From: Deltaproteobacteria bacterium
GTDB taxonomy: Bacteria > Desulfobacterota > Desulfuromonadia > Desulfuromonadales > BM103
DNA: 64,000 nucleotides
Direction of reading: 5' to 3'
NCBI GenBank assembly: GCA_024279915.1
Contig: JAJRRB010000078.1
Span: 1-64,000 of the forward strand
Below, piece by piece: positions 1-64,000 of this stretch. The number at the start of each line of letters is the position of its first letter. Positions within the stretch are counted from its first letter, which is position 1. Position numbers and translations under genes: made by a program. The notes below the pieces were generated by a model, which did not search any database, had not been told where the DNA came from, and saw nothing but the letters and a program-made list of their open reading frames with translations.

Positions 1-50
1 TGCAGATCGATACCGCAATAATAATCGTGCTGTTTGTTGTAGAATCTCAT
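1..50 (-). CDS. IS110-family (IS1111-like) transposase, N-terminal fragment
   Basis: Only the first 16 codons lie in the window; the gene runs off the left edge. The translated start, MRFYNKQHDYYCGIDLH, resembles IS110-family DEDD transposases, whose first catalytic Asp sits in a YCGIDLH-like motif. An AAGGAG ribosome binding site lies about 8 bases upstream of the ATG (complement of 48-50). The noncoding stretch before attC is under 80 bp, which suits the IS1111 subgroup, where the guide (bridge) RNA is on the other side of the transposase. IS1111 members are known to insert into attC sites, and the neighbour here is a degenerate attC. Subgroup assignment is inference. Confidence 0.7.
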   Translation of the reverse strand, partial: MRFYNKQHDYYCGIDL

Positions 51-92
51 GGTGTAGGCTCCTTTTCTTTGAGGTTTGTTGTCTACTCAAAG

Positions 93-113
93 GATACCGG
101 ATGGTCCGGTATC
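93..113. repeat. Perfect 9-bp inverted repeat in the IS left end
   Basis: GATACCGGA and TCCGGTATC flank a 3-base loop between the transposase start and the attC. It could be part of the subterminal end of the insertion sequence or a transcriptional stop isolating the transposase from the cassettes. No long T-run follows. Confidence 0.5.
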
Positions 114-126
114 TGGGAGGGGGCCT

Positions 127-244
127 GCACTAGTATCAAATCAACCGGACGGAAAATACGACTGCACTAAATTGAAAAGCGAAATCTAAATTGCGGTGGG
201 TCACGCAAGTTCGCGTTGCCGCCGGTTATCAAGAACCGTTCGCT
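127..244 (+). other. attC recombination site 1 (degenerate)
   Basis: The site shares the L'' box CAACCGGACGG, the central AAATTGCGGTGG block and the L' box GCCGCCGGTTATC with the two attC sites downstream. Its outer R'' box (GCACTAG) and R' box (GTTCGCT) deviate from the RYYYAAC and GTTRRRY consensus. The damaged R'' side faces the insertion sequence, which suggests that the element inserted into or beside this attC. Cassette orientation places the integrase gene to the left, outside the window. Confidence 0.65.
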
Positions 245-447
245 TTACAGACTTATGCAAAATCTGCAAACATTACTTTGGTGAAGCTCGACAGTCAGGA
301 AGTAGTCACAGAATCTACAAAACTCCGTGGCAAGGTGATCCACGCGTTAACATTCAAAACAGCAAAGGCAAAGCTAAAGCATATCAGGTCAAACAGGTGC
401 TTAAAGCCATAGAGAGAATGGAGGTGGAAAATGACATTAAAAAATGA
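196..447 (+). CDS. hicA: HicA-like toxin (mRNA interferase), start inside attC
   Basis: Small toxin of a HicAB type II system; HicA proteins are double-stranded-RNA-binding-fold mRNA interferases. From residue 14 onward the protein has the HicA pattern: VRFTDLCKICKHYF, then GSSHRIYKTP with the conserved active-site His, then NIQNSKGKAKAYQVKQVLKAIE. The only start I find is a GTG at 196, and the first 13 residues are encoded by the attC site rather than by HicA-like sequence. The native N-terminus may therefore have been replaced at cassette formation. The 3' end overlaps hicB by 17 bp, indicating translational coupling. It belongs to the cassette bounded by attC1 and attC2. Confidence 0.7.
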   Translation: MGHASSRCRRLSRTVRFTDLCKICKHYFGEARQSGSSHRIYKTPWQGDPRVNIQNSKGKAKAYQVKQVLKAIERMEVENDIKK

Positions 448-760
448 TCATTACACATATCGAGTTACCTGGTCAGCAGAAGACAACGAATATGTCGGCC
501 TCTGCGTGGAATTCTCCAGTTTAAGCTGGCTTTCCAAGACTCCCGAAGCAGCCTTAAAAGGTATTCGCAATATCATCTCTGAAGTAATAATGGACATGAA
601 AGAAAATGGAGAGGAAATTCCACAGCCAATTGCCAACAAAAATTATAGTGGCAAATTTATGGTTCGCTTACCTCCGGAAGTTCATCGCGATCTTGCAATC
701 CAAGCAGCTGAATCAGGTGTAAGTATCAACAGATTAGTTAGTGCTCGCTTGAGTCGTTGA
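431..760 (+). CDS. hicB: HicB-like antitoxin
   Basis: Antitoxin and autorepressor partner of the upstream HicA. The N-terminal part (residues 7-55) has the partially degraded RNase H-like fold pattern of HicB (YTYRVTWSAEDNEYVGLCVE followed by a helix with TPEAALKGI). The C-terminal 40 residues (FMVRLPPEVHRDLAIQAAES then VSINRLVSARLS) form a ribbon-helix-helix DNA-binding domain. Length (109 aa) is normal for the long HicB class. It overlaps hicA and its stop lies about 10 bp before attC2, the compact layout expected of an integron cassette. Confidence 0.85.
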   Translation: MTLKNDHYTYRVTWSAEDNEYVGLCVEFSSLSWLSKTPEAALKGIRNIISEVIMDMKENGEEIPQPIANKNYSGKFMVRLPPEVHRDLAIQAAESGVSINRLVSARLSR

Positions 761-769
761 TATAAAACC

Positions 770-884
770 GCACAACCATCAAATCAAGCGGACGGAAAAC
801 GCAGGTGTGGTTCACGAAAAGAAAAATCAAATTGCGGTGGTAACGTGACCAGTTCGTTGCCGCCGCTTATCTCAACCGTTGGGC
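770..884 (+). other. attC recombination site 2
   Basis: Complete attC of 115 bp: R'' GCACAAC (one mismatch to RYYYAAC), L'' CAAGCGGACGG, central CAAATTGCGGTGG, L' GCCGCCGCTTATC and R' GTTGGGC, which fits GTTRRRY. The L''/L' pair carries a compensating change relative to sites 1 and 3 (GCGG with CCGC against CCGG with CCGG), so pairing is preserved. It closes the hicAB cassette. Confidence 0.8.
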
Positions 885-896
885 AAACAAAAAGCG

Positions 897-924
897 TTGA
901 CATACCATCTATGACATCTATACT
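897..924 (+). promoter_or_regulatory. Cassette-borne sigma-70 promoter of the second TA pair
   Basis: TTGACA at 897-902 and TATACT at 919-924 with a 16-bp spacer, directly after attC2 and 10 bp before the toxin start. Cassettes carrying toxin-antitoxin genes commonly bring their own promoter because most cassettes are silent far from the integron promoter. Confidence 0.6.
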
Positions 925-933
925 ATAAACAGT

Positions 934-1215
934 ATGTGGACAATATATGAACATCGTAGTGTAGCAAAGCAACTGCAGTCAGCTCCTGTTGAAGTCCTCA
1001 AAAGGTATGAAAAGTGGAAGGATATAGTTGCATTATCAGGACCACAAGGACTACGCCAACTTAAAGGTCTGCATGATGAATCGTTATCTGGACAATGGAA
1101 AGGATACCGATCTTCACGGCTTAATCTGCAGTATAGAGTTATTTACAAAGTGGAGAAGGAACAATTACACATCCTAGTAGAAAAAATCACTCCTCACGAC
1201 TATAGGAGGAAATAG
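934..1215 (+). CDS. RelE-like toxin of a toxin-first TA pair
   Basis: 93-residue protein with the RelE/ParE-fold pattern: N-terminal helical hairpin, then GLRQLKGLHDESLSGQWKGY with the Lys/Arg-rich strand, then LQYRVIYKVEKEQLHILVEKITPHDYRR, typical of ribosome-dependent mRNA interferases. The conserved C-terminal ITPHDYR supports the assignment. It is followed after 1 bp by an Xre-type antitoxin, giving a HigBA-like toxin-first order. It lies in the cassette between attC2 and attC3 and has its own promoter. I cannot decide between HigB, RelE and YafQ subfamilies. Confidence 0.75.
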   Translation: MWTIYEHRSVAKQLQSAPVEVLKRYEKWKDIVALSGPQGLRQLKGLHDESLSGQWKGYRSSRLNLQYRVIYKVEKEQLHILVEKITPHDYRRK

Positions 1216-1216
1216 T

Positions 1217-1477
1217 ATGGCAAATTACAACAAAGCAAAAAGATTAATTGAAGTTTCTGTCGGTGATTCTTTAAGAATCATTCGAGAATTTCAAGCACTT
1301 AGTCAAAACGAGTTGGCGGCAATGACAAACATTCCACAATCAACAATATCAGCAATAGAAAATAACAGAATCAAGCTTGGAGTTGAGAGAGCTAAGGTGT
1401 TTGCAAGAGCACTTCAGTGTCACCCAGCAGTTTTAGTCTTTCCTGGCTGGGACATTCAGCACGAGTCTGCAGCATAG
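1217..1477 (+). CDS. Xre-family HTH antitoxin
   Basis: 86-residue protein with a single lambda-repressor-like helix-turn-helix at residues 20-75: SLRIIREFQALSQNELA, then IPQSTISAIENNRIKLGVERAKVFARAL. It neutralises the RelE-like toxin encoded immediately upstream and is expected to repress the shared promoter. The start is preceded by AGGAGG overlapping the toxin's last codons (1204-1209). The stop abuts attC3, so the cassette ends here. Confidence 0.8.
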   Translation: MANYNKAKRLIEVSVGDSLRIIREFQALSQNELAAMTNIPQSTISAIENNRIKLGVERAKVFARALQCHPAVLVFPGWDIQHESAA

Positions 1478-1592
1478 GCCCAACAATCAAATCAACCGGA
1501 CGGAATAAGTTTGGCGCATACTCGAAAAGCAAAACCAAATTGCGATGGTGGCCTAAACCTCACGTAGCCGCCGGTTATCAAAACCGTTAAAC
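1478..1592 (+). other. attC recombination site 3, distal end of the array
   Basis: Best-conserved attC of the array: R'' GCCCAAC (fits RYYYAAC), L'' CAACCGGACGG, central CCAAATTGCGATGG, L' GCCGCCGGTTATC and R' GTTAAAC (fits GTTRRRY). Total length is 115 bp. The three sites are near-identical in length and sequence, as in sedentary chromosomal integrons. No further attC is visible to the right, so this appears to be the last cassette. Confidence 0.85.
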
Positions 1593-1632
1593 AATATCAG
1601 CCCTTCTTCCCAGTGCCCACCTTCGTCCTGAC

Positions 1633-1656
1633 TGGGGAGCCGTGCAGGACTCGAAC
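1633..1656 (-). repeat. tRNA 3'-end remnant (possible att site)
   Basis: On the minus strand this 24-bp stretch reads as the T-loop and acceptor end of a tRNA: GTTCGAGTCCTGCACGGCTC followed by CCCA. The 5' half of the T-stem and the rest of the tRNA are absent, so it is not a functional gene. Such 3'-end duplications are the usual scar of integrases that target tRNA genes. It sits about 40 bp beyond the last attC. Confidence 0.4.
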
Positions 1657-1718
1657 TAATTGGGGAATGTATCGGAAGTAATTCCGTATATTCACGAGTC
1701 GAATTCAAAAAAACTAGA

Positions 1719-2090
1719 ATGAATACACTACAGACCTACATAAAAAGCTATTGGATTGCTCTCACACTGTTTACTCTTGTAGTCATTACGACCTTATCTC
1801 TCTGGCCTCTAGAAAGTTTACCTTCTGTACCGGGCAGTGATAAAATTCACCACTTTATCGCTTACGCCGCCCTGGTGTTTCCTACCGCTCTACGCAAGCC
1901 AAAGCATTGGAAAAAAATCGGTTTATTTTTTATTGTCTTTAGCGGCATCATTGAATTATTGCAGCCCTATGTGAATCGATATGGGGAGTGGCAGGATATG
2001 GCTGCTAATACAATAGGAGTCGTTTGCGGCATACTTATCGCGGAGTTGATAATCTACTTCTTTCCTGTTCATTCCAAAAGATCATCCTAA
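1719..2090 (+). CDS. VanZ-like membrane protein
   Basis: 123-residue integral membrane protein with about four hydrophobic segments (roughly residues 12-30, 43-55, 65-82 and 95-114). It carries the VanZ-family signature: a DKIHHFIAYAALVF-like segment after the first helix, and GEWQDMAANTIGVVCG near the end. Family members are poorly characterised; VanZ confers low-level teicoplanin tolerance in enterococci. The gene follows the integron array but no attC follows it, so it is probably resident chromosome rather than a cassette. No antibiotic role can be inferred here. Confidence 0.7.
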   Translation: MNTLQTYIKSYWIALTLFTLVVITTLSLWPLESLPSVPGSDKIHHFIAYAALVFPTALRKPKHWKKIGLFFIVFSGIIELLQPYVNRYGEWQDMAANTIGVVCGILIAELIIYFFPVHSKRSS

Positions 2091-2162
2091 GCCATTCACT
2101 GGCACTGCTACGCCTGACAGAGCTTCCGTCTCTCTTCCATAGTGTAAACTCGAAAAAGTGCA

Positions 2163-2225
2163 GGTTCCGGAACCTTGCTGAACTGAGTTTATAATTTATA
2201 CTTGTTGTCGCACTTATAAATTATA
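2163..2225. promoter_or_regulatory. Palindromes upstream of the VOC gene
   Basis: GGTTCCGGAACC (2163-2174) is a perfect 12-bp palindrome. TATAATTTATA (2190-2200) pairs with TATAAATTATA (2215-2225) as a perfect 11-bp inverted repeat across 14 bases. The AT-rich repeat ends about 27 bp before the start codon and could serve as operator or promoter. The regulator is unknown. Confidence 0.35.
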
Positions 2226-2251
2226 GGCCCTTTATCTTCAGCGGAGGCAGC

Positions 2252-2836
2252 ATGAAATACACAGGAGTCAATCATCTGGCCATGGCGACCGGGGACATGG
2301 ACCGAACCATTCTATTCTGGCGGGATCTCCTGGAAATGCGCATGGTGGCAGGGGTTGGGGAACCTGGATTCAGGCATTATTTTTTTGAAATTTCCGATAA
2401 CGATCTGATTGCATTTTTTGAATGGAAAGATGTTGAAGCTGTGCCTGCCAAGGTTCATGGTTCCCCAGTGAAAGGCCCCTTTATCTTTGACCACGTCGCC
2501 TTTGGTGTCGAAAAGAGTGAAGACCTGTGGGAGCTCAAGGACAAGTTGGATGCCGCTGGGTTCCCCTGCACGAATGTGAAAGACCACGGTTTTATCCACT
2601 CTGTCTATGCTCATGATCCCAACGGCATACCGATCGAGTTCAGTTGGGCTGTGGATTGTGTCGACATCCACCAAAATCCGATTCTGGCTGATTCTTCTCC
2701 CAGTGCCCGGGCAAAAGAAGGTGCCGAGCCTATGCCTGGACGCTGGCCGGAGGTGATCAATCCGACGGAGGAAAAAGATAAGACGATCGTGAAAGCGGCA
2801 GGAAGTGAACTTTACCACTGCTTGAAGAAGCCATGA
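2252..2836 (+). CDS. VOC-family (glyoxalase/dioxygenase-like) protein
   Basis: 194-residue protein with two beta-alpha-beta-beta-beta modules of the vicinal-oxygen-chelate fold. Candidate metal ligands are visible: His8 (TGVNHLAMATGDM), His in FDHVAFGVE, and Glu in GIPIEFSW. Strand signature DPNGIPIEFSW is typical of glyoxalase and ring-cleavage relatives. The C-terminal 45 residues extend beyond the minimal domain. Substrate unknown. A strong AGCGGAGGCAGC ribosome site precedes the ATG. It converges with the DJ-1/PfpI gene, another family that includes glyoxalase-type enzymes, so a joint role in aldehyde detoxification is possible but speculative. Confidence 0.8.
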   Translation: MKYTGVNHLAMATGDMDRTILFWRDLLEMRMVAGVGEPGFRHYFFEISDNDLIAFFEWKDVEAVPAKVHGSPVKGPFIFDHVAFGVEKSEDLWELKDKLDAAGFPCTNVKDHGFIHSVYAHDPNGIPIEFSWAVDCVDIHQNPILADSSPSARAKEGAEPMPGRWPEVINPTEEKDKTIVKAAGSELYHCLKKP

Positions 2837-2885
2837 GCTCTCAGGTATTGTGGACGTTCGGTGTTTGGCATTCACATCTCTTGAT

Positions 2886-3563
2886 TCAGGACAACTTTGC
2901 CAGCAGGGCCTTGGCCACCGGTTCCGATGATGCCGGGTTCTGCCCCGTGATCAACAGGCCGTCCGTAACGACATGGGCCTGCCAGTCCTCAGCCCTGGAA
3001 AAGTTGGCGCCATTCTGCTTGAGCATATCCTCGACCAGGAACGGCACGACCTCCGTGAGCGCGACCGATTCTTCCTCGGTATTGGTGAAACCGGTGACCG
3101 CCTTGCCCTGTACGACGGAGGTACCGTCGGATGTTTTGGGATGACGCAGCACAGCGGGGGCATGGCAAACGGCGGCGACAGGTTTGTTGGTGGAAAGCAT
3201 GGTTTCGATCAGGGTAATAGAGGCCACATCTTCAGCTAAATCCCACAGAGGACCATGCCCGCCGGGGTAAAAAACAGCGTCAAAATCATCTGCGGAGACA
3301 TCTTCCAGTTTGAGCGTGTGGCTCAGGGCTGCCTGTGCAGCAGCATCTGTTTCAAAACGGCGCGTGGCATCGGTTTGAAAATCGGGAGCATCGCTTTTCG
3401 GATCAAGTGGCGGGTGGCCACCGAGCGGTGACGCTAAAGTGAGTTCCGCGCCTGCATCCTTAAAAACATAGTAGGGAGCAGCAAATTCTTCCAGCCAGAA
3501 ACCGGTTTTTTCGCCAGTATCGCCGAGCTTGTCATGAGAGGTCAGTACGATCAGGATTTTCAT
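2886..3563 (-). CDS. DJ-1/PfpI-family protein (Hsp31/glyoxalase III-like)
   Basis: 225-residue class I glutamine-amidotransferase-like protein. It has the nucleophile elbow AAVCHAPA with catalytic Cys and adjacent His, the upstream DAVFYPGGHGPLWDLA loop with Gly-His, and a C-terminal LLITGQNPASS motif. Length and the GFWLEEFAAPYYVF segment match the Hsp31-like branch, which contains chaperones and glutathione-independent glyoxalases. The start is supported by GGAGACGATATG spacing on the minus strand. Single gene, convergent with the VOC gene 49 bp away. Confidence 0.85.
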   Translation of the reverse strand: MKILIVLTSHDKLGDTGEKTGFWLEEFAAPYYVFKDAGAELTLASPLGGHPPLDPKSDAPDFQTDATRRFETDAAAQAALSHTLKLEDVSADDFDAVFYPGGHGPLWDLAEDVASITLIETMLSTNKPVAAVCHAPAVLRHPKTSDGTSVVQGKAVTGFTNTEEESVALTEVVPFLVEDMLKQNGANFSRAEDWQAHVVTDGLLITGQNPASSEPVAKALLAKLS

Positions 3564-4152
3564 ATCGTCTCCTTAATTTACGGAACGGTTAAATAAATCG
3601 TTGCACATCTCTGCAGTCTAGCAGCCTGTCGGACAATCAGGGCTGAAGCGAAAATTTGAATGTTTGAGGCCAGATTTTGGCTCATTTGAGAGTAATAGCC
3701 GTAGCTATTGGTCGAAAAGAAGCTGAAATATGGACCAAACAGACGAATTTGCAGCCAGTTTATTGATTGTCCGACAGGCTGCTTGAGTTCGACATTACCC
3801 GATGTCACCTAATGTGCAACCTGGGCTCTTTCTGCGGAGTTCTGGTGACACCCTACTTAATTGCAGCCCGTTAGTTGGTTCCATCTCTGCCGAATCGGTG
3901 GAGAACTGTAATGTGTTTTGAGGTGGAGGTACAATCAATATAGCTTTTGTTTGCGTTACAATTAAGTCACATGAATGCTTCAGGATCGCGTTTATGCATT
4001 CACAAAAAAGGCATTCAAGGCTTAAAATTTGTGTGCTCCCATTATGAATGTTAAAATCAATCTTCTGTCTCTCGACACCTCAAGTAGAGTGTTGAAAACG
4101 TGGTCATCGTCAATTCAATGCAAGAGGTGACACGTAACGAAAAGGATATTCA
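3564..4152. other. Intergenic region with hairpin element
   Basis: 589 bp without a convincing gene. It contains the 164-bp hairpin element described separately at 3620-3783. The remainder (3784-4152) is AT-rich with no clear reading frame and presumably holds the promoter of the M48 peptidase gene; I cannot fix its boxes. Confidence 0.6.
3620..3783. repeat. MITE-like hairpin element with 20-bp terminal inverted repeats
   Basis: The ends AGCAGCCTGTCGGACAATCA (3620-3639) and TGATTGTCCGACAGGCTGCT (3764-3783) are exact reverse complements. The interior continues as an imperfect hairpin (GGCTGAAGCGAAAATTTG against GAATTTGCAGCC) with a central ATAGC/GCTAT stem. There is no coding capacity. Partial copies of one end occur at about 18091-18125, 22795-22813 and 44405-44434, all between or beside genes. 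This fits a non-autonomous mobile or REP-like repeat. No transposase in the window shares these ends. Confidence 0.7.
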
Positions 4153-5694
4153 ATGGTGAAAAAGCAACTATTACTTTGGACAATGTTTGTCTTGCTCGCT
4201 GGCTGTGCAGTTAATCCGGTGACCGGCAAGAACGAGTTAAGCCTGGTCAGTGAACAACAGGAGCTTGCCATTGGCGAGGAGCAGTATGCACCTGCACGCC
4301 AATCGCAGGGGGGAGATTACGTCGTAGATCACGAGCTGACCGCCTATGTGAGTCTGGTGGGGCAGAAGCTGGCAGCGGTGAGTGACCGCACGCTTCCTTA
4401 TGAGTTCAAAGTAATAAATAGTTCCGTACCCAACGCCTGGGCGTTGCCCGGCGGCAAAATTTCCATCAACCGCGGCCTCTTGACGGAGTTGCAGAGTGAA
4501 GCTGAACTGGCAGCTGTGCTTGGCCACGAGATTGTGCATGCAGCAGCCAGGCATGGTGCCCAGAGTATGTCGAAAGGGATGTTGCTTCAAGCTGGTGCTG
4601 CAGGAGCCGCTCTTGCTACCCAGGGGACCAGCTATGCAAATCTGGCCCAGATGGGCGCGGGCCTCGGTGCGCAACTGATCACCCAAAAATACGGCCGCGA
4701 TGCCGAACGTGAGTCGGACTTCTACGGTATGCAGTACATGGTGCGTGCCGGTTACGATCCACAGGGCGCTGTCAATCTGCAGCGCACCTTTGTCAAGCTC
4801 TCTGAAGGCAAGCAACAAGATTGGATGACGGGTCTCTTTGCCAGCCATCCACCGTCTCAGGAACGCGTGCAGAACAATATCAAGCTGGCAGCGACAATGC
4901 CCAAAGGCGGAGAGATGGGGATCGCGCGTTATCGCGCCAAGATTGCCCATCTGCTCAAAACCAAGCCAGCTTACGAGGCCTATGATGAGGGTCGCAAGGC
5001 GCTCACCAAGGATGAGACTGCAACAGCAGGACGTCTGGCGCAACAAGCCATCGCACTGGAGCCAAAAGAGGCCTTGTTCTATGGATTGATGGGCGATGTG
5101 GAACAGGAAAAGCAGCGGCTGAAACCGGCGCTACAGCAGTATTACAAAGCAACCCAACTGAACCCGGATTTCTTTTACTACTATCTGCAGCGCGGCAAGG
5201 TGGAAGAACAGTTGCAGCTTAACATTCAGGCCCAGTCTGACCTGGAACGCAGTGTCGGGATTCTGCCCACTGCTGATGCCTATAACTCGCTCGGCAATCT
5301 GGCTCAAAGAGCTGGCCGCCTGAATGAAGCTAAAGCGTATTATGTCAAGGTGGGTAGTGAGGGCGAGCTGGGCGAGAAGGCCTACGGTGCGCTGGTTGAT
5401 CTGGACTTGAAGGATAACCCTGCTAAATATATCGAAGTCAGAGCAGGCCAGGACGCCCAGGGCAGAATCGTCGTGCAGATCAGCAATCCGACGCCGAGAG
5501 ATATCGACCGGATCGTGCTGATTCTGCAAGCCAGGAATGCTGCAGGCAAAGTGCAGAAGCTCCGACACAACTTAAAGGGTACGGTTACTGCCGGAAGTCA
5601 GAAGATTTTTGATCTTGGTCTGACGGGGAAACTGACTCAGGAGCAGATCAAGACATTACAAGCAGGGATTGTTGGAGCGCAGGTTGCTCGCTAA
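4153..5694 (+). CDS. M48 metalloprotease lipoprotein with TPR repeats (BepA-like)
   Basis: 513-residue exported lipoprotein: N-terminal hydrophobic segment ending in the lipobox LLAGC (Cys18). The M48 peptidase domain has the zinc motif HEIVHAAARH (residues 125-134) and a third ligand in DAERESDFYG (about Glu187). From about residue 260 there are TPR-type repeats (AYEAYDEGRKAL, AQQAIALEPKEA, QQYYKATQLNPDFF), then a beta-rich tail. This architecture resembles BepA/YfgC proteins, which act in the periplasm on outer-membrane protein assembly and quality control. It stands alone, converging with the methyltransferase reading frame. Confidence 0.85.
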   Translation: MVKKQLLLWTMFVLLAGCAVNPVTGKNELSLVSEQQELAIGEEQYAPARQSQGGDYVVDHELTAYVSLVGQKLAAVSDRTLPYEFKVINSSVPNAWALPGGKISINRGLLTELQSEAELAAVLGHEIVHAAARHGAQSMSKGMLLQAGAAGAALATQGTSYANLAQMGAGLGAQLITQKYGRDAERESDFYGMQYMVRAGYDPQGAVNLQRTFVKLSEGKQQDWMTGLFASHPPSQERVQNNIKLAATMPKGGEMGIARYRAKIAHLLKTKPAYEAYDEGRKALTKDETATAGRLAQQAIALEPKEALFYGLMGDVEQEKQRLKPALQQYYKATQLNPDFFYYYLQRGKVEEQLQLNIQAQSDLERSVGILPTADAYNSLGNLAQRAGRLNEAKAYYVKVGSEGELGEKAYGALVDLDLKDNPAKYIEVRAGQDAQGRIVVQISNPTPRDIDRIVLILQARNAAGKVQKLRHNLKGTVTAGSQKIFDLGLTGKLTQEQIKTLQAGIVGAQVAR

Positions 5695-5716
5695 CGCTCT
5701 TACTATTTGGAACAGA

Positions 5717-6217
5717 TCACCCGGTGGGAAACTGCCGACAATATTCGTACAGCGCCATGCTGGCAGCGGTCGCGGCGTTGAAGCTGTGAGGAAGACCGTA
5801 AACCGGGATCTCGACCACATCGTCCAATCATTCCAGAATCTCCGGCGTTAAGCCAGTGCGCTCGTTGCCAACGACCAGGACCGTGCGTCGCGCAAAAGAG
5901 TAGCTATGCATGCTCGTTGAATTGGTGGTCTGCTCCAACCCCACTAAGCGATAGCCGTCGCTGCGCAACTTGCGAAGAATCGGCGCCAAGCTGCGGTGAA
6001 TCGAGATATCAAGCTCTTCAGCTCCATCGCGGGCGATTTTTGAGATCAGAGTTACATTACCGGTCAAGACAAGTCGCTCTACAGCGCAGGCACTCGCTGT
6101 TCTGGCGACACTCGATATATTGACGTTACTACGCATGGGGGCGCAGGCGACAATAAGTTCTCGCGCTCGGCTGAGCGCAGATCCGTCCTTGTGACGCTGG
6201 TGTTCAAATTGGTTCAT
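5717..6217 (-). pseudogene. SpoU/TrmH-family RNA 2'-O-methyltransferase interrupted by TGA
   Basis: A 166-codon reading frame would give a normal-length TrmH-type methyltransferase, but codon 130 is TGA (complement of 5828-5830). Before it lie motif 1 (MRSNVNISSVARTASACAV) and motif 2 (TVLVVGNERTGLTPEIL). After it, in the same frame, come VVEIPVYGLPHSFNAATAAS and MALYEYC, the SAM-binding knot. The truncated product would lack the cofactor site. TGA could stem from TGG or CGA by one substitution. No sign of selenocysteine use. The start overlaps truA by 4 bp (ATGA), so it is the last gene of the minus-strand operon. Confidence 0.7.
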
Positions 6218-7014
6218 CGAGGAGCCTTTTGTTCAACCGTTTCTGCAAGCTCGTCTGGCGAATAGAAGACGCGTTCCAGGTAAAGACCGGATGCCGGAGC
6301 AGTCCCTGGAGCAGCCTGGCGGTCCTTTGCTTCAATAATCCGAACGAGATCCTCACGAGTGTAGCGTCCTTCGCCGACCTTGACGAGTGCACGGACAATG
6401 TTGCGCACCATCTTATAGAGGAATCCATCCGCACAGATATCGAAAGTGATGAGTGGCAGCTCGTGGCTGAGTGCAGCCTCGGTAACGGTGCGGTGCGTCG
6501 ACTTTTGCTTGAAGTTGGTCTTCGTTGCAAATGAAGCAAAATCCTGCTCGCCGATGAAAACCGAACACGCATCACTCATCGCCTGTACATCAAGCGGTTC
6601 CTTGACGTGCCATACCCTGCCATCGCGCTCTGCAGGGAGTTGGCGGTCATTCCAGATAAGGTAGCGGTAGTGCTTGGCGATGGCTGAGTCGCAGGCATGA
6701 AAGTCACTTGCTGCGCAACTCACAGCGATGATGCGCACCGCCGCCGGCAGGATCTGGTTGAGCTTTTCTTTGATGAGCTCGGGCTGTGTTCCGGCCGGAA
6801 GTTGGAGACTCGCCACCTGACCATGGGCATGAGTACCGCGATCTGTACGACCTGAGCCTTGTGCCGGAACCCGGACACCAAATACTTTTGACACTGCCTG
6901 CTCAAGGGTGAACTGAACGGTTGGCTTATCTCCATGTCGCTGCCAGCCAAAAAAAGACCGCCCATCGTAGGCAAGGGTTATTTGATAGTTCGACAGAGGA
7001 ATGCTTGCTACCAC
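6214..7014 (-). CDS. truA: tRNA pseudouridine(38-40) synthase TruA
   Basis: 266-residue protein converting U38-U40 in the tRNA anticodon arm to pseudouridine. The catalytic Asp lies in GSGRTDRGTHAHGQ (Asp58), and FFGWQRHG (residues 21-28) and FLYKMVRNIV match TruA family blocks. Length matches the 260-270 aa family norm. The start overlaps the 3' end of thyX by 7 bp and the stop overlaps the methyltransferase start by 4 bp, so all three should be cotranscribed. Confidence 0.93.
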   Translation of the reverse strand: MVASIPLSNYQITLAYDGRSFFGWQRHGDKPTVQFTLEQAVSKVFGVRVPAQGSGRTDRGTHAHGQVASLQLPAGTQPELIKEKLNQILPAAVRIIAVSCAASDFHACDSAIAKHYRYLIWNDRQLPAERDGRVWHVKEPLDVQAMSDACSVFIGEQDFASFATKTNFKQKSTHRTVTEAALSHELPLITFDICADGFLYKMVRNIVRALVKVGEGRYTREDLVRIIEAKDRQAAPGTAPASGLYLERVFYSPDELAETVEQKAPR

Positions 7015-7919
7015 GGCGTGGGCATTCCCATCTTTTTCAACTTCTCTTTAAACTCCGCAGCTTCCCGAGATTCCTTAATCACGGACTCTTTTTCCTGCAA
7101 CCAGTTCATCTCATGCAGCAACTGCTTGGCTTCAGCTTTTTTACCCTGGCCAAGGAGCGAGAGAACTCTGGTTTCAGAATCAGACAGGTAAAGACCATTA
7201 AAACGATATTCGAGAAAAGCTTCCCAGCTGTAGGGAACCCATTTACTGACAATCTCCCGACCAATCAGTTGAGCATACTCGCGGATCTCATATTGGGCAT
7301 GCGAATCCATACGTAACGACAAAAAATGCAGCAGGTTGTGCAGATCGACTTTCCAGTAGGCTTCTGTGTAGGTAGAGAGCGGCAGATCCTTGCGCGCCTG
7401 CTCTCTTGCGACTCCACATTCAAGACGATTTGCATAGAGCTCCTTGCTGACGGCATGAAAGTCAGCTTCAGACTTGCTCAGTTTCTCCCCAAGCTCTTGG
7501 CTGATCGCTTCACCACTGCCTTGTTTGTTGACATCCGATTGCGAACGCCACTCATCGGGCTGGGTTGTGCGACAGGCATCAACAGCTATGGAATAACGGG
7601 TGGAGTATTCGTTGACACTTGCAGTTCTGTGCCGGATCCATTGTCGCCAGCAATCCATCGGCACCCGCACATGAAGTTTGAGCTCACACATTTCAAAGGG
7701 GGTTGTGTGTCTGTGGCGCAGAAGGTAGCGAATCAGGTTGCGGTCTTCACTGACTTTTTTTGTGCCAACGCCATAAGAGACGCGCGCTGCCTGCACGATG
7801 GAAGCATCTGTCCCCATGTAATCAATAACGCGAATGAAGCCATCATCCAAGACAGGAAATTTAACGCCGAGGATGTCGTCAAGCTCACCACTACGTGGCC
7901 GAGGGTCCTGATTTTCCAT
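7008..7919 (-). CDS. thyX: FAD-dependent thymidylate synthase ThyX
   Basis: 303-residue flavoenzyme that methylates dUMP to dTMP using methylenetetrahydrofolate and NADPH. The ThyX signature RHRTASVNEYS (residues 96-106) is intact, as is a second flavin/dUMP block SLRMDSHAQYEIR. The C-terminal extension (about 60 residues, Lys/Glu-rich) is longer than minimal ThyX. Its presence suggests that this organism makes dTMP without ThyA, common among anaerobes; no thyA is seen in the window. It sits between a small orphan gene and truA. Confidence 0.95.
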   Translation of the reverse strand: MENQDPRPRSGELDDILGVKFPVLDDGFIRVIDYMGTDASIVQAARVSYGVGTKKVSEDRNLIRYLLRHRHTTPFEMCELKLHVRVPMDCWRQWIRHRTASVNEYSTRYSIAVDACRTTQPDEWRSQSDVNKQGSGEAISQELGEKLSKSEADFHAVSKELYANRLECGVAREQARKDLPLSTYTEAYWKVDLHNLLHFLSLRMDSHAQYEIREYAQLIGREIVSKWVPYSWEAFLEYRFNGLYLSDSETRVLSLLGQGKKAEAKQLLHEMNWLQEKESVIKESREAAEFKEKLKKMGMPTPW

Positions 7920-7954
7920 AGCTTACTCCCGTATTGCACTTTGTTGAGGTCCGG

Positions 7955-8185
7955 TTACTGGGGAGGTGTCTCCAATAACGGTTTAAGGAATTTTTCAAAA
8001 GTGACTTGTTGTTTGGCCGTCAGCAGATCAAAGTCACCATGGTTATCGAGTAAAAAGGTGCCGACACCGACGACAGTTCTGACCAGATAGCCGGTCCCGG
8101 CAACCATCACTTCAATTTCGTTGGTTCTTTTCTTTAACAGGTTGCGTAACAGAACCAGATCGATGTCTATCATTTTCTCCTGCAA
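7955..8185 (-). CDS. Small conserved-looking protein of unknown function
   Basis: 76-residue acidic/hydrophobic protein without a recognised domain. Predicted helix (LVLLRNLLKKRTNEIEVMV), then beta-like YLVRTVVGVGTFLLDNHGDFDLL, then a helical tail. The start is supported by an upstream GAG-rich site. It is placed 35 bp before thyX and 39 bp after greB on the minus strand, consistent with the same operon. No cysteine clusters or membrane segment. Function not assignable. Confidence 0.6.
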   Translation of the reverse strand: MQEKMIDIDLVLLRNLLKKRTNEIEVMVAGTGYLVRTVVGVGTFLLDNHGDFDLLTAKQQVTFEKFLKPLLETPPQ

Positions 8186-8224
8186 GAGTTAAGAGGGGCC
8201 TGTGCAGCGTTTGCACGACCAACT

Positions 8225-8746
8225 TTAATCGAGAGCCTTGTACTCGACCTTGATAATCTCCAGTTCTGATCGACCACCGGGAGTTGCAAAGGTAACCGAG
8301 TCCCCCTCTGATGAACCAAGCAGGGCGCGGCCGATGGGGGAAACCCAACTCACGTAACCACGTGAGAGATCAAATTCATCAGCACCGACAATACTGAAAA
8401 CCTTCTCTTCTCCTGCCTCGTTTTCAACGGTGACGGTGCAGCCAAAAAAGACCTTGCCGTTAGCAACTTTCTGCTGCTCAACCGGATCAACGATGGTCGC
8501 ATTTTCCAGGCGTTTGCTCAGGAAACGGATACGCCCATCATATTGCCTGAGTTTCTTTTTGGCGTAATGATAATCGGCGTTTTCAGATCGATCACCATTA
8601 CTTGCGGCCCACGCCGCAGTATTAGCCATCTCGGGACGGAGTTTGTACAAGATCTCTTTGAGCTCAGCTCGCAATCTCAAAGCACAGGCGGGCGTCATAT
8701 AGATCGGGTCAGGTTTCGATCCTTTTTGCTTTGGTATCGAAGCCAT
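8225..8746 (-). CDS. greB: Transcription elongation factor GreB
   Basis: 173-residue Gre factor that enters the RNA polymerase secondary channel and stimulates cleavage of backtracked RNA. N-terminal antiparallel coiled coil (to about residue 95) with NGDRSENADYHYAKKKLRQ, which carries the acidic tip residues Asp and Glu. The FKBP-like C-terminal domain has YVSWVSPIGRALLG. The NADYHYAKKKLR version and length favour GreB over GreA. The start codon shares one base with the stop of the upstream phosphate symporter gene, indicating coupling. Confidence 0.92.
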   Translation of the reverse strand: MASIPKQKGSKPDPIYMTPACALRLRAELKEILYKLRPEMANTAAWAASNGDRSENADYHYAKKKLRQYDGRIRFLSKRLENATIVDPVEQQKVANGKVFFGCTVTVENEAGEEKVFSIVGADEFDLSRGYVSWVSPIGRALLGSSEGDSVTFATPGGRSELEIIKVEYKALD

Positions 8747-10431
8747 CAGGCCTCTGACGAGCTCTCGTGGAAGAGCGCTTCGTGCAGGTTGACCGTGTGA
8801 TTCTTGATCCGGCGCAGGGCAACCGCCATGTCGCTAAAGGTCAGGGCGGGCAGAGCGCCGCAGGAGCCCCCCTTCATCCGGACAAGGTGTGCTTTACGAA
8901 CCTCATCAGCCAGATCGTTGAGGCGATTGGCCTCGTCGTAAATTTTGCGCGTACTGCTCACGTCCTCATCGTTGAAGGCACGACAGACCTGGGTAAAGAA
9001 GGAGAACACCTCGTGATGAAAATTGTGCAGGTCTTTCCAACCACCTTCAGTGAAATCGAGCTCGTGTTTTTCGAGACGTCTCATGTATGAACAGAGGGAC
9101 GCGGCGTAGTCGGCAATCGACTCAAGCTCGTCGGCAGCACGTATATAGCTGTAGGCACGATCCGACTGGTCTTTGTTGGCACTGCCGGACTGCATCAGGG
9201 TGACGGTAAAGCTCGTGATCTCGTGCTGCATGACATCAGTTTCATCTTCCAGTTCCTTCACCTTGCGGTAGAAGCGATCGCGCCCCTTGAGGTCGCGATG
9301 CAGAAAGCTGTCAGCATGACGCAAGATCTTGTGAACACGGCTCTGCATCCGCTTGAGCTCTTCAAAAACCATCGTAATGCCCATCGCCACGGGCATGGTG
9401 CCAGGAGAGCCGATATACTTGAAGGAACCTTTTTCGGCGCCTTCTTTCTCCGGTATCATTCTGATGACAAGATTGGCCAGATGATTGAGAAACGGCAACA
9501 TGATCAGGGTGGCAGTGACATTGAAGAAGGTGTGCGCCATAGCGATGTGGGCGGCAACGTAGGGGCGATTGCCTTCGGCATCAACATAGTTGGCAAGGCC
9601 CGGCACAAACTCCTCGATCATACTGACGTAGGGCGAGAAGATCGCAATGATGATAAAACCCCCGAGCACGTTAAACACGCTATGGGCCATGGCCGCGCGC
9701 CGCGAGGCGATCGATCCACCGATAGCGGCAAGCTGGGCGGTGATGGTTGTGCCGATATTTTCACCCAGGACCAGAGCTATGGCCGTATAGAGTGGAATGG
9801 CTCCGGTTACAGCGAGAGCCATGGTGATACCGAGCATCGCCGAGCTGCTCTGGATAACTATGGTCATCATGCAGCCGATCGCAACGCAACCGAGGATACT
9901 CAATAGCGACTGGGCATCCAGAGTCAACATCAGGTTCATGAAGCTTTCGTCACTACGTAGCGGCTTGAAAGCACCACTCATGATCTCTAGGCCGAAGAAG
10001 ATCAGGCCTAGGGCGACAATAACCTTGGAACTTGCTGAAATCCGATCGTTCTTGGAAAAGAGCATCGGAAAGACGCCGAGGGCAATCAATAGCAGGCCAT
10101 ATTTGCCAACCTTGACCGCCAGGATCCAGCCGGTGATGGTGGTACCGATGTTGGCACCGAGGATGACGCCGATCGCCTGGGTCAGTTGCATCAGGCCAGC
10201 GTTGGTCAGGCCGACAACCATAACCGTTGTGATAGATGAGGACTGGACGAAGGTGGTGACAAAGAGGCCGACCAGCACCGCCAGAAAGCGGTTGGTGGTC
10301 ACCGAGGAGATCGCTTTGCGAATCATGCCTCCCGAAAGCGACTGCAGACTATCGGAGAGGTACTTCATGCCAAGGATAAAAATCCCGAGCCCGCCGATGG
10401 CGGTATAGCCCATTTTGAAAGGTTCGATCAT
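8746..10431 (-). CDS. Na+/phosphate cotransporter with PhoU-like C-terminus
   Basis: 561-residue inner-membrane protein of the NptA/PNaS family. Two inverted transmembrane repeats carry the hallmark QSSS motifs (residues 63-66 and 194-197), within TTFVQSSSITTVMVVG and TIVIQSSSAMLG. From about residue 350 the protein is soluble and helical, like PhoU (RMQSRVHKILRHADSF, ELESIADYAASLCSYM). It probably moves phosphate with sodium, gated by the PhoU-like tail. AAGGA precedes the ATG. It is the first gene of the minus-strand operon and diverges from the Kef-type antiporter gene across 260 bp. Confidence 0.9.
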   Translation of the reverse strand: MIEPFKMGYTAIGGLGIFILGMKYLSDSLQSLSGGMIRKAISSVTTNRFLAVLVGLFVTTFVQSSSITTVMVVGLTNAGLMQLTQAIGVILGANIGTTITGWILAVKVGKYGLLLIALGVFPMLFSKNDRISASSKVIVALGLIFFGLEIMSGAFKPLRSDESFMNLMLTLDAQSLLSILGCVAIGCMMTIVIQSSSAMLGITMALAVTGAIPLYTAIALVLGENIGTTITAQLAAIGGSIASRRAAMAHSVFNVLGGFIIIAIFSPYVSMIEEFVPGLANYVDAEGNRPYVAAHIAMAHTFFNVTATLIMLPFLNHLANLVIRMIPEKEGAEKGSFKYIGSPGTMPVAMGITMVFEELKRMQSRVHKILRHADSFLHRDLKGRDRFYRKVKELEDETDVMQHEITSFTVTLMQSGSANKDQSDRAYSYIRAADELESIADYAASLCSYMRRLEKHELDFTEGGWKDLHNFHHEVFSFFTQVCRAFNDEDVSSTRKIYDEANRLNDLADEVRKAHLVRMKGGSCGALPALTFSDMAVALRRIKNHTVNLHEALFHESSSEA

Positions 10432-10692
10432 TTGGTAAGTCCTTGAGAATTAATGGTTTGTAACATTAATTTCACAACTCGACTGATGCCGATTGATCGC
10501 AACTTAGTCGGCTTTTTGGGCCATGTCAAGAGGAACAGTTGACCGGCAGGAACCAATAGGGGAGGTGACCCTCTTCACTACCTTATCTTTAGTACTCTCT
10601 CGCTCTTTTTCATGGCGAGCCACAGGTCCATAGTATAGAGTTAAGAGCAGAGCGGTCCTGTCTAATAAACACCTTTTCTGGAAGTGCTACTG

Positions 10693-12657
10693 ATGTCTGA
10701 CCACCAATTTCTCATCGATCTGCTGATCCTGCTCGTCCTGGCTCTGGGCAGCGGTCTGCTCTTTGCCCGGTTGCGGCTGTCACCAATTATTGGCTACCTG
10801 GCTTCCGGTATGATCGCTGGCCCCTACGGCCTGCATCTGATCAGGAATGTCAACCAGGTCGAAGTGATCGCCGAATTCGGCGTGATCCTGCTGCTTTTCA
10901 CCATCGGTCTGGAATTCTCAGTGACACGCTTATTGCGCCTCAAGCGTCTGTTACTGGGGGGCGGCCTTGCTCAGATGCTGCTCAGTGGTGCGGCCTTCAT
11001 CGGCCTGGGCGTCCTCTATGGATTGGAAATCAAAGCCGCGATTCCACTTGCTATGGCATTGGTCCTCTCCTCCACGGCAATCGTTCTTAAGCTGCTAAGC
11101 GAACGTGGTGAAATTGATACTGCACATGGCCGTATGTCCTTGGGTATCTTGCTGGCACAGGATTTGGCGGTGATCTTCTTTCTGGTTATGCTACCACTGC
11201 TGGCCGGGCAGGATTTAACCTTTTCCATCAGGAAAATCGTTGAGGTGACCCTGCTGCTCGGCGGGATTCTGCTCTTCTCACGCTATCTATTGCAACCAAT
11301 CTTGCTCAGCATTCTCAAGGCCCGTTCTCCGGAACTGTTCCGCATTACCATTCTGGCACTGATTATGATGACAGCCTGGTTGACCGGCAAGGTCGGGCTT
11401 TCGTTGGAGTTGGGCGCATTTCTGGCTGGACTGGCGCTGGCTGAATCCCCATATGCTCATCAGGCGCTATCAGATATCTTGCCTTTTCGCGACACTTTCC
11501 TGGCGATCTTTTTTGTCTCAATTGGCATGTTGGTCAACCTTGACCTGGTGATCGCCCAGTGGCCGTTGGTTTTAACCGTGACTGTGATAATCAGTATTGT
11601 GAAATTCTCTGCAGTGGTGATTGCCACCATTCTCTGTCGCTATCCCCTGCGCATCGCTCTGCTGAGCGGGATGCTGCTCTTTCAGGCCGGAGAGTTCTCT
11701 TTTGTTTTTCTCAAGGAAGCTACCGACCTGGCCTTGATCCCCGACACTGCTTATCAGGTGATCCTGGCGGTTATCGCTCTGACCATGATCACCACGCCAC
11801 TTATCGCTACCCAGGCAGAGCGCTGGTCCGCTGGAATTGCTGCATTGTTCGGTATGCCAGTAGGTGAGATTCATACGGAGATGCAGGAGCGTACCGCCAA
11901 TCTCTCCGGCCACGTTCTGATCGCCGGTTACGGACTCTCGGGGCGTAACGTTGGCCAAATTCTACGGCGCTTTGACATTCCTCATCAGTATGTGGAGCTG
12001 AATGCCGAAAATGTCAGCAAGGGTCGTCGCGAAGGTGAGTTCATCGTGTACGGCGACATCGCTTCGAGCGAGGTCCTGCGCAAACTTGGCGTAGAACGTG
12101 CCAACGCCCTGGTGCTGGCGATCAACGATCCTGCTGCCCTGGCGCGCACCATCAGTATCGCCAGACAGAGCAATCCGGATCTCTACATTCTGGCGCGAAC
12201 CCGCTATGTCGCAGAACTTGAGCACCTTTGTCAACTCGGCGCAGACGAGGTGATTCCCGATGAATTTGAGGCCAGTCTGCAACTTGGTGCCAACCTGATG
12301 CGCCGTTTCAACCGCGATGAGGGTCGCATCTTACACGTCCTCTCAGAGCTACGCCAAAAGCACTACTCTTCAATGGTGCAGACTGATGCGCCGAGTCGCG
12401 GCCTGTCAGTTCTTGAAGGTGGCCATCTCGATTATCAGGCTGTTCCTGACGATTCGCCATATCTCGGTGCCAGTCTTGCCGGGATCGACCTCCGCAAACT
12501 TACCGGTGTCACTGTCGTCGGAGTTATTCGCCAGGAACGTACCATCTACAACCCGGCCGGATCCTTCTGCATCGAACAGGGTGATACTCTGATGTTGCTC
12601 GGCAGCACTGAAGAAGTATTACGCGTCAGTGAGCTTTTACACGGGCATTTGCTCTAG
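10693..12657 (+). CDS. Kef/CPA2-type monovalent cation:H+ antiporter with RCK domain
   Basis: About 654 residues: 11-12 hydrophobic segments of the CPA2 exchanger domain (to about 385), with the LASGMIAGPYGL and LLLFTIGLEFS blocks of KefB/KefC. A TrkA-N domain follows (HVLIAGYGLSGRNVGQILR, a Rossmann nucleotide site), then a TrkA-C domain at the end. It is expected to exchange K+ or Na+ for protons under nucleotide control. I chose the ATG at 10693 because GGAAG lies 8 bases upstream; a GTG at 10684 is in frame but overlaps that site. Monocistronic. Confidence 0.88.
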   Translation: MSDHQFLIDLLILLVLALGSGLLFARLRLSPIIGYLASGMIAGPYGLHLIRNVNQVEVIAEFGVILLLFTIGLEFSVTRLLRLKRLLLGGGLAQMLLSGAAFIGLGVLYGLEIKAAIPLAMALVLSSTAIVLKLLSERGEIDTAHGRMSLGILLAQDLAVIFFLVMLPLLAGQDLTFSIRKIVEVTLLLGGILLFSRYLLQPILLSILKARSPELFRITILALIMMTAWLTGKVGLSLELGAFLAGLALAESPYAHQALSDILPFRDTFLAIFFVSIGMLVNLDLVIAQWPLVLTVTVIISIVKFSAVVIATILCRYPLRIALLSGMLLFQAGEFSFVFLKEATDLALIPDTAYQVILAVIALTMITTPLIATQAERWSAGIAALFGMPVGEIHTEMQERTANLSGHVLIAGYGLSGRNVGQILRRFDIPHQYVELNAENVSKGRREGEFIVYGDIASSEVLRKLGVERANALVLAINDPAALARTISIARQSNPDLYILARTRYVAELEHLCQLGADEVIPDEFEASLQLGANLMRRFNRDEGRILHVLSELRQKHYSSMVQTDAPSRGLSVLEGGHLDYQAVPDDSPYLGASLAGIDLRKLTGVTVVGVIRQERTIYNPAGSFCIEQGDTLMLLGSTEEVLRVSELLHGHLL

Positions 12658-12662
12658 TTTCT

Positions 12663-12798
12663 GTCCGGAAACCGCCCTTTTTCGCAATCTCGGCGTCAAT
12701 CTGCACATTTGATTGTGCGGCGTAAAGTACTACGCCTCCGCTCAAATGCTTGATTTCCTTGACCTTGTAAAAAAATGCTGGTTTCCAAATCAGAAACG
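12663..12798. repeat. Dispersed palindromic repeat, family B, copy 1
   Basis: About 136 bp beginning GTCCGGAAAC and ending GTTTCCAAATCAGAAAC, with an internal stem GGCGTA-AAGTAC-TACGCC. A second copy at 28630-28764 matches over its whole length with scattered substitutions. It lies just after the antiporter stop codon and could act as a transcript 3' structure. There is no open frame. Confidence 0.7.
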
Positions 12799-12868
12799 GG
12801 CACCTCATCCATCCAGAGTTTGTGAATGGGTGCCCTCTAATTGATTGAAAAAGGAAGTGGGAGATTTC

Positions 12869-13234
12869 ATGACTGATTCCAAGCAGTATGATCATATTAT
12901 CGCGGAGATGCGTAAGGAAGAGCAGGTACGTCAGGCTGGGTACCGTGAAAGGGCACTGAAGCTTTTTCCCCATGTTTGTGGCCGATGCACCCGCGAATTC
13001 GAGGGCAAAAAGTTACGCGAGTTGACCGTGCATCACCGGGACCACAACCACGACAACAATCCTCCCGATGGCAACAACTGGGAGCTGCTGTGTCTCTACT
13101 GCCATGATCACGAGCACACTCGTGGCGTGCAGGAGCAACGCAGTGCAGAAGGTCCTGACGATCGGCAGAGCGGTCCATCGCTCGCCCACTCCCCTTTTGC
13201 CGCCCTTGGTGATAAACTCAAAGGGTCGAAGTAG
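12869..13234 (+). CDS. YajD-type HNH nuclease family protein
   Basis: 121 residues with an HNH/zinc motif: CGRC near residue 35, then LTVHHRDHNHDNNPPDGNNWELLC and LYCHDHEH. These give two CxxC zinc knuckles and the catalytic His-His-Asn set. It resembles E. coli YajD, whose substrate is unknown. The ATG at 12869 is chosen because AAGGAAG precedes it; the open frame extends further upstream without a better site. Single gene between a repeat and an AsmA-like protein. Confidence 0.8.
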   Translation: MTDSKQYDHIIAEMRKEEQVRQAGYRERALKLFPHVCGRCTREFEGKKLRELTVHHRDHNHDNNPPDGNNWELLCLYCHDHEHTRGVQEQRSAEGPDDRQSGPSLAHSPFAALGDKLKGSK

Positions 13235-13301
13235 GGAAAAATGATATAATTGGACGAAATCAGAGCGATTAAATAAGCAACGTAAATGAGCGAGGCACGG
13301 A

Positions 13302-14060
13302 ATGAAAAAAATTGTTTTAGGTGCGGTCCTGGTTCTGGTGATCTCAGTCGGATTCGGGGTCTATTACTTATTGTCCAATCTTGATGGCATTGTCAAAACG
13401 GCAATCGAGACCTACGGGTCGCAAACAACCGAGACGGCGGTTCGAGTTAATAGCGTACGGATCGTGCTGAAAGATGGCTCTGGAACGATCCGTGGGCTGA
13501 CAGTCGGTAACCCGGCAGGATTTACAGCACAGCAAGCCTTTTCACTCGGCGAGATCTCGACCCAGATTGATCTCAAGTCGCTCTCGGAAGAGGTGACTGT
13601 CATCGAGTTTGTCACCGTGCGGGCGCCGGAGATCTTTTTCGAACTGAACGGGGCTGGCAAGAACAATCTGAGTGAGCTCAAAGAGAATCTTTCATCAGGA
13701 GCATCGAGGGCATCCGCGTCATCTTCTCCCAATCAGAGTAGTGGTGCAGAACCGAAGTTGATCATCCGTAAACTACTCTTCGTTGACGGCAGCATCCACG
13801 CCAGTGTGATGCCGTTGGGCAAAGACTACGAACTGAGGCTGCCGGAGATCGAGTTGAACAACCTCGGTGGCAAAAACGGCGCTACGCCAACGCAAATTGC
13901 TGAACAGGTGCTTAAGGTTCTGACTGACCGGGCTCTGGCTGAGGTCAAAAAGAAAGGCATCGATCAGTACAAGGCGCAACTCGAAGGTGAAGTCAACAAG
14001 CGGTTGGGGGCAGAAAAGGAGAAAATCAGCGACAAATTGAAAGGGATTCTCAATTACTGA
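13302..14060 (+). CDS. AsmA-like membrane-anchored periplasmic protein
   Basis: 252 residues with one N-terminal membrane anchor (residues 3-24, IVLGAVLVLVISVGFGVYYL). A beta-rich region follows with repeats typical of AsmA/DUF748 relatives (AVRVNSVRIVLKDGSGTIRG, LTVGNP, FSLGEISTQIDLKSL). A Ser-rich linker lies near residue 140 and a Lys/Glu helical tail closes the protein. AsmA-like proteins act in envelope lipid and outer-membrane homeostasis; this one is short. ATG preceded by GAGGCACGGA. Its 3' end overlaps the convergent GIY-YIG gene by 7 bp. Confidence 0.6.
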   Translation: MKKIVLGAVLVLVISVGFGVYYLLSNLDGIVKTAIETYGSQTTETAVRVNSVRIVLKDGSGTIRGLTVGNPAGFTAQQAFSLGEISTQIDLKSLSEEVTVIEFVTVRAPEIFFELNGAGKNNLSELKENLSSGASRASASSSPNQSSGAEPKLIIRKLLFVDGSIHASVMPLGKDYELRLPEIELNNLGGKNGATPTQIAEQVLKVLTDRALAEVKKKGIDQYKAQLEGEVNKRLGAEKEKISDKLKGILNY

Positions 14061-14338
14061 ACTTCGAGGTCACCAAGCTGGTTGCCGGACGATGCGATCA
14101 GTAGGCGCTTGTCGTTCGGGCGCAATCTCTTAATCTCCGCCTCGCGACGGCTGGCGCTGCTACGGTTGTGGCTTCCCTCCAGATAAACAAGCTGGCGCGG
14201 TGAGTGGCCGCGAAAGTACCTGGCTCCCGTCCCGGCGACATGCTGGGCAAAACGTCGCTTAATGTCTGTGGTAATGCCGGTATAGAGAGAATTATCTGTG
14301 CAGAGGATGATATAGACTTGCCAGTTCATGGTCGCCAT
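14054..14338 (-). CDS. GIY-YIG nuclease superfamily protein
   Basis: 94-residue single-domain protein like E. coli YhbQ. The GIY-YIG core reads WQVYIILCTDNSLYTGITTD with the variant first strand VYI and YTG, followed by the Arg in IKRRFAQH and Glu in REAEIKRL. Family members act on DNA structures or are of unknown role. An alternative ATG three codons in is equally possible. Tail-to-tail overlap with the AsmA-like gene. Confidence 0.85.
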   Translation of the reverse strand: MATMNWQVYIILCTDNSLYTGITTDIKRRFAQHVAGTGARYFRGHSPRQLVYLEGSHNRSSASRREAEIKRLRPNDKRLLIASSGNQLGDLEVQ

Positions 14339-14382
14339 TTCTACAGTTCGTCAAATTCGACAGATTCTAGCTCGATGGATTT

Positions 14383-15666
14383 TTAGGCCTGAACAGGTTT
14401 TTTCCGACGTCTACGTGGTCGGCGATGGGTTCGGCGGCTTGGTTGGCTGGCTGGCTGGTCTGATGATTCGTGGCGCGTGTGCAGCATCTTCTGCCAGGTC
14501 TCCACCAGGGCTGGATCGCCGTCACTGGCTTGAATCCAGAGTCGGAACATCTCAAGCGATCGCGGTGTCGCAGAATTGTGCAGGAAGCGTTTCTGGCCAC
14601 GCTGGCCCTGGCCACGGGCAAACCGGTAACAGCCGACCAGTAATTCCCTGGCTTGATGACGCAGGCCGTGAGCCAGATGAAAATGAGTACAATACGGAGT
14701 CAGCAGATGTCCGGCGGATTGCAGAACTTCGTTGATCGGCAGCGACGCGTGTACCGGACATTTACGCCAGAAGTGGTCGATAAAGAGCGCGGCCAGAATC
14801 ATTGACTCATCAACTGTGCCGTTTTTTTTGAAGTACAGATTGAGCTCTTCCAGTAGCTTGAAGGTTGTTTCCCCAGCCTGGTAGCCACCCATCATCGGTT
14901 GAAGCAGATCTAAAGACTGAGCCCGTTGCAGAACGTCGGCAGCGACGCCAAGTCGGAAGAACTGCATCAGCTTTTCTCGCACTCTGGCTGGCGCAGCACC
15001 GGCAAGCTGTGGCGCTTGCTTAGTCATTCCTTCAAGAACTTCTGCATCGAGAGAAAAACCGAGACGGGCACTGAACTCCAGAGCACGCAGCATGCGCACC
15101 GGATCTTCGGCAAAGCGGATTTGGGGGTCACCGATCACGCGTAACTGCCGGTTCTCCAGATCTTTCAGTCCGCCGACATGGTCGATAATCGAAAAATCAG
15201 CGATGTTATAAAAAAGTGCATTGATGGTGAAATCCCGCCGGAAGGCATCCTCGCGAGGTGTGCCGAACTGATTTTGTACAAAAAATTTGTGCTCGGCGGG
15301 ATCTTCCGGCAATTCATCAGGATGAGGATGGCGGCGAAAAGTGGCAACTTCAATAACCTGATCACGGCCGAACCTTACATGGGCCAGACGAAATCGACGG
15401 CCAACCAGGAAACAGTTGCGAAACAGTTTTTTGACCTGCTGCGGTGTCGCGTCGGTACCGACATCAAAATCTTTGGGAGTTCTGCCTAAGAGCAGATCAC
15501 GGACACTGCCGCCAACCAGATAAGCCAGATAACCGTGACGGTGGAGTCGGTAAAGAACTTTGAGGGTGTTTTCATCGATCTGATTACGAGAAAGACTGTG
15601 GGCCGAACGGGGAAGTATCGTCGGGGCGTCAGGGACAGGGTTTGTGGTTGAAGAGGTGGCAGCCAT
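14383..15666 (-). CDS. pcnB: Poly(A) polymerase PcnB
   Basis: 427-residue class II nucleotidyltransferase that adds 3' poly(A) tails and promotes RNA decay. The head domain contains YLVGGSVRDLLLGRTPKDFD (GS at 52-53, DxD at 66-68), then RRDFTINALFYN and EDPVRMLRALEFSARLGF, the nucleotide-selecting block. The C-terminus is a basic tail (RRTHRRPRRRRKKP), as in proteobacterial PcnB. The length and tail separate it from the shorter CCA-adding enzymes, though that alternative is not fully excluded. Divergent from miaA. Confidence 0.88.
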   Translation of the reverse strand: MAATSSTTNPVPDAPTILPRSAHSLSRNQIDENTLKVLYRLHRHGYLAYLVGGSVRDLLLGRTPKDFDVGTDATPQQVKKLFRNCFLVGRRFRLAHVRFGRDQVIEVATFRRHPHPDELPEDPAEHKFFVQNQFGTPREDAFRRDFTINALFYNIADFSIIDHVGGLKDLENRQLRVIGDPQIRFAEDPVRMLRALEFSARLGFSLDAEVLEGMTKQAPQLAGAAPARVREKLMQFFRLGVAADVLQRAQSLDLLQPMMGGYQAGETTFKLLEELNLYFKKNGTVDESMILAALFIDHFWRKCPVHASLPINEVLQSAGHLLTPYCTHFHLAHGLRHQARELLVGCYRFARGQGQRGQKRFLHNSATPRSLEMFRLWIQASDGDPALVETWQKMLHTRHESSDQPASQPSRRTHRRPRRRRKKPVQA

Positions 15667-15842
15667 GAAACTCCAGTAATCCTTGCCGCCTTAGCAGGCT
15701 GACGGTCAATAAAGTTGCCACTGTATAGCAGATTTCGTTCTGTGAGGGAAGCTTGCCGGGAATACGCGTTGTCATCGGTTGGCTGTCCGGTTATAAATGA
15801 GCTTCAAAAAAATCTCTCTCCCCTGCAGGAGTTGCCTTTCAT

Positions 15843-16742
15843 ATGAACCTCCTTGTTGTGCTTGGGCCAACGGCTTCGGGCAAAACCCATCTGGCTGTTC
15901 AGGCCGCCCGTCGCCTGAATGGCGAAATCATTTCGGCCGATTCCCGACAGGTCTACCGTGGCCTGGATATTGGCAGTGGTAAGGATCTGGATGAATACGG
16001 CGCAACGCCATACCATCTTATTGATGTGGTTGACCCTGGCTACGAGTTCAGCCTCTTTGATTTTGCCCACGGCTTCAGTCAGGCATTCAGCAAAATTTGT
16101 GAACGTAATCATTTGCCGATTCTGGCCGGGGGGACCGGCCTCTATCTTGATGCGATACTGCGTGGTTATGAACTGGTGGCGGTGAGCGAGAATCAGACTT
16201 TGCGCCAACAGTTGGAACCTCTCACTCTCGATGCGCTTCGCGAACGTTTACAGGAACTGCGATCAGACCAGCATAATACCAGCGACCTTAATGACCGTTC
16301 CCGGCTGATCAGAGCCATAGAAATTGCTGAAGCTGAAAAACAGGCTGACGCACGTCCATTGATTCTGCCGCCGTTGACCCCGCTGATCTTTGGCTTGAAG
16401 TGGCCACGGCAAGTATTGCGGCAACGTATCACTAAAAGATTACGAGAACGTCTTGAGCATGGCCTGGTCGAAGAAGTTGCGGACTTGCATGGGGCTGGCG
16501 TCTCCTGGGAGACCCTCGACTATTACGGTCTGGAATATCGCTTTGTCGCCCAGCATCTACAGGGACAGCTCAACCACAATGATCTTTTCCAGAAGCTGAA
16601 CAGCGCCATCCATCAGTTTGCCAAGCGCCAGGAAACCTGGTTCCGCCGCATGGAGCGGCAGGGGGTTGTTATCCATTGGCTTAATGGTGAGGATGATCCG
16701 GTCGCTGAGCTGCTGGCCGCCTGTCAGGATCTTGAGGCATGA
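15843..16742 (+). CDS. miaA: tRNA dimethylallyltransferase MiaA
   Basis: 299 residues; transfers the dimethylallyl group to A37 of tRNAs reading UNN codons. P-loop GPTASGKT (residues 8-15), then EIISADSRQVYRGLDIGSGK with the catalytic Asp/Arg, PYHLIDVVDPGYEFSLFDF, and ILAGGTGLYLDAIL, all in normal order. The tRNA-binding end KRQETWFRRM is present. Slightly shorter than the 310-residue norm. The stop overlaps the next gene's start by 4 bp (ATGA). Confidence 0.95.
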   Translation: MNLLVVLGPTASGKTHLAVQAARRLNGEIISADSRQVYRGLDIGSGKDLDEYGATPYHLIDVVDPGYEFSLFDFAHGFSQAFSKICERNHLPILAGGTGLYLDAILRGYELVAVSENQTLRQQLEPLTLDALRERLQELRSDQHNTSDLNDRSRLIRAIEIAEAEKQADARPLILPPLTPLIFGLKWPRQVLRQRITKRLRERLEHGLVEEVADLHGAGVSWETLDYYGLEYRFVAQHLQGQLNHNDLFQKLNSAIHQFAKRQETWFRRMERQGVVIHWLNGEDDPVAELLAACQDLEA

Positions 16743-18028
16743 GCCTTTTGCCTGCTGCAGTACAGCGTTATCTCGATAAGAGTGCCGTTAAGGGACCATG
16801 GGCCCTTACGGGAGAAGATCGCGCCGACTTTGCCGGTGCGGTGGTGATCCCGTCACTGGCTGAAGGTGATAGCCTCTTTGCAACCTTGCAGAGCCTGGCA
16901 AATAACCCCTCTAAATTAATCGCTCAATTTCTTGTCGTCATCGTCGTGAATCATGGTGAAGCTGCTTCAGCTGCAGACCGGCTACAGAATGGTCTTGACC
17001 TGGCCCGATTGGCCGACCTGGCAGAACGATCAGAACGATCAGAACTTTGTCTTGCCTGGATAGACGCCGCCAGCCCTGGTCGTGAGGTCCCAGCCAAGCA
17101 GGCGGGAGTCGGTTTTGTTCGCAAACTCGGCATGGACCTCGCCTTGCCGCGATTGAACTGGGCAGAAGATCCCCTGCTGGTCTGTCTCGATGCCGACACT
17201 CTGGTGGAAGAAAATTACCTGCAGTCGATCTCCGCTCATTTTCGTCAGTCAACCCATGGCGCTGCGGTCTTGCCTTTTAGACATCAGCCGGGAGTCGACG
17301 CCGTACAACAGGCCGCGATTGATCGCTACGAACTTTTCCTGCGCAGCTACGTCTACGGTCTGCGCCTGGCCGGTTCACCCTATGCTTTCAATACTGTCGG
17401 CAGTGCCATTGCTTGCCGGGCCTCAGCCTATGTGCGTTGCGGCGGTATGAATTGCCGCAAGGCCGGAGAAGATTTTTACTTTCTGCAGAAGCTGGCAAAA
17501 ACCGATGGCGTGGATATGTTGTCCGGGACGACAGTATTCCCCGAGCCGCGTGTTTCGGAGCGGGTCCCCTTTGGAACCGGGCGCAGCATGGGTCGCTTGC
17601 TTGATGGCGATGCACAGGCCGTGCTCTTTTACCCGGCGGAAACTTTCCGGATTCTGGCTGACTGGCTGTGTGCTGTAGAGCAGCACCTCTCTGACGATGC
17701 AGAGACGCTTTTGGCGCACGCTGAAAAGATCTCACCGGTTCTGGCTGCTTATCTTGAAGAGGCTGGTTGGCGAACCGTTTGGCCGCGATTGCAGTCGAAC
17801 CACAAAGATACAGTGCGCCGGTTATATGCTTTTCACTCCTGGTTTGATGGCTTCAGGACCATGCGTATGATTCACATGTTGTGTGACGCCGGACTCTGTC
17901 GTAGCGAGTCCGAAGATGTTCTCACTGAGTATTTCGCCTGGGATGAGCGTGCTTGCCCTGAGACACTGACAGGAATGCTGGAGGAACTGCGGCTGATTGA
18001 TGGAGACGGATCCCCCGCTAACTGCTGA
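16739..18028 (+). CDS. Family 2-type glycosyltransferase
   Basis: 429 residues with a GT-A-like nucleotide-sugar fold: FAGAVVIPSLAEGDSLFATL at residues 30-50, then LLVCLDADTLVEENYL containing the DAD metal motif (about residue 151), then AGEDFYFLQKLAK, the acceptor/catalytic block. No membrane segments. The sugar and acceptor cannot be read from the sequence. It is translationally coupled to miaA, an unusual pairing with no obvious functional link. Confidence 0.75.
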   Translation: MSLLPAAVQRYLDKSAVKGPWALTGEDRADFAGAVVIPSLAEGDSLFATLQSLANNPSKLIAQFLVVIVVNHGEAASAADRLQNGLDLARLADLAERSERSELCLAWIDAASPGREVPAKQAGVGFVRKLGMDLALPRLNWAEDPLLVCLDADTLVEENYLQSISAHFRQSTHGAAVLPFRHQPGVDAVQQAAIDRYELFLRSYVYGLRLAGSPYAFNTVGSAIACRASAYVRCGGMNCRKAGEDFYFLQKLAKTDGVDMLSGTTVFPEPRVSERVPFGTGRSMGRLLDGDAQAVLFYPAETFRILADWLCAVEQHLSDDAETLLAHAEKISPVLAAYLEEAGWRTVWPRLQSNHKDTVRRLYAFHSWFDGFRTMRMIHMLCDAGLCRSESEDVLTEYFAWDERACPETLTGMLEELRLIDGDGSPANC

Positions 18029-18090
18029 TAAGGATGTCGAAAATCTAAACAGCTGTGTTATCATTGGTAGTACTTATATTGACCTTGGCC

Positions 18091-18125
18091 TAGCCAGCTC
18101 ATTGATTGTCCGATGCGCTGCTAGC
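18091..18125. repeat. Partial copy of the family A element end
   Basis: TAGCCAGCTCATTGATTGTC and the following CGATGCGCTGCTA resemble the right end of the 3620-3783 element with a few substitutions. Only about 35 bp remain. Confidence 0.5.
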
Positions 18126-18136
18126 TAAAAGAAGAG

Positions 18137-18526
18137 ATGATGATGAGTGAGACTGAAAGCTTCGAGTATACTGCGGAACAGATAAACAAGCGTCGTGCGC
18201 TACGGGTGCCGTTGATCATAGAGAAAATTCCCTGTGATGATGGCCATAAAACTTTTTTTGGCTATGCCAAGAATGTCAGTCGCGGCGGGTTGTTCATTAC
18301 GACGTTAAAACCGCGTGAACTGGGCGCAGATTTCTTGATTGAATGGACTCTGCCGACAAAACCACGGCACAGGGTTCGTTGCCGGTGCGAGGTTGTCTGG
18401 CAACAACAGTATCAAAAAAAAGGAGTCAATGAACCTGGTATGGGCCTGCGTTTTCTGGATCTCACCGATGCGGACGGCGATATCATTGATGCGTGGGTGG
18501 CGAAACAGGCTGCAGGACTTGCGTAA
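18137..18526 (+). CDS. PilZ-domain protein (c-di-GMP receptor-like)
   Basis: 129 residues, essentially one PilZ domain. The N-terminal motif NKRRALRVPL supplies the RxxxR arginines (as RRALR). The second motif, usually (D/N)xSxxG, is NVSRGGLFI at about residue 50. The intact binding residues suggest that it senses cyclic di-GMP. It lacks an output domain, so it probably works by partner binding. Several in-frame ATGs (18137, 18140, 18143) follow AGAAGAG; the exact start is uncertain. Confidence 0.85.
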   Translation: MMMSETESFEYTAEQINKRRALRVPLIIEKIPCDDGHKTFFGYAKNVSRGGLFITTLKPRELGADFLIEWTLPTKPRHRVRCRCEVVWQQQYQKKGVNEPGMGLRFLDLTDADGDIIDAWVAKQAAGLA

Positions 18527-18626
18527 TCGTTTGACTTGATAAGGGCAGAAGGCTGTTTTTGTCAGTCATATGCTGATATTTTTCTATGAGCAGCCATTTT
18601 TGATGCTGCGAGGAAAGGAGAGTGCC

Positions 18627-19124
18627 ATGCCCCAGGAAATGAAGATGCTCGAGGCGATCAAACTCGCTATCCAAACAGAAAAAGACGTGATGGATTTTTA
18701 TCTCAAAGCGGCTTCGATGACCAACAATGCACGCGGCAAGAAGGTCTTTGAACAGCTTGCCAGAGAAGAACGTGAGCATGCCGGGCATTTTTTCAAGGTT
18801 TACACCGGCAGTGACCTTGGCTCTTTTGAAGATTTTATGGCTCAACCACCCAGAACCAGCTATGCCATGATTAAACAGTTGGAAAAGGTTCTTGATGAAA
18901 ATGTTCATGAACGCAAGGCGATGGAATTGGCTTTGCAGGAAGAAGAAGACCTGCTCAAGAGTCTGCGTTTAACAGCTTCCCATATTGTTGACCCTGCCGT
19001 GCGAGCGGTGTTCGATCGTATGGCAGAGGAAACTGAAACCCATTATGCGATTATTGAATCGGAGTACGCCCACATCATGGGCATGGTACACGAAACGGAT
19101 ATTGATACCTATGTACGTGAATAA
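18627..19124 (+). CDS. Ferritin-like diiron protein (rubrerythrin family)
   Basis: 165 residues forming a four-helix ferritin-like domain. Two metal-binding Glu/ExxH helices are visible: TEKDVMDFYLKAA, then REEREHAGHFFKVY (ExxH), then MELALQEEEDLLKSL and MAEETETHYAIIESEY (second ExxxH). It lacks the rubredoxin Cys4 tail of classical rubrerythrin. Likely peroxide or iron handling in an anaerobe. Start set at the ATG at 18627 after AAGGAG. The 3' end overlaps the cytochrome gene by 14 bp. Confidence 0.85.
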   Translation: MPQEMKMLEAIKLAIQTEKDVMDFYLKAASMTNNARGKKVFEQLAREEREHAGHFFKVYTGSDLGSFEDFMAQPPRTSYAMIKQLEKVLDENVHERKAMELALQEEEDLLKSLRLTASHIVDPAVRAVFDRMAEETETHYAIIESEYAHIMGMVHETDIDTYVRE

Positions 19125-19446
19125 CAGAGTAGGCTGGGTTCTCCTGCTGTTGGTCGGATTGATGCTGATCCCTCTCTCCGTGGCGGCTGTTCCTGGTGCT
19201 GTTCACGATGTCCATCGATTACCGGGTAATGACGAATTCCAGAGTACGATTGAGGCACGTTGTACGATTTGTCATACTCGAGCAAGAGTTGATAAAGCCA
19301 TAGGCGACCAGACTGAGCTTGATGCGCTCCTTAAGCTTATGATTGAACGTGGTGCCATTCTCAGCGAGCGCGACAAGAAAGTTCTGGGGACTTTCTGGGG
19401 GTCACCGCTGAAAGAGAATGAGACTGAGCCTTCTGGTTCGAAATAG
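19111..19446 (+). CDS. Small monohaem c-type cytochrome-like protein
   Basis: 111 residues: a signal peptide (about residues 6-27, hydrophobic WVLLLLVGLMLIPLSVAA) and one haem-attachment motif CTICH near residue 50. No clear Met axial ligand follows, so the second ligand is uncertain. The ATG at 19111 lies inside the ferritin-like gene, giving a coupled pair; the two may exchange electrons. A strong terminator follows. Haem attachment would need the CcsA/CcsB system encoded at about 30 kb. Confidence 0.7.
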   Translation: MYVNNRVGWVLLLLVGLMLIPLSVAAVPGAVHDVHRLPGNDEFQSTIEARCTICHTRARVDKAIGDQTELDALLKLMIERGAILSERDKKVLGTFWGSPLKENETEPSGSK

Positions 19447-19484
19447 GAACTGCAAGCAGTCTGTTGGGTGATCAGTACTAGAAA

Positions 19485-19525
19485 GGGCCACCGCAAAGAT
19501 CTATGCGGTGGCCCTGCATTTTTTT
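19485..19525 (+). terminator. Rho-independent terminator after the cytochrome gene
   Basis: GGGCCACCGCA (19485-19495) and TGCGGTGGCCC (19504-19514) form a perfect 11-bp stem with an 8-base loop, followed by TGCATTTTTTT. It ends the PilZ/ferritin/cytochrome region. Confidence 0.9.
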
Positions 19526-19607
19526 AGCATGCGCATTTTGCACCATCCTGTTTGTATTCCATGTAGTGCCGATAAACAGAGGTTCTACTAATGCCGAAGA
19601 TTTCCAC
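19524..19607 (-). pseudogene. Fragment of a serine-recombinase-like HTH
   Basis: On the minus strand 27 codons read EIFGISRTSVYRHYMEYKQD and end shortly after. This matches the C-terminal helix-turn-helix of resolvase/invertase proteins (pattern GISRTSVYR). An in-frame TAA lies immediately upstream, and the preceding codons (KKPATGERN) look like the linker of such proteins. No catalytic domain remains. A fossil is the simplest reading, but the match is short. Confidence 0.4.
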
Positions 19608-19742
19608 TTAATTCCTTTCCCCGGTGGCTGGCTTCTTATACGTCAGGCTCAGTAAGAGTTACTCATTTCTGCAAGTTTGACTGCGCCAAAACAATATGAG
19701 ATTTCACAATTAAGCAGTTGTAAAAGCTTTTTGAGTGCTGTC

Positions 19743-19751
19743 TGTTATAAT
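19743..19751 (+). promoter_or_regulatory. Extended -10 promoter element of the response regulator gene
   Basis: TGTTATAAT (TG at 19743-19744 and TATAAT at 19746-19751) is a consensus extended -10 site 23 bp before the start codon. No good -35 box is visible, as is usual for extended -10 promoters. Confidence 0.5.
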
Positions 19752-19774
19752 GTAAAACTATCAGGGGGATTAAA

Positions 19775-20170
19775 ATGCCACGAATACTTATTATTGAAGA
19801 CGGAAAGTGTATTCTGGAGACGCTAGGTGAGTTTAGTGAAATCTTGGGGTATGCCCCAATCCTTGTTGACGACCCTTCATGGTGTCTCCCTTGTATAGAC
19901 AAGTATAAGTGTCCTCTGGAACGCTCATGTGCTGATGTGATGTTAGTAGATCATTATTTGCCGACGATGTTCGGTTTAAATTTTATAGAGGAGCTAAGCC
20001 GAAAGGGCTGTAAAGTCCCAGGAAGGTCCAGGGCCATCATCACAGGAGTATTCTCCTCCCAGGAAAGCGAACGGGCTAATAATCTTGGATGTGATGTTTT
20101 GCTAAAACCGGTGACCTTTGAAAAGCTCAAGAGCTGGTTAAGCTCAATCGAGAACGCCGCAGCTATGTAG
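19775..20170 (+). CDS. Single-domain response regulator with a cysteine cluster
   Basis: 131 residues, a stand-alone receiver domain. Phosphoacceptor Asp in VMLVDHYLP, acidic residues in LIIEDGK, Thr in AIITGVF and Lys in VLLKPVTF are all present. Between the second strand and the Asp strand there is a cysteine-rich insert, C-x2-C-x5-C-x5-C (CLPCIDKYKCPLERSC, residues 37-52). Four closely spaced cysteines suggest a metal or iron-sulfur site, or redox switching. AGGGGG precedes the ATG. The haem-containing kinase gene lies 540 bp downstream, a likely partner. Confidence 0.75.
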   Translation: MPRILIIEDGKCILETLGEFSEILGYAPILVDDPSWCLPCIDKYKCPLERSCADVMLVDHYLPTMFGLNFIEELSRKGCKVPGRSRAIITGVFSSQESERANNLGCDVLLKPVTFEKLKSWLSSIENAAAM

Positions 20171-20571
20171 AGGGACATGTTTCGGCCACCAGGAATTACC
20201 CGTTTCGACCAATTTGACCTGCCAGAGTTGCTGACACAACTTCCGAGATACCTTCAGTTTTGACGTTCCAACTCATCTGCCGTATATTGACGAGTGTCTC
20301 AATTGCTTGGTGCATGAGAATTTAAGGGAGAGCATAACTTATAACCACAAGTCATCTGCACGACTGCGGATGGCTTGTTTTGTTATTGGCCAACAATGTC
20401 CAGAAAACGTGGGCTATTCAGTTTGTCTAAGTGTTGAGTCCACGATGTCCTGGCACTAAAAAGTGTCTACGATGTCGTGGCACTCAACAAAGTAGTGTCT
20501 CAACACCACGCCGCTGAGACGCTTATGACGTGTTCCAAATTGCTGGGTATTTGATACAGAGGGAGGCGTTT
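20171..20571. other. Intergenic region with an imperfect inverted repeat
   Basis: About 400 bp without a convincing gene. At 20432-20487, GTTGAGTCCACGATGTCCTG is followed by CTACGATGTCGTGGCACTCAAC, giving inverted arms (GTTGAGT..CCACGA and TCGTGG.ACTCAAC) plus a direct repeat of ACGATGTC. It resembles the terminus of an insertion sequence, but no transposase remains. Nothing else recognised. Confidence 0.4.
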
Positions 20572-20712
20572 TTGACAATTCATGTCAGTGTGAGAATTTT
20601 GCCGTTGGTGCTTTGGGCTGGAGCTGCGGGTTTGTTGTTCTGTCCACTATTTCCAGAAAAGTTTTTGGGTACTAAGCCCCAAACGCAAATTAGCCACGAG
20701 GTTGAAAAATGA
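20572..20712 (+). CDS. Possible small membrane-anchored peptide coupled to the kinase
   Basis: 46 codons from a TTG at 20572, preceded at good spacing by GGGAGG. One hydrophobic stretch (LPLVLWAGAAGLLFCPLF) is followed by a hydrophilic tail. The stop overlaps the start of the sensor kinase gene (ATGA), so translation would be coupled. The peptide resembles nothing I recognise. It may be a leader peptide or a signal-sequence remnant of a lost protein. Confidence 0.35.
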   Translation: MTIHVSVRILPLVLWAGAAGLLFCPLFPEKFLGTKPQTQISHEVEK

Positions 20713-22763
20713 AACTCGGTACTAAACTGGCCTTAACCTCCCTCTTTTCTTCGATAATCTCGATAGCTGTAATCCTGATCGTCGTAAATTTATATTTGCG
20801 CGAGCATGCACTGATGATGGCAGAAAGAGAAGCAAAACTGATTATCGCCGAGAAACAGGCGCTAATCAAATATTTTGCCAATGATCTGCGACCCAAAGTC
20901 CTGGAGACGCTAAAAGAGGCAGGTGTTGATAATCCGCAATTCGAGCCAGTATGGATGTCAGCATTCTACGTTAACAAAAAGACCACCGAATATTTCAGAG
21001 CTCTGGGTTTTAAGGATTACTACTATAAGAACGCAGCGATAAATGCGAGAAATCCGGACAATGAGGCTGTTCAATATGAACGGGAGTACCTTGAACAGGC
21101 AGAAAAAAACCATGTTGCTGAAAAGGTTGCAATTGTAGATATTGAGGGAAAATCATATCTCACATATTTGAAATCAAACACATCAAGGTTTACTGAGAAA
21201 TGTAATCTCTGTCACAGCACACCAGACAAGGCACCGTCAAACCTGCTTGCAATATATGGGTCCGAGAGAGCATTTAACAAGAAAGAAGGAAGCCTTGCCT
21301 CAGTGCTCTCCCTGCGCATACCCTTAGATGCGGCTTATCTCCAAATCAACGATTTGGCCATTCCTGTCTCAATTTTATGTATTATCAGCCTTGCACTTTC
21401 ATACCTCCTTCAGTGGCACATTTCAAAAAAACAGTTTGTACTGCCATTAGAGAGACTCACCAAAAAGGCTTTAGCGATTTCTTCTAATAATGCCCAGCAT
21501 GAAGTGGTTGTTGAGGTAGGTAAAACTGAAGAAATAGCCGATCTTTCCAAGGCTTTCAATCTGATGTCCACCAGCCTGATAAAGGATAAACTGCAACTAG
21601 AAGCCTGTGTCCAGGAACGTACGGCAGAACTTGCCGAGGCAACTCTGTCATTTCAAGCCAGCGAGGAGAAACTTCGTCTGTTGATTAATTCCAAGGCAGA
21701 AGCGATATATGGCGTTGATATGGAAGGCAAATGCATTTACTGCAACGTTTCATGTTTGTCTCTCCTCGGATACGAACATGAAGACGAGCTGCTCGGTTAC
21801 AACATACACACGCTGATACACCACACCGATATCCATGGGAAACGGAAGCCGCAAGTGGATTGTGAAGTTCTCAAGACGATTGCAGAAAACGAGAAGATCC
21901 ACAAAGAAGATGATGTCTTCTGGTGTGCTGACGGTGAATGGATACAGGTAGAGTGGTGGGCATCCCCGATTATCCAAGACAACAATGTCATCGGTGCTGT
22001 CGTGACCTTTGTCAACGTAGCCGAACAGAGGAAACATCAGCTCAAGCAAGTCCACGCCAACAAGTTGGCGTCATTAGGAGAAATGGCTGCAGGCGTTGCT
22101 CATGAGATTAACAATCCGATAAACGGGATTGTTAACTATGCACAATTGCTGCTAAACCGTGCGGAAAAGGATAGCTACGAGAAAAAGGTCCTTGAAGGGC
22201 TTTTCAAAGAGAGTCTGCGTATTGAGAAAATCGTGAAGACTCTTCTGACTCACTCATATCGTGATGCCGAGGATTTTGCAACGGTTGACTTGCACTCGGT
22301 TGTCACAGACTCATTGGGTCTTATTGGCAAGCAGATGGAGAAGGAGGGGATATATCTGGACTGCGAGACTCCCGACAATTTACCGCTGGTTCATGGCAAC
22401 AAACAGCAACTCGAGCAGGTTTTCATCAACCTTGTCAGTAATTCGCGACATGCCCTTAACGAAAGATATTCAGGCGCAGATCTTGACAAGATTTTGCGAA
22501 TCTCTCTTGCAGAGGAGTCTATAGACAATAGAAGGCATGTGATTCTGAATGTTTGGGACCAAGGTGGCGGTATCAGTGACGGGGTCGTCGATAAGGTAAT
22601 GAACCCCTTCTATACGACCAAGCCTGCTGGTGTTGGGACAGGTCTTGGTCTAAGTATCAGCTATGATATTGTGAAGAACCATGGTGGGCAGATCACAATT
22701 GAAAGTGAGCCTGGCATGTCCACTCTAGTGTCAGTTTCTATCCCGGTGGAGGAGAAGTGTTAA
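20709..22763 (+). CDS. Sensor histidine kinase with periplasmic c-type haem domain
   Basis: 684-residue membrane kinase. TM1 at about 9-30, then a Tll0287-like (DUF3365) sensor domain containing the haem-attachment motif CNLCH (about residue 163), then TM2 at about 215-235. HAMP, PAS (about 320-440), HisKA with phosphoacceptor His in MAAGVAHEINNPINGIVNYA, and HATPase follow (VFINLVSNSRHAL, GTGLGLSISYDIV). It should sense redox, a small ligand or gas through covalently bound haem. The partner is probably the cysteine-rich receiver encoded upstream. The start overlaps a small ORF. Confidence 0.88.
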   Translation: MKLGTKLALTSLFSSIISIAVILIVVNLYLREHALMMAEREAKLIIAEKQALIKYFANDLRPKVLETLKEAGVDNPQFEPVWMSAFYVNKKTTEYFRALGFKDYYYKNAAINARNPDNEAVQYEREYLEQAEKNHVAEKVAIVDIEGKSYLTYLKSNTSRFTEKCNLCHSTPDKAPSNLLAIYGSERAFNKKEGSLASVLSLRIPLDAAYLQINDLAIPVSILCIISLALSYLLQWHISKKQFVLPLERLTKKALAISSNNAQHEVVVEVGKTEEIADLSKAFNLMSTSLIKDKLQLEACVQERTAELAEATLSFQASEEKLRLLINSKAEAIYGVDMEGKCIYCNVSCLSLLGYEHEDELLGYNIHTLIHHTDIHGKRKPQVDCEVLKTIAENEKIHKEDDVFWCADGEWIQVEWWASPIIQDNNVIGAVVTFVNVAEQRKHQLKQVHANKLASLGEMAAGVAHEINNPINGIVNYAQLLLNRAEKDSYEKKVLEGLFKESLRIEKIVKTLLTHSYRDAEDFATVDLHSVVTDSLGLIGKQMEKEGIYLDCETPDNLPLVHGNKQQLEQVFINLVSNSRHALNERYSGADLDKILRISLAEESIDNRRHVILNVWDQGGGISDGVVDKVMNPFYTTKPAGVGTGLGLSISYDIVKNHGGQITIESEPGMSTLVSVSIPVEEKC

Positions 22764-22794
22764 GCAACACAGGATTGGAAAGTTTGCTATGAAT

Positions 22795-22813
22795 AATCCG
22801 ACAGGCTGCTAGG
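22795..22813. repeat. Short remnant of the family A element end
   Basis: AATCCGACAGGCTGCTAGG matches the outer end of the 3620-3783 element. It lies about 30 bp after the kinase stop codon. Confidence 0.4.
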
Positions 22814-22844
22814 ACACATTGATTTTTGACGTTCCCGACAAAAA

Positions 22845-22884
22845 GCAAGAAGCACCTCAGCTAGTTGACTGAAATGCTTCTTGC
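22845..22884. terminator. Hairpin between convergent kinase and LysE genes
   Basis: GCAAGAAGCA (22845-22854) and TGCTTCTTGC (22875-22884) form a 10-bp stem around a 20-base loop that contains a further CAG/CTG pairing. It lies in the convergent gap. It lacks a strong T-run, so it is only a probable bidirectional terminator. Confidence 0.45.
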
Positions 22885-22951
22885 CCTGCGTTTGTTGATT
22901 CGTCAGTTCAACCCCCGATTACTACAGACCAAGTCTCAAGAAGACCGCCGA

Positions 22952-23587
22952 TCAACCCTCTGCTGCAACACGCAAGCCGAGCGCAATCATTACCGTGCCG
23001 GTAACACCATCAAAGACCTGGCTAACCCTCGGTCGCTGTAACCAGCGTTTGAACTGTTTGACCATCAGGGCCAGCAGGCACTGCCAGATCATGGCGATGA
23101 CGAAGTGCAGTCCGGCCAGAAAGAGTGACTGCAGGAGTGCTGATTGGGCAGGGTTTATGAACTGTGGCAGGAACGCCATGTAGAAAATTGCGGTCTTTGG
23201 ATTGAGGACGTTAGAAAGAAAACCTTCCCGCAAAGACCGTCGGATCAGAAACACCTGCGCTCCGCTCCTCTCCCCATTTGCTATCTTGAAAGATTCTTGT
23301 CTTAGAACCTTGCGCCAGCTACTGATACCCAGCCAGACCAGGTAGCCAGCTCCGACCAGCTTCAGGGCACTGAATGCCCAGGCGGCTTGCAGTAGAATTA
23401 TCGATATCCCCACTGCGGAGATGACGGCATGAACAAAAAGTCCGGAGCAGATACCGAAACTGCTTACTGCGCCGTCGCGCCAGCCACTGCGGGCAGTGTT
23501 GCGAATGACCAGCAAGGTGTCGACTCCCGGTGTGAGGGTCAGCAGGGTGATGGCGATCAGGTAGGTTGTTAGTGATGAAATTTCCAT
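22952..23587 (-). CDS. LysE/RhtB-family amino-acid exporter
   Basis: 211 residues with six predicted membrane segments, the family norm. N-terminal LIAITLLTLTPGVDTLLVIR carries the TPGVDTLLVIRN signature, followed by GAVSSFGICSGLFVHAVISA and LNPKTAIFYMAFLPQF, both typical of RhtB. It exports amino acids or related compounds; the substrate is unpredictable. It is followed on the minus strand by nothing in the same operon within 180 bp, and preceded by the BamE-like gene. Confidence 0.85.
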   Translation of the reverse strand: MEISSLTTYLIAITLLTLTPGVDTLLVIRNTARSGWRDGAVSSFGICSGLFVHAVISAVGISIILLQAAWAFSALKLVGAGYLVWLGISSWRKVLRQESFKIANGERSGAQVFLIRRSLREGFLSNVLNPKTAIFYMAFLPQFINPAQSALLQSLFLAGLHFVIAMIWQCLLALMVKQFKRWLQRPRVSQVFDGVTGTVMIALGLRVAAEG

Positions 23588-23624
23588 AAATTTGGCAGAC
23601 CGTAAAATGTGAAAAGTTAAAAGA

Positions 23625-23945
23625 CTACAAGCTCTCGTCCTCGGCTGCTGAAGAACTGAAACTGTACGATTTGACCACGTTTATATCGTCGAAGCGGATC
23701 ACCAGGTCACGGGTGATCGTCATGCTGTATTCGCCATAAGTCCAGGTTCGTTTGCCATTATCAAGTCCGGTTCGCCAGGGATCACCAAACATCTGCCGGA
23801 CCTCCGCCATGGTAGTTTTTCCGATTTCTATCTGACGGACTTTTTGCACGGGAAAGGCCCGCCCCATCGAAGGCATACAGCTGATGACTGGCAGGCTCAG
23901 AACGACGAGTAGCATCAAGGTTGTCAGGGGGCGTAGAATGCGCAT
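23625..23945 (-). CDS. BamE/SmpA-like outer-membrane lipoprotein
   Basis: 106 residues: a signal peptide ending in the lipobox-like PVISC (Cys23), then a BamE-fold domain with the diagnostic IEIGKTTMAEVRQMFGDPWR and TWTYGEYSMTITRDLVIRF. BamE-like lipoproteins stabilise outer-membrane protein assembly complexes, but many stand-alone members have unknown roles. AAGGAGATC precedes the start. It is 17 bp downstream of the serine dehydratase gene. Confidence 0.75.
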   Translation of the reverse strand: MRILRPLTTLMLLVVLSLPVISCMPSMGRAFPVQKVRQIEIGKTTMAEVRQMFGDPWRTGLDNGKRTWTYGEYSMTITRDLVIRFDDINVVKSYSFSSSAAEDESL

Positions 23946-23962
23946 GGTTGATCTCCTTAACT

Positions 23963-25171
23963 TTAGTGTTGGTTGCGTTGACGATAGGCTTGGGCAATAC
24001 CGCCACCGGCGGTTTCCCGATAGAGTGATGGCAGGGCCTGACCGGTTGCCTTCATGACCTTGGTGATTTCGTCAAAAGTGATGATATGATCACCGCCGGC
24101 GAGCAGGGCGAAATGACAACAGCTTAAAGCTCTGGTGGCGGCATGAGCGTTGCGCTCGATGCAGGGTATCTGCACCAGGCCGTTCACTGGGTCGCAGGTT
24201 AAGCCAAGGTGGTGCTCCAACCCCATCTCCGCAGCATATTCAATCTGACGTACGGTTCCACCGTGTAGCTGGGTCGCTGCTGCTGCAGCCATGGCACATG
24301 CTGTACCGATCTCGCCCTGGCAGCCCACCTCGGCACCCGAGATTGAGGCGTTGTACTTAACCAGGTTGCCGATCAGGCCTGCCGTTGCCAGCGCGCGCAG
24401 GATATCCTCTGTACTGCAATCGAGGCTTTCCTGCAGGTAACGCAGAACTGCTGGCAATACACCGCTGGCACCGCAGGTTGGTGCTGTGACAATTATGCCA
24501 GCTGAAGCATTCTCTTCGGAGACAGCAAGGGCGTAGGCCCAAAGCACGCCGTTGCGTTTGAAATCTGGACCGTAGAGAGATGCCTTGCGAAAAAACGCCT
24601 GAGCCTTGCGCCCCACGCCCAGCCCGCCAGGCAGCACGCCAACATGATTCAAGCCGCGCTCAATGGAGGCAGACATTGCCTCCCAGATTTCGCGCAAAAA
24701 GGGGTAGATTTCTTCTCCTTCACAACTGCTGACATACTCCCAGCAGGATTCCCCGGTCTCTGCGGAGCGTTGCAGTATGGCGTCCATACTATTCAGGTTG
24801 TAGATTTCTGAGGTTGTGGCCGTCTCTCCTGCTTCCTGCAAGGCACCGCCGCCGATACTGTAAACTTCCCAGTGATCGATCTGTTTGCCTTCTGCAGTGA
24901 ATGCTCCAAAATGCATGCCGTTGGGATGCAGAGATAATTCTTTCTCGGGGATCCAGGTGATTTCAAGGGAAGCAGGTTGGAAAACCTCAGCGAGAACTAT
25001 ATCTGTAAGATGTCCGCGTCCGGTTGCGGCAAGACTTCCGAACAGGGTGACCTGGTACTTTGCAGCATCTGGGTGGCGTTGCCGGAATTGCTCGGCGGCC
25101 ATACGCGGTGCCATGGTATGACTGCTCGATGGGCCGGTGCCGATTCGGTAAAGCTCTTTGAGTGACTTCAC
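23963..25171 (-). CDS. L-serine ammonia-lyase (iron-sulfur dependent)
   Basis: 402 residues, single-chain [4Fe-4S] serine dehydratase converting L-serine to pyruvate and ammonia. The N-terminal beta domain has YRIGTGPSSSHTMAPRMAAE. The alpha domain has IVTAPTCGASGVLPAVLR and the cluster cysteines in GLTCDPVNGLVQIPCIERN. I set the start at the GTG at 25171: AGGGAG lies 6 bases upstream and the codon overlaps the RluA stop as GTGA. A longer frame upstream lacks such a site. It probably feeds serine into central metabolism. Confidence 0.92.
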   Translation of the reverse strand: MKSLKELYRIGTGPSSSHTMAPRMAAEQFRQRHPDAAKYQVTLFGSLAATGRGHLTDIVLAEVFQPASLEITWIPEKELSLHPNGMHFGAFTAEGKQIDHWEVYSIGGGALQEAGETATTSEIYNLNSMDAILQRSAETGESCWEYVSSCEGEEIYPFLREIWEAMSASIERGLNHVGVLPGGLGVGRKAQAFFRKASLYGPDFKRNGVLWAYALAVSEENASAGIIVTAPTCGASGVLPAVLRYLQESLDCSTEDILRALATAGLIGNLVKYNASISGAEVGCQGEIGTACAMAAAAATQLHGGTVRQIEYAAEMGLEHHLGLTCDPVNGLVQIPCIERNAHAATRALSCCHFALLAGGDHIITFDEITKVMKATGQALPSLYRETAGGGIAQAYRQRNQH

Positions 25172-25818
25172 TGTGAACTCCCTAGCAGCCAATCATCGTT
25201 CGGTTCGGCGACAAAAGACATCTCCTCACCCAGGGTCGGGTGGCGAATAACCATTTCGCGAGCATGCAGGGCGATGGCGTTGTCACCGAAAGCCTGCAGC
25301 GAACCGTAACGCCGGTCACCGAGAATTGGAAAGCCTCGATGAGCAAATTGTACTCTAATCTGGTGATGGCGTCCGGTCTCCAGAGCAATTTCCACCAGGC
25401 TGACACCTTGTGCAAACCTCAACTTAGTATAGCTCAAACGGGCTTCTTTGCCTGCTGGAGCAGCAACAACCCGGGATGTGAATTCGTCACGTTGCAGATG
25501 GTCGGTCCAACGACCCTCCGCTGGGACCTCGCCAGCAACCTGTGCCCAATAGCTCTTGCGCGGACGACGGCTACGAATTTCTTCGGAAAGCCGTGATGCC
25601 GCCTTGCTGGTGCGGGCCAGAACCACAACTCCCGAGGCTGGTCGATCCAGACGATGCACCAGTCCCAAAAAGACGTTGCCAGGCTTATGGTATTTCTCTT
25701 TCAGCCAAGCCTTGGCTTCTTCCAGCAGGGTGGTGCGACCAGTCTGGTCACCTTGTACCAGTTGCCCGGCAGGCTTGTTGACCACCAGCAGGTGGTTATC
25801 TTCGTAGAGGATGTCCAT
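25168..25818 (-). CDS. RluA-family pseudouridine synthase
   Basis: 216 residues, a single catalytic domain without an S4 domain. The catalytic Asp is in VHRLDRPASGVVVLARTSKAA, and ETGRHHQIRVQFAHRG and GDRRYG are the other RluA blocks. The absence of S4 and the length match the short RluA/TruC-like class; the target base in rRNA or tRNA is not predictable. It overlaps the serine dehydratase start by 4 bp and lies 7 bp after a small membrane-protein gene on the minus strand. Confidence 0.88.
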   Translation of the reverse strand: MDILYEDNHLLVVNKPAGQLVQGDQTGRTTLLEEAKAWLKEKYHKPGNVFLGLVHRLDRPASGVVVLARTSKAASRLSEEIRSRRPRKSYWAQVAGEVPAEGRWTDHLQRDEFTSRVVAAPAGKEARLSYTKLRFAQGVSLVEIALETGRHHQIRVQFAHRGFPILGDRRYGSLQAFGDNAIALHAREMVIRHPTLGEEMSFVAEPNDDWLLGSSQ

Positions 25819-25825
25819 GTAGCGG

Positions 25826-26128
25826 TTACATTCTGACCTGTGTAAGGAGATAATAGTTGATGGCGAGTGACTCGATCAAGAGGGCAACTGCCAGCCCTGT
25901 GAAGAGGAAATTCCTGCCACGCTCCCCTCGGCAGGCTTTGTAACATCTGACACCTTCAGTGATCAGCAGAGCCAGTGTCGCGCTTGGACTCAGTAGGAAA
26001 AGAGCCAGTATTGTGGTCATGGCATCGCTTGTCTGATTCCAGCCGCCGAGCAGATCGTGGGAGCCAGCCACAAAGAGTAAAATCAGGATCTGCGGCAAAG
26101 CAATGGCGACACAGCGAAAAAAGGTCAT
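25826..26128 (-). CDS. Small three-helix membrane protein
   Basis: 100 residues with three hydrophobic segments (about 6-21, 38-57 and 73-93). A short loop with several charges (RCYKACRGERGRN) separates helices 2 and 3. No family recognised. The start overlaps the cupin stop by 4 bp (ATGA), so it belongs to the cupin-rluA-serine dehydratase operon. Confidence 0.6.
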   Translation of the reverse strand: MTFFRCVAIALPQILILLFVAGSHDLLGGWNQTSDAMTTILALFLLSPSATLALLITEGVRCYKACRGERGRNFLFTGLAVALLIESLAINYYLLTQVRM

Positions 26129-26457
26129 CTCCCTTCCGGGAGATAGTCCTCACGCACCGGTGAGAAAACTTCAATCGCTACAGAATCCGCTATGGCAATG
26201 GCCTTGTGCTCAACATCACCGGCGATACACCAGCTGTCACCGGGCTTGACTTGGTGAGTCACGTTGTCGATCGTTAGCTCTATATGCCCGCTTACGAGAT
26301 AACCTGTCTGTTCATGGGGGTGTTTGTGTTTGGGGAGAAGCGCGCCCTTACCAAGTCTGAATTCAGCCATCAGTGTTTTGTCGCCGTAGACCAGAGTCTT
26401 TTGTTGGATTTTGTCGAGAACCTTTTTGTAGTCACTTATGTTGCTTTGTTTGTACAT
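26125..26457 (-). CDS. Cupin-domain protein
   Basis: 110-residue single-domain cupin. Motif 1 KHKHPHEQTGYLVSGHIEL supplies the His/His/Glu metal ligands and motif 2 PGDSWCIAGDVEHKAIA the last His. It may be a small metalloenzyme or a sugar/ligand sensor. I choose the ATG at 26457 because the cupin fold begins soon after it; the frame extends 26 codons further upstream with atypical sequence. First gene of a four-gene minus-strand operon. Confidence 0.8.
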   Translation of the reverse strand: MYKQSNISDYKKVLDKIQQKTLVYGDKTLMAEFRLGKGALLPKHKHPHEQTGYLVSGHIELTIDNVTHQVKPGDSWCIAGDVEHKAIAIADSVAIEVFSPVREDYLPEGR

Positions 26458-26480
26458 GTTGGGGACCTTTGTCTCTACTA

Positions 26481-26723
26481 TCAAGTGATAATTCGAAGAG
26501 CCAGGTAGGGCGTGATGAAAAAAGTAAAAATGCAAATCTTGTAGAAAGTCATGCCAGCATAATGTATGGCATCAAATTGTTCTCTTTGAATATTGTAAAA
26601 CTTGCTGTGCATCTTGTAGACCCAATCATGGGCCAGTGTGAGGAAGAGAAACCACCAGAGCAGAATGCCCATGTTCAGTACCGCGCTCCATGCCAGCATA
26701 CCTCTGAGCAACTCTACGGTCAT
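26481..26723 (-). CDS. DUF6868-like small membrane protein
   Basis: 80 residues with two membrane segments (about 9-30 and 57-77). Central motif FLTLAHDWVYKMHSKFYNI and EQFDAIHYAGMTFYKI match the small membrane family I know as DUF6868, whose function is unknown. RBS GGAGG precedes the ATG. It lies between ecotin and cupin genes on the same strand. Confidence 0.6.
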   Translation of the reverse strand: MTVELLRGMLAWSAVLNMGILLWWFLFLTLAHDWVYKMHSKFYNIQREQFDAIHYAGMTFYKICIFTFFITPYLALRIIT

Positions 26724-26777
26724 GTTGGCCTCCTGCTGCTACTTTAAGCCCAGTCGTTCGACAAACTTCTCTGCTTT

Positions 26778-27263
26778 CTACTGCCCCTTCTCAGCTTGCT
26801 CCGCTGTCTTTCCTGTCGACCAGATACGATAGCGGACTTCATATCCTTTGGGCGCGTATATGACGATCGGGAGGCGGCTGTTATAGCGAATGAAGATGGG
26901 CGTCCCCGGAACAAATTGTTCTATTTTCTGGACACCCTCGGGAACAGCCATCAAGGTGCTCATGGCAACATTCTTGCCGGTCACTTCGTAATAAGTATAC
27001 CCCCAACCGACGAGCGACTGGGACTCTATCGTGGTCCCGTGGCGCATCTGGTTTACGCCATCGGTAAGCATGACCTTGCCCGGGATGAGTTCTACTTTGA
27101 AGTCGGCGTCTTCTCCTCGCTCTTTGTCAGGAAGAGTAATGACAAATCGTCCCATACCATCTTTTGCCGCGGGGAAAGCCTTCAACTCAGGATGTACCGC
27201 AGCACAGGCATTAAAACTGAATAAGATCAGGCCCATTACCATCAGTTGCGCTAATTTTGTCAT
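26778..27263 (-). CDS. eco: Ecotin-like serine protease inhibitor
   Basis: 161 residues: a signal peptide (to about Ala22) then an ecotin fold, with FKVELIPGKVMLTDGVNQM, QSLVGWGYTYYEVTG, the reactive loop MSTLMAVPEG and FIRYNSRLPIVIYAPKGYEV. E. coli ecotin inhibits trypsin-fold proteases through Met84. Here the aligned P1 residue is Leu, suggesting preference for chymotrypsin- or elastase-like enzymes. Both cysteines of the E. coli disulfide are missing together. Secreted or periplasmic. Monocistronic in appearance. Confidence 0.85.
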   Translation of the reverse strand: MTKLAQLMVMGLILFSFNACAAVHPELKAFPAAKDGMGRFVITLPDKERGEDADFKVELIPGKVMLTDGVNQMRHGTTIESQSLVGWGYTYYEVTGKNVAMSTLMAVPEGVQKIEQFVPGTPIFIRYNSRLPIVIYAPKGYEVRYRIWSTGKTAEQAEKGQ

Positions 27264-27289
27264 TATATGAATTCCTTAATCCACATGAA

Positions 27290-28078
27290 TCAGGTCAAGC
27301 TCACTAAATGGTCGTGTTCACCTTGCTTGACTTTAAAACTTTTCGGGTATTTCTTAAGTAATTCCGCGAATGTTTTACACTCATAATTTGACTCGTCAAA
27401 GGTCGGGTCAAGGCGTTTTACGATCGGCCTGATCGCTGCCTTAACAACCCACTCATCGCCAGTTTTCTTGGCAATTTGCTTGATTGCCTTGGAAAGAAGT
27501 TCAACGGGATCTTTGATCTTTATGATATCTGATTCATCCTCTTCAATGGTTTGCTCTGCCTGATCATCAACCACGAAAGTCTCGTAATATTTAAAGTCGG
27601 AGCAGCTGTTGGCCCAATGCTGATTTGTTGATGATTTACAGCCGATGCCGATTAAATCTTTCCCTGCTGCTTTAATCTTTTGCGCCAGAGGAATAAAGTC
27701 GCTATCGCCACCAATAACAATAATTGAGGAGATATGCGGGAATCTCATCACGTCCTCAATAGCATCGAGAGAGAGCTTGATATCCGCGCCATTTTTTGCT
27801 GATGCCCCTGGTGGGAAAATCTGGATTAACTCGACAGCACATTTAAGCAGGGAATGACGATACTTGGCAAACCATTGCCAGTTGCAATAGGCCTTATTGA
27901 TGGCGACATTGCCGTAGGTTGTTGCAAAATCATAGAGCGCCTGCACATCCAGCAGTAACCCTTGCTGTTTGCTCCGATTTTGAGTTCGCCCATAGGCACC
28001 ACTGCCATTCGCAGAGTCGTACAGGCTGGCATGAATATTCTCAAAATCCCAATAGACCGCAACTGTCTCTTTCCCCAT
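27290..28078 (-). CDS. NYN/LabA-type PIN-like nuclease with C-terminal OST-HTH-like domain
   Basis: 262 residues. The NYN domain (about 1-165) keeps the acidic catalytic residues: AVYWDFENIHASLYD, then KNGADIKLSLDAIEDV, then IVIGGDSDFIPLAQKIKAAG. An acidic linker (QTIEEDESDII) leads to a winged-helix OST-HTH/LOTUS-like domain (ELLSKAIKQIAKKTGDEWV to AELLKKYPKSFKV). Such proteins are candidate single-strand RNA nucleases of unknown target. AGGAGGAAACT precedes the start. The trxA terminator separates it from trxA. Confidence 0.85.
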   Translation of the reverse strand: MGKETVAVYWDFENIHASLYDSANGSGAYGRTQNRSKQQGLLLDVQALYDFATTYGNVAINKAYCNWQWFAKYRHSLLKCAVELIQIFPPGASAKNGADIKLSLDAIEDVMRFPHISSIIVIGGDSDFIPLAQKIKAAGKDLIGIGCKSSTNQHWANSCSDFKYYETFVVDDQAEQTIEEDESDIIKIKDPVELLSKAIKQIAKKTGDEWVVKAAIRPIVKRLDPTFDESNYECKTFAELLKKYPKSFKVKQGEHDHLVSLT

Positions 28079-28210
28079 AGTTTCCTCCCATTGAAAACGT
28101 CTTCTTTGCAGGCAAGTATATATGACGTAGCTGGATGTGCCTGTAAATTTTCAAGATTTGCCAAATTTTGGCTGATTATAACAACCGTACCCACCAATTC
28201 CTGCCAAAGG

Positions 28211-28250
28211 AACAGAAAAGGCCCGGCAAAACAGCCAGGCCTTTTCTGTT
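28211..28250 (-). terminator. Terminator after trxA
   Basis: AACAGAAAAGGCC (28211-28223) and GGCCTTTTCTGTT (28238-28250) form a perfect 13-bp stem with a 14-base loop. The stem has a U-rich 3' arm in both orientations. It lies 24 bp beyond the trxA stop on the minus strand. Confidence 0.8.
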
Positions 28251-28273
28251 ATTTCGTCACAAAGAAAACGGTT

Positions 28274-28603
28274 TTACAGTGCTTTCTTCAACAACTCTTC
28301 CAACTGGCTCTTTGGTACCGCACCAACGACCTGATCAAAAACCTTACCGTCTTTGAAAAGTATCAGAGTCGGGATACCGCGTACGCCGAATTGCCCTGGG
28401 GTGGCGGGGTTATCATCAACATTCAGCTTACAGATCTTGACCTGACCGTCAAACTCTTCTGCCAACTGGTCAACAAGCGGGCCAATCGCTTTGCACGGTG
28501 CACACCAGGTCGCCCAGAAATCGACGAGGACCGGGACTGAGGATTGGTTAACTTCGCTCTCAAAAGAATCATCCGTCACCTGGACGACTTTATCACTAGC
28601 CAT
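28274..28603 (-). CDS. trxA: Thioredoxin
   Basis: 109 residues, normal thioredoxin length. The active site is FWATWCAPCKAIGP, a WCAPC variant of the usual WCGPC. The cis-Pro loop is VRGIPTLILFKDGK. It reduces disulfides in cytosolic proteins. I set the start at the ATG at 28603, preceded by AAAGGAG; upstream frame extension runs into a dispersed repeat and is not real. Confidence 0.93.
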   Translation of the reverse strand: MASDKVVQVTDDSFESEVNQSSVPVLVDFWATWCAPCKAIGPLVDQLAEEFDGQVKICKLNVDDNPATPGQFGVRGIPTLILFKDGKVFDQVVGAVPKSQLEELLKKAL

Positions 28604-28629
28604 AAGATACTCTCCTTTAGTTGGTTTTC

Positions 28630-28764
28630 GTCCGGAAACGGCCCTTTTCCGCAAGCTCTGCGTCAATCTGCTCATTTGATTGTGCGGCGTAAAGTACTAC
28701 GCCTCCGCTCAAACGCTTGATTTCCTTGATCTTGCGAAAAATTGCTCGTTTCCAAATCGAAAAC
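28630..28764. repeat. Dispersed palindromic repeat, family B, copy 2
   Basis: Second copy of the 12663-12798 repeat in the same orientation, upstream of trxA. Both contain GGCGTAAAGTACTACGCC and the flanking GATTGTGC and TCCGCTCAAA. Ends GGAAAC and GTTTCC are inverted. The 350-bp gap around it (28604-28953) holds nothing else that I recognise beyond presumed promoters. Confidence 0.7.
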
Positions 28765-28953
28765 TACACTTGTGTCCAACTGGAGTTTCCGGATGGACAC
28801 TAGTTGGATTTCGTGAAACATTCAAGTTTCATAATAATCTACCCAGATAAAAAATCAAGAGATTATCCATATCTGCTTTTTATGAAGGCACCAACTCTTG
28901 ACACTTCTCACCCTGCCCCCTAAGATGGCTCCAAATCATCTGACGAGGCAAGT

Positions 28954-29529
28954 ATGACCCAGGATAAAATCAGTGTAGCGGTGACGCAGCAGAGCGCTTT
29001 TCTCGATCCCTTTCTGCTCACTCAAAAACCGATGTTGAACAGCCTGGCAGAACACCTGGTGACAACCTTTCATCAGGGCGGGCGGCTTTTTCTGGTTGGT
29101 AGCGGTCCTTTCGGTGCAATTGCTGGTCTCATCGGCCAGACCTTTCTCCATCGTCAGACTCTGGAACGTCCGGCTCTGCCTGCGATTGCTCTGACCAACG
29201 ATGTTGGCTTGGCAACCTTCCTGGCAAGTGACGAACAAGGCAGCCAGCTCTTCAGTCGACAACTGCGTGCCCTGGCAACCGATCAAGATACTGTTCTGGG
29301 TTTTGCTGGCACCAACCTTAGCCCGGCTGATTGTGCCGCCCTTGGCACCGCCAGACAGCTTGGCTGTCACACCATCTTGATCGCCAGTGAACAGGCGGAA
29401 CTGGCCGATGTCCGAACGGATGTCAACATGTCCCTGCCCAGCGACTCCCTGCCACGCCTGTTGGAAAATACTCTCTTTGTCGGCAATCTCCTCTGCGCTC
29501 TGGTTGAGGGCGAACTTTTCGGTATTTAA
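28954..29529 (+). CDS. SIS-domain (GmhA-like) protein
   Basis: 191 residues with the sugar-isomerase fold. Helical N-terminus, GGRLFLVGSGPFGAIAGLIG (phosphosugar loop), ALTNDVGLATFLASDE, VLGFAGTNLSPADCAALG and GCHTILIASE. The layout resembles phosphoheptose isomerase GmhA, including the DEQGSQLFSRQLRALA segment. However, the usual GNGGSAA loop reads GSGPFGA and key GmhA catalytic residues are unclear. Substrate unknown. It precedes the ccsB-hemA cluster. Confidence 0.65.
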   Translation: MTQDKISVAVTQQSAFLDPFLLTQKPMLNSLAEHLVTTFHQGGRLFLVGSGPFGAIAGLIGQTFLHRQTLERPALPAIALTNDVGLATFLASDEQGSQLFSRQLRALATDQDTVLGFAGTNLSPADCAALGTARQLGCHTILIASEQAELADVRTDVNMSLPSDSLPRLLENTLFVGNLLCALVEGELFGI

Positions 29530-29640
29530 TCCCACCTTGAACAGCGACCCTGTTGTCTCTGACCTGACCGGTCGCCTCTGCATTTGTAGTAGGCGCCAGA
29601 GACTTTTGTCCAGGGCCTGGAGGACTTTGGCTCAGGCCCG

Positions 29641-29883
29641 GTGGATATCGTCGAAATACTGGGCCAATTGCGGATAAGAAAATTGACAGGCAACAGTGAA
29701 AAAACGTATGCTTCAAAGGTTTTAGATAAGCTTTTGAGAGTGGGTCTGGCGGGGCATGCTGCTAGCCACACGACTGAACTCAACACTTTGCTGACCCGGA
29801 TTCTCGGTGAGACGATCTCACTGGAGGATTTAGGACTGCTCTTCGAGACATTCCGTCATGACGACAAATATTCTGCTCTTTAA
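29641..29883 (+). CDS. Small ORF of unknown nature before ccsB (possible gene remnant)
   Basis: 80 codons from a GTG, overlapping the ccsB start by 26 bp. The frame opens after two adjacent TAG codons (29587-29592). The C-terminus, LLTRILGETISLEDLGLLFE, vaguely resembles the end of precorrin-2 dehydrogenases, which sit at this place in Geobacter haem clusters. No Rossmann domain remains. The GGAGG upstream is 17 bp away, too far for good initiation. It may be a decayed gene or a real small protein. Confidence 0.3.
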   Translation: MDIVEILGQLRIRKLTGNSEKTYASKVLDKLLRVGLAGHAASHTTELNTLLTRILGETISLEDLGLLFETFRHDDKYSAL

Positions 29884-30694
29884 AGTTACCCTTCTGATCT
29901 ACTTTGCCACCACCATCTTATACCTGATCGGTGTGATTTCACGCAGAGACCGCTTTCGTCAGAATGCTGTTTATCTGCTCATTGGCGGCTTCATCCTGCA
30001 TTGCATAACTCTGGTGGTTCGTTGGGTCGCCACCGGTGCCATGCCTGTTGCCAGTCTCCATGAGTCCTTATCGTTTTTTGCATGGGCACTGGTCGGCATC
30101 TATCTGATTTTTTACCTGCGCTATCGTACCGTCATGCTTGGTGCTTTTATCACGCCTCTGGCGCTGGTCCTGATGATTATCGGCACCACGACCTCTGCAC
30201 AGGCTCCTGCACTCAACCCGATGCTCGACAGCTGGTGGTTCCCGGTGCATGTCACGCTGGCCTTCCTCGGTCATGCGGTTTTTGCTATTGCAGCGGCGGC
30301 GGGCATTATGTATCTGCTGCAAGAACGCATGCTCAAAAGTAAAAAGTTTTCCGGACTTTTCTATCGTCTGCCGTCCCTCGACACCCTCGACAGCATGAAT
30401 TACAAGTGCCTGACCTTTGGCTTCCCGCTCATGACCATGGGCATTATTTCCGGTGCCATCTGGGCCAACTCAGCCTGGGGCGGTTACTGGCGTTGGGATC
30501 CCAAGGAGACCTGGGCGTTAATCACCTGGTTCCTTTATGCCGCCTTGCTGCATGGTCGACTCACAATTGGATGGCGTGGTCGCCGCGCAGCAATTTTTGC
30601 CATCATTGGTTTCAGCTTCCTGCTCTTTACCTTCTTTGGCGTCAACCTGTTCCTTTCCGGGGAACACAGCTTCCGTAACTTTACGGGGCAGTAA
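29858..30694 (+). CDS. ccsB: Cytochrome c biogenesis protein, CcsA/CcsB haem-handling family
   Basis: 278 residues with about eight membrane segments. The haem-binding tryptophan-rich WWD-type motif is WGGYWRWDPKETWALITW near residue 205, with conserved His at LHCITL, GHAVFA and LLHGR. It delivers haem across the membrane for attachment to CxxCH proteins such as the cytochrome and kinase encoded in this window. It directly precedes hemA, a common association in Desulfuromonadales. Symbol usage (ccsA or ccsB) differs between lineages. Confidence 0.88.
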   Translation: MTTNILLFKVTLLIYFATTILYLIGVISRRDRFRQNAVYLLIGGFILHCITLVVRWVATGAMPVASLHESLSFFAWALVGIYLIFYLRYRTVMLGAFITPLALVLMIIGTTTSAQAPALNPMLDSWWFPVHVTLAFLGHAVFAIAAAAGIMYLLQERMLKSKKFSGLFYRLPSLDTLDSMNYKCLTFGFPLMTMGIISGAIWANSAWGGYWRWDPKETWALITWFLYAALLHGRLTIGWRGRRAAIFAIIGFSFLLFTFFGVNLFLSGEHSFRNFTGQ

Positions 30695-30718
30695 CCGGAG
30701 AGAGGAGAGGAGGACGTT

Positions 30719-32035
30719 ATGCATATTGTTATCGTCGGGCTGAGTCACAAAACAGCGCCGGTTGAGATTCGTGAAAAGCTCGCCTTTGCGCCGACCGCCA
30801 TGGAACAACCGTTGCGGCAAATGCTTGAGCTGCCGAGTGTTGCCGAAGGGCTGATCGTGTCAACCTGTAACCGGGTCGAGCTTTGTGCCGCCACCAAGGA
30901 GCCAGATGCCGCTATCGCTGAGATGCATCGCTTTCTAGCGGAATATCACGAAATCGCTCCCGAAGAGATCTGCGACAATCTTTACGACTATCAGGGTGAA
31001 GAAGCCATCCGTCATCTCTTCCGGGTTGCATCGAGTCTCGATTCGATGATACTTGGCGAGCCACAGATCCTCGGTCAGATCAAAACAGCCTATGGCTATG
31101 CCGCTGAATTCAAAACTGCTGGGTTGATCCTCAATCGTTTTTTACACAAAGCTTTCTCGGTCGCCAAGCGAGTTCGTACCGAAACCGCCATTGCCAGCAA
31201 TGCTGTTTCAGTCTCCTTTGCAGCGGTAGAACTTGCGCGCAAGATCTTCGATCGGCTCGACAACAAGGGCGTCATGATTATCGGCGCTGGCGAGATGTGC
31301 GAATTGGCTGCCCGCCATTTTGTTGCCAACGGCGTCTCCAAGGTCCTGGTTACCAACCGGACTTTTGAACGTGCCGAAAAGCTGGCGTTAGAATTCGATG
31401 GTAAAGCGATTCCCTTCGAAAACTTTGTCGATCATCTTGCTGACGTCGATATTGTCATGACCTCCACCGGAGCGCCGAACTTCATCCTTGGCAAGCGCCA
31501 GATGGAGGAAGTTCTCAAACGCCGCAAATATCGGCCGATGTTTTTGATCGACATCGCCGTGCCGCGCGATATCGATCCTAAAGTTAATAAACTCGACAAC
31601 ATGTATCTTTACGATGTCGATGATCTCCAAGGGGTGGTTCAAGCCAACCTCAAGGAACGCAAAAAAGAAGCTGGCAAGGCCGAAGTGATCATCGAGCAGG
31701 AGATCGGTCAATTTCACCAGTGGTTAGCTAATCTCGAGGTCAAACCGACGATTATCGCCCTGCGACAGAAACTGGAAGAAATTCGGCGGCAGGAGCTGGA
31801 AAAAACCTTTGGCAATCTCAAGGATCTCTCCAGCAAACAACGCAAGAGCATCGAAGCGATGGCCGGAGCGATCATCAACAAGATTCTGCACCAGCCGACG
31901 TCTCTTCTCAAGCGTACCCAGGATGACACTAGCGGTGAGGACTATGTCGATGCCGTGCGTGCTCTCTTCGATCTGCCCGCCCTGGCAAACGATGACAAAG
32001 AAATCAAACCTCTGGACGATTCAGACCAGGGATAA
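30719..32035 (+). CDS. hemA: Glutamyl-tRNA reductase HemA
   Basis: 438 residues; reduces glutamyl-tRNA to glutamate-1-semialdehyde, the first committed step of tetrapyrrole synthesis. Catalytic Cys50 in [11 protein letters not shown]-terminal [38 protein letters not shown] loop [17 protein letters not shown], and a C-terminal dimerisation helix ([13 protein letters not shown]). AGGAGGACG precedes the ATG. hemC follows after 13 bp. Confidence 0.96.
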
Positions 32036-32048
32036 AGGAGTTGCATAG

Positions 32049-33009
32049 ATGGCCAAACAACAAATGCGTATCGGTACCCGCGCCAGCGCGCTGGCGCTCT
32101 GGCAAGCTGAATGGGTCAAAGCCGAACTTGAAAAACGTTATCCCGAAATGGATGTCACTCTGACCAAGATCAAAACTCAGGGCGACAAGATCCTTGATGT
32201 GCCCTTGGCGATGGTTGGCGGCAAGGGTCTCTTTGTCAAAGAGATTGAAGAAGCAATGCTGCGTGGTGAGATCGATATTGCCGTGCATTCTATGAAAGAT
32301 GTGCCGACCATTTTCCCTGAAGGCTTGGCATTGCGCTGCATCACCGAGCGTGAAGACTGCCGTGATGTCGTCATTCTGCGTCCCGGTGTGAAAAGCTGGA
32401 AAGATCTGCCACAGGGTGCGCGCATCGGCACCAGCGCCCTGCGTCGTAAATCGCAACTGCTGCACATTCGTCCCGACCTGCAGATGGTTGATATCCGTGG
32501 TAACGTCCAGACCCGTCTCCAAAAGCTCACCGATGAGAATCTCGACGCCATCATCCTTGCTGCGGCAGGCATGCACCGTCTCGGCTATACCAAACAGATT
32601 GGTGAATACCTCTCGGTTGATGTTTCGATTCCGGCCATTGGGCAGGGCGCCCTCGGCATCGAGAGCCGTATTAGATGATGAAATTAATGCTCTGATCGAT
32701 TTCTTTAACCACTCGGAGACCGACTGGGCCGTGCGCGCCGAACGTTCTTTCCTCAAGACTCTCGAAGGTGGCTGTCAGGTTCCGATTGCCTGTCACGGCA
32801 CCGTTGAAAACGAAAATCTGACTCTGACTGGTTTCGTCTCTGACTGTGAAGGCGTCAAGTGTCTGAAGAAGACGATCACAGGTTCCGTTCACGACGCAGA
32901 GAAAATAGGAGTCTCGCTTGGCGAAGACTTGCTTATTCTGGGCGCTGGCAAGATTCTCAACGAAGTCTACCAGCACGAGACTTTCAATGTTGACAAAGAG
33001 GACGTCTGA
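32049..33009 (+). pseudogene. hemC: Hydroxymethylbilane synthase HemC, frameshifted
   Basis: The two frames together give a full 319-residue HemC. Frame 1 (32049-32669) has GTRASALALWQAEWV, TQGDKI, HSMKDVPTIFPEGL, GTSALRRKSQLL and VDIRGNVQTRL. Frame 2 (32671-33009) continues DDEINALIDFFNHSE and LEGGCQVPIACHG with the dipyrromethane-cofactor Cys242. Removing the single A at 32670 restores CGT TTA GAT GAT. As written, translation stops after 209 residues and lacks the cofactor cysteine. HemC is needed for haem synthesis, so sequencing error or an unusual frameshift is as likely as true loss. Confidence 0.85.
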
Positions 33010-33781
33010 ACAAACACCACATTCAGGACATCGTGTGCTGGTCACCCGTGCGGGAGATCAAGCTCCAGCCCTGACTGCGGCACTGGTTGAAATCGGCGTC
33101 GAACCGGTTACGGTATCGCCCATTGAAATCATTCCTCCGTCTTCTTTTGCCGAGCTCGACCAAGCCATTGCTGAACTTGATCAAGTCGACTACCTGATAC
33201 TGACCTCGGTCAACGCCGTCACCGCTTTCTTTGATCGACTGACAACGCAAGGATATGACACCCGTGTCCTGACCGACTTAAAAACGGTGGTGGTCGGCCC
33301 GAAGAGTGCTGAAGCTCTTGCTGCTTACGGTGTGAATGCCGACCTGATGGCCGATGATTACCGTGCCGAGGGTGTGGTTGCGCTGCTCAAAGATCAGGTT
33401 TTCGGCAAGCGACTCCTCTACCCGAAAGCAGCTCTGGCCCGCGATCTGATTCCAACCGAATTGAATGCCGCCGGTGCTGAAGTTATTGCTCCGGTCGCTT
33501 ATGCAAGTGCACCACCGGTTGATGCCGCCGAAAAGCTACAGCAGGCCTTTGCCGACAAACTTGACCTGTTGACCTTCACCGCATCATCAACCGTACAGAA
33601 TTTTGTCGACCTGCTCGACGCCGAAAATCTGGTCGCTGCTCAACAGATCCCGGTCGCCTCAATTGGCCCTCTGACCAGCGAAACGGCCAGAAGCCTTGGT
33701 TTCCACGTCGTCATCGAACCGGAAAAGTCGACCCTGGAGAATATGCTCGAAGAGATCAAGGATTACTTCGAGAAGCTATAA
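32987..33781 (+). CDS. hemD: Uroporphyrinogen-III synthase HemD
   Basis: 264 residues; closes hydroxymethylbilane to uroporphyrinogen III. Two alternating alpha/beta domains with HRVLVTRAGDQAPALTAAL, ILTSVNAVTAFFDRL, VVVGPKSAEAL, KRLLYPKAALARDLIPTEL and ASIGPLTSETARSLG, the standard HemD blocks. The start is taken as the ATG at 32987, which overlaps the hemC end by 23 bp; no strong ribosome site is seen, so coupling to hemC translation is likely. In Geobacter hemD is often fused to cobA; here it stands alone and cobA is not in the window. Confidence 0.88.
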   Translation: MLTKRTSEQTPHSGHRVLVTRAGDQAPALTAALVEIGVEPVTVSPIEIIPPSSFAELDQAIAELDQVDYLILTSVNAVTAFFDRLTTQGYDTRVLTDLKTVVVGPKSAEALAAYGVNADLMADDYRAEGVVALLKDQVFGKRLLYPKAALARDLIPTELNAAGAEVIAPVAYASAPPVDAAEKLQQAFADKLDLLTFTASSTVQNFVDLLDAENLVAAQQIPVASIGPLTSETARSLGFHVVIEPEKSTLENMLEEIKDYFEKL

Positions 33782-33841
33782 GCTGTCAGTTGTCAGAAAT
33801 TAATTCAAAGCCCATAAGTTGCTGTCCCTCGGAGGTTCTCT

Positions 33842-34813
33842 ATGTTTTTTCCCGAATACCGTGCTCGCCGCCTACGTCGCAACGAAACCATGCGTCGTAT
33901 GGTTCGTGAAACTTTCCTGCGTACCGATGATCTGATCTACCCGATGTTCTCTGCCTTTGGCAAAGATATCAAAAAAGAGATCGTCTCCATGCCCGGTATC
34001 TATCAGCAGTCAATTGAACATATCGTTGCTGAGGCCAAAGAAGTTTATGACCTTGGCATTCCCGCTGTCATTCTTTTCGGCATCCCCGAAGAGAAAGACG
34101 CTCTCGGTCAGGATGCTTATTCCGAGACCGGCATCATTCAGGAGACGATTCGGGCAATCAAGGCTGCGGTACCGAAGCTGCTGGTGATTACCGATGTCTG
34201 CATGTGCGAGTACACCGACCATGGCCACTGCGGTGTAATCAAGGATGGCGATGTCGATAACGACGAGACACTCAAGCTGCTCGCCGCCGAAGCTCTCTCC
34301 CATGCCCGCGCCGGTGCCGATATTGTCGCCCCATCCGATATGATGGATGGCCGTGTCGCAGAGATCCGCGAGATCCTGGATGCTAATGATTTTTCACATA
34401 TTCCGGTCATGAGTTACGCCGTCAAATATTCCAGCGCCTACTACGGTCCTTTTCGCGAAGCCGCCGAATCGACCCCACAGTTTGGTGACCGTCGCAGCTA
34501 CCAGATGGATCCGGCCAATCGCATCGAGGCATTCCGCGAGGCGGAGCTCGATATCCAGGAGTGTGCCGATTTTCTCATGGTCAAACCCGCACTGGCTTAC
34601 CTCGACATCCTGCGTGATCTCAAGGAACGCTACAATCTGCCGCTGGTTGCCTACAATGTTTCCGGCGAATACTCAATGATCAAAGCCGCCGCCGAGAAGG
34701 GCTGGATCGATGGCGACCGGGTCATGATGGAGACCTTAACCGGCATGAAACGCGCCGGTGCTGATCTGATTATCACTTACCACGCCAAGGAAGCTGCAAA
34801 GCTGCTTCGCTAA
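33842..34813 (+). CDS. hemB: Delta-aminolevulinic acid dehydratase HemB
   Basis: 323 residues; condenses two aminolevulinates to porphobilinogen. The zinc cysteines are present ([11 protein letters not shown], Cys120/122/130), placing it in the zinc-dependent class. The two Schiff-base lysines lie in [14 protein letters not shown] and [20 protein letters not shown] precedes the ATG. Last haem gene of the cluster; a hairpin of GTGAAA repeats follows. Confidence 0.96.
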
Positions 34814-34825
34814 GGCTTCCCAGTA

Positions 34826-34908
34826 AAAAGTGAAAGGTAAAAGGTAAAAAATGAAAGGTGAAAAGTCTTATAAGCATTGAACTTTTCACTTTTCCCTTTT
34901 CACATTTA
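34826..34908. repeat. Purine-rich tandem and inverted repeat after hemB
   Basis: Repeats of GTGAAAGGTAAAAGGTAAAA (34830 on) are followed by the complementary CTTTTCACTTTTCCCTTTTC (about 34882-34901). The two halves can pair as a long imperfect hairpin. It could act as terminator or mRNA 3' stabiliser between hemB and the M16 peptidase gene. Confidence 0.55.
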
Positions 34909-34924
34909 ACGAGCACCTGTCCCT

Positions 34925-36208
34925 ATGACTGAATACCTCTGCGATACCCTCAACAACGGCTTACGAGTCATCAGCGTGCCGATGCCACATCATCACAGCG
35001 CTGAAGTGATGATTTACATCGGTGTCGGTAGCCGCTACGAAACCGCTCACAAAGCCGGAGTGTCGCATTTTCTCGAGCACATGCTCTTTAAAGGTACCGA
35101 AGACTTCCCTTCCAGTCTGGGGCTGGAGCGTGCCTTCGAAGCTGTTGGCGGTTCGGCTAATGCAGCCACTGACTGCGAAACCACCTGTTTCCATTCCCGT
35201 GTCCATCCAGACCATATCGCCGCAGGAATCGGCCTCTTCTCCTCGATGATGCAGCGGCCGCTCTTCAAGGATATTGAGATGGAGCGCCGGGTGATTCTCG
35301 AAGAGGCAATGGGCGATCTCAACGAGACCGGACATCAGATCAATTCTGATAATATCGTCGCCTCACTGCTTTATCCAAATCATCCTCTGGGTAAGCCCAC
35401 CGTTGGTAGCCGCCCGGCCATTGAGCGCCTCACATTACGGCAGTTGCAACAGCATCACGCCACCTACTACACACCGCATAATGCAGTGCTGACAGTTGCC
35501 GGCCCGGTCGATCATCAGCAGGTTGTTGCTGTAGCGAAAGAACACTTCGGACAGTGGCAGGGAGACGGAGTACCAGCTCCGGAGGCGTGGACTGATTTTG
35601 CCGCCGCTGATCGGGCGCTTCGCTGGGTTCGTGATGCCGGATCTCAGGTCAGCCTGCAGCTGGCTTTCCTGCTGCCAGGACGTGACAGCGAGCATGCCGT
35701 TAACCTGCGTGTGCTGCGCCGCCTGCTCGGTTGGGGAGGGATGAGTCGCCTGATGTTGCGTTTGCGTGAAGAATTGGGATTGACCTACGCTGTCGATGCC
35801 GCTCTTGCGCTCTATGCCGATGCCGGAACCCTGGCGATCGACCTGGCGGTCTCCGCTGAGAATCTGGGCAAGGCCACGACCGCGATCCTTGAGATTATTA
35901 CCGAGCTGCATACCACCGAGGTTGATGATGATGAGTTGGACCACATCCTCAACTGCTACCGCTGCGATCTCGATTATTCCCGCGACCAGGTCGATGAGAT
36001 GGCCCTGCGCTATACCTGGGGAGAACTCACCGGAAGTCGTCGCACCATCGCTGACGATCTGGCCGGAATCGACACTGTCTCCGCTGCTGGTCTGCGTCAA
36101 ACGGCAAGAGAACTGCTCTCTCCTACCAACCTGCGAGGCGCCATTGTCGGCCCCTATCGTACCCGCGACCGCAAATCCGTTGAGAAAATCATTGCTGATT
36201 GGCTATAG
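34925..36208 (+). CDS. M16-family zinc peptidase (processing-peptidase-like)
   Basis: 427 residues. The inverted zinc motif HFLEH (residues 48-52) is intact in AGVSHFLEHMLFKGTED, with the distal Glu in ERRVILEEAMGDL. The second half carries the inactive M16-like domain with the RLMLRLREELGLTYAVDAAL block. It resembles bacterial PqqL/YmxG-type processing peptidases. No signal peptide, so probably cytosolic. It follows hemB after 111 bp containing the hairpin repeat. Confidence 0.9.
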   Translation: MTEYLCDTLNNGLRVISVPMPHHHSAEVMIYIGVGSRYETAHKAGVSHFLEHMLFKGTEDFPSSLGLERAFEAVGGSANAATDCETTCFHSRVHPDHIAAGIGLFSSMMQRPLFKDIEMERRVILEEAMGDLNETGHQINSDNIVASLLYPNHPLGKPTVGSRPAIERLTLRQLQQHHATYYTPHNAVLTVAGPVDHQQVVAVAKEHFGQWQGDGVPAPEAWTDFAAADRALRWVRDAGSQVSLQLAFLLPGRDSEHAVNLRVLRRLLGWGGMSRLMLRLREELGLTYAVDAALALYADAGTLAIDLAVSAENLGKATTAILEIITELHTTEVDDDELDHILNCYRCDLDYSRDQVDEMALRYTWGELTGSRRTIADDLAGIDTVSAAGLRQTARELLSPTNLRGAIVGPYRTRDRKSVEKIIADWL

Positions 36209-36274
36209 GGGGGGGGCGCTTTTATCTGGATGAATACAACAGCTTTTATCTAATCTGTACGCTGGAGTGGATCG

Positions 36275-36961
36275 ATGTCAAAGCTCTCTGAAAAATTGAC
36301 CGCCCGTGAGTTCGTCTGGGAACACAAGTTGCGCCAAAGGATAACTTTGGAGCAAATCATTGTGACGGTAGGTAATGCGAAAGAGCAGTCTCAAGCGATA
36401 CAGTTTTTGGAGGCAATGGAAAAGGCCAACCCCGAACTTCTTGAAGGTATCGATCACTACACCCCCGAACTTCTCGAAGATATCGACTACCACGCTCCTG
36501 AACTGTTTGATGAGAGTGAGTATTCCAAAGCCAGGGGACGCAAGACAGCGTTAGCGTTGCCCAAAGATATCCTTTGGGAGGAGAGAATCATTCGAAGGGC
36601 CGTCAGAGAGTACAGAGACCTCTTCCATCCCTGTGAAAAACTTTTCAAAAACGCCATGAAGGGCCTACAGTACTTAAATAATCTCCTGCCAGAATTATTC
36701 GCCAAGGCCAGGGTTCAAGCAGTTGAGCAAAGAGCTCAGATCCTGACCTTCGAGATTTATTGTACATGCGACTGCACTGTCAAAGAGGATCGCCAGCCAG
36801 CGGACTCATTCAAAATTACAAACCAAGGTCGTTTTGAAAAAGTCTCAAAGCGGATAACCTGTGCCAGGCAGACTCTGGAGAGTACTGATGACAGTCGTCA
36901 GAGTGATTGGCAGTTCTTCCTGGATCGGTTAGGTGAAGTTGCACCGGAGATGCTGAATTAA
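36275..36961 (+). CDS. Unrecognised soluble protein with short tandem repeats
   Basis: 228 residues, mostly charged helix, no signal or membrane segment. Residues 53-85 contain three 11-residue repeats starting PELLEGIDHYT, PELLEDIDYHA and PELFDESEYSK. A CTCDCT cluster and scattered Cys/Trp occur later. No family recognised. A weak GGAGTG site precedes the ATG. Isolated between the M16 peptidase gene and the envelope operon, which lies 300 bp away. Confidence 0.6.
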   Translation: MSKLSEKLTAREFVWEHKLRQRITLEQIIVTVGNAKEQSQAIQFLEAMEKANPELLEGIDHYTPELLEDIDYHAPELFDESEYSKARGRKTALALPKDILWEERIIRRAVREYRDLFHPCEKLFKNAMKGLQYLNNLLPELFAKARVQAVEQRAQILTFEIYCTCDCTVKEDRQPADSFKITNQGRFEKVSKRITCARQTLESTDDSRQSDWQFFLDRLGEVAPEMLN

Positions 36962-37260
36962 TATAGTCCGTCTGCCTCGGGTAAACATTCTCTTCATAAC
37001 TCACGATTATCATTAACAATAGCAATCATTCAGAACAAATTCTTATTCACGCTTGCGCAATTCATCTCTACAGCCCCTGTCCATGTCCTCTAATTTTTAA
37101 ATCTATCCGTCAGTTAAGGCGGCTCATCCAATAATCTTTTCGAGCGTTTGTTCATTTTGCTAAAAGCAAATGCTATAATGTTTACGGGAATGATTTCAGA
37201 GTCTTGCCTCTGCTTACATGGTGGGACTGCATCTATACTTCTTCAGATGGGCAGGTGCCT
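36962..37260. other. Intergenic region before the envelope operon
   Basis: 299 bp, AT-rich, without a convincing gene. It contains the candidate operon promoter at 37151-37179 and a short TTTGC-TAAAA-GCAAA hairpin within its spacer. Confidence 0.5.
37151..37179 (+). promoter_or_regulatory. Candidate sigma-70 promoter of the envelope operon
   Basis: TTCATT (37151-37156, three of six matches to the -35 consensus) and TATAAT (37174-37179, perfect) with a 17-bp spacer. It lies about 80 bp before the first gene. Confidence 0.5.
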
Positions 37261-38130
37261 ATGCATCCATTCGGAAACAGTGCTCTTCAGATCCCTTCGC
37301 CAGTTCGGGCAATCTTCGTTCGGAGCTTTTGCATAGTCACGGTTCTTATTATTACAGCAACCCCACTCTACGCCATCGATCAGAATTCAATCCGTAGCAG
37401 TGTCTTCGCTCTTGATAGCGCCAGACAAACAGCCATTCACGAGTTTGAAGAGACAGCTTTGTCTGCCAGTGAAGCAACCGATTACAAGGACTTTATCGTC
37501 TACCTCAATACCCGGATCATCAACTACTGCCAGGAGCTCGCTGAAGAGGGTGGCCTGGTTGCCCTGGAGGGGCTACCATGCCCCACTGGCCCAAGCAGTT
37601 CCGGTACTGAAGCGACACTAGTATCCTCAGGAGCAGCGGTCTTTTACACCACAGGCGCTGGTGAAGCTCCACAGACTCAGGCGGAGAAAAGAGCTGAGCT
37701 CGATGGCGACTTTCTCAACACTCTGGGTGAGTTCGACGAGATGCTCCTGAAGGAAGAAGACAAGCTTGCCACCAGAGTTCCCAGCCAGAGAGAGTCTGCC
37801 AGCGCCAGTTCTTCTGATGACTCCGGGAATGATGGTGACGGCGGTGAGGCCGGTTCCGAAGAATCTGGTGAGCAAGGTGAGGGTGATGCTGTTGCCGACG
37901 CGCAAGCAGGTCAACCGGGAACCGAGTCTGATACCCAGAGCGATGTTGGTGCTGGTAATGCTGAGGTGGATCATTCGGTATACGGAGCACCTGGCGGCAA
38001 GCTGCCACCGCCCGAGGATGACGATATTGTTGCACGACAGTTGCGTGAAGCAGCTGAAAAGGAACCTGATCCCGAGTTAAAAAAGAAACTTTGGGAAGAA
38101 TATTGGAAATACAAGGGCGTGAGCAAGTAG
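37261..38130 (+). CDS. Envelope operon gene 1: exported acidic protein
   Basis: 289 residues from the ATG at 37261 (a GTG/ATG further upstream is possible). A signal peptide at about residues 18-40 (FCIVTVLIITATPLYA) is followed by helices (RQTAIHEFEETALSASEATD). Residues 180-235 form a low-complexity Ser/Gly/Glu/Asp region. It ends in a conserved-looking helix (ARQLREAAEKEPDPELKKK). No known family. Likely periplasmic. First gene of an eight-gene operon with a TolQ/ExbB-like channel; 12 bp before gene 2. Confidence 0.7.
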   Translation: MHPFGNSALQIPSPVRAIFVRSFCIVTVLIITATPLYAIDQNSIRSSVFALDSARQTAIHEFEETALSASEATDYKDFIVYLNTRIINYCQELAEEGGLVALEGLPCPTGPSSSGTEATLVSSGAAVFYTTGAGEAPQTQAEKRAELDGDFLNTLGEFDEMLLKEEDKLATRVPSQRESASASSSDDSGNDGDGGEAGSEESGEQGEGDAVADAQAGQPGTESDTQSDVGAGNAEVDHSVYGAPGGKLPPPEDDDIVARQLREAAEKEPDPELKKKLWEEYWKYKGVSK

Positions 38131-38142
38131 GGGGAGTCCAAG

Positions 38143-39366
38143 GTGAAAATTCGATTCTTCGTGCTGCTTATAGCACTCCTGATGATTACCGGATGCGCCT
38201 CGTTGCGGAACAAGGTCGCAGATGGTGTGCAGCCTGTCATCGCAACCCAGGAACTCGATAGTTCCGAATTGCTTGATGTGGCGATTGTGGTCTTCGACTC
38301 CGAAGCATTGACGGAGAAGGAGATCCGTAAGTTGGGCTTGTCAGAAGAAATACGTCAAGCCGAAGAGCGCTATGTCCCTATCCACCTCAAGTACACCATG
38401 CAGAGAACGGGACAATGGGGGGCGGTACGGGTGGTGCCTGCCGAGAGCGATGCCCATGTTCAGGTTAAAGGAAACATCATCCATTCCGACGGTGAACGTC
38501 TTACCCTCGAACTCGAAGCTTTCGATGCGCGCGGTGTCAAATGGTTCGAAAAAACCTATTCTGAAACACCCAGACTGGAAGAGTACCACGGTCTTGCTAC
38601 TGGAGAAAAAGACCCCTTCCAGGATCTTTACAACACTATTGCCAACGACCTGTTAGAGCATCGCAGCAAGTTGTCGGTCGATGATGTTCTTAAGATCCAG
38701 CAGATTTCCGAACTTAGGACCGCTCAGAATATGGCTGCGGATGCTTTTGCCGGGCATCTTTCCCGCGACGAGGATGGCATTTATTCGCTGGTTCGATTGC
38801 CGGTTGAGGACGATCCCATGCTCAAGCGGGTGCGTGCCGTTAAGATTCGTGATGATATGATGCTCGATACCATCAACGGTCATTACGAGAATTATTACAA
38901 CGATCTCTGGCAGCCCTATGCGGACTGGCGGAAGCTCTACAACGAAGAGCTCGCGGCATTGAAGGAGGTCCAGAAGCAGGCTCTGACCCGTCAACTCTTT
39001 GGTGTCGCCGCTGTTGTCGGTGGGGTCCTGCTCAGCACCAGCAACAATAGCCTTTCCTCTTCGGGATTACCGGGAGTAATGGTTATCGGTGGTGCTGCGG
39101 CGATCCATAGTGGCTTTCAGAAGTGGGAGGAGACCAAGATCCACAAAGATGTGATCGAAGAACTTAATATGTCCTTTTCCTCCGAAGCTGAGCCTCTGGT
39201 TGTGGAAGTGGTTGGTGAAACCGTAAGGCTCACCGGATCGGCTGAGGAACAGTATCAGAAATGGCGCGAGATGTTGCGGGACATTTATGCTGCGGAGACG
39301 GGTTTACCTCCTGACTCAGCTGGAGAAGAGATGCCTGTTCCCTCCTCCTCCGCAGCAGACAAGTGA
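38143..39366 (+). CDS. Envelope operon gene 2: lipoprotein of unknown function
   Basis: 407 residues from a GTG with GGGGGAG upstream. Lipobox MITGC at residue 18 after a hydrophobic signal. A soluble domain with alternating strands and helices follows (VRVVPAESDAHVQVKGNIIH, FDARGVKWFEKTYSETPRL). About residues 290-325 are Gly/Ala-rich and hydrophobic (FGVAAVVGGVLLSTS, GVMVIGGAAAIHSG), resembling a membrane-inserting glycine-zipper hairpin. No recognised family. Probably outer-membrane anchored, facing the periplasm. 9 bp before gene 3. Confidence 0.7.
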   Translation: MKIRFFVLLIALLMITGCASLRNKVADGVQPVIATQELDSSELLDVAIVVFDSEALTEKEIRKLGLSEEIRQAEERYVPIHLKYTMQRTGQWGAVRVVPAESDAHVQVKGNIIHSDGERLTLELEAFDARGVKWFEKTYSETPRLEEYHGLATGEKDPFQDLYNTIANDLLEHRSKLSVDDVLKIQQISELRTAQNMAADAFAGHLSRDEDGIYSLVRLPVEDDPMLKRVRAVKIRDDMMLDTINGHYENYYNDLWQPYADWRKLYNEELAALKEVQKQALTRQLFGVAAVVGGVLLSTSNNSLSSSGLPGVMVIGGAAAIHSGFQKWEETKIHKDVIEELNMSFSSEAEPLVVEVVGETVRLTGSAEEQYQKWREMLRDIYAAETGLPPDSAGEEMPVPSSSAADK

Positions 39367-39375
39367 GACCAGTCT

Positions 39376-40902
39376 ATGACCGAAGATTCCCGCCGTAAAA
39401 AAGATATCAGCCGTCCTGCTCTGAGACCTCCTGATGCAACCGGAGGTGCAGAACAGACATCCTCTCGCACCGTGCCTCTGATGATACTGGCCTGCGGTCT
39501 GTTGCTGGTCGTTGCTGCTCTGCTGATTCTCTTCCTGCCACTTCAGCAGGACGACCCGGTCATTGTTCAGCAAACGGAACAACCAGATGTCCATTCAGTC
39601 GTGCCGCAACCTCCGCCCTCAAGCGTACCGCAACCTCCATCAGGGCAGGTCACTACCAATGATGATTGGGTTCAAGAGATCGACCGGTTGATGGAGGTAT
39701 GGTTGCAGAAACAGGCAGAGGCTGAATCTGTGAATGTAGCGACCTGGGGTGGTGATGCCTATACTGGTGCGGTCTCGCTGGTCAAAGAGTGTGACCGCCT
39801 GCTGGGTGAGCAGCAGTATCTTACTGCAAAAGCCGCCTGTGAGGAGGCGATCGATGGTCTGGGCGATCTCATGGCGTCGCAAGATGATCTGCTCGAATCG
39901 GCCATTGCCGCTGGCCTGCTCACTCTGGATCATGATGACCCGGAGCAGGATGATCCAGAAGCCGCTTCCGGTCATTTTCAACGGGCCCTTGCTCTGGACG
40001 CTGATGATGAAAGAGCCGTAATCGGCCTCCACCGGGCAGAACAACGCCCCGCTGTTCTCAACTTCCTGCGGGATGGGCTGGCCATGGAGAATGCAGGTGA
40101 TCCTGATGGCGCCTTACTTGCCTTCACTGCGGCCGCAGAGCTTGACCCGGAATTCGAGCCAGCGCAGGAGGCCCAGTCCCGAGTACGTGCAGAGATTGCC
40201 GAAAAGGAGTTTCAACAGGCGATGAGTCGTGCCCTGCAGGCAATGTCTGATGGCAAGCTGTCTAAAGCCAGATCAGCCCTGCAAAAAGCCGAGTCGATCA
40301 GGCCCGGTGATCGTACTGTTCGTGATCTCAAACAACAGCTTGCCCGAACGCAACTTGCTGGCAGGTTGACCGTTTTACGCCAAAATGCGGAACGCTTTGA
40401 ACACAAAGAGCATTGGCCTGAGGCACTGAAAGCCTGCAATGAGGCTCTCTCCCTCGATTCACATGCTGCTTTCGCTGCCAGCTGCAAGGAGAGGGTGAGC
40501 GTGCGCATCGATCTGGACAATCGCCTGAAAAGTATTTTGGCCAAACCGGAGCGACTGTTCGCGGATGGCCCCCTGCAAGAGGCTCGTCAAGTCCTGGCCT
40601 ACGCCTCAGAGGTGACTCCGCGCAGACCGATCCTCGCCTTGCAGATTAATCAGATCGATCAACTGATCACTCTCTCTGAAGCAGAGATTGAGGTGGTCAT
40701 CCGCTCAGATGGCCTGACAGAGGTGGTGATTTATCATGTTGGCCGTCTGGGGCTTTTTCAAGAGAAACATCTCGTCCTGCGCACGGGCAACTACACTGCT
40801 ACCGGTAGCCGCAATGGTTATAGAGATGTACGACAGACGCTCACAGTCAGGCCGGGGTCTGGCAAGATGGTCTTCACCCTGCGCTGCGAGGAACCGATTT
40901 GA
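39376..40902 (+). CDS. Envelope operon gene 3: single-pass TPR protein
   Basis: 508 residues. A cytoplasmic N-terminus of about 35 residues, one membrane helix (VPLMILACGLLLVVAALLIL, about residues 33-53), then a Pro/Gln-rich linker. A long periplasmic TPR-like helical domain follows (GHFQRALALDADDERAVIGL, ALLAFTAAAELDPEFEPAQE, ALKACNEALSLDSHAAFAAS). The last 90 residues are beta-rich and PEGA-like (LVLRTGNYTATGSRNGYRDV). Probably a periplasmic scaffold of the operon's complex. Its stop overlaps the TTG start of gene 4 (TTGA). Confidence 0.72.
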   Translation: MTEDSRRKKDISRPALRPPDATGGAEQTSSRTVPLMILACGLLLVVAALLILFLPLQQDDPVIVQQTEQPDVHSVVPQPPPSSVPQPPSGQVTTNDDWVQEIDRLMEVWLQKQAEAESVNVATWGGDAYTGAVSLVKECDRLLGEQQYLTAKAACEEAIDGLGDLMASQDDLLESAIAAGLLTLDHDDPEQDDPEAASGHFQRALALDADDERAVIGLHRAEQRPAVLNFLRDGLAMENAGDPDGALLAFTAAAELDPEFEPAQEAQSRVRAEIAEKEFQQAMSRALQAMSDGKLSKARSALQKAESIRPGDRTVRDLKQQLARTQLAGRLTVLRQNAERFEHKEHWPEALKACNEALSLDSHAAFAASCKERVSVRIDLDNRLKSILAKPERLFADGPLQEARQVLAYASEVTPRRPILALQINQIDQLITLSEAEIEVVIRSDGLTEVVIYHVGRLGLFQEKHLVLRTGNYTATGSRNGYRDVRQTLTVRPGSGKMVFTLRCEEPI

Positions 40903-43367
40903 ATCGCCTGGTTGAAATATTCGACAAGAATGAAGTACGCAAGCTCGATGAGACCAGCTTGCCGTTACTTATCGGCGTGGATGATACCGCCCATATCCGT
41001 TTGCAGGGTCAACTGGATGAAGATCTGGATGGCGAAGGCGGCATCGTTGCGTACCTGGCAGAGTCCCGCAACCATCTTTATCTGCAGCCTGCAGAGGACA
41101 CATCGGTAAGCATCCTCTATCACAATGATGAGCCACTCACCGGTTCGGTCTGGTTGAAGTCGGGCGACACGACCCGTATCGGTGATTCCTTGATCCGCTG
41201 GCATCTTGCCGGACAATGTGTGGAAATCCATATCAGCAAAGCCACGACAAGAGTACTGCAGCCTCCTCTTGAACCGCCGGACAGCCCGAAAGAAAAATGT
41301 GCCGAGAACGTCACGGATGAGCCTGTCTTGCCGGTGACAGAGAGTCCTCTCTCGGATGATCCCGGGCCGGATGGCAGCAGGTTCCGTAAGCCTGCCATTG
41401 TCCTCTTTGTGCTGCTCCTGATTGCAGCGGCATTTGTGCTGCTGGCCAATCCCATCGCAGTCACGGTAACGCCCACTCCGGACAGCCTTTCCATTTCCGG
41501 CTTTCCGCCAGCGGTGAAGTTCGGTGATAGCTATCTGGGAATCTCTGGTGGCTACACTCTGCATGCCGAGAAGCAAGGCTATCGTCCTCTCGAAGAAGCG
41601 ATCACGATTTCCAGCAACAACAGTCATTACGATTTCACCATGGAGAAGTTGCCCGGCCTGATTGACCTGACTAGCACACCGGTCGGGGTGACCGTCCTGA
41701 TTGACGGTGCCTTGGTCGGAAAAACCCCGTTGCAGGGAGTCGAGATTTCTGCTGGCAACCGCTCTCTTCGTTTCGAACATGAACGCTATCTGCCGCTTGA
41801 AAGAATTGTCGAGGTTGCAGGGTTTGGCGAAAAGCAGAACCTGCAGGTTGAGCTTGAACCTGCCTGGGCTGTCGTCAGCCTACAGACAGAACCGGCAGGG
41901 GCAACTCTCATGGTTGACGGTGAGGAGCAGGGGCTGACTCCGCTGCAGTTGGAACTGATTGCAGGTGAGCGTCAATTGCTTTTCAGCAAGGAGGACTTCT
42001 CCACCCTTGAAGTTGACCTTACCGTCGCGGCGGGGCAGGATCTGGAGCCCGCCGTTTATCGGCTTGAACCGTCACCAGCGACACTGGCCATCTCATCTGT
42101 TCCGGCTGGAGCCACGGTGACCGTCGAAGGCAGCTACAGAGGCTTGACGCCACTTTCAATCACCCTGCCATCCGGAAGCGAACAGACTCTCCGCTTGACC
42201 CTGGCTGGCTATTTGTCGGCAAGCCGCAAGCTGAAGCTTAACCCAGCAGAGGAACGTGAACTCAGCATCAAACTTGATCCACAGTATGGGACCGTCTTCA
42301 TCACTGCGACACCGGCAGAGTCAACGCTTTATATCGATGGTAAAAAACAGAAGCAGGCGACCGGGCGGTTTCGGCTCACCACCAGACTCCATAGCTTGGA
42401 ACTGAGAGCTAAAGGCTATGAGAGCGTGACCAAAAAGGTGACGGCTCAATCGGGCTACAGCCAGCGCATCGAGATTGACCTGCAGCGAAAACAGACCGCG
42501 ACTCAGACTGGAACTCAGATCAAGGCCTTGACCGGAGCTGAGCCTTCTAAAACAACCGGGATCGGTCAGCAACTCGTCCTGATCAGACCGAAGCCTTTTC
42601 TGATGGGAGCCTCCAGAAAAGAAGCCGGGCGGCGAGCCAACGAAAGAGAACATCAGGTCACCATGCAGAGCGGTTTTTATTTGTCCACCAGAGAGGTGAC
42701 GAATGCGGAGTATAAACGCTTCCAGGGACAACACTCTTCCGGGATGGCAGGCAACCGCTCTCTTGAAATAGACTCCCACCCGGTGGTCAATGTCACCTGG
42801 GATGATGCCGCGCGTTTCCTGAACTGGCTCAGTAAACACGACGGTCTGCCGCCTTCCTACCGTGAAGAGAACGGCAGCATAGTTGTTGCCGAGGCCAGTG
42901 GGATAGGCTACCGTCTACCCACCGAATCGGAATGGGCTTTTGCCGCCCGTATGGCGGGCCAGAAAGAGCAGGTACGCTACCCCTGGTCGGGGAAATATCC
43001 GCCCAAAATGAAGGCGGGAAACTTTGCCGATGAATCGGCCCGACATTTATTGCCCGTGGTGATCAAGGGGGATAGCGATGGTTTCCCGGCGAGTGCTCCA
43101 AGCGGTTCTTTCATGGCCAATCCTGCGGGCATCTACGATCTCGGCGGCAATGTTGCTGAATGGTGTCATGACTATTACGCAGCCAATATTGCCAGTGTTG
43201 GCAAAGGCGTGGCCGATCCGATGGGTCCCGGGGCGGGGAATCACCACGTAGTCAGAGGATCCAGTTGGCGCAATGCGAGCATTACCGAACTGCGTTTCAG
43301 TTACCGCCGTTACAGCCGGGAATCAGCCAATGATATTGGCTTCCGGATCGCGAGGTATGCACAATGA
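40899..43367 (+). CDS. Envelope operon gene 4: FHA-like, PEGA repeats and SUMF1 domain
   Basis: 822 residues. N-terminal 125 residues are cytosolic and FHA-like (LKSGDTTRIGDSLIRWHL), then a membrane helix (about 166-188, AIVLFVLLLIAAAFVLLANP). Four clear PEGA repeats follow (PVGVTVLIDGALVGKTPL, PAGATLMVDGEEQGLTPL, PAGATVTVEGSYRGLTPL, PAESTLYIDGKKQ) plus a degenerate first one. The last 260 residues are a formylglycine-generating-enzyme/SUMF1 fold (SGFYLSTREVTNAEYKRF, YRLPTESEWAFAAR, GGNVAEWCHDYY, VVRGSSWRN, GFRIARY). The paired active cysteines of true FGE are absent, so it is probably a binding module. TTG start coupled to gene 3. Confidence 0.82.
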   Translation: MNRLVEIFDKNEVRKLDETSLPLLIGVDDTAHIRLQGQLDEDLDGEGGIVAYLAESRNHLYLQPAEDTSVSILYHNDEPLTGSVWLKSGDTTRIGDSLIRWHLAGQCVEIHISKATTRVLQPPLEPPDSPKEKCAENVTDEPVLPVTESPLSDDPGPDGSRFRKPAIVLFVLLLIAAAFVLLANPIAVTVTPTPDSLSISGFPPAVKFGDSYLGISGGYTLHAEKQGYRPLEEAITISSNNSHYDFTMEKLPGLIDLTSTPVGVTVLIDGALVGKTPLQGVEISAGNRSLRFEHERYLPLERIVEVAGFGEKQNLQVELEPAWAVVSLQTEPAGATLMVDGEEQGLTPLQLELIAGERQLLFSKEDFSTLEVDLTVAAGQDLEPAVYRLEPSPATLAISSVPAGATVTVEGSYRGLTPLSITLPSGSEQTLRLTLAGYLSASRKLKLNPAEERELSIKLDPQYGTVFITATPAESTLYIDGKKQKQATGRFRLTTRLHSLELRAKGYESVTKKVTAQSGYSQRIEIDLQRKQTATQTGTQIKALTGAEPSKTTGIGQQLVLIRPKPFLMGASRKEAGRRANEREHQVTMQSGFYLSTREVTNAEYKRFQGQHSSGMAGNRSLEIDSHPVVNVTWDDAARFLNWLSKHDGLPPSYREENGSIVVAEASGIGYRLPTESEWAFAARMAGQKEQVRYPWSGKYPPKMKAGNFADESARHLLPVVIKGDSDGFPASAPSGSFMANPAGIYDLGGNVAEWCHDYYAANIASVGKGVADPMGPGAGNHHVVRGSSWRNASITELRFSYRRYSRESANDIGFRIARYAQ

Positions 43368-43582
43368 GAATCTTCATCATCATAATGACTCTGCTCCTGA
43401 CCGCCAGTATTGGCTTTTCTGCCGACAAGGATTCTAAACAGGACTCAAAAGATGCCGCCGTACAGAAGAGTACCAGCCAGAAAAGTGTGACCAGGAAAAA
43501 GACACCGACCTGGCCGCGTCCCTATAAATCAACGGAAGAGATAAGTGTGGACAGCACTGTCCCGTTTCCAACCGATATTTGA
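43364..43582 (+). CDS. Envelope operon gene 5: small secreted protein
   Basis: 72 residues: a signal peptide (about 1-19, IFIIIMTLLLTASIGFSA) followed by a Lys/Ser-rich segment and a Pro-rich end (TPTWPRPYKS). No family recognised. ATGA overlap with gene 4 and 16 bp before the channel gene. A small periplasmic partner is the likeliest role. Confidence 0.6.
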   Translation: MRIFIIIMTLLLTASIGFSADKDSKQDSKDAAVQKSTSQKSVTRKKTPTWPRPYKSTEEISVDSTVPFPTDI

Positions 43583-43598
43583 ATGAGGTGATACGCTT

Positions 43599-44405
43599 AT
43601 GCGCGTAAAAAACTTTCCCACCGAGATGGTCTACCAGATTTTCAGTCTGCTGCTGGTCTTCATCATCGTGCATGGAACCTATGTCTCCCTGATCCGGCCC
43701 AAGGCGGAGTCCTTCCTGACGATGCAACAAGCTCAGCTGCTGGAGCAGCCTGGCGCGGTTCAGGAGCAGAACTTCTACGTCGTGATCCGTGATTTTGAGC
43801 AGGAAGCCTGTCTGGTCCTCTTCTTCTGGGCACTGACGATTCTCATTTACAAGGGGGTCGTGGTCTGGCGCCAGCAGGGCCAGTTGGAGGTAGATCTTTT
43901 GCAACTGCCGGAGAATATGCCGATCGGTCCGGAAGATACCCGTGAACTGATTGGCCGTCTGCAGGAGATTCCGCATGAGAGTCGCGATTTCCTCTTGCCG
44001 TCAGCCCTGTTGGATGCGGTCCAGAGGTTCTCTGCAACCCGCAATATTCAGGACGCCGCCACCGCAGTACGCGAAACCTGCGAGACCCATGGTGACCGAC
44101 TCGATTCGGAGCTTTCCACCATTCGCTACATTGCCTGGGCGATCCCCTCGGTTGGTTGCATCGGTACCGTACGCGGTATTGGCGCAGCCCTCTCCCAGGC
44201 TCATCGTGCTGTCGAAGGAGATATCACCGGCGTCACCCAGAACCTCGGTGTTGCCTTCAATTCCACCTTCATCGCCCTGGTCTTAAGCATCATCATGATG
44301 TTCTTTATTCATCAACTTCAGCACAGGCAGGAGCGTTTGATTCACGATGCCGTCGCCTATTGTCAACGCAACCTGATCAACAAGCTGCGAATCAAACTCT
44401 CCTAG
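43599..44405 (+). CDS. Envelope operon gene 6: MotA/TolQ/ExbB-like proton channel
   Basis: 268 residues with membrane segments near 10-30, 70-90, 170-190 and 205-232. The family core is clear: WAIPSVGCIGTVRGIGAALS in the third helix region, then VTQNLGVAFNSTFIALVLSIIMMF, as in TolQ/ExbB/MotA, whose rings conduct protons. The long cytoplasmic loop (about 95-165) is helical. No ExbD or TolR gene follows; instead two vWA proteins with a related membrane segment do. RBS GAGGTG upstream. Its stop overlaps a 30-bp repeat end. Confidence 0.85.
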   Translation: MRVKNFPTEMVYQIFSLLLVFIIVHGTYVSLIRPKAESFLTMQQAQLLEQPGAVQEQNFYVVIRDFEQEACLVLFFWALTILIYKGVVVWRQQGQLEVDLLQLPENMPIGPEDTRELIGRLQEIPHESRDFLLPSALLDAVQRFSATRNIQDAATAVRETCETHGDRLDSELSTIRYIAWAIPSVGCIGTVRGIGAALSQAHRAVEGDITGVTQNLGVAFNSTFIALVLSIIMMFFIHQLQHRQERLIHDAVAYCQRNLINKLRIKLS

Positions 44406-44434
44406 CAGCCAGTTTATTGATTGTCCGACAGGCT
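44405..44434. repeat. 30-bp end of the family A element inside the envelope operon
   Basis: GCAGCCAGTTTATTGATTGT followed by CCGACAGGCT is identical to the right end of the 3620-3783 element. It begins at the last base of the channel gene's stop codon and fills most of the 49-bp gap before gene 7. Confidence 0.65.
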
Positions 44435-44454
44435 CATAAACAGAGGTCGATGCC

Positions 44455-45552
44455 GTGCCCAGAAACAGGCGCAGTACATCACAATTTAACCTGGCGTTCC
44501 TTGACGTCATGTGCTGCGGCTTTGGCGCTGTCGTTCTGTTGGTGATGCTCCTTAACGGCGACATGGTCGCTACCCGCAGGGAGATTGTCACTGATCTGCG
44601 CAGTGAAGTGACGCGACTCGAACGTCAGGTCAAAGTCGGTACAGAACATCTGGTTCGTCTGCAGAACAGCATGGTTCATACCGAAAAGGAGTTCGTTAGA
44701 ACCGAGGGGCTCTCAGAACAGATCATCGCCAGCATCGAGCAGACCAAGGTCGAACTGGCCACGATGAGTGGCAAGAGCCAGGCCGCCAGGAAACATATCA
44801 ACGCCCTGCAATCGGACCTCCTCTCTCTGGATAAGGAAAGTCGCCGAATCGGTGCGGAACAGCAGACGGAGTTGGCAAAAGGAACCAAGACGCGTGAATT
44901 CATCGGCCAGGGCGATCGGCAATACCTCACCGGTCTGCGCCTTGGTGGCAAGAGGGTTCTGCTGCTGGTTGATGCTTCTGCCAGCATGCTCGATGAAACC
45001 ATCGTCAATATCATCATCAAGCGCAACCTTGACGACCGGACCAAGCGGGCTTCACCTAAATGGCAGCGCACCATCAGAACCGTCGAGTGGCTGACGGCCA
45101 ACCTGCCCGCAGATAGTTCGCTACAGCTCTACACCTTCAATACCAAAGCCTCCCCGGTGGTCACAGACCTTAAAGGTAGCTGGATCGCGACGTCGGATAA
45201 CAAGAATATCAATCGGATGATTGCCGCATTGAAGCAAGCCGTTCCCCAGGGTGGAACCAGCCTCTACAATGCTTTTGCAGACGCTGCGCGCATGAGACCG
45301 CGTCCAGACAACATCCTCTTGCTCACCGACGGGCTGCCAACCCAGGGCAAGAATAAGCCCACGAAAAACACAATCTCCGGCGACGAACGGCTGAAGCTGT
45401 TCCTCCAGGCGACCAAAGCCCTGCCGCGGTCTGTACCGGTTAACACCATCCTCTTCCCGATGGAAGGCGATCCCATGGCCGCCGTCTCATTCTGGCAACT
45501 TGCGATCGATACGGGTGGTTCCTTCCTGACCCCGACGAGGGACTGGCCATGA
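44455..45552 (+). CDS. Envelope operon gene 7: single-pass von Willebrand A protein with ExbD-like membrane motif
   Basis: 365 residues from a GTG (GAGG upstream). A short basic N-terminus, then the membrane segment FNLAFLDVMCCGFGAVVLLV (about residues 10-29), whose F-L-D-V-M resembles the F-I-D-V-M at the proton-carrying Asp of ExbD. A coiled coil (about 45-145) leads to a vWA domain with the MIDAS motif LLLVDASASMLDE, GGTSLYNAF and NILLLTDGLPTQ. Topology suggests the vWA domain is periplasmic. ATGA overlap with gene 8. I infer that it pairs with the channel. Confidence 0.8.
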   Translation: MPRNRRSTSQFNLAFLDVMCCGFGAVVLLVMLLNGDMVATRREIVTDLRSEVTRLERQVKVGTEHLVRLQNSMVHTEKEFVRTEGLSEQIIASIEQTKVELATMSGKSQAARKHINALQSDLLSLDKESRRIGAEQQTELAKGTKTREFIGQGDRQYLTGLRLGGKRVLLLVDASASMLDETIVNIIIKRNLDDRTKRASPKWQRTIRTVEWLTANLPADSSLQLYTFNTKASPVVTDLKGSWIATSDNKNINRMIAALKQAVPQGGTSLYNAFADAARMRPRPDNILLLTDGLPTQGKNKPTKNTISGDERLKLFLQATKALPRSVPVNTILFPMEGDPMAAVSFWQLAIDTGGSFLTPTRDWP

Positions 45553-46547
45553 AAGCTCGCCGTCGTCAGACTGAGGTTTTCAACCTCTCCTTCCTCGATG
45601 TCATCTCCTGTGGTTTCGGAGCGATCATCCTGCTGCTGGTTATTTCGAAGATCTCCGAGCCTCGTGTCATCGAACAGACCAATGTCGATCTCTCTGGTCT
45701 GGTGGTGCAGTTGGAAGAGGAACTCCACGAGATTCGTGGTGAAACCCGGATTCTCAACCGACAGCTTGTTGCCAGACAGGAGCAGTTGTCTGAACATAAG
45801 GAGAAGCTAGCGCGGCTGCAGGGGGCCATGACCAACATTGAAGGAGAATATCACCTTGCCAGTACCGCATCGGCAGCGCAGAGCCTGATTGAAGGTGAGT
45901 TGAAGAGCGCCAAGCAGGAATTGACTGCTGAAATGCGCCAGCTTCTCACTGATTACCAGCGTCCCAAGGAGGATGCTGTGATCGGTGGTATACCTGTGGA
46001 CAGTGAATACATCATCTTTGTGATCGACACCTCAGGCAGCATGCAGCGCTTCGCCTGGCCGCTGGTGCGGCAGAAGATGAAGGAGATTCTCGATATCTAC
46101 CCGAAAGTCAAAGGGGTACAGGTGCTCAACGATATGGGCGACTATATGTTCTCTCAATATGCCGGCAACTGGATTCCAGATTCGAAAGCCCGTCGCCGTG
46201 CTATTCTCGACCGGCTCTCCACCTGGGCGCCTTTTTCCAACTCCAGCCCGGTCGAAGGCATCACCAAGGCGATCCAGCGTTTTTACGCATCTGACAAACG
46301 GATCAGCCTTTACGTCTTCGGTGATGATTTCTCGGGCGGACTCATGCAGAATGTGGTCGACACGATCCGACGGAAAAACACGTCAGGTAGCAAAGGCAGT
46401 CGGGTGCGAATTCACACTATCGGCTTCCCTGTTCTTCTGACCCAGCCTGGAGCGGGACAGAACGCCGCTCGCTTTGCTGCCCTGATGCGTAAATTGGCTG
46501 AAGACAATAATGGCAGTTTCGTCGGATTAAGCAGTTTGCGGAGATAA
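45549..46547 (+). CDS. Envelope operon gene 8: second single-pass von Willebrand A protein
   Basis: 332 residues, paralogue of gene 7. N-terminus KARRRQTEVFNLSFLDVISC then GFGAIILLLVISK gives the same basic-FLDV-membrane layout (about residues 11-34). A coiled coil (about 45-125) leads to a vWA domain with DxSxS (FVIDTSGSMQRFA). C-terminal strands are VRIHTIGFPVLLT and NGSFVGLSSLRR. The two proteins could form a heterodimer in place of an ExbD/TolR dimer. Last gene of the operon; a glycine-zipper lipoprotein follows after 69 bp. Confidence 0.8.
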   Translation: MKARRRQTEVFNLSFLDVISCGFGAIILLLVISKISEPRVIEQTNVDLSGLVVQLEEELHEIRGETRILNRQLVARQEQLSEHKEKLARLQGAMTNIEGEYHLASTASAAQSLIEGELKSAKQELTAEMRQLLTDYQRPKEDAVIGGIPVDSEYIIFVIDTSGSMQRFAWPLVRQKMKEILDIYPKVKGVQVLNDMGDYMFSQYAGNWIPDSKARRRAILDRLSTWAPFSNSSPVEGITKAIQRFYASDKRISLYVFGDDFSGGLMQNVVDTIRRKNTSGSKGSRVRIHTIGFPVLLTQPGAGQNAARFAALMRKLAEDNNGSFVGLSSLRR

Positions 46548-46616
46548 AAAACGATAGTTTGAGATATCATGGAAGATATCTCTCTGATCAAAGAATAACC
46601 TTAACGAGGACAGCAA

Positions 46617-47042
46617 ATGAAAACAACTCTTGGTCTTTTGACGTTGGTAGCAGCTCTGGCTCTGAGCGGTTGTGCCAGCACGAAAAAACCGGTTCTCTAT
46701 CCCAACACCCACCTGAACAGGGTCGGGCAGCAACAGGCCGATGCGGATATCAATGCTTGCATGCAAACCGCTCAAGCCAGTGGTGCTAATTCCGGTAAGA
46801 ACGAGGAGCTCGCCAGGAAGACGGCCAAGGCCGGTGCTGTTGGAGGTGCCACCGGAGCTGTGGTTGGTGCAATTTCTTCGAGTGGCAGCGCTGGACGTGG
46901 AGCTGCTATTGGTGGCGCCGGAGCCGCCACTGCAACCTTGATTGGCGGGGCTTTTGATGCTTCGGAGCCAACCCAGGTCTACATCCGGTTCGTTGACCAA
47001 TGTTTGCGGGATAAAGGCTATCAGCCAATCGGCTGGAGATGA
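46617..47042 (+). CDS. Glycine-zipper lipoprotein
   Basis: 141 residues. Lipobox LALSGC (Cys20) after a signal peptide. Central residues 75-120 form a Gly/Ala-rich two-helix zipper (AVGGATGAVVGAISSSGSAG, GAAIGGAGAATATLIGG). A C-terminal VDQCLRDKGYQPIGW motif is typical of the glycine-zipper outer-membrane lipoprotein family. Role probably envelope structure; unproven. RBS GAGGAC. Confidence 0.75.
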   Translation: MKTTLGLLTLVAALALSGCASTKKPVLYPNTHLNRVGQQQADADINACMQTAQASGANSGKNEELARKTAKAGAVGGATGAVVGAISSSGSAGRGAAIGGAGAATATLIGGAFDASEPTQVYIRFVDQCLRDKGYQPIGWR

Positions 47043-47055
47043 TGAGGAGATCAAT

Positions 47056-47841
47056 ATGAATCTGAATTTGACAGGTAAAATCGCCCTGGTCGTTGCGTCG
47101 AGTAAAGGACTGGGTAGAGCAATCGCCTCACAGCTGGCTGCTGAGGGGTGTGACGTGATGCTCACCAGCCGTAATGCCGAGCAACTGGAACTGACTAAAC
47201 ACGAATTGTTACCGACCGCCAAAGGCCGGGTTGAATGTTTTTCTTGTGACATCACCAAAACCGAAGACATTCAGGCTTTGGTCGTTGCAACCCACAACCG
47301 ACTTGGTAGCATCGACATTTTGATTAACAATGCCGGTGGTCCACCAGGCGGTGGATTTGAGCAGCTTGATGACGATGCCTGGCAAGCGGCATTTGAACTG
47401 AACCTGCTCAGTTATGTGCGCTTGATCCGCGAAGTACTGCCTGATCTGAAAATAAAAGGTGGTCGGATCATCAACGTTGCCTCTTCCTCGATAAAACAGC
47501 CGATTCCCGGTTTGATCCTCTCCAATGCCTTCCGTATGGGCATTCTCGGTCTGGCTAAAAGTCTGGCCGACGAGCTGGCGCCCTACAATATCCTGGTTAA
47601 TACCGTTGCACCGGGTCGGATAGCGACCGACCGTACCGCTTATCTTGATCAGCTCAAAGCCGATAAACGCGGCATCAGTAAGGAACAGGTGGTTGAAGAA
47701 TCACTGGGAAATATTCCGCTGAAGCGCTACGGCGATCCTGAAGAGTTTGCCAAGGTAGTCTGTTTTCTCGCCTCCGGAGCAGGCTCTTACGTCACTGGCA
47801 GCACTTTGATGGTTGATGGAGGCATGGTCAAAGGGTATTGA
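47056..47841 (+). CDS. SDR-family protein with an atypical active site
   Basis: 261 residues from the ATG at 47056 (GAGGAG upstream), 13 bp after the lipoprotein gene. Rossmann start GKIALVVASSKGLGRAIASQ, then ILINNAGGPPGG and IINVASSS are normal. Where classical enzymes have YxxxK the sequence reads LILSNAFRMGILGLAKSL, so the catalytic Tyr is replaced and Lys lies differently. This matches a subgroup of 3-oxoacyl-ACP-reductase-like SDRs whose chemistry is unsettled. NAD(P) binding likely; substrate unknown. Confidence 0.8.
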   Translation: MNLNLTGKIALVVASSKGLGRAIASQLAAEGCDVMLTSRNAEQLELTKHELLPTAKGRVECFSCDITKTEDIQALVVATHNRLGSIDILINNAGGPPGGGFEQLDDDAWQAAFELNLLSYVRLIREVLPDLKIKGGRIINVASSSIKQPIPGLILSNAFRMGILGLAKSLADELAPYNILVNTVAPGRIATDRTAYLDQLKADKRGISKEQVVEESLGNIPLKRYGDPEEFAKVVCFLASGAGSYVTGSTLMVDGGMVKGY

Positions 47842-47931
47842 CGGTCATCGCAGATGTTTATTGCCGTTGCCTGAAGATGGCAAACTATTTGCTTGGTAGA
47901 ATGTCATTCAGTTCAAACGGAAACATCGCTA

Positions 47932-49737
47932 ATGCTCAGATTCTTTAAAAAGATAGCGCCCTGGTGGTTGCTGGTCGTCGGTGTCCTTGTTGCCACTGGA
48001 GTGGTCTGGCAGGCCGCACGCTTGACCTATGATGTTGCGCTGGAGAGCATCGTGAAAACGGGCGAAGAGCGTCTGACCCTGTACAGCGGAACGTTGCGCG
48101 AAGCACTCAGCCGCTATGCTTATTTGCCCTACGTTCTGGCTCGCAACGGCGCGGTGCAGGAGCTGCTTGACAGCGATGCTTCCAGTGAACAGGTTAACCT
48201 CTACCTGGAGGGCCTGAACCGTGAAGCGGGGTCAGATGCACTCTACGTCATGGATGCGACCGGCAACACCGTCGCGGCGAGCAACTGGCGACAGCCTGTC
48301 AGCTATATTGGGCAGAACTACGGGTATCGCCCCTATTTTATTGACGCTAAAGCAGGGCGTGAGGGACGCTTTTTTGCTATAGGTGCAACCACTGGTCAAC
48401 CTGGTTTCTTCATGTCCTATCCGGTGCACCGTTCAGGACGCTTTCTTGGTGTTGTTGTGGCCAAAGTCGATCTCGATCCCTTGCAGGACGATTGGCATCA
48501 GGGTGGAGAAATCGTCATGGTCAGCGACGCCAATGGCGTTCTGTTTCTGTCCAGTCGCAAGGATTGGAAATACACTACACTCACCCCATTGTCCGCAAAG
48601 CAGCGGGCACATATCAATGCCGGTCGCCAATATAGCGATCAAACGCTCAAACTTTTCCCTTTGCAAACCGTAAAAACAATAGACTCGAATCGCAGCATTG
48701 TGCGCGATGGAAAGATCCGCTATCTATTGCTTTCTCGGCAGTTAGTCGGGCAGGGATGGAAACTGTTTCATGTCGCACCTCTGGCGCCGGTTCGCGAGCG
48801 GGCGGAAGCTGTGGCTCTAATTGGCACAGCCTCGGCGCTGTTGATCCTGGCCCTCGGCATGTATGCACGCGAGCGGCGGCAGAAACAATTGTCACGACAC
48901 AAAGCGCGCGAGGCGGAGGCGATAAAGGCAGTCAACCTGCGCCTGCAGGAAGAGGTTGAAGAACATTGCCGAACTGAGCACGCTCTGCGCAATACTCAGG
49001 CGGAATTGGTGCAGAACAGTAAACTGGCAGCCCTTGGACAAATGGCCGCCGGAATTGTCCACGAACTGAATCAGCCAATTGCAGCGATACGAACACATTC
49101 TGCCAGTGGCCGTCTGCTGCTTGATCGGCATGAAGAAGAAAAAGCCCGAGAGTCATTCTCATCAGTGACCCGCATTACCGATCACATGGCCTCGATTACT
49201 GCGCAACTGAAAACCTTCGCCTACAAAACCCCCCGGCATTGCGAACCTGTCCTTGTCCAGGATTGCCTCACTGCAGCATTGGGGATGACCGAGACCCTCC
49301 TTGCTGAAGTGGGCGTGGTTGTTGAGATACAGCAGCCAGCTGAACCGGTCATGATCAGTGGTGACAGAAACCGCTTAGAACAAGTGCTGGTCAATCTGGT
49401 CCGTAATGGTGTGGATGCAATGCGAGAGACCGAACGGCGGCTCCTGAATCTCAGCATCTCAATTGATAGGGAGCTGGTCGAAATAGTGCTCAGTGACAGT
49501 GGCTCTGGAATTGAGGAAGAAAACTTGTCAGAACTTTTTAACCCTTTCTTCACCACCAAGGAGGTGGGTAAGGGCTTGGGACTCGGATTGTCAATCAGTT
49601 ATCGGATCATTACTGATTTCGGTGGCACAATTCGTGCGATGAACAATCATGGAGCCGGAGCCAGTTTTGTCGTACGGTTGCCCACACTGCTAATACAAAC
49701 AACAGGGGCAACAGAGACAGCAGGAGTAAAGCGATGA
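47932..49737 (+). CDS. DctB-like sensor histidine kinase
   Basis: 601 residues from the ATG at 47932 (CGGAAAC upstream). TM1 about 12-30, a periplasmic double-PAS/CACHE sensor (about 35-280; NYGYRPYFIDAKAGREGRFF and YPVHRSGRFLGVVVAKVDLD), TM2 about 290-308. Coiled coil, then HisKA with the His in MAAGIVHELNQPIAAIRTHS, and HATPase with NGVDAMRE and GLGLGLSISYRI. The DctB pattern implies sensing of a carboxylate-type solute. Coupled by ATGA to the DctD-like regulator. Confidence 0.88.
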   Translation: MLRFFKKIAPWWLLVVGVLVATGVVWQAARLTYDVALESIVKTGEERLTLYSGTLREALSRYAYLPYVLARNGAVQELLDSDASSEQVNLYLEGLNREAGSDALYVMDATGNTVAASNWRQPVSYIGQNYGYRPYFIDAKAGREGRFFAIGATTGQPGFFMSYPVHRSGRFLGVVVAKVDLDPLQDDWHQGGEIVMVSDANGVLFLSSRKDWKYTTLTPLSAKQRAHINAGRQYSDQTLKLFPLQTVKTIDSNRSIVRDGKIRYLLLSRQLVGQGWKLFHVAPLAPVRERAEAVALIGTASALLILALGMYARERRQKQLSRHKAREAEAIKAVNLRLQEEVEEHCRTEHALRNTQAELVQNSKLAALGQMAAGIVHELNQPIAAIRTHSASGRLLLDRHEEEKARESFSSVTRITDHMASITAQLKTFAYKTPRHCEPVLVQDCLTAALGMTETLLAEVGVVVEIQQPAEPVMISGDRNRLEQVLVNLVRNGVDAMRETERRLLNLSISIDRELVEIVLSDSGSGIEEENLSELFNPFFTTKEVGKGLGLGLSISYRIITDFGGTIRAMNNHGAGASFVVRLPTLLIQTTGATETAGVKR

Positions 49738-51104
49738 TCAGCAAGCCCAGCAAGATCTATCTGGTTGATGATGATGCCGATCTGCGAGCAGCCACAGCGC
49801 AGTGGCTGGAGCTTGCTGATTACCAGGTCGAAACCTTTTCTGATGCTCCAAGTGCCTTGGCACGGATTCGTCCGGATATGTCGGCGGTAGTGATCAGTGA
49901 CGTCAAAATGCCCAAAATGGATGGCATGGAATTTCTCGCTCGGCTCACAGCTCTCGATAAAGATCTGCCGGTCGTGCTGATTACTGCCCACGGTGATGTC
50001 CAGATGGCAGTCAAGGCAATCCGTCAGGGGGCCTATGAGTTTATAGAGAAACCATTTGAACCGGAACGCCTGCTCGATGTTCTGCAGCGCGCCAGTGAAA
50101 AGCGTCGTCTGGTGTTGGAAAATCGCGATCTGCGTCGACGGCTGAGTGGTAGCGTTGACATGGGAAAACGTCTGATTGGCGATTGCCCTGCGATCCAACG
50201 TCTGCGTGCGGAGCTTCTTGATGTCGCAGACACCGATGCACCGGTCCTGATCCAAGGCGAGACGGGCACCGGCAAAGAAGTGGTCGCCCAGTGTCTGCAC
50301 GAGTTCAGCGCACGTCAAAAGGGCAAATTCGTTGCTGTCAACTGTGGAGCGATTCCGGAAAATATGGTTGAAAGTGAACTCTTTGGCCACGAGCGCGGCG
50401 CTTTTACCGGAGCCGATCGGCGCCGTATTGGCCGGTTTGAATTTGCTCAAGGGGGCAGCCTGTTTCTCGATGAAATCGGCACCATGCCACTGTCTTTACA
50501 GGTCAAGGTACTACGCGCCCTGCAAGAACGGGAGATCGTTCGCATCGGCAGTAACGAACCACCACCGATTGACATCCGCCTGATCAGCGCGACTCATTGC
50601 GACCTGCTGGCCGAATGTGCCTCTGCCCGCTTCCGCGAAGACCTCTACTACCGGATCAATGTGGTCGAATTACGTGTTCCACCTTTGCGCGAACGGGGAG
50701 GCGATATCCTTCTGCTCTTCGATTACTTCCTGGCCCAGTCCGCCGTCACATACAAACGTCCAGCAGTCTCAATGCGGGCAATCGATGCCGCCCTGTTGAT
50801 GAGCCATAATTGGCCTGGGAATGTACGAGAACTAAAGAATGTTGCTGAACGTTTTGTCCTCTCATCCTTACCAGAAGCACAGCGACTGGCAGCGATTCTC
50901 GGTACCTCCTGTCAAACCACAGCCGGACCGGAAAGTTCCGCCCTGCAGGAATTAATGCGTCACTATGAACGTGGCCTGCTTGAACACGCTCTAACCCGGC
51001 ACAAGGGCGATGTCCAACTCGTGATGGAGGAACTGAATCTGCCTCGCCGCACTCTTAACGAAAAAATGACTCGTCATAATCTTGAACGAAAGGATTTCAC
51101 CTGA
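49734..51104 (+). CDS. DctD-like sigma-54 response regulator
   Basis: 456 residues. Receiver domain with phosphoacceptor Asp in VVISDVKMPKMDG, AAA+ sigma-54 activation domain with Walker A GETGTGKE and the sigma-54-contact loop ERGAFTGADRR, and a C-terminal Fis-type helix-turn-helix (KGDVQLVMEELNLPRRTLNE). It probably activates the TRAP operon 200 bp downstream, where a -24/-12 promoter and a palindrome are visible. Confidence 0.92.
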   Translation: MISKPSKIYLVDDDADLRAATAQWLELADYQVETFSDAPSALARIRPDMSAVVISDVKMPKMDGMEFLARLTALDKDLPVVLITAHGDVQMAVKAIRQGAYEFIEKPFEPERLLDVLQRASEKRRLVLENRDLRRRLSGSVDMGKRLIGDCPAIQRLRAELLDVADTDAPVLIQGETGTGKEVVAQCLHEFSARQKGKFVAVNCGAIPENMVESELFGHERGAFTGADRRRIGRFEFAQGGSLFLDEIGTMPLSLQVKVLRALQEREIVRIGSNEPPPIDIRLISATHCDLLAECASARFREDLYYRINVVELRVPPLRERGGDILLLFDYFLAQSAVTYKRPAVSMRAIDAALLMSHNWPGNVRELKNVAERFVLSSLPEAQRLAAILGTSCQTTAGPESSALQELMRHYERGLLEHALTRHKGDVQLVMEELNLPRRTLNEKMTRHNLERKDFT

Positions 51105-51111
51105 CCCGCCC

Positions 51112-51163
51112 CGGCAAGATCTTGCCGAAGTGCTGGTTTTTTTCAGCAAGATTCCGCCGGAAT
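51112..51163. promoter_or_regulatory. Candidate upstream activating sites for the DctD-like regulator
   Basis: CGGCAAGATCTTGCCG (51112-51127) is a perfect 16-bp palindrome; its centre is about 95 bp upstream of the -24 element, a usual enhancer distance. A second smaller palindrome, ATTCCGCCGGAAT (51151-51163), lies closer. The first could also be part of a terminator after the regulator gene. Confidence 0.5.
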
Positions 51164-51211
51164 ATCTCCCGCCCTCCAGGTTAAAGCTCGAATTCACAGC
51201 TGCAATCGACT

Positions 51212-51229
51212 CTGGCATGTCCCTTGCCT
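51212..51229 (+). promoter_or_regulatory. Sigma-54 promoter of the TRAP operon
   Basis: CTGGCATGTCCCTTGCCT fits the YTGGCACG-N4-TTGC consensus with one mismatch. GG (51214-51215) and GC (51226-51227) are correctly spaced. It lies 72 bp before the binding-protein start codon and downstream of a sigma-54 activator gene. Confidence 0.75.
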
Positions 51230-51300
51230 TATCAAGTATCCCAGATACAATAAGGAATCGCTTATCCAAGTTCGGATAACTAAACATTGAGGAGGAAAAA

Positions 51301-52329
51301 ATGAGGATGTCAACAGGGCTCAAACAACTCACAGTTTTTGTAACGGCATTGACACTGACGCTTGGTTGTATTGGTTCTGCCCAGGCGGCAAAAGAACGCA
51401 GTTATCTTATGGCCACTGCCTCTACCGGTGGCACCTACTACCCGGTTGGTGTCGCTCTGGCAACCCTGGTCAAGGTCAAGCTGCAACCGAAACAGAAAAT
51501 TGGTATGTCGGCGATCAATTCGGCCGGTTCAGGGGAAAATATTAAACTACTCCGTGATGACGAAGTTCAGTTCGCTATCCTTCAAGGTCTCTATGGCTCT
51601 TACGCCTGGAACGGTACCGGACCGATCGAGTCTTACGGGCCACAGAAGAATTTGCGTTCAGTAAGTATGCTCTGGCAGAACGTGGAACACTATGCTGTGT
51701 TGAAAAAGTTTGCCAAAACCGGCACTGTCAGTGACCTGGTCGGGATGAAGGGTCAAGCCATGGCAATGGGTAAAAAGAACTCCGGGACCCTCGGTTCCAA
51801 CACGGTTCTGCTCGGCAATCTCGGTGTCGACATCGATAAAGATTACGACCTGATTCATGTTGGTTACGGTCCTTCAGCTGACGCGCTGCAGAACGGTCAG
51901 ATCTCCGGCATGGGAATTCCTGCTGGTGCTCCCGCAGGCGCTATCACCAAAGCGATGGCGGCTATGGGTGATGATATCACTATCCTTGATTTTACCGATG
52001 AGCAGATGAAGCAAGCTGATGGCGGCCGAAATCTCTGGACCCGCTTTGTGATCCCGGCAGAGACCTATCCAAACCAGGAGAAGGACATCAACACCATCGC
52101 TCAGCCTAACTTTCTAGCTGTCCGTGGCGACCTGGACGAAGATGCTGTCTACCGGATAACCAAGGCTATCTATGAAAATCTGGCGTTTCTCAATGCTATC
52201 CATGGTGCCACCAAAGCAATGTCACTGGAAAAAGCGACCGTTGGTTTACCGTTACCGCTACATCCAGGCGCCCTCAAATATTACCAGGAAGCAGGAATCA
52301 CTGTACCTGACCACCTGATCGCAAAGTAA
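51301..52329 (+). CDS. TAXI-type TRAP transporter solute-binding protein
   Basis: 342 residues. Signal peptide to about residue 29 (LGCIGSAQAA), then a periplasmic binding fold typical of TAXI proteins: YLMATASTGGTYYPVGVALA, FAILQGLYGSYAWNG, MGKKNSGTLGSNTVLLGNLG and GGRNLWTRFVIPAETYP. It captures the solute for the fused permease encoded next. The solute is unknown; relatives bind glutamate or dicarboxylates. GGAGGAAAAA precedes the ATG. Confidence 0.92.
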   Translation: MRMSTGLKQLTVFVTALTLTLGCIGSAQAAKERSYLMATASTGGTYYPVGVALATLVKVKLQPKQKIGMSAINSAGSGENIKLLRDDEVQFAILQGLYGSYAWNGTGPIESYGPQKNLRSVSMLWQNVEHYAVLKKFAKTGTVSDLVGMKGQAMAMGKKNSGTLGSNTVLLGNLGVDIDKDYDLIHVGYGPSADALQNGQISGMGIPAGAPAGAITKAMAAMGDDITILDFTDEQMKQADGGRNLWTRFVIPAETYPNQEKDINTIAQPNFLAVRGDLDEDAVYRITKAIYENLAFLNAIHGATKAMSLEKATVGLPLPLHPGALKYYQEAGITVPDHLIAK

Positions 52330-52392
52330 TCAGGTTTATCCACGCGGCCGCTCCCTTTTGGCGCGGCCGTGCTCTTTCCGGAGATCACAACC

Positions 52393-54483
52393 ATGTCGTT
52401 GTCCGAAGCTGAAAACCAACTGCAACCGTCCAAAGTGCTGATGATTCTCGGGGTGGCTGTCTCCCTGATGCACATCTGGTTCAATGTCGTCACTGTCCTG
52501 CCGCCCCTTTGGCAGAACGCGTTGCACTTTGCAGGGTTCGCCATGATTGCCGCATTGGTCTACCCACTTCGGAAAGATGCAACAATCGGTTGGCGCTCCC
52601 TCGATATCCTGCTCGGCTTACTCGCAGCAGGTTCAGCTATCTACCTGATCTCCATGGAAGATGCCATTTACGCACGTGGCGTGCGTATGTCATCATCCGA
52701 ATGGGCAGCAGGAATCATCCTGATTCTAAGTGCCTTGGAATTCACCCGACGAGTCGCCGGATGGTTCATCCCGGTTTTGATTCTTATCGCTTTAAGCTAC
52801 ATCGGCTGGTGGGGTCAACATATTGACGGGGTTTTCAAGTTTGCAGGTTTAAGTGCAGAAACGATCATGTTTCGCAGTGTCTATGGAGACGATGCACTGT
52901 TCGGTACGATTGCACGTATCTCTTCCACCTATGTATTCATGTTTATCCTGTTTGGTGCTTTTCTGCTCCGTTCCGGGGCAGGAGAGTTCGTTATTGATCT
53001 GGCACGCGCCGTCGCTGGACGAATGGTTGGTGGCCCCGGACTGGTCGCGGTCATGGCCTCCGGTTTGATGGGGACCATTTCTGGTTCGGCCGTTGCGAAC
53101 ACGGCTTCAACCGGTGTCATCACAATTCCGTTGATGAAGCGTGCCGGGTTTCCGGCCAAATTCTCTGCCGGGGTCGAAGCTGCAGCCTCAACAGGTGGTC
53201 AGTTAATGCCGCCGATCATGGGTGCCGGGGCCTTCGTCATGGCCACCTACACGCAAATATCCTACAACATCATCGTCCTGGTCAGCATTCTGCCCGCGAT
53301 CCTTTATTTTGCAACTGTGGCCTACTTTGTCCGAATTGAGGCGAAGCGCAGCCTGGTCAACGCCCTCGACGGAGAGAAAGTTTCAGCCATTGAGGTCTTT
53401 AAAAAAGGTGGCATTGTCTTTCTGCTACCGATCGGCGTGCTGATCGGACTGCTGATCTACGGTTTTACCCCGACCTACGCCGCCGGAATCAGTATCATTG
53501 CGGTCGTCGTTGCTTCATGGTTTTCACCCAACCGGATGGGGCCGAAGGCCATTATCGAGGCACTGTCGATGGGTGCTCAAAATATGGTGATGACCGCTAT
53601 TCTACTCTGTGCAGTCGGCCTGATCGTCAACGTTATTGCCACCGCAGGAGTCGGCAACACTTTTTCGTTGATGATCAACGAGTGGGCAGGACACAACATG
53701 ATGATCGCCCTGGTCCTGATCGCTTTGGCTTCATTGGTCCTCGGCATGGGGCTACCGGTTACCGCTGCGTACATCGTCCTCGGCACCCTTTCTGCCCCCG
53801 CGCTGCACGCCCTGATTTCCGACGGACTGCTGATTGAGGCTCTGGTTAACGGTCAGATCCCCGAAGCGGCGAAGGCGCTTTTCATGTTTGCCACGCCTGA
53901 TAAGGTGGCAGAGATAGGTATCCCGATGACGGCCGAAGCGGCACGATTGATCATCGATGCAATACCGATTGACATGGCCAGCATGATTCGCGAAGCGGTC
54001 CTCAGTGCCGACACTCTGATGTTTGGTCTGCTCTCGGCTCACCTGATTGTTTTCTGGCTGAGTCAGGATTCCAACGTCACCCCGCCAGTAGCCCTCGCTG
54101 CATTCACCGGTGCTGCTATCGCTGGGACCAAGCCGATGGAAACCGGCATTCAGTCGTGGAAGATTGCAAAAGGTCTGTATATTGTTCCGCTACTCTTTGC
54201 TTACACGCCGCTGGTCGGTGGAAGCTGGGACGAAGTCTTTGCGATTTTCTTCTTTGCCCTCTTTGGCCTTTATGCCTTTACGGCAGCGCTTCAGGGCTTT
54301 ATGGAGACGAAGTTGAATCCATTGCTCCGATTGCTGACTTTGGGGGCTGCAGTGGCGCTCCTATGGCCAACCACCATTTTAGTGCATCTAGCAGGACTAG
54401 TGGTGGTAGTCGCTATCTTTATGATGAGCTTCAGAGCTTCTCGTAAAGAAACGAACGCGGCATTCTCAGCAGCGACTGAGTAG
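52393..54483 (+). CDS. TRAP transporter fused permease (DctQM type)
   Basis: 696 residues with about 16-18 membrane segments. The N-terminal quarter corresponds to the small DctQ subunit, the rest to the large DctM subunit. Signature blocks: GAFLLRSGAGEFVIDLARAV, GSAVANTASTGVITIPLMKR, GGQLMPPIMGAGAFVMATYT and GLPVTAAYIVLGTLSAP. Start at the ATG at 52393 (CCGGAGATC upstream). It uses the sodium gradient to import the solute bound by the TAXI protein. Converges with the cobalamin adenosyltransferase gene 18 bp away. Confidence 0.92.
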   Translation: MSLSEAENQLQPSKVLMILGVAVSLMHIWFNVVTVLPPLWQNALHFAGFAMIAALVYPLRKDATIGWRSLDILLGLLAAGSAIYLISMEDAIYARGVRMSSSEWAAGIILILSALEFTRRVAGWFIPVLILIALSYIGWWGQHIDGVFKFAGLSAETIMFRSVYGDDALFGTIARISSTYVFMFILFGAFLLRSGAGEFVIDLARAVAGRMVGGPGLVAVMASGLMGTISGSAVANTASTGVITIPLMKRAGFPAKFSAGVEAAASTGGQLMPPIMGAGAFVMATYTQISYNIIVLVSILPAILYFATVAYFVRIEAKRSLVNALDGEKVSAIEVFKKGGIVFLLPIGVLIGLLIYGFTPTYAAGISIIAVVVASWFSPNRMGPKAIIEALSMGAQNMVMTAILLCAVGLIVNVIATAGVGNTFSLMINEWAGHNMMIALVLIALASLVLGMGLPVTAAYIVLGTLSAPALHALISDGLLIEALVNGQIPEAAKALFMFATPDKVAEIGIPMTAEAARLIIDAIPIDMASMIREAVLSADTLMFGLLSAHLIVFWLSQDSNVTPPVALAAFTGAAIAGTKPMETGIQSWKIAKGLYIVPLLFAYTPLVGGSWDEVFAIFFFALFGLYAFTAALQGFMETKLNPLLRLLTLGAAVALLWPTTILVHLAGLVVVVAIFMMSFRASRKETNAAFSAATE

Positions 54484-54501
54484 CTCTGAATATCCCTACT
54501 T

Positions 54502-55071
54502 CTAATAATCAATCCCCGGCTGCGGTTCAATATCTTTCTGGTAGGCGTGTTTCACCTCACACACCTCACTGACCGTATCCGCCAATTCCACGATATCCGG
54601 ATGCGCGTTGCGTCCGGTTATCACAAGGTGCATTAACTTCGGTTTTCCTTTGATCAGACCCAGAACTTGCTCCAGGTCAACCAGCTTGAGCTTTAAGGCA
54701 TTATTGATTTCATCGAGAATGATGATCTCATAGTTACCACTGGACATCTTAGTTTGTGCCAGTTCTATCGCGGTCTGAGCACTGGTCCGATGCTCAGCGT
54801 GGCTGTAGGAATTGCCCTGAATGCCGCAGAACCCCATGCCGGTGGCATGCAACTCCACCAGATCACCAAGCATCTTCACTCCATCCCACTCGCCCGTGTA
54901 GAGATCACCCTTCATAAATTGAATGATGCAGACATGCAAACCATGTCCGCTGGCCCGTAAGGCCATCCCCATGGCGCTGGTTGTTTTACCCTTGCCATTG
55001 CCGGTGATTACGACAATGAGACCGTGTGGTTTCTTTGGTGCGAGTTTCTCTATTTTGATCGGTTTTGACAT
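54502..55071 (-). CDS. cobO: Cob(I)alamin adenosyltransferase (CobO/BtuR type)
   Basis: 189 residues; adenosylates corrinoids using ATP. P-loop VVITGNGKGKTTSAMGMALR near residues 20-39, then CIIQFMKGDLYTGEW, IILDEINNALKLKLVD and LVITGRNAHPDIVELADTVS, the CobO-type sequence blocks. Start at the ATG at 55071 with GAGGAAC upstream. Single gene. No cobalamin riboswitch recognised in the 208-bp gap before recQ. Confidence 0.92.
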   Translation of the reverse strand: MSKPIKIEKLAPKKPHGLIVVITGNGKGKTTSAMGMALRASGHGLHVCIIQFMKGDLYTGEWDGVKMLGDLVELHATGMGFCGIQGNSYSHAEHRTSAQTAIELAQTKMSSGNYEIIILDEINNALKLKLVDLEQVLGLIKGKPKLMHLVITGRNAHPDIVELADTVSEVCEVKHAYQKDIEPQPGIDY

Positions 55072-55279
55072 GATAGTTCCTCTCAAAAGGTTCTCCTGTG
55101 TTCAAGTTTACCTCTTTGTCGGGCAGAACAAAAGTTTGCGGCCTTAAACATCCAATCTGGAAACCACAGCTGGGCGCGAAAAAATGTTTGTCCAGGAGGC
55201 TTGCTCCGAGTGATGCTCTTAGCTACAATCACATCATTCTATTGTTTTTATTTTGTCATACCATCCTAAGGAGGGATTC

Positions 55280-57265
55280 ATGTCTCGCAATTCTCGAGCA
55301 GTGGATGTCAGCGATCCACATCATAGCAACCAACGCGATATTACTATGTCATTATTACAAGAACAGCTACAGCAACATTTTGGCTTTGACTGCTTTCGGC
55401 AAGGCCAGGAAGAAGTTATCTCCAAGCTTGTGGAAGGGCGATCGGTTCTGGCGGTTTTTCCGACCGGTGGCGGTAAGAGCCTGTGCTATCAATTGCCTGC
55501 GATGTTGCTTGATGGCTTAACTCTGGTGATTTCTCCGCTGATTGCTCTGATGAAAGATCAGTTGGACTTTCTGATCAGTAAGGGTGTGCCGGCGGCACGG
55601 TTGGATTCCACTTTAACGCGCGAAGAGAACCTGCAGCTCTTTGACGACCTTCATTCCGGAAAGCTGAAAATGCTATATATTTCCCCGGAACGTTTGGGCA
55701 ATGAACGATTTATTAAATCTATCGCCAAAAAACGCATTTCCCTGTTGGCCATTGACGAAGCGCACTGTATCAGCGAATGGGGGCATAACTTCCGTCCTGA
55801 TTATCTGAAGATTGCCCAACTGGCAAAAGAGCTCAAGGTTGAACGCACCTTGACGCTCACCGCCACGGCGACTCCAGACGTTGCAATGGATGTTCGAGAC
55901 GCTTTTGATATTGCGTTGGAAGATTACATCAATACGGGATTCTATCGCCCAAATCTGGAATTGAGCGTCCTGCCTGTTTTTAAGGAAGATCGACGGAAGA
56001 TCCTGCTGGCACAAATCAAAAAACGTCCTCCCGGTTCAACAATCGTCTATGTCACTCTGCAGCGGACCGCAGAGAAGGTCGCGGAATATCTTAAAGACAA
56101 CGGGCTGCAGGCGACGGCCTATCATGCTGGCTTGAAAAACGAAGATCGCACGGCAATCCAGGATGCTTTCATGACGTCCCGCGATGCCATTATCGTGGCA
56201 ACCATTGCCTTCGGCATGGGGGTGGATAAAGCGGATATCCGTTATGTTTATCATTACAACCTGCCCAAAGGACTTGAGAGTTACTCTCAGGAGATCGGTC
56301 GTGCCGGCAGGGATGGCGAAGTCTCTGTCTGTGAAATGCTGGCCTCGGCCGACGACGCCCTCACATTGGAAAATTTCAGCTACGGCGACACTCCCGAAGC
56401 AGCAACCATTGCCGCTTTCACGCGTTATTTGCTTGAAGCCGGAGAAACCTTCGATGTCTCCGAATACCAACTTTCTGGGCAGTGTGATGTGCGGCCACTG
56501 GTGGTGAAAACACTCTTAACCTATCTGGAACTGGAAGGCCTTCTGGTCTCAACCGGTCCGTTTTACACCGAATACAAGTTTCAACCGCTGAAGCCCTCTG
56601 CGGAAATCTTTGCCCGTTTCAGTGCTGAACGTGCTGAGTTCCTAAAAGGCATTTTCAGTCACGCCCGTAAGGGAAAAACTTGGTTCACTCTGGATACCGT
56701 GCAGGTCAGCCAAGCCATTGGCCAGCCCCGGGATCGCATCGTCAGCGCGCTGAGCTACCTGGAAGAACAAGGCGATATGTTGGTGAATGTCGCCGGGATT
56801 CGCCAAGGTTATCGTCGCTTGAAAATGCCCGACAACATGGAGAATCTGATCGCTTCACTCAATGAGAGGTGCCAAAAAAGAGAAACTAATGACATCGATC
56901 GTATCCGCCAGGTACTCACTTTTGCCCAGCATGGCGGATGCCTGACCCAATATCTGCTCGCCTATTTTGGTGAAGAACGCGAAGCCTGTGGACACTGTTG
57001 CCGCTGCCAAGGGGAAATACCGTCACCTCAACAACCTCATCATGACCCGACCTTCGATACTCAGGATGAAAAACGCATCCAGACTCTGATTATGGAAGGC
57101 TACGATGCACTCAGGAGCCCGCGTCAGCTTGCGCGATTTCTCTGCGGCATCACTTCCCCTGCCACGACTCGCGCCAAACTCCGGAAAAACGGTATGTTTG
57201 CAGCCTACGACAGCTTTTCGTTCAAACAGGTATTGCAGTTTGTAAACACCCTGGTGACAGAATGA
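55280..57265 (+). CDS. recQ: RecQ-family ATP-dependent DNA helicase
   Basis: 661 residues. Superfamily 2 motifs: FRQGQEEVISKLVEGRSVLA, Walker A FPTGGGKSLCYQLPAML, DEAH in AIDEAHCISEWGHNFRPDYL, TATATPDV, and the motif VI region YSQEIGRAGRDGE. The C-terminal zinc-like cluster CGHCCRCQG is reduced relative to E. coli RecQ, and an HRDC domain is not apparent; the end is a short winged-helix-like region. Start at 55280 after AAGGAGGG. Role in recombination repair. Confidence 0.88.
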   Translation: MSRNSRAVDVSDPHHSNQRDITMSLLQEQLQQHFGFDCFRQGQEEVISKLVEGRSVLAVFPTGGGKSLCYQLPAMLLDGLTLVISPLIALMKDQLDFLISKGVPAARLDSTLTREENLQLFDDLHSGKLKMLYISPERLGNERFIKSIAKKRISLLAIDEAHCISEWGHNFRPDYLKIAQLAKELKVERTLTLTATATPDVAMDVRDAFDIALEDYINTGFYRPNLELSVLPVFKEDRRKILLAQIKKRPPGSTIVYVTLQRTAEKVAEYLKDNGLQATAYHAGLKNEDRTAIQDAFMTSRDAIIVATIAFGMGVDKADIRYVYHYNLPKGLESYSQEIGRAGRDGEVSVCEMLASADDALTLENFSYGDTPEAATIAAFTRYLLEAGETFDVSEYQLSGQCDVRPLVVKTLLTYLELEGLLVSTGPFYTEYKFQPLKPSAEIFARFSAERAEFLKGIFSHARKGKTWFTLDTVQVSQAIGQPRDRIVSALSYLEEQGDMLVNVAGIRQGYRRLKMPDNMENLIASLNERCQKRETNDIDRIRQVLTFAQHGGCLTQYLLAYFGEEREACGHCCRCQGEIPSPQQPHHDPTFDTQDEKRIQTLIMEGYDALRSPRQLARFLCGITSPATTRAKLRKNGMFAAYDSFSFKQVLQFVNTLVTE

Positions 57266-57444
57266 CCCGCTTGTGACATATCCTGTCGCGCGGCAGTCAG
57301 GCCATGGAAACAATCCACCCGTTGCACTTGCGAGTCGAATCCGCGGTCGAAAGGTGGCTGGACAAGTTGAACATACATATCAGAGTTTTGTTCCCCTGAT
57401 CTCTTCCCATATCCAAATCCTGACTGTGAGAGAAAATTCGCGGG

Positions 57445-58161
57445 TTACACGTCTGCAAACAGATTCAGTCTCTTCCTGCGCTCGGCATAATCAGGCATCA
57501 GCTTTTCCAATAAACGCCAGAAGCGTGGGCCGTGATGCTGTTCTGGCAGATGACACAGTTCGTGCATAATGACGTAGTCAATACACTCTTTCGGTGCCTT
57601 GATCAGCTCAAGATTGAGAATGATTCGGCCGCTCTTCGAGCAACTTCCCCATCGATTGGTCATTTTCTGAATCCGCAGCAAAGGTTTTGATAATTCCTCT
57701 TGTCTCGCTTTGCGGCAACATTCTTCCAATCGTTCGTAAAAGATTGCTCGGGCGCGCTGTCGATACCAGTTGTCCAGGCGCTTCGCAACCAACTCTGGTG
57801 TTGGCTCGTCACACAGAGTGACACGAAAGTAACCTCGCAAGCATTTGACCGAATCGACCTCTCCGACTTCTGCCCGCAGGCGATATTGGCGACCAAGATA
57901 ACGATGGGTTTCGCCATTGATGTAACTGCGTGGTGGTTGTTTGGGAAGGTAGAGTTCAAATTCTCGCCACTGCCGTTGAATCCAGGCGGCGCGGTTCAAC
58001 ACTCGAGTACGAATTTCTTCGGTGGTAGTGTAGAGCGGAGCTTTGATTGACACTGTCAAGTCGGGATGAACACTGATCGCCAAGGTTTTTCGTTCTGAAA
58101 ATTGACAAGTGAAGGGAATCAGGGTTCTCCCCCAGCGCACCTGGTCATGAGACTCCAACAT
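57445..58161 (-). CDS. YgjP-like M48/SprT-type metalloprotease
   Basis: 238 residues. Zinc motif HELCHLPEQHHGPRFW near the C-terminus, preceded by RWGSCSKSGRIILNLELIKA, the YgjP signature. Such genes commonly follow type I restriction hsdR genes; their task is unproven. The start shares one base with the hsdR stop (TGATG), so it is the last gene of the defence operon. Confidence 0.9.
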   Translation of the reverse strand: MLESHDQVRWGRTLIPFTCQFSERKTLAISVHPDLTVSIKAPLYTTTEEIRTRVLNRAAWIQRQWREFELYLPKQPPRSYINGETHRYLGRQYRLRAEVGEVDSVKCLRGYFRVTLCDEPTPELVAKRLDNWYRQRARAIFYERLEECCRKARQEELSKPLLRIQKMTNRWGSCSKSGRIILNLELIKAPKECIDYVIMHELCHLPEQHHGPRFWRLLEKLMPDYAERRKRLNLFADV

Positions 58162-61100
58162 CAATGCCCCGCTTGTTTTTTGGCGATAGCAATACAACGC
58201 TCAATGATTACATCCATGTCGGCGGTGCTCAAGGGCAGGTCGAGTTCAGAGCGGATGTCAAAGAGGTAATCGTCGATATCATTCTGCATCTCTTTAACGA
58301 CGTCTTCCATGCGTGACCAATCGCGGATTTTTCGTTGCGCGATAATCTCCTCAATTGCAATTGCCGCGCGCGTCGCGATCTCCCGTTGGTTAGCGTTGTT
58401 GCCGTAGGCAGAAAGCGTTTCACCGACCACCCCGTAGTAAGCCGGTGCTTCCTGATAACGATTCAACTCCTCAGGCAGATCTGAGGCGTGGCCATGTCTG
58501 ACGGACTCCTGATGATCTTTCACGCGACGCAGATATTCTGCGTCGCTGATTCGATTCTGCCGGTAGTCATCAATCACCTGCTGAATCAGGTCGGCGAACT
58601 TACGATAGAAGACCGGGTCTTCATCCATCTTTTCATGGATGGTGCGCACCGTGCGGCTGGCAATCGTATCGGCTTTAGCAGCGGGACCATTGATTTGCGC
58701 AACTTCATTATCAAAGGCTTCGACATCGAAGATATCAACAAGATCCGTGACCAGCTCGACATCGGGCGATTGGATATGACTGTCCATCAGTTTGCGAATC
58801 TGAGTTTCGTACTGACTGTAATCAATCGTCTCCGAATAACGATGCTGCACAGAATTGCGTAAACCGTAAAAGAACTTGAGATCCTCTTTATAGGTACGGA
58901 TACGCTCCGGCGGCACATCATCATAAAAATGTTCCGTTGCCAGCGCTACAGTCAGGGTTTTCTGAAAAGCGCGCAACGCCGCGTAAAATTCTTCGCGTGT
59001 ATCGGGCGGCTCCAGATGCCGTTCAAGCGCCTCGGTATCCTTCTTGTTGGCGACTTCCTTGAAAACTGCCCACAGATCGGAGTGCCGCTGCGGCAGTAGT
59101 GTAATCTCGGCATGAGTGTTGACCACCGCTCCGGTCAGGTCAATATCTTCACCATCGAATTCACTCAAGGCATCGTAGGTGTCAATCGCTTCGTTGAGTT
59201 TGCCGAGCACGCCTCTATAGTCGACTATGTAACCGAAATCCTTGCCGGGAAAGAGTCGGTTAACCCGCGCAATGGCTTGTAAAATAGTGTGGTCTTGCAA
59301 CGGTCGGTCGATATAGAGCACAGTGTTGCGCGGCTCATCGAAACCGGTGAGCAGTTTTTCGACCACAATCAGAATTTCGACGCCATCGGCTCGACCAAAA
59401 GAAGCAAGTAGTCCCTTGACGTACTGCTCTTCCGAACCGAAGCGCTCCAGCATCTCATCCCAGAAGCGGGCAACCATCGCCGGATCTTCTTCCGGTTCTT
59501 CATCACGGCTGACCCGCAGCTCCGGTTGAGACATCACTACTTCTGCCTCGACCATGGCGAAGTCCTGGAAATACTTGCGCAGGCGAATGGCGCTGGTACG
59601 TGAGTCAGCTGCGAGTTGAGCTTTAAAGCCGGTATTCTGAAAGTTCTCCGAGTAGTGCAAGCCAGCGTCGAATGCGATCATCTTCAGCCGCTCCCCAGCT
59701 TTATGGATGGCGTCGTCACCAATCATCTTGCGTTTCAGGTCGGCCTTTTGTGCATCGCTCAAGCGGGCGGTAATGCGTTCGAACCAGCTCTGCATAGAGG
59801 TACGGTTCTGTTCCAGTTTTGCCAAACGTCCTTCGTAGAGCAGCCGCACCACCGCGTTATCCTCCACCGCTTGACGCATGCTGTAGAAAGGCCGGATAAA
59901 ACCGCCGAACTTGCGCGCGGTTTCTTTCTCAGCTTTCAGTAATGGCGTGCCTGTGAAACCGAGATAACAGGCATCGGGGAAAACCCGACGCATCTGCGCG
60001 GCGGTCTCACCGTAATTGCTGCGATGACTTTCATCGATCAGCACAAAGATATTCGGGTTACTGATCTTGACGCCAAACTTGCCCTTGACCGTTTTGAACT
60101 TGTTGATGATGGTGGTGATAATACTGACTTTGCTGTCTTTAAGCAGCCGCATCAGATGCTCGCCGGTTTTTGCTTTCTTTGCCGACTTACCACAGGCACC
60201 AAAAGTCTCCCAGATCTGGTCATCGAGATCAATCCGGTCGGTCACAATAATCACCCGTGGATCGACAATTGCTGGGTGTAGCGCCAAGGCCTTGGCGAGC
60301 ATCACCATGGAGAGAGATTTACCGCTACCGGTGGTATGCCAAATCACGCCGCCACGTCGTTTGCCTTCATGCAATGGCGTGACCCGTTCAACGGTTCGTG
60401 TGACGATAAAATATTGCTGGTAACGGGCGATCTTGCGCACCCCGGCATCGAAGACGCTGTAACCGTAAATCAGTTCAAGCAGCCGCTCGGGACGTAGCAA
60501 CGCCCACAAGACGCGATCCTGCTCAGTCGGCAGCCGCTCACCAGCGGCGCGTAGTTCACTAAAATAGTCACGAGCCTGTTGGTAAGCAATCTGTTGTTTC
60601 GGTTCGCGGGCTGTGAAGATTTTTTCTTCGACCGCGCGCGGTAAACGTCGATTCGCTGCCGTGTGCACAGCGGCTTCATGCTCGCCATCTTCACGCCAGC
60701 GACTCCAGAACTTACGTGGGGTTTTGACGGTGCCGTACAGTACTTCGTTAACACTGGTCGCAATCAGCATCTGGGCGTAAACAAAGAGATGCGGAATCCA
60801 CTCATCATCCTGATTGCGCAACTGCTGCTTGATTGCGGCATCGATCTGGCGTTGCCCGACATCCTTATGGCCATCTTTATCGCGGCGTTTACATTCGATC
60901 ACCACCAACGGAATGCCGTTGACGAACAAGACCAGATCGGGCCGTGCAGTTTCGCGCGAACGACTGCGTTCAACGATAAATTCGTCACAGAGGTGATAGA
61001 CGTTCTTTTCCGGGCGTTGCCAATCGATGTAATGGAGAGAGCGGCCCTTGCGGTCGCCGTCGATGGTCTGGTCGAGGCTGGTGCCAAGGGTGAGCAGGTG

Positions 61101-61388
61101 ATAGATCTTTTCGTTGGTGCGGGCCAGTCCGTCGAAGGGTTCATCGGTGAAGCGGCGGATTGCTTCGGCGATATTGACCTCGGTAAAGGGATGAACATCA
61201 CCACGGGTTTCGATATGGTTGTTATCAAGCAGCCAGTTTTTTAGCACCTCGGTGAGCACGACCCGGTCACGGCGACCACCACGCAGTTTGACGGCTTCGT
61301 CGCTGCTCAGGTAGTCCCAGCCGAGTCCGTGGAGGACTTCTATTGCGGGGATTTGGGAGTCGAGGTTTTCGAGGTAGGAGAGTTGCAT
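58161..61388 (-). CDS. hsdR: Type I restriction enzyme R subunit HsdR
   Basis: 1075 residues. The N-terminal nuclease domain has VLFVNGIPLVVIECKRRD (the PD-ExK-type E-x-K). The helicase/translocase has Walker A IWHTTGSGKSLSMVMLAKAL, VIIVTDRIDLDDQIWETF, DESHRSNYGETAA and GFTGTPLL, ending in IARVNRLFPGKDFGYIVDYR. A helical C-terminus binds the methylase. Full length, no disruption. It would cut unmethylated foreign DNA only if HsdS is functional, and hsdS is frameshifted as written. Confidence 0.95.
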   Translation of the reverse strand: MQLSYLENLDSQIPAIEVLHGLGWDYLSSDEAVKLRGGRRDRVVLTEVLKNWLLDNNHIETRGDVHPFTEVNIAEAIRRFTDEPFDGLARTNEKIYHLLTLGTSLDQTIDGDRKGRSLHYIDWQRPEKNVYHLCDEFIVERSRSRETARPDLVLFVNGIPLVVIECKRRDKDGHKDVGQRQIDAAIKQQLRNQDDEWIPHLFVYAQMLIATSVNEVLYGTVKTPRKFWSRWREDGEHEAAVHTAANRRLPRAVEEKIFTAREPKQQIAYQQARDYFSELRAAGERLPTEQDRVLWALLRPERLLELIYGYSVFDAGVRKIARYQQYFIVTRTVERVTPLHEGKRRGGVIWHTTGSGKSLSMVMLAKALALHPAIVDPRVIIVTDRIDLDDQIWETFGACGKSAKKAKTGEHLMRLLKDSKVSIITTIINKFKTVKGKFGVKISNPNIFVLIDESHRSNYGETAAQMRRVFPDACYLGFTGTPLLKAEKETARKFGGFIRPFYSMRQAVEDNAVVRLLYEGRLAKLEQNRTSMQSWFERITARLSDAQKADLKRKMIGDDAIHKAGERLKMIAFDAGLHYSENFQNTGFKAQLAADSRTSAIRLRKYFQDFAMVEAEVVMSQPELRVSRDEEPEEDPAMVARFWDEMLERFGSEEQYVKGLLASFGRADGVEILIVVEKLLTGFDEPRNTVLYIDRPLQDHTILQAIARVNRLFPGKDFGYIVDYRGVLGKLNEAIDTYDALSEFDGEDIDLTGAVVNTHAEITLLPQRHSDLWAVFKEVANKKDTEALERHLEPPDTREEFYAALRAFQKTLTVALATEHFYDDVPPERIRTYKEDLKFFYGLRNSVQHRYSETIDYSQYETQIRKLMDSHIQSPDVELVTDLVDIFDVEAFDNEVAQINGPAAKADTIASRTVRTIHEKMDEDPVFYRKFADLIQQVIDDYRQNRISDAEYLRRVKDHQESVRHGHASDLPEELNRYQEAPAYYGVVGETLSAYGNNANQREIATRAAIAIEEIIAQRKIRDWSRMEDVVKEMQNDIDDYLFDIRSELDLPLSTADMDVIIERCIAIAKKQAGH

Positions 61389-61439
61389 TAGTTTGCCTTT
61401 TAAGCCTTAAGTCTCTCTCTTGTAATTTCAGCCATGTTC

Positions 61440-61469
61440 GACCATTTTACTGACGTCAGCAAAATGGTC
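61440..61469. promoter_or_regulatory. 30-bp palindrome between abi and hsdR
   Basis: GACCATTTTACTGAC and GTCAGCAAAATGGTC are reverse complements with one mismatch, with CTGACGTCAG at the centre. It could be an operator, an attenuator of read-through from abi into hsdR, or an RNA processing hairpin. No T-run follows on the minus strand. Confidence 0.5.
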
Positions 61470-61499
61470 AGAAACAGGAGGCCCCTTGAACCTATTGCC

Positions 61500-62393
61500 T
61501 TACAGTTTCCAGCGCGAATGGGTTTCCCAGTCATCGGTTAGTCCCATGTTGTTGCGAAAGTGTGGATTGGTTGCAAACGGCTTTATCAGCTCTGTAATCG
61601 ACGGTTGCCAAGGGTTGGTCGCCTGCTGTCCGTCGAGCAGATGACGCAGGATTATCATCACGCAAAACATCCGTTGCTGGTTCGGGATATCTTTGGTTGG
61701 CCAGCCGTGTTTCGGTTGCGGCATCATCGGCGCAATGGCCAACTCGCGGTTCCACAAGCGGGCATGATGGGCGCAGGTGTTACGCACAAAAGTGAGAGTC
61801 TGCAACCAGCTTTTCATGACAAGTCTGGGAATCTTCCAGCTAGAACAGATGGCATCTTGTTCACGGTTCTTCATCCCAGCAAAGAGTCGTGAGAGGGAAC
61901 CGAAAGTCATAACCTCCGCCGCCATCCAGATCGGAAGTTTGGGAAAGGCTTGATATTTGATTTTGTAATGTTCTATGAATGTTTCCTTGCTCTCTTTCAC
62001 ATCTCCGTTCAGACGAGTCAGCCACTCGGCGTGCTCGAATTCAAAACGGAAGTTGTTGCTATCGGTATGCGCAAAGGAGCCGTAGGCATGGGCTAGCTGA
62101 TAGGCAACTGCCGTACGAATGGCGACCTCAACACGTTCCAGTGCATCCATCACCAGAATACGCAGTTTACGATCAAACTCGTAAAGGGCAAAGACCTCTT
62201 CCCATGTCGTTCCGTCCCGGAACTTGTCATGTTCTTTTTTGAAGGGAATTGCGTAAGCGCTGAAGCGATAGTAGTTGATGCGCGAAAGGTCAATTTCGGC
62301 AGCGGGGCGGTCAGCGATAATCAGACCACGACCAGCGAGCAAATCTAGCTGTTCTTCAAAGGTGAGAGGGGCCTTGGTGTAGGGAGCAGCCAT
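61500..62393 (-). CDS. Abi-family (AbiF/AbiD-like) HEPN protein
   Basis: 297 residues from the ATG at 62393 (GGGGGAA upstream). The Abi_2 family pattern is clear: LTFEEQLDLLAGRGLIIADR, RINYYRFSAYAIPF, ALYEFDRKLRILVMDALERV, PIWMAAEVMTFGSLSRLFAG. The HEPN RNase motif is RNTCAH (R-x4-H) in FVRNTCAHHARLWNR. Such proteins abort phage infection by RNA cleavage, and AbiF members are reported to act with a small upstream RNA. A longer frame starting at 62429 would run through the hairpin RNA and is rejected. Embedded in a type I restriction operon. Confidence 0.85.
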   Translation of the reverse strand: MAAPYTKAPLTFEEQLDLLAGRGLIIADRPAAEIDLSRINYYRFSAYAIPFKKEHDKFRDGTTWEEVFALYEFDRKLRILVMDALERVEVAIRTAVAYQLAHAYGSFAHTDSNNFRFEFEHAEWLTRLNGDVKESKETFIEHYKIKYQAFPKLPIWMAAEVMTFGSLSRLFAGMKNREQDAICSSWKIPRLVMKSWLQTLTFVRNTCAHHARLWNRELAIAPMMPQPKHGWPTKDIPNQQRMFCVMIILRHLLDGQQATNPWQPSITELIKPFATNPHFRNNMGLTDDWETHSRWKL

Positions 62394-62412
62394 GTCAGTT
62401 CCCCCGCTGGGC

Positions 62413-62481
62413 AAAATAAAACCCGCCATAGTTACGCATCATCCTCCCCAGAAGGGAAGAGAGAGGCGTGGCGGGTGTGTT
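62413..62481 (-). ncRNA. Candidate structured small RNA upstream of abi
   Basis: About 68 nt on the minus strand between a strong promoter and the abi start. The outer stem ACCCGCCA/TGGCGGGT (arms 62469-62476 and 62421-62428) encloses an ACGC/GCGT stem. The apical hairpin CTTCCC-TTCT-GGGGAG (62459-62444) sits at the top. TTTATTTT follows the outer stem, as in an intrinsic terminator. It may be a guide-like or antitoxin RNA for the HEPN protein, or simply a structured leader. Structure judged by eye only. Confidence 0.6.
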
Positions 62482-62487
62482 GGTTAA

Positions 62488-62516
62488 TGTATAGCGTGTA
62501 ATTGTGTTGGTGTCAA
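62488..62516 (-). promoter_or_regulatory. Strong sigma-70 promoter of the abi RNA unit
   Basis: On the minus strand, TTGACA (62516-62511) and TATACA (62493-62488) are separated by exactly 17 bp. The predicted transcript start is near 62481, just before the hairpin. It lies in the 137-bp gap after hsdS, so abi can be expressed independently of the restriction genes. Confidence 0.75.
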
Positions 62517-62530
62517 AAAGATTTTCCATA

Positions 62531-63768
62531 TTATCCCCCCGTGGATTTATTTGATGCCGTTGCCTTTGTTCTGATCTTGCCGGTCAAAAGCTGCTGCATC
62601 AGACCCCTCTTGTGTTCGCGCAGGGCGGTGAGTTTGTTTTTGATCAAATCGATTTCCAAATCAACAGCATTGAAAATCTTTGCAATCTGTTTTTGTTCCT
62701 CAGCAGAAGGACACGACACCTTGACATTAAAAAAATCATTAACGCTGACGTTCAAAAGACCGTGAGCCCTGGCTCCAACTTGAACAATCCCTCGGAGTTG
62801 ATAATTTATAATGCCTGCTTCAAATACGTGTAGATAGAAATCCGAACAACACTCACTTGATGACGCAGCGAAACAGATGTATAGCGTTGAAAGAATGCCA
62901 GTGTCATGTTCATCCAACCGCTTAATTGCACCAAATGGATAGCCGTTCATTGAGCTTCGATTGTAAGCAAATTCGCCTTTATTTAAGAGATAGTAGCCAG
63001 AAAGGTCTTTGCCAGCTACGTTGCGGTTGAAGTATTGAGTCTGATCGACAAGGCCATGCTTACCGGAAGCAGTGAGAACTAGAGTCTCACCCATAGAGTT
63101 CTTTCTTCGAACGGATTTAAATATTTCATTTAAGGGGACGTCCATCCACGCCCCATCAAACCCCGGCAACCGCTTCTTACCGGTCAGCAGTTGCTGCATC
63201 AAACCTTTACGGCGTAACTCTTTCTCGGCAAGGAGTTCTTCCGTGAGGGTGATGGCATGATCCCAGGTGGCTATGGTCTCAGCTACTTTCTTCTGCTCAT
63301 CAGTGTTAGGGAGTGGAACTGAAATAGTTGTAAAACCAGACTTGCTCAGGGTTTTATTTCGTCCGGCACCACCTGGAGACGCGAGCTCAAGCAGGTGTTT
63401 CCCTCTTTTAGATTTAAAAAAGTAGAGTAAGTAATCCAGGACAACGTGGTTTTCATCAGGTTCGTACATCGGAAAACGATGACTTGCTATCATTCCCCTT
63501 TCCGCCTCTGTAGTACGAGCAACAGCCTGCTCCCAGGCAAACACAATATTAAGTGTCAAACAATCTGGCTGGATCCAAAACACAGCCTTATTGCCAATCT
63601 TTTCGCCACGAGAAACAGGCTTGTAAAAGATTCCTTTCCCGTGTGATCGAATGCCAATCTCCCGGTATTCTGTCGCGGGATCAACAGCTACAGGCTTTTG
63701 GACTCTCGTTAGAAAGCTACCGACCTTTTTTCTGCCCAACCATCAGGTATGAAATGTTGTGCACTCAC
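62531..63768 (-). pseudogene. hsdS: Type I specificity subunit HsdS, frameshifted near its start
   Basis: A 402-codon frame holds two target-recognition domains and two spacer repeats ending LMQQLLTGKKRLPGF and LMQQLLTGKIR. Its only start is a TTG (63739) directly after a stop. The true N-terminus, MSAQHFIPDGWAEK, lies in another frame starting at a GTG (63768) with AGGGAG upstream. The two frames meet at an A6 tract (complement of 63726-63731); one more A would give AEKKVGSFL. As written translation stops after 19 codons. Slippage, real inactivation or sequencing error are all possible. Confidence 0.85.
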
Positions 63769-63789
63769 TAAATTCTTCTCCCTGACCCA

Positions 63790-63895
63790 ACTTGTAAGTA
63801 ATCCTTGCAAGTTTCCAGAATAATACTATTCCCAACCGTCAAGGCCTACTTGACAGTTCAACTCTAACCGCAGTTGTCAAGTAATCCTTGACAAC
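63790..63895. repeat. Three related palindromes between hsdM and hsdS
   Basis: Site 1 (63790-63812): ACTTGTAAG-TAATC-CTTGCAAGT, one mismatch. Site 2 (63838-63854): GTCAAG-GCCTA-CTTGAC, perfect. Site 3 (63873-63895): GTTGTCAAG-TAATC-CTTGACAAC, perfect 9-bp arms. All have 5-base centres and share TCAAG/CTTGA half-sites. They sit in the leader of hsdS and may bind a regulator or form RNA hairpins. Confidence 0.65.
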
Positions 63896-64000
63896 TCAAT
63901 CGATTCCCAACTCCTTCAAACACTTAGCCATCTCCCCCCGCACCTGAGCAAGCTCCTGCTCAATCCCGTCAATTCGCTCCTGCACCGCCGCAATATCAAC
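63896..64000 (-). CDS. hsdM: Type I methyltransferase HsdM, C-terminal end
   Basis: The last 34 codons of a gene entering from the right edge: VDIAAVQERIDGIEQELAQV, then RGEMAKCLKELGID and TGA. This coiled-coil tail is typical of HsdM adenine methyltransferases, where it contacts HsdS. The catalytic domain lies outside the window. It is the first visible gene of the minus-strand hsdM-hsdS-abi-hsdR-YgjP operon. Confidence 0.75.
   Translation of the reverse strand, partial: VDIAAVQERIDGIEQELAQVRGEMAKCLKELGID

Follow-up and report, generated by a model that had tools for sequence, protein, structure and literature searches.

What is the partner of a MotA/TolQ/ExbB-family channel whose operon has no ExbD gene? 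Proton-motive-force motors of the MotA/ExbB/TolQ class supply the power for nutrient import, outer-membrane integrity, flagella, gliding, and secretion. We analyzed a 64,000-nucleotide stretch of a deltaproteobacterial contig (JAJRRB010000078.1; "the window"). It contains an operon that encodes a channel of this class, and no ExbD, TolR, or MotB gene is seen inside that operon, as a sequence-only reading of the same DNA had stated. That reading proposed that two vWA proteins replace ExbD and that the resulting motor drives a periplasmic apparatus.

The operon and its genes

The eight genes are tightly spaced or overlapping (Table 1), with gaps of 12, 9, -4, -4, 16, 49, and -4 bases from A to H. 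Their types are as the sequence-only reading named them. The operon start that it gave, 37151, is wrong: this position is not a start in the frame of gene A, whose open reading frame opens with a TTG. (The true start of A is probably the ATG at 37261.) A scan for promoters and terminators gave counts like those in shuffled sequences. Two flanking genes were considered as additional members and rejected. Upstream, g0 (36275-36961) has no match in the loci of ten relatives, several of which are too short to reach it. Downstream, a Gly-zipper lipoprotein (46617-47042) is present in 7 of 10 relatives, and in one of them (L034) it is at a distance of about 3 kb.

Table 1. Features of the operon in the window.
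Feature	Position	Strand	Description
Eight-gene operon, genes A-H	37204-46547	+	all eight ORFs
Gene A, acidic secreted protein	37204..38130	+	conserved C-terminal segment DDDiVARQlREAA..E.DPeL..kLW.EYrkYK (50 homologues aligned)
Gene B, lipoprotein	38143..39366	+	signal with ITGC; AlphaFold2 model
Gene C, TPR protein	39376..40902	+	single hydrophobic segment, residues 35-53; Pfam TPR
Gene D	40899..43367	+	FHA-like 15-101; TM 165-183; four PEGA stretches; C-terminal SUMF1/FGE 558-819
Gene E, small secreted protein	43364..43582	+	conserved C-terminal peptide ending in P-x-D-I
Gene F, MotA/TolQ/ExbB-family channel	43599..44405	+	extra N-terminal hydrophobic segment 14-32; R192 invariant
Thr190 codon of F	44166..44168	+	aligns with TolQ 145
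Thr223 codon of F	44265..44267	+	aligns with TolQ 178
Gene G (vWA1)	44455..45552	+	basic N-terminus; membrane helix with FNLAFLDVMCCGFGA; vWA domain with DASAS
Asp17 codon of vWA1	44503..44505	+	invariant, 86/86
Gene H (vWA2), paralogue of vWA1	45549..46547	+	FNLSFLDVISCGFGA; vWA domain with DTSGS
Asp17 codon of vWA2	45597..45599	+	invariant, 85/85

A Pfam scan of seven of the operon's proteins (all except E) supports several of these assignments. MotA_ExbB matches F (E = 4.9e-15; 55.8 bits versus a cut-off of 22.9), VWA_2 matches G (E = 3.2e-8), and VWA matches H at E = 0.001, which is under its cut-off. In D, the scan found the four PEGA stretches and FGE-sulfatase/SUMF1, with no match for the FHA-like N-terminus. 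A and B had no matches above cut-off. Among these seven proteins, there was no match to TolR, TolA/TonB, the TolB propeller, or Pal, and Pfam's ExbD did not match the vWA proteins.

Both vWA proteins are single-pass, with a basic N-terminus and an aspartate at the membrane entry. The motif that the sequence-only reading had pointed out is present in both as FNL(A/S)FLDV, and the aspartate is residue 17. Each of the two helices also has a cysteine at residue 21. Both proteins probably carry a coiled coil (residues 41-140 of G have a weak SMC-like match). Comparing vWA1 to the PDB gave chance-level matches only.

Conservation of the gene set and of the channel's partner

The surveyed loci were the best 80 of 569 relatives, so they lean toward near relatives; 17 divergent loci were added later. 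Five duplicates among the 91 surveyed loci were dropped for the counts of residues, distances, and co-occurrence (leaving 86), and were retained for neighbor clustering and for the scan with an ExbD profile.

The sequence-only reading treated the eight genes as a unit, and the unit recurs. Of the distinct loci, 44 extend 9 kb or more upstream of the vWA pair. Every one of these 44 has C, D, E, and F, and 43 have A and B; the single miss is a cut-off sequence. This recurrence shows that the set is not due to chance. Culturable carriers include Geothermobacter hydrogeniphilus and Exilibacterium tricleocarpae. Gene order is unchanged in 44/44 loci, counting same-strand genes only. (In locus L092, A-D are on the opposite strand.) Lipoproteins and an M48 protease come after the gene set in some relatives. 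All eight genes are held by 9 of the 17 divergent loci. E was not detected in two of the 17 (L170 and L172), and two others (L173 and G497) showed no B, so B cannot be indispensable everywhere. B, D, F, vWA1, and vWA2 have evolutionary distances in common (r = 0.76-0.88, 50 loci); shared distances also reflect common descent.

Channel F adjoins the vWA pair in 77 of 86 loci, and the remaining nine have less than 1.5 kb upstream. The two are also adjacent in 15 of the 17 divergent loci, and one of the two exceptions, G497, has F elsewhere. No channel adjoins its vWA pair, but an F-type channel (E = 1.4e-106) is found on another contig, with no ExbD match within about 9 kb of it: F and the vWA pair are kept together even without linkage.

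We searched for ExbD with a profile built from 28 sequences, picked by motif from 31 loci. (The profile recovers 28/28 of them, which shows only that it works, as these are the sequences used to build it.) There were zero matches among the 7,899 open reading frames of the 91 surveyed loci, and none in the 17 divergent loci either. The host genome has three channels and two ExbD genes, and each ExbD adjoins one of the other two channels, which leaves the operon's channel without one. The pairing is the same in G281 and G283. In five of the eight genomes examined in this way, channels besides F (perhaps flagellar) also lack an adjoining ExbD, and so does one channel in G280.

The residues expected of such a motor are conserved. 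In the alignment column of the helix aspartate, every vWA1 and vWA2 has Asp (Table 1). A strict regular expression caught the motif in only 74/86 and 57/85 proteins, because the pattern also fixed the neighboring residues, and we used the alignment column instead. In F, Thr190 and Thr223 are each kept in 77/77 proteins. They align without gaps to positions 145 and 178 of TolQ, which we take to be its two pore threonines; the match of the F profile to TolQ (E = 0.06) was used for the residue register only. A search of PDB sequences with F alone found no match.

The resemblance of the vWA helix to ExbD, which the sequence-only reading had noticed, holds for motif and topology and does not extend to significant profile homology. 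Aligning the helix to the 28 ExbD sequences with hhalign placed Asp on Asp at a non-significant probability of 2.0-3.5% (0.5-1.6% for four control segments). Raw scores were 16.2-17.3, and one control equals them at 16.9.

Overall, that the vWA pair would replace ExbD as the channel's partner is well supported genetically, because no ExbD is nearby, the aspartate is invariant, the threonines of F are kept, and G497 retains an unlinked F. This core inference of the sequence-only reading, which as a whole is partly supported, thus stands on the three points by which it could be judged (ExbD beside homologues, co-occurrence of the vWA genes with the channel, and conservation of the aspartate). 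The idea is not new: a vWA-for-ExbD motor core was already predicted in print in 2025 (PMC12204202, Mol Biol Evol). Section 8 of that paper deals with pairs of heterologous vWA proteins encoded next to tolQ-like genes, with no tolR or exbD, a conserved aspartate in the transpore helix, and AF3 models. Going by this description, its TPH-vWA/TolQ-like pairs have the same features that we see here. For these pairs, that section covers the motor core alone, and A-E and protein X (below) are not named in it. Idiomarina, its representative, has no record among our best 80 of 569 relatives. In open-licence PMC, this was the only paper that we found on the gene set, and we found no account of the partners or their job.

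Predicted folds of the other partners

The AlphaFold2 model of lipoprotein B (pLDDT 81.5) has an alpha/beta head and a long helical hairpin (residues 225-299 and 309-348). By structure comparison, the head is predicted to be of the FlgT/PelC/TolB-N/CsgG type (Z = 11.1 for FlgT, 10.0-10.3 for PelC, 9.5 for TolB, and 9.4 for CsgG). Unrelated helical chains score Z = 8-9 in the same comparison. Foldseek found no match for B in the PDB at E ≤ 0.001, and its profile did not match any PDB sequence. It is plausible that, as the sequence-only reading had it, the vWA/PEGA/SUMF1 apparatus reaches this outer-membrane lipoprotein.

A ninth gene, encoding protein X, is present in 47 of 86 loci; a single distant query did not find it in the window's genome, which is weak evidence for its absence there. 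The predicted fold of X resembles the nucleotide-binding fold of Hsp70 (Z = 32.2 over 335 residues, 3.1 Å, 16% identity), with E = 0.13-0.85 by sequence alone. Its C-terminal domain matches Pfam's FHA in two of the three X proteins scanned, and the N-terminus of D matches this domain (hhalign 96.2%, E = 2.4e-9).

The SUMF1/FGE domain of D is probably non-catalytic. Catalysis by the formylglycine-generating enzyme uses two active-site cysteines. In the last 270 residues of D, 55 of 66 proteins have at most one cysteine (48 have one and 7 have none), and the window's protein has one. As for E, 72 of 73 homologues end in DI.

A candidate envelope motor and its alternatives

We think it somewhat probable that the operon encodes a proton-motive-force motor, with a ring of F and a mixed vWA1/vWA2 axle, that acts on the envelope partners B, C, and D. 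F would be the ring-shaped channel, of the MotA/ExbB/TolQ class, and one membrane helix each from vWA1 and vWA2 would pair inside its lumen to form an axle of two chains. The stoichiometry, proton use, rotation, and contacts that we infer are these: the Asp17 residues of the axle would accept protons while facing Thr190 and Thr223 of the ring, and proton flow would make the ring and the axle rotate relative to one another. The coiled coils would pass this motion to two periplasmic vWA heads, which would act on C and D, anchored in the inner membrane, and in most members also on B, with its head folded like outer-membrane ring proteins. A and E, with their conserved C-terminal segments, may serve as ligands or as tethers. 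A cytoplasmic docking or switching point may be provided by the FHA domain, which is in D or, in other lineages, in X. By analogy to Tol-Pal, the most likely job would be powering a step in outer-membrane maintenance or assembly. Tol-Pal and Ton (TolQR and ExbBD) share the channel family, the two threonines, and a single-pass partner with an aspartate, and the head of B is similar to the N-domain of TolB. Unlike them, the operon has two unlike axle proteins and no match to the ExbD family.

Other explanations deserve weighing. An ExbD or TolR from elsewhere might serve F, with the vWA proteins as side-bound transducers (similar to TonB or TolA) or assembly factors. The host does have two ExbD genes, the vWA helix has no significant profile homology to ExbD, and PMC12204202 describes another vWA family, whose TonB-like helices bind at the side. 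But each host ExbD adjoins its own channel, the vWA pair goes with F even when unlinked (G497), and a side-binding helix would not need an invariant aspartate at the membrane entry. We consider this distinctly unlikely. Another idea, which we rate as unlikely, is that the motor pushes D as part of a moving track, as in Bacteroidota, for movement or secretion of surface proteins. GldK is the best NCBIfam match of D (E = 1.6e-33), GldK/PorK are reported to be subunits of a moving track (PMC12635249), driven by the T9SS motor, and the T9SS/gliding system GldKLMN also has a proton-motive-force motor beside a SUMF1-fold protein. However, D reaches 116.7 bits where the cut-off is 350, and enzymes with the same fold match too. 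D also differs from the GldK lipoprotein in its FHA-like and PEGA parts and its internal TM segment, and it has no N-terminal hydrophobic signal. The operon's channel differs as well, being of the MotA/ExbB family. And no adhesin or secretion pore was recognized among the recurrent neighbors (15 largest clusters; four families scanned with Pfam). The Agl/Glt system of Myxococcus also has a TolQ-like channel, TPR proteins, and a single-pass FHA protein, GltG (PMC3169522). Its AglQ/AglS are of the ExbD/TolR family, whereas the surveyed operon loci have no ExbD match, and the part of its gene table examined has no vWA axle.

The complex could instead be an ion-gated sensor, in which the channel reports the state of the envelope via cytoplasmic FHA- or Hsp70-like parts. 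This would fit the FHA-type domain that D or X carries and the Hsp70-type ATPase fold of X. Nevertheless, the Thr/Asp pattern is that of force-generating members, and the probable coiled coils and periplasmic arms point to a motor. There is also no kinase at a constant place: the histidine-kinase cluster occurs in 7 loci at scattered positions. A sensor therefore seems improbable to us. A Zorya-type defense system is far less credible. ZorA is of the same channel family and matches part of F (E = 4.1e-5, residues 167-252), but F has 268 residues and no long tail, while the profiles have 461-505. PADLOC, run on the same seven proteins as Pfam, gave no match to ZorB or an effector, and its remaining matches are weak (AbiEi, 0.021; LmuB, 0.0052). 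The five genes tested for shared distances also evolve together.

Returning to the motor with the mixed axle, it might represent a class of its own among trans-envelope proton machines, next to Ton, Tol, flagellar, Agl, and T9SS, though here we are nearly evenly divided and lean slightly against. Such a class would combine a channel ring around a two-protein axle, a cytoplasmic switch of FHA or Hsp70-ATPase-FHA type, periplasmic PEGA/SUMF1 arms, and, mostly, a ring of outer-membrane lipoprotein, with the eight or nine genes inherited together in Gammaproteobacteria, Desulfuromonadia, and several other groups. If the axle does have two unlike chains, it would break the symmetry assumed for such motors, and each axle aspartate could be mutated alone. 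The Hsp70-fold/FHA protein in the operon hints that an envelope motor may be controlled from the cytoplasm. The fixed set of partners amounts to a defined machine, whose job is directly testable.

Layout and distribution of the operon

Eight open reading frames lie close together in the window, with intergenic gaps of 12, 9, -4, -4, 16, 49 and -4 bases. They encode an acidic secreted protein (A), a lipoprotein (B), a TPR protein (C), an FHA/PEGA/SUMF1 protein (D), a small secreted protein (E), a channel (F) and two paralogous single-pass vWA proteins (vWA1 and vWA2). We compared seven of these proteins, all but E, to Pfam. C matched TPR, D matched PEGA in four stretches and also FGE-sulfatase (SUMF1), F matched MotA_ExbB, vWA1 matched VWA_2, and vWA2 matched VWA below threshold; A and B had no match over the cut-off. 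This bears out the sequence-only reading of an eight-gene operon with a channel and two vWA proteins. That reading placed the operon's start at 37151, where there is no start codon in the frame of gene A.

Coordinates of the operon and of related features
Feature	Location	Strand	Remark
Eight-gene operon	window 37204-46547	+	
Gene A, probable start	window 37261	+	ATG
Gene E	window 43364-43582	+	as in relatives, tiny secreted protein; P-x-D-I at extreme C-terminus almost invariant; peptide-ligand-like
Gly-zipper-like lipoprotein	window 46617-47042		close relatives have it 3' of the operon; in locus L034 it lies about 3 kb off
Gene X	L091:8581-10002		between channel and vWA1; equivalent place in relatives
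Accessory genes of some loci	L110:12123-14939; L129:12776-13456; L127:2-1678		two lipoproteins and M48 metalloprotease 3' of vWA pair; TPR protein before A
F-type channel of genome G497	L190:9302-10342, contig C39	-	alone, far from vWA operon
More distant family	L174:3516-4421	-	helix motif IFSMSALDLFASAMGAF, Asp in similar place; F-type channel nearby
More distant family	L175:7637-8323	+	helix motif IFSMSALDLFASAMGAF, Asp in similar place

The vWA1 protein has a patchy distribution. It was matched in 15 of 58 genomes searched and in 21 of 277 genomes in a sample of the class (3 of them marginal), with the host (3.83 Mb) included in both counts. The 18 genomes with strong matches each have an additional, weaker match, which is the paralogue. 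A genome of the host's own genus that is rated complete (G002) had no vWA1 match. In a tree of vWA2, the window's protein adjoins records from Desulfuromonadales and Geopsychrobacter.

The gene set itself is conserved as a unit. Seven of ten relatives' loci have all eight genes, and contig ends truncate the other three; the flanking genes vary. Using an alignment of 16 vWA proteins to search named genomes, we found at least 569 relatives; we kept the best 80 and located the gene set in these loci with profiles grown iteratively from the window's proteins. F lies beside the vWA pair in 77 of 86 distinct loci, and the nine others have less than 1.5 kb of upstream sequence each (with X, a ninth gene, in that stretch in eight of them). 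All 44 loci that extend at least 9 kb upstream of the vWA pair carry C, D, E and F, and 43 of them carry A and B. (In L091, the fetched range stops about 1.5 kb upstream of C; in L092, A-D are on the opposite strand.) A record titled Klebsiella pneumoniae MAG (L111, CAMAXE010000004.1) also holds the operon. Its bin is probably mislabelled, and its X protein closely resembles the one from an uncultured gammaproteobacterium (L109).

In a sample from the class of Exilibacterium, a vWA2 profile matched 36 of 369 genomes (28 of the 36 below E = 1e-30). We fetched 17 of these loci, and nine have all eight families. In a family profile search of these divergent loci, E was undetected in L170 and L172, B in L173, and both B and F at L181. 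L183 and L184 are truncated at contig ends. F follows the vWA pair instead of preceding it in L173 and L187, and the unit is still together. Two outliers, L174 and L175, have a related helix (SALDLFASAMGAF) and may represent a second class of motor that does without ExbD. The loci that lack a member (L170, L172, L173 and L181) and the unlinked channel of G497 pull the reading in opposite directions and leave its likelihood unchanged. The genome of L181 (G497) has an F-type channel (E = 1.4e-106) on a separate contig. A search within about 9 kb of it found neither ExbD nor vWA nor any other gene of the set, so F and the vWA pair are retained in the same genome despite being unlinked. In a search run with no positive control, B was not found anywhere in G497, so it is not universal.

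Predicted motor residues and the ExbD question

The Asp of the FLDV motif, likened earlier to the proton-carrying Asp of ExbD/TolR, turned out to be invariant (86 of 86 vWA1 and 85 of 85 vWA2 proteins). It is also in every divergent-locus row where the helix is shown; the two outliers have ALDL there. Both vWA proteins also have an invariant Cys21 and Gly24. In F, T190 and T223 are present in all 77 sequences, and a gap-free alignment pairs them with residues 145 and 178 of TolQ, which line the TolQ pore. F also has an invariant Arg192 and an extra N-terminal hydrophobic segment (residues 14-32).

The vWA helix had been likened to ExbD. Motif and topology do agree, but the profile comparison does not support common descent: hhalign gave probabilities of 2.0-3.5%, with Asp aligned on Asp, and this is little above control membrane segments (0.5-1.6%). 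The vWA helix also differs from the ExbD helices compared by a C-G-x-G-A run after the Asp.

As expected if the vWA pair replaces ExbD, no ExbD gene was found beside the homologues: a profile of 28 ExbD sequences had no match among the 7,899 open reading frames of 91 loci, nor in 17 further divergent loci. Two of the host genome's three MotA_ExbB channels (C15 and C33) are each followed directly by one of its two ExbD genes, which leaves the operon's channel without one. G281 and G283 have the same pattern and G280 has one additional channel without an adjoining ExbD. The remaining five genomes of that comparison have several such channels, which are perhaps flagellar.

Proteins B, D, E and X

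The head of B (AlphaFold2 model, pLDDT 81.5) resembles FlgT (Z = 11.1), the LPHT ring (10.6), PelC (10.0-10.3), TolB (9.5) and CsgG (9.4), but unrelated helical chains also score 8-9 via B's long hairpin. Foldseek with this model found nothing below E = 0.001 (the best was TolB, 0.0094).

The FHA-like domain of D is N-terminal and precedes the single TM segment, so it is predicted to be cytoplasmic. Of 33 loci without an X call at that stage of the survey, 29 have the domain; among 32 loci with such a call it is clear in only 7. Catalytic SUMF1 domains have two active-site Cys, whereas 55 of 66 D proteins have at most one Cys within the last 270 residues, so the SUMF1 domain of D probably serves for binding. 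Of 73 E sequences, 72 have D-I as their last two residues; an Asp acting as ligand could fit the metal-binding site of vWA domains. A has a conserved C-terminal segment (50 sequences).

X is present in 47 of 86 loci and was not found in the host genome with one distant query. Pfam's FHA domain is in two of three X proteins scanned (best E = 5.6e-12). The AlphaFold2 model of the L091 protein (pLDDT 88.9) aligns structurally with nucleotide-binding domains of Hsp70 (Z = 32.2 over 335 residues, 3.1 Å; Foldseek E = 1.2e-18). As modeled, X has an Hsp70-type ATPase fold, with FHA in place of the substrate-binding domain.

A putative proton motor

A 2025 Mol Biol Evol paper on TPH-vWA/TolQ-like pairs (PMC12204202) mentions a conserved Thr ring and already predicts the motor core; we found no account of the full eight- or nine-gene machine in the open-licence literature. 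Most likely, this is a proton motor whose axle would be one vWA1 helix and one vWA2 helix inside the ring of F. The motor part is well supported genetically, and we infer the mixed axle, the rotation and the job at the outer membrane. Motion would be relayed via coiled coils (predicted from sequence and weak SMC-like matches) and the vWA heads to C and D and, in members that have B, to an outer-membrane ring of B. Across 91 surveyed loci, many of them without flanking sequence, the recurrent neighbors outside the set are a pair of lipoproteins (in 21 and 12 loci), an M48 protease (in 17) and a TPR protein upstream (in 14). As to the role of this machine, the M48 protease and the lipoproteins, B included, weakly favor outer-membrane maintenance over motility.
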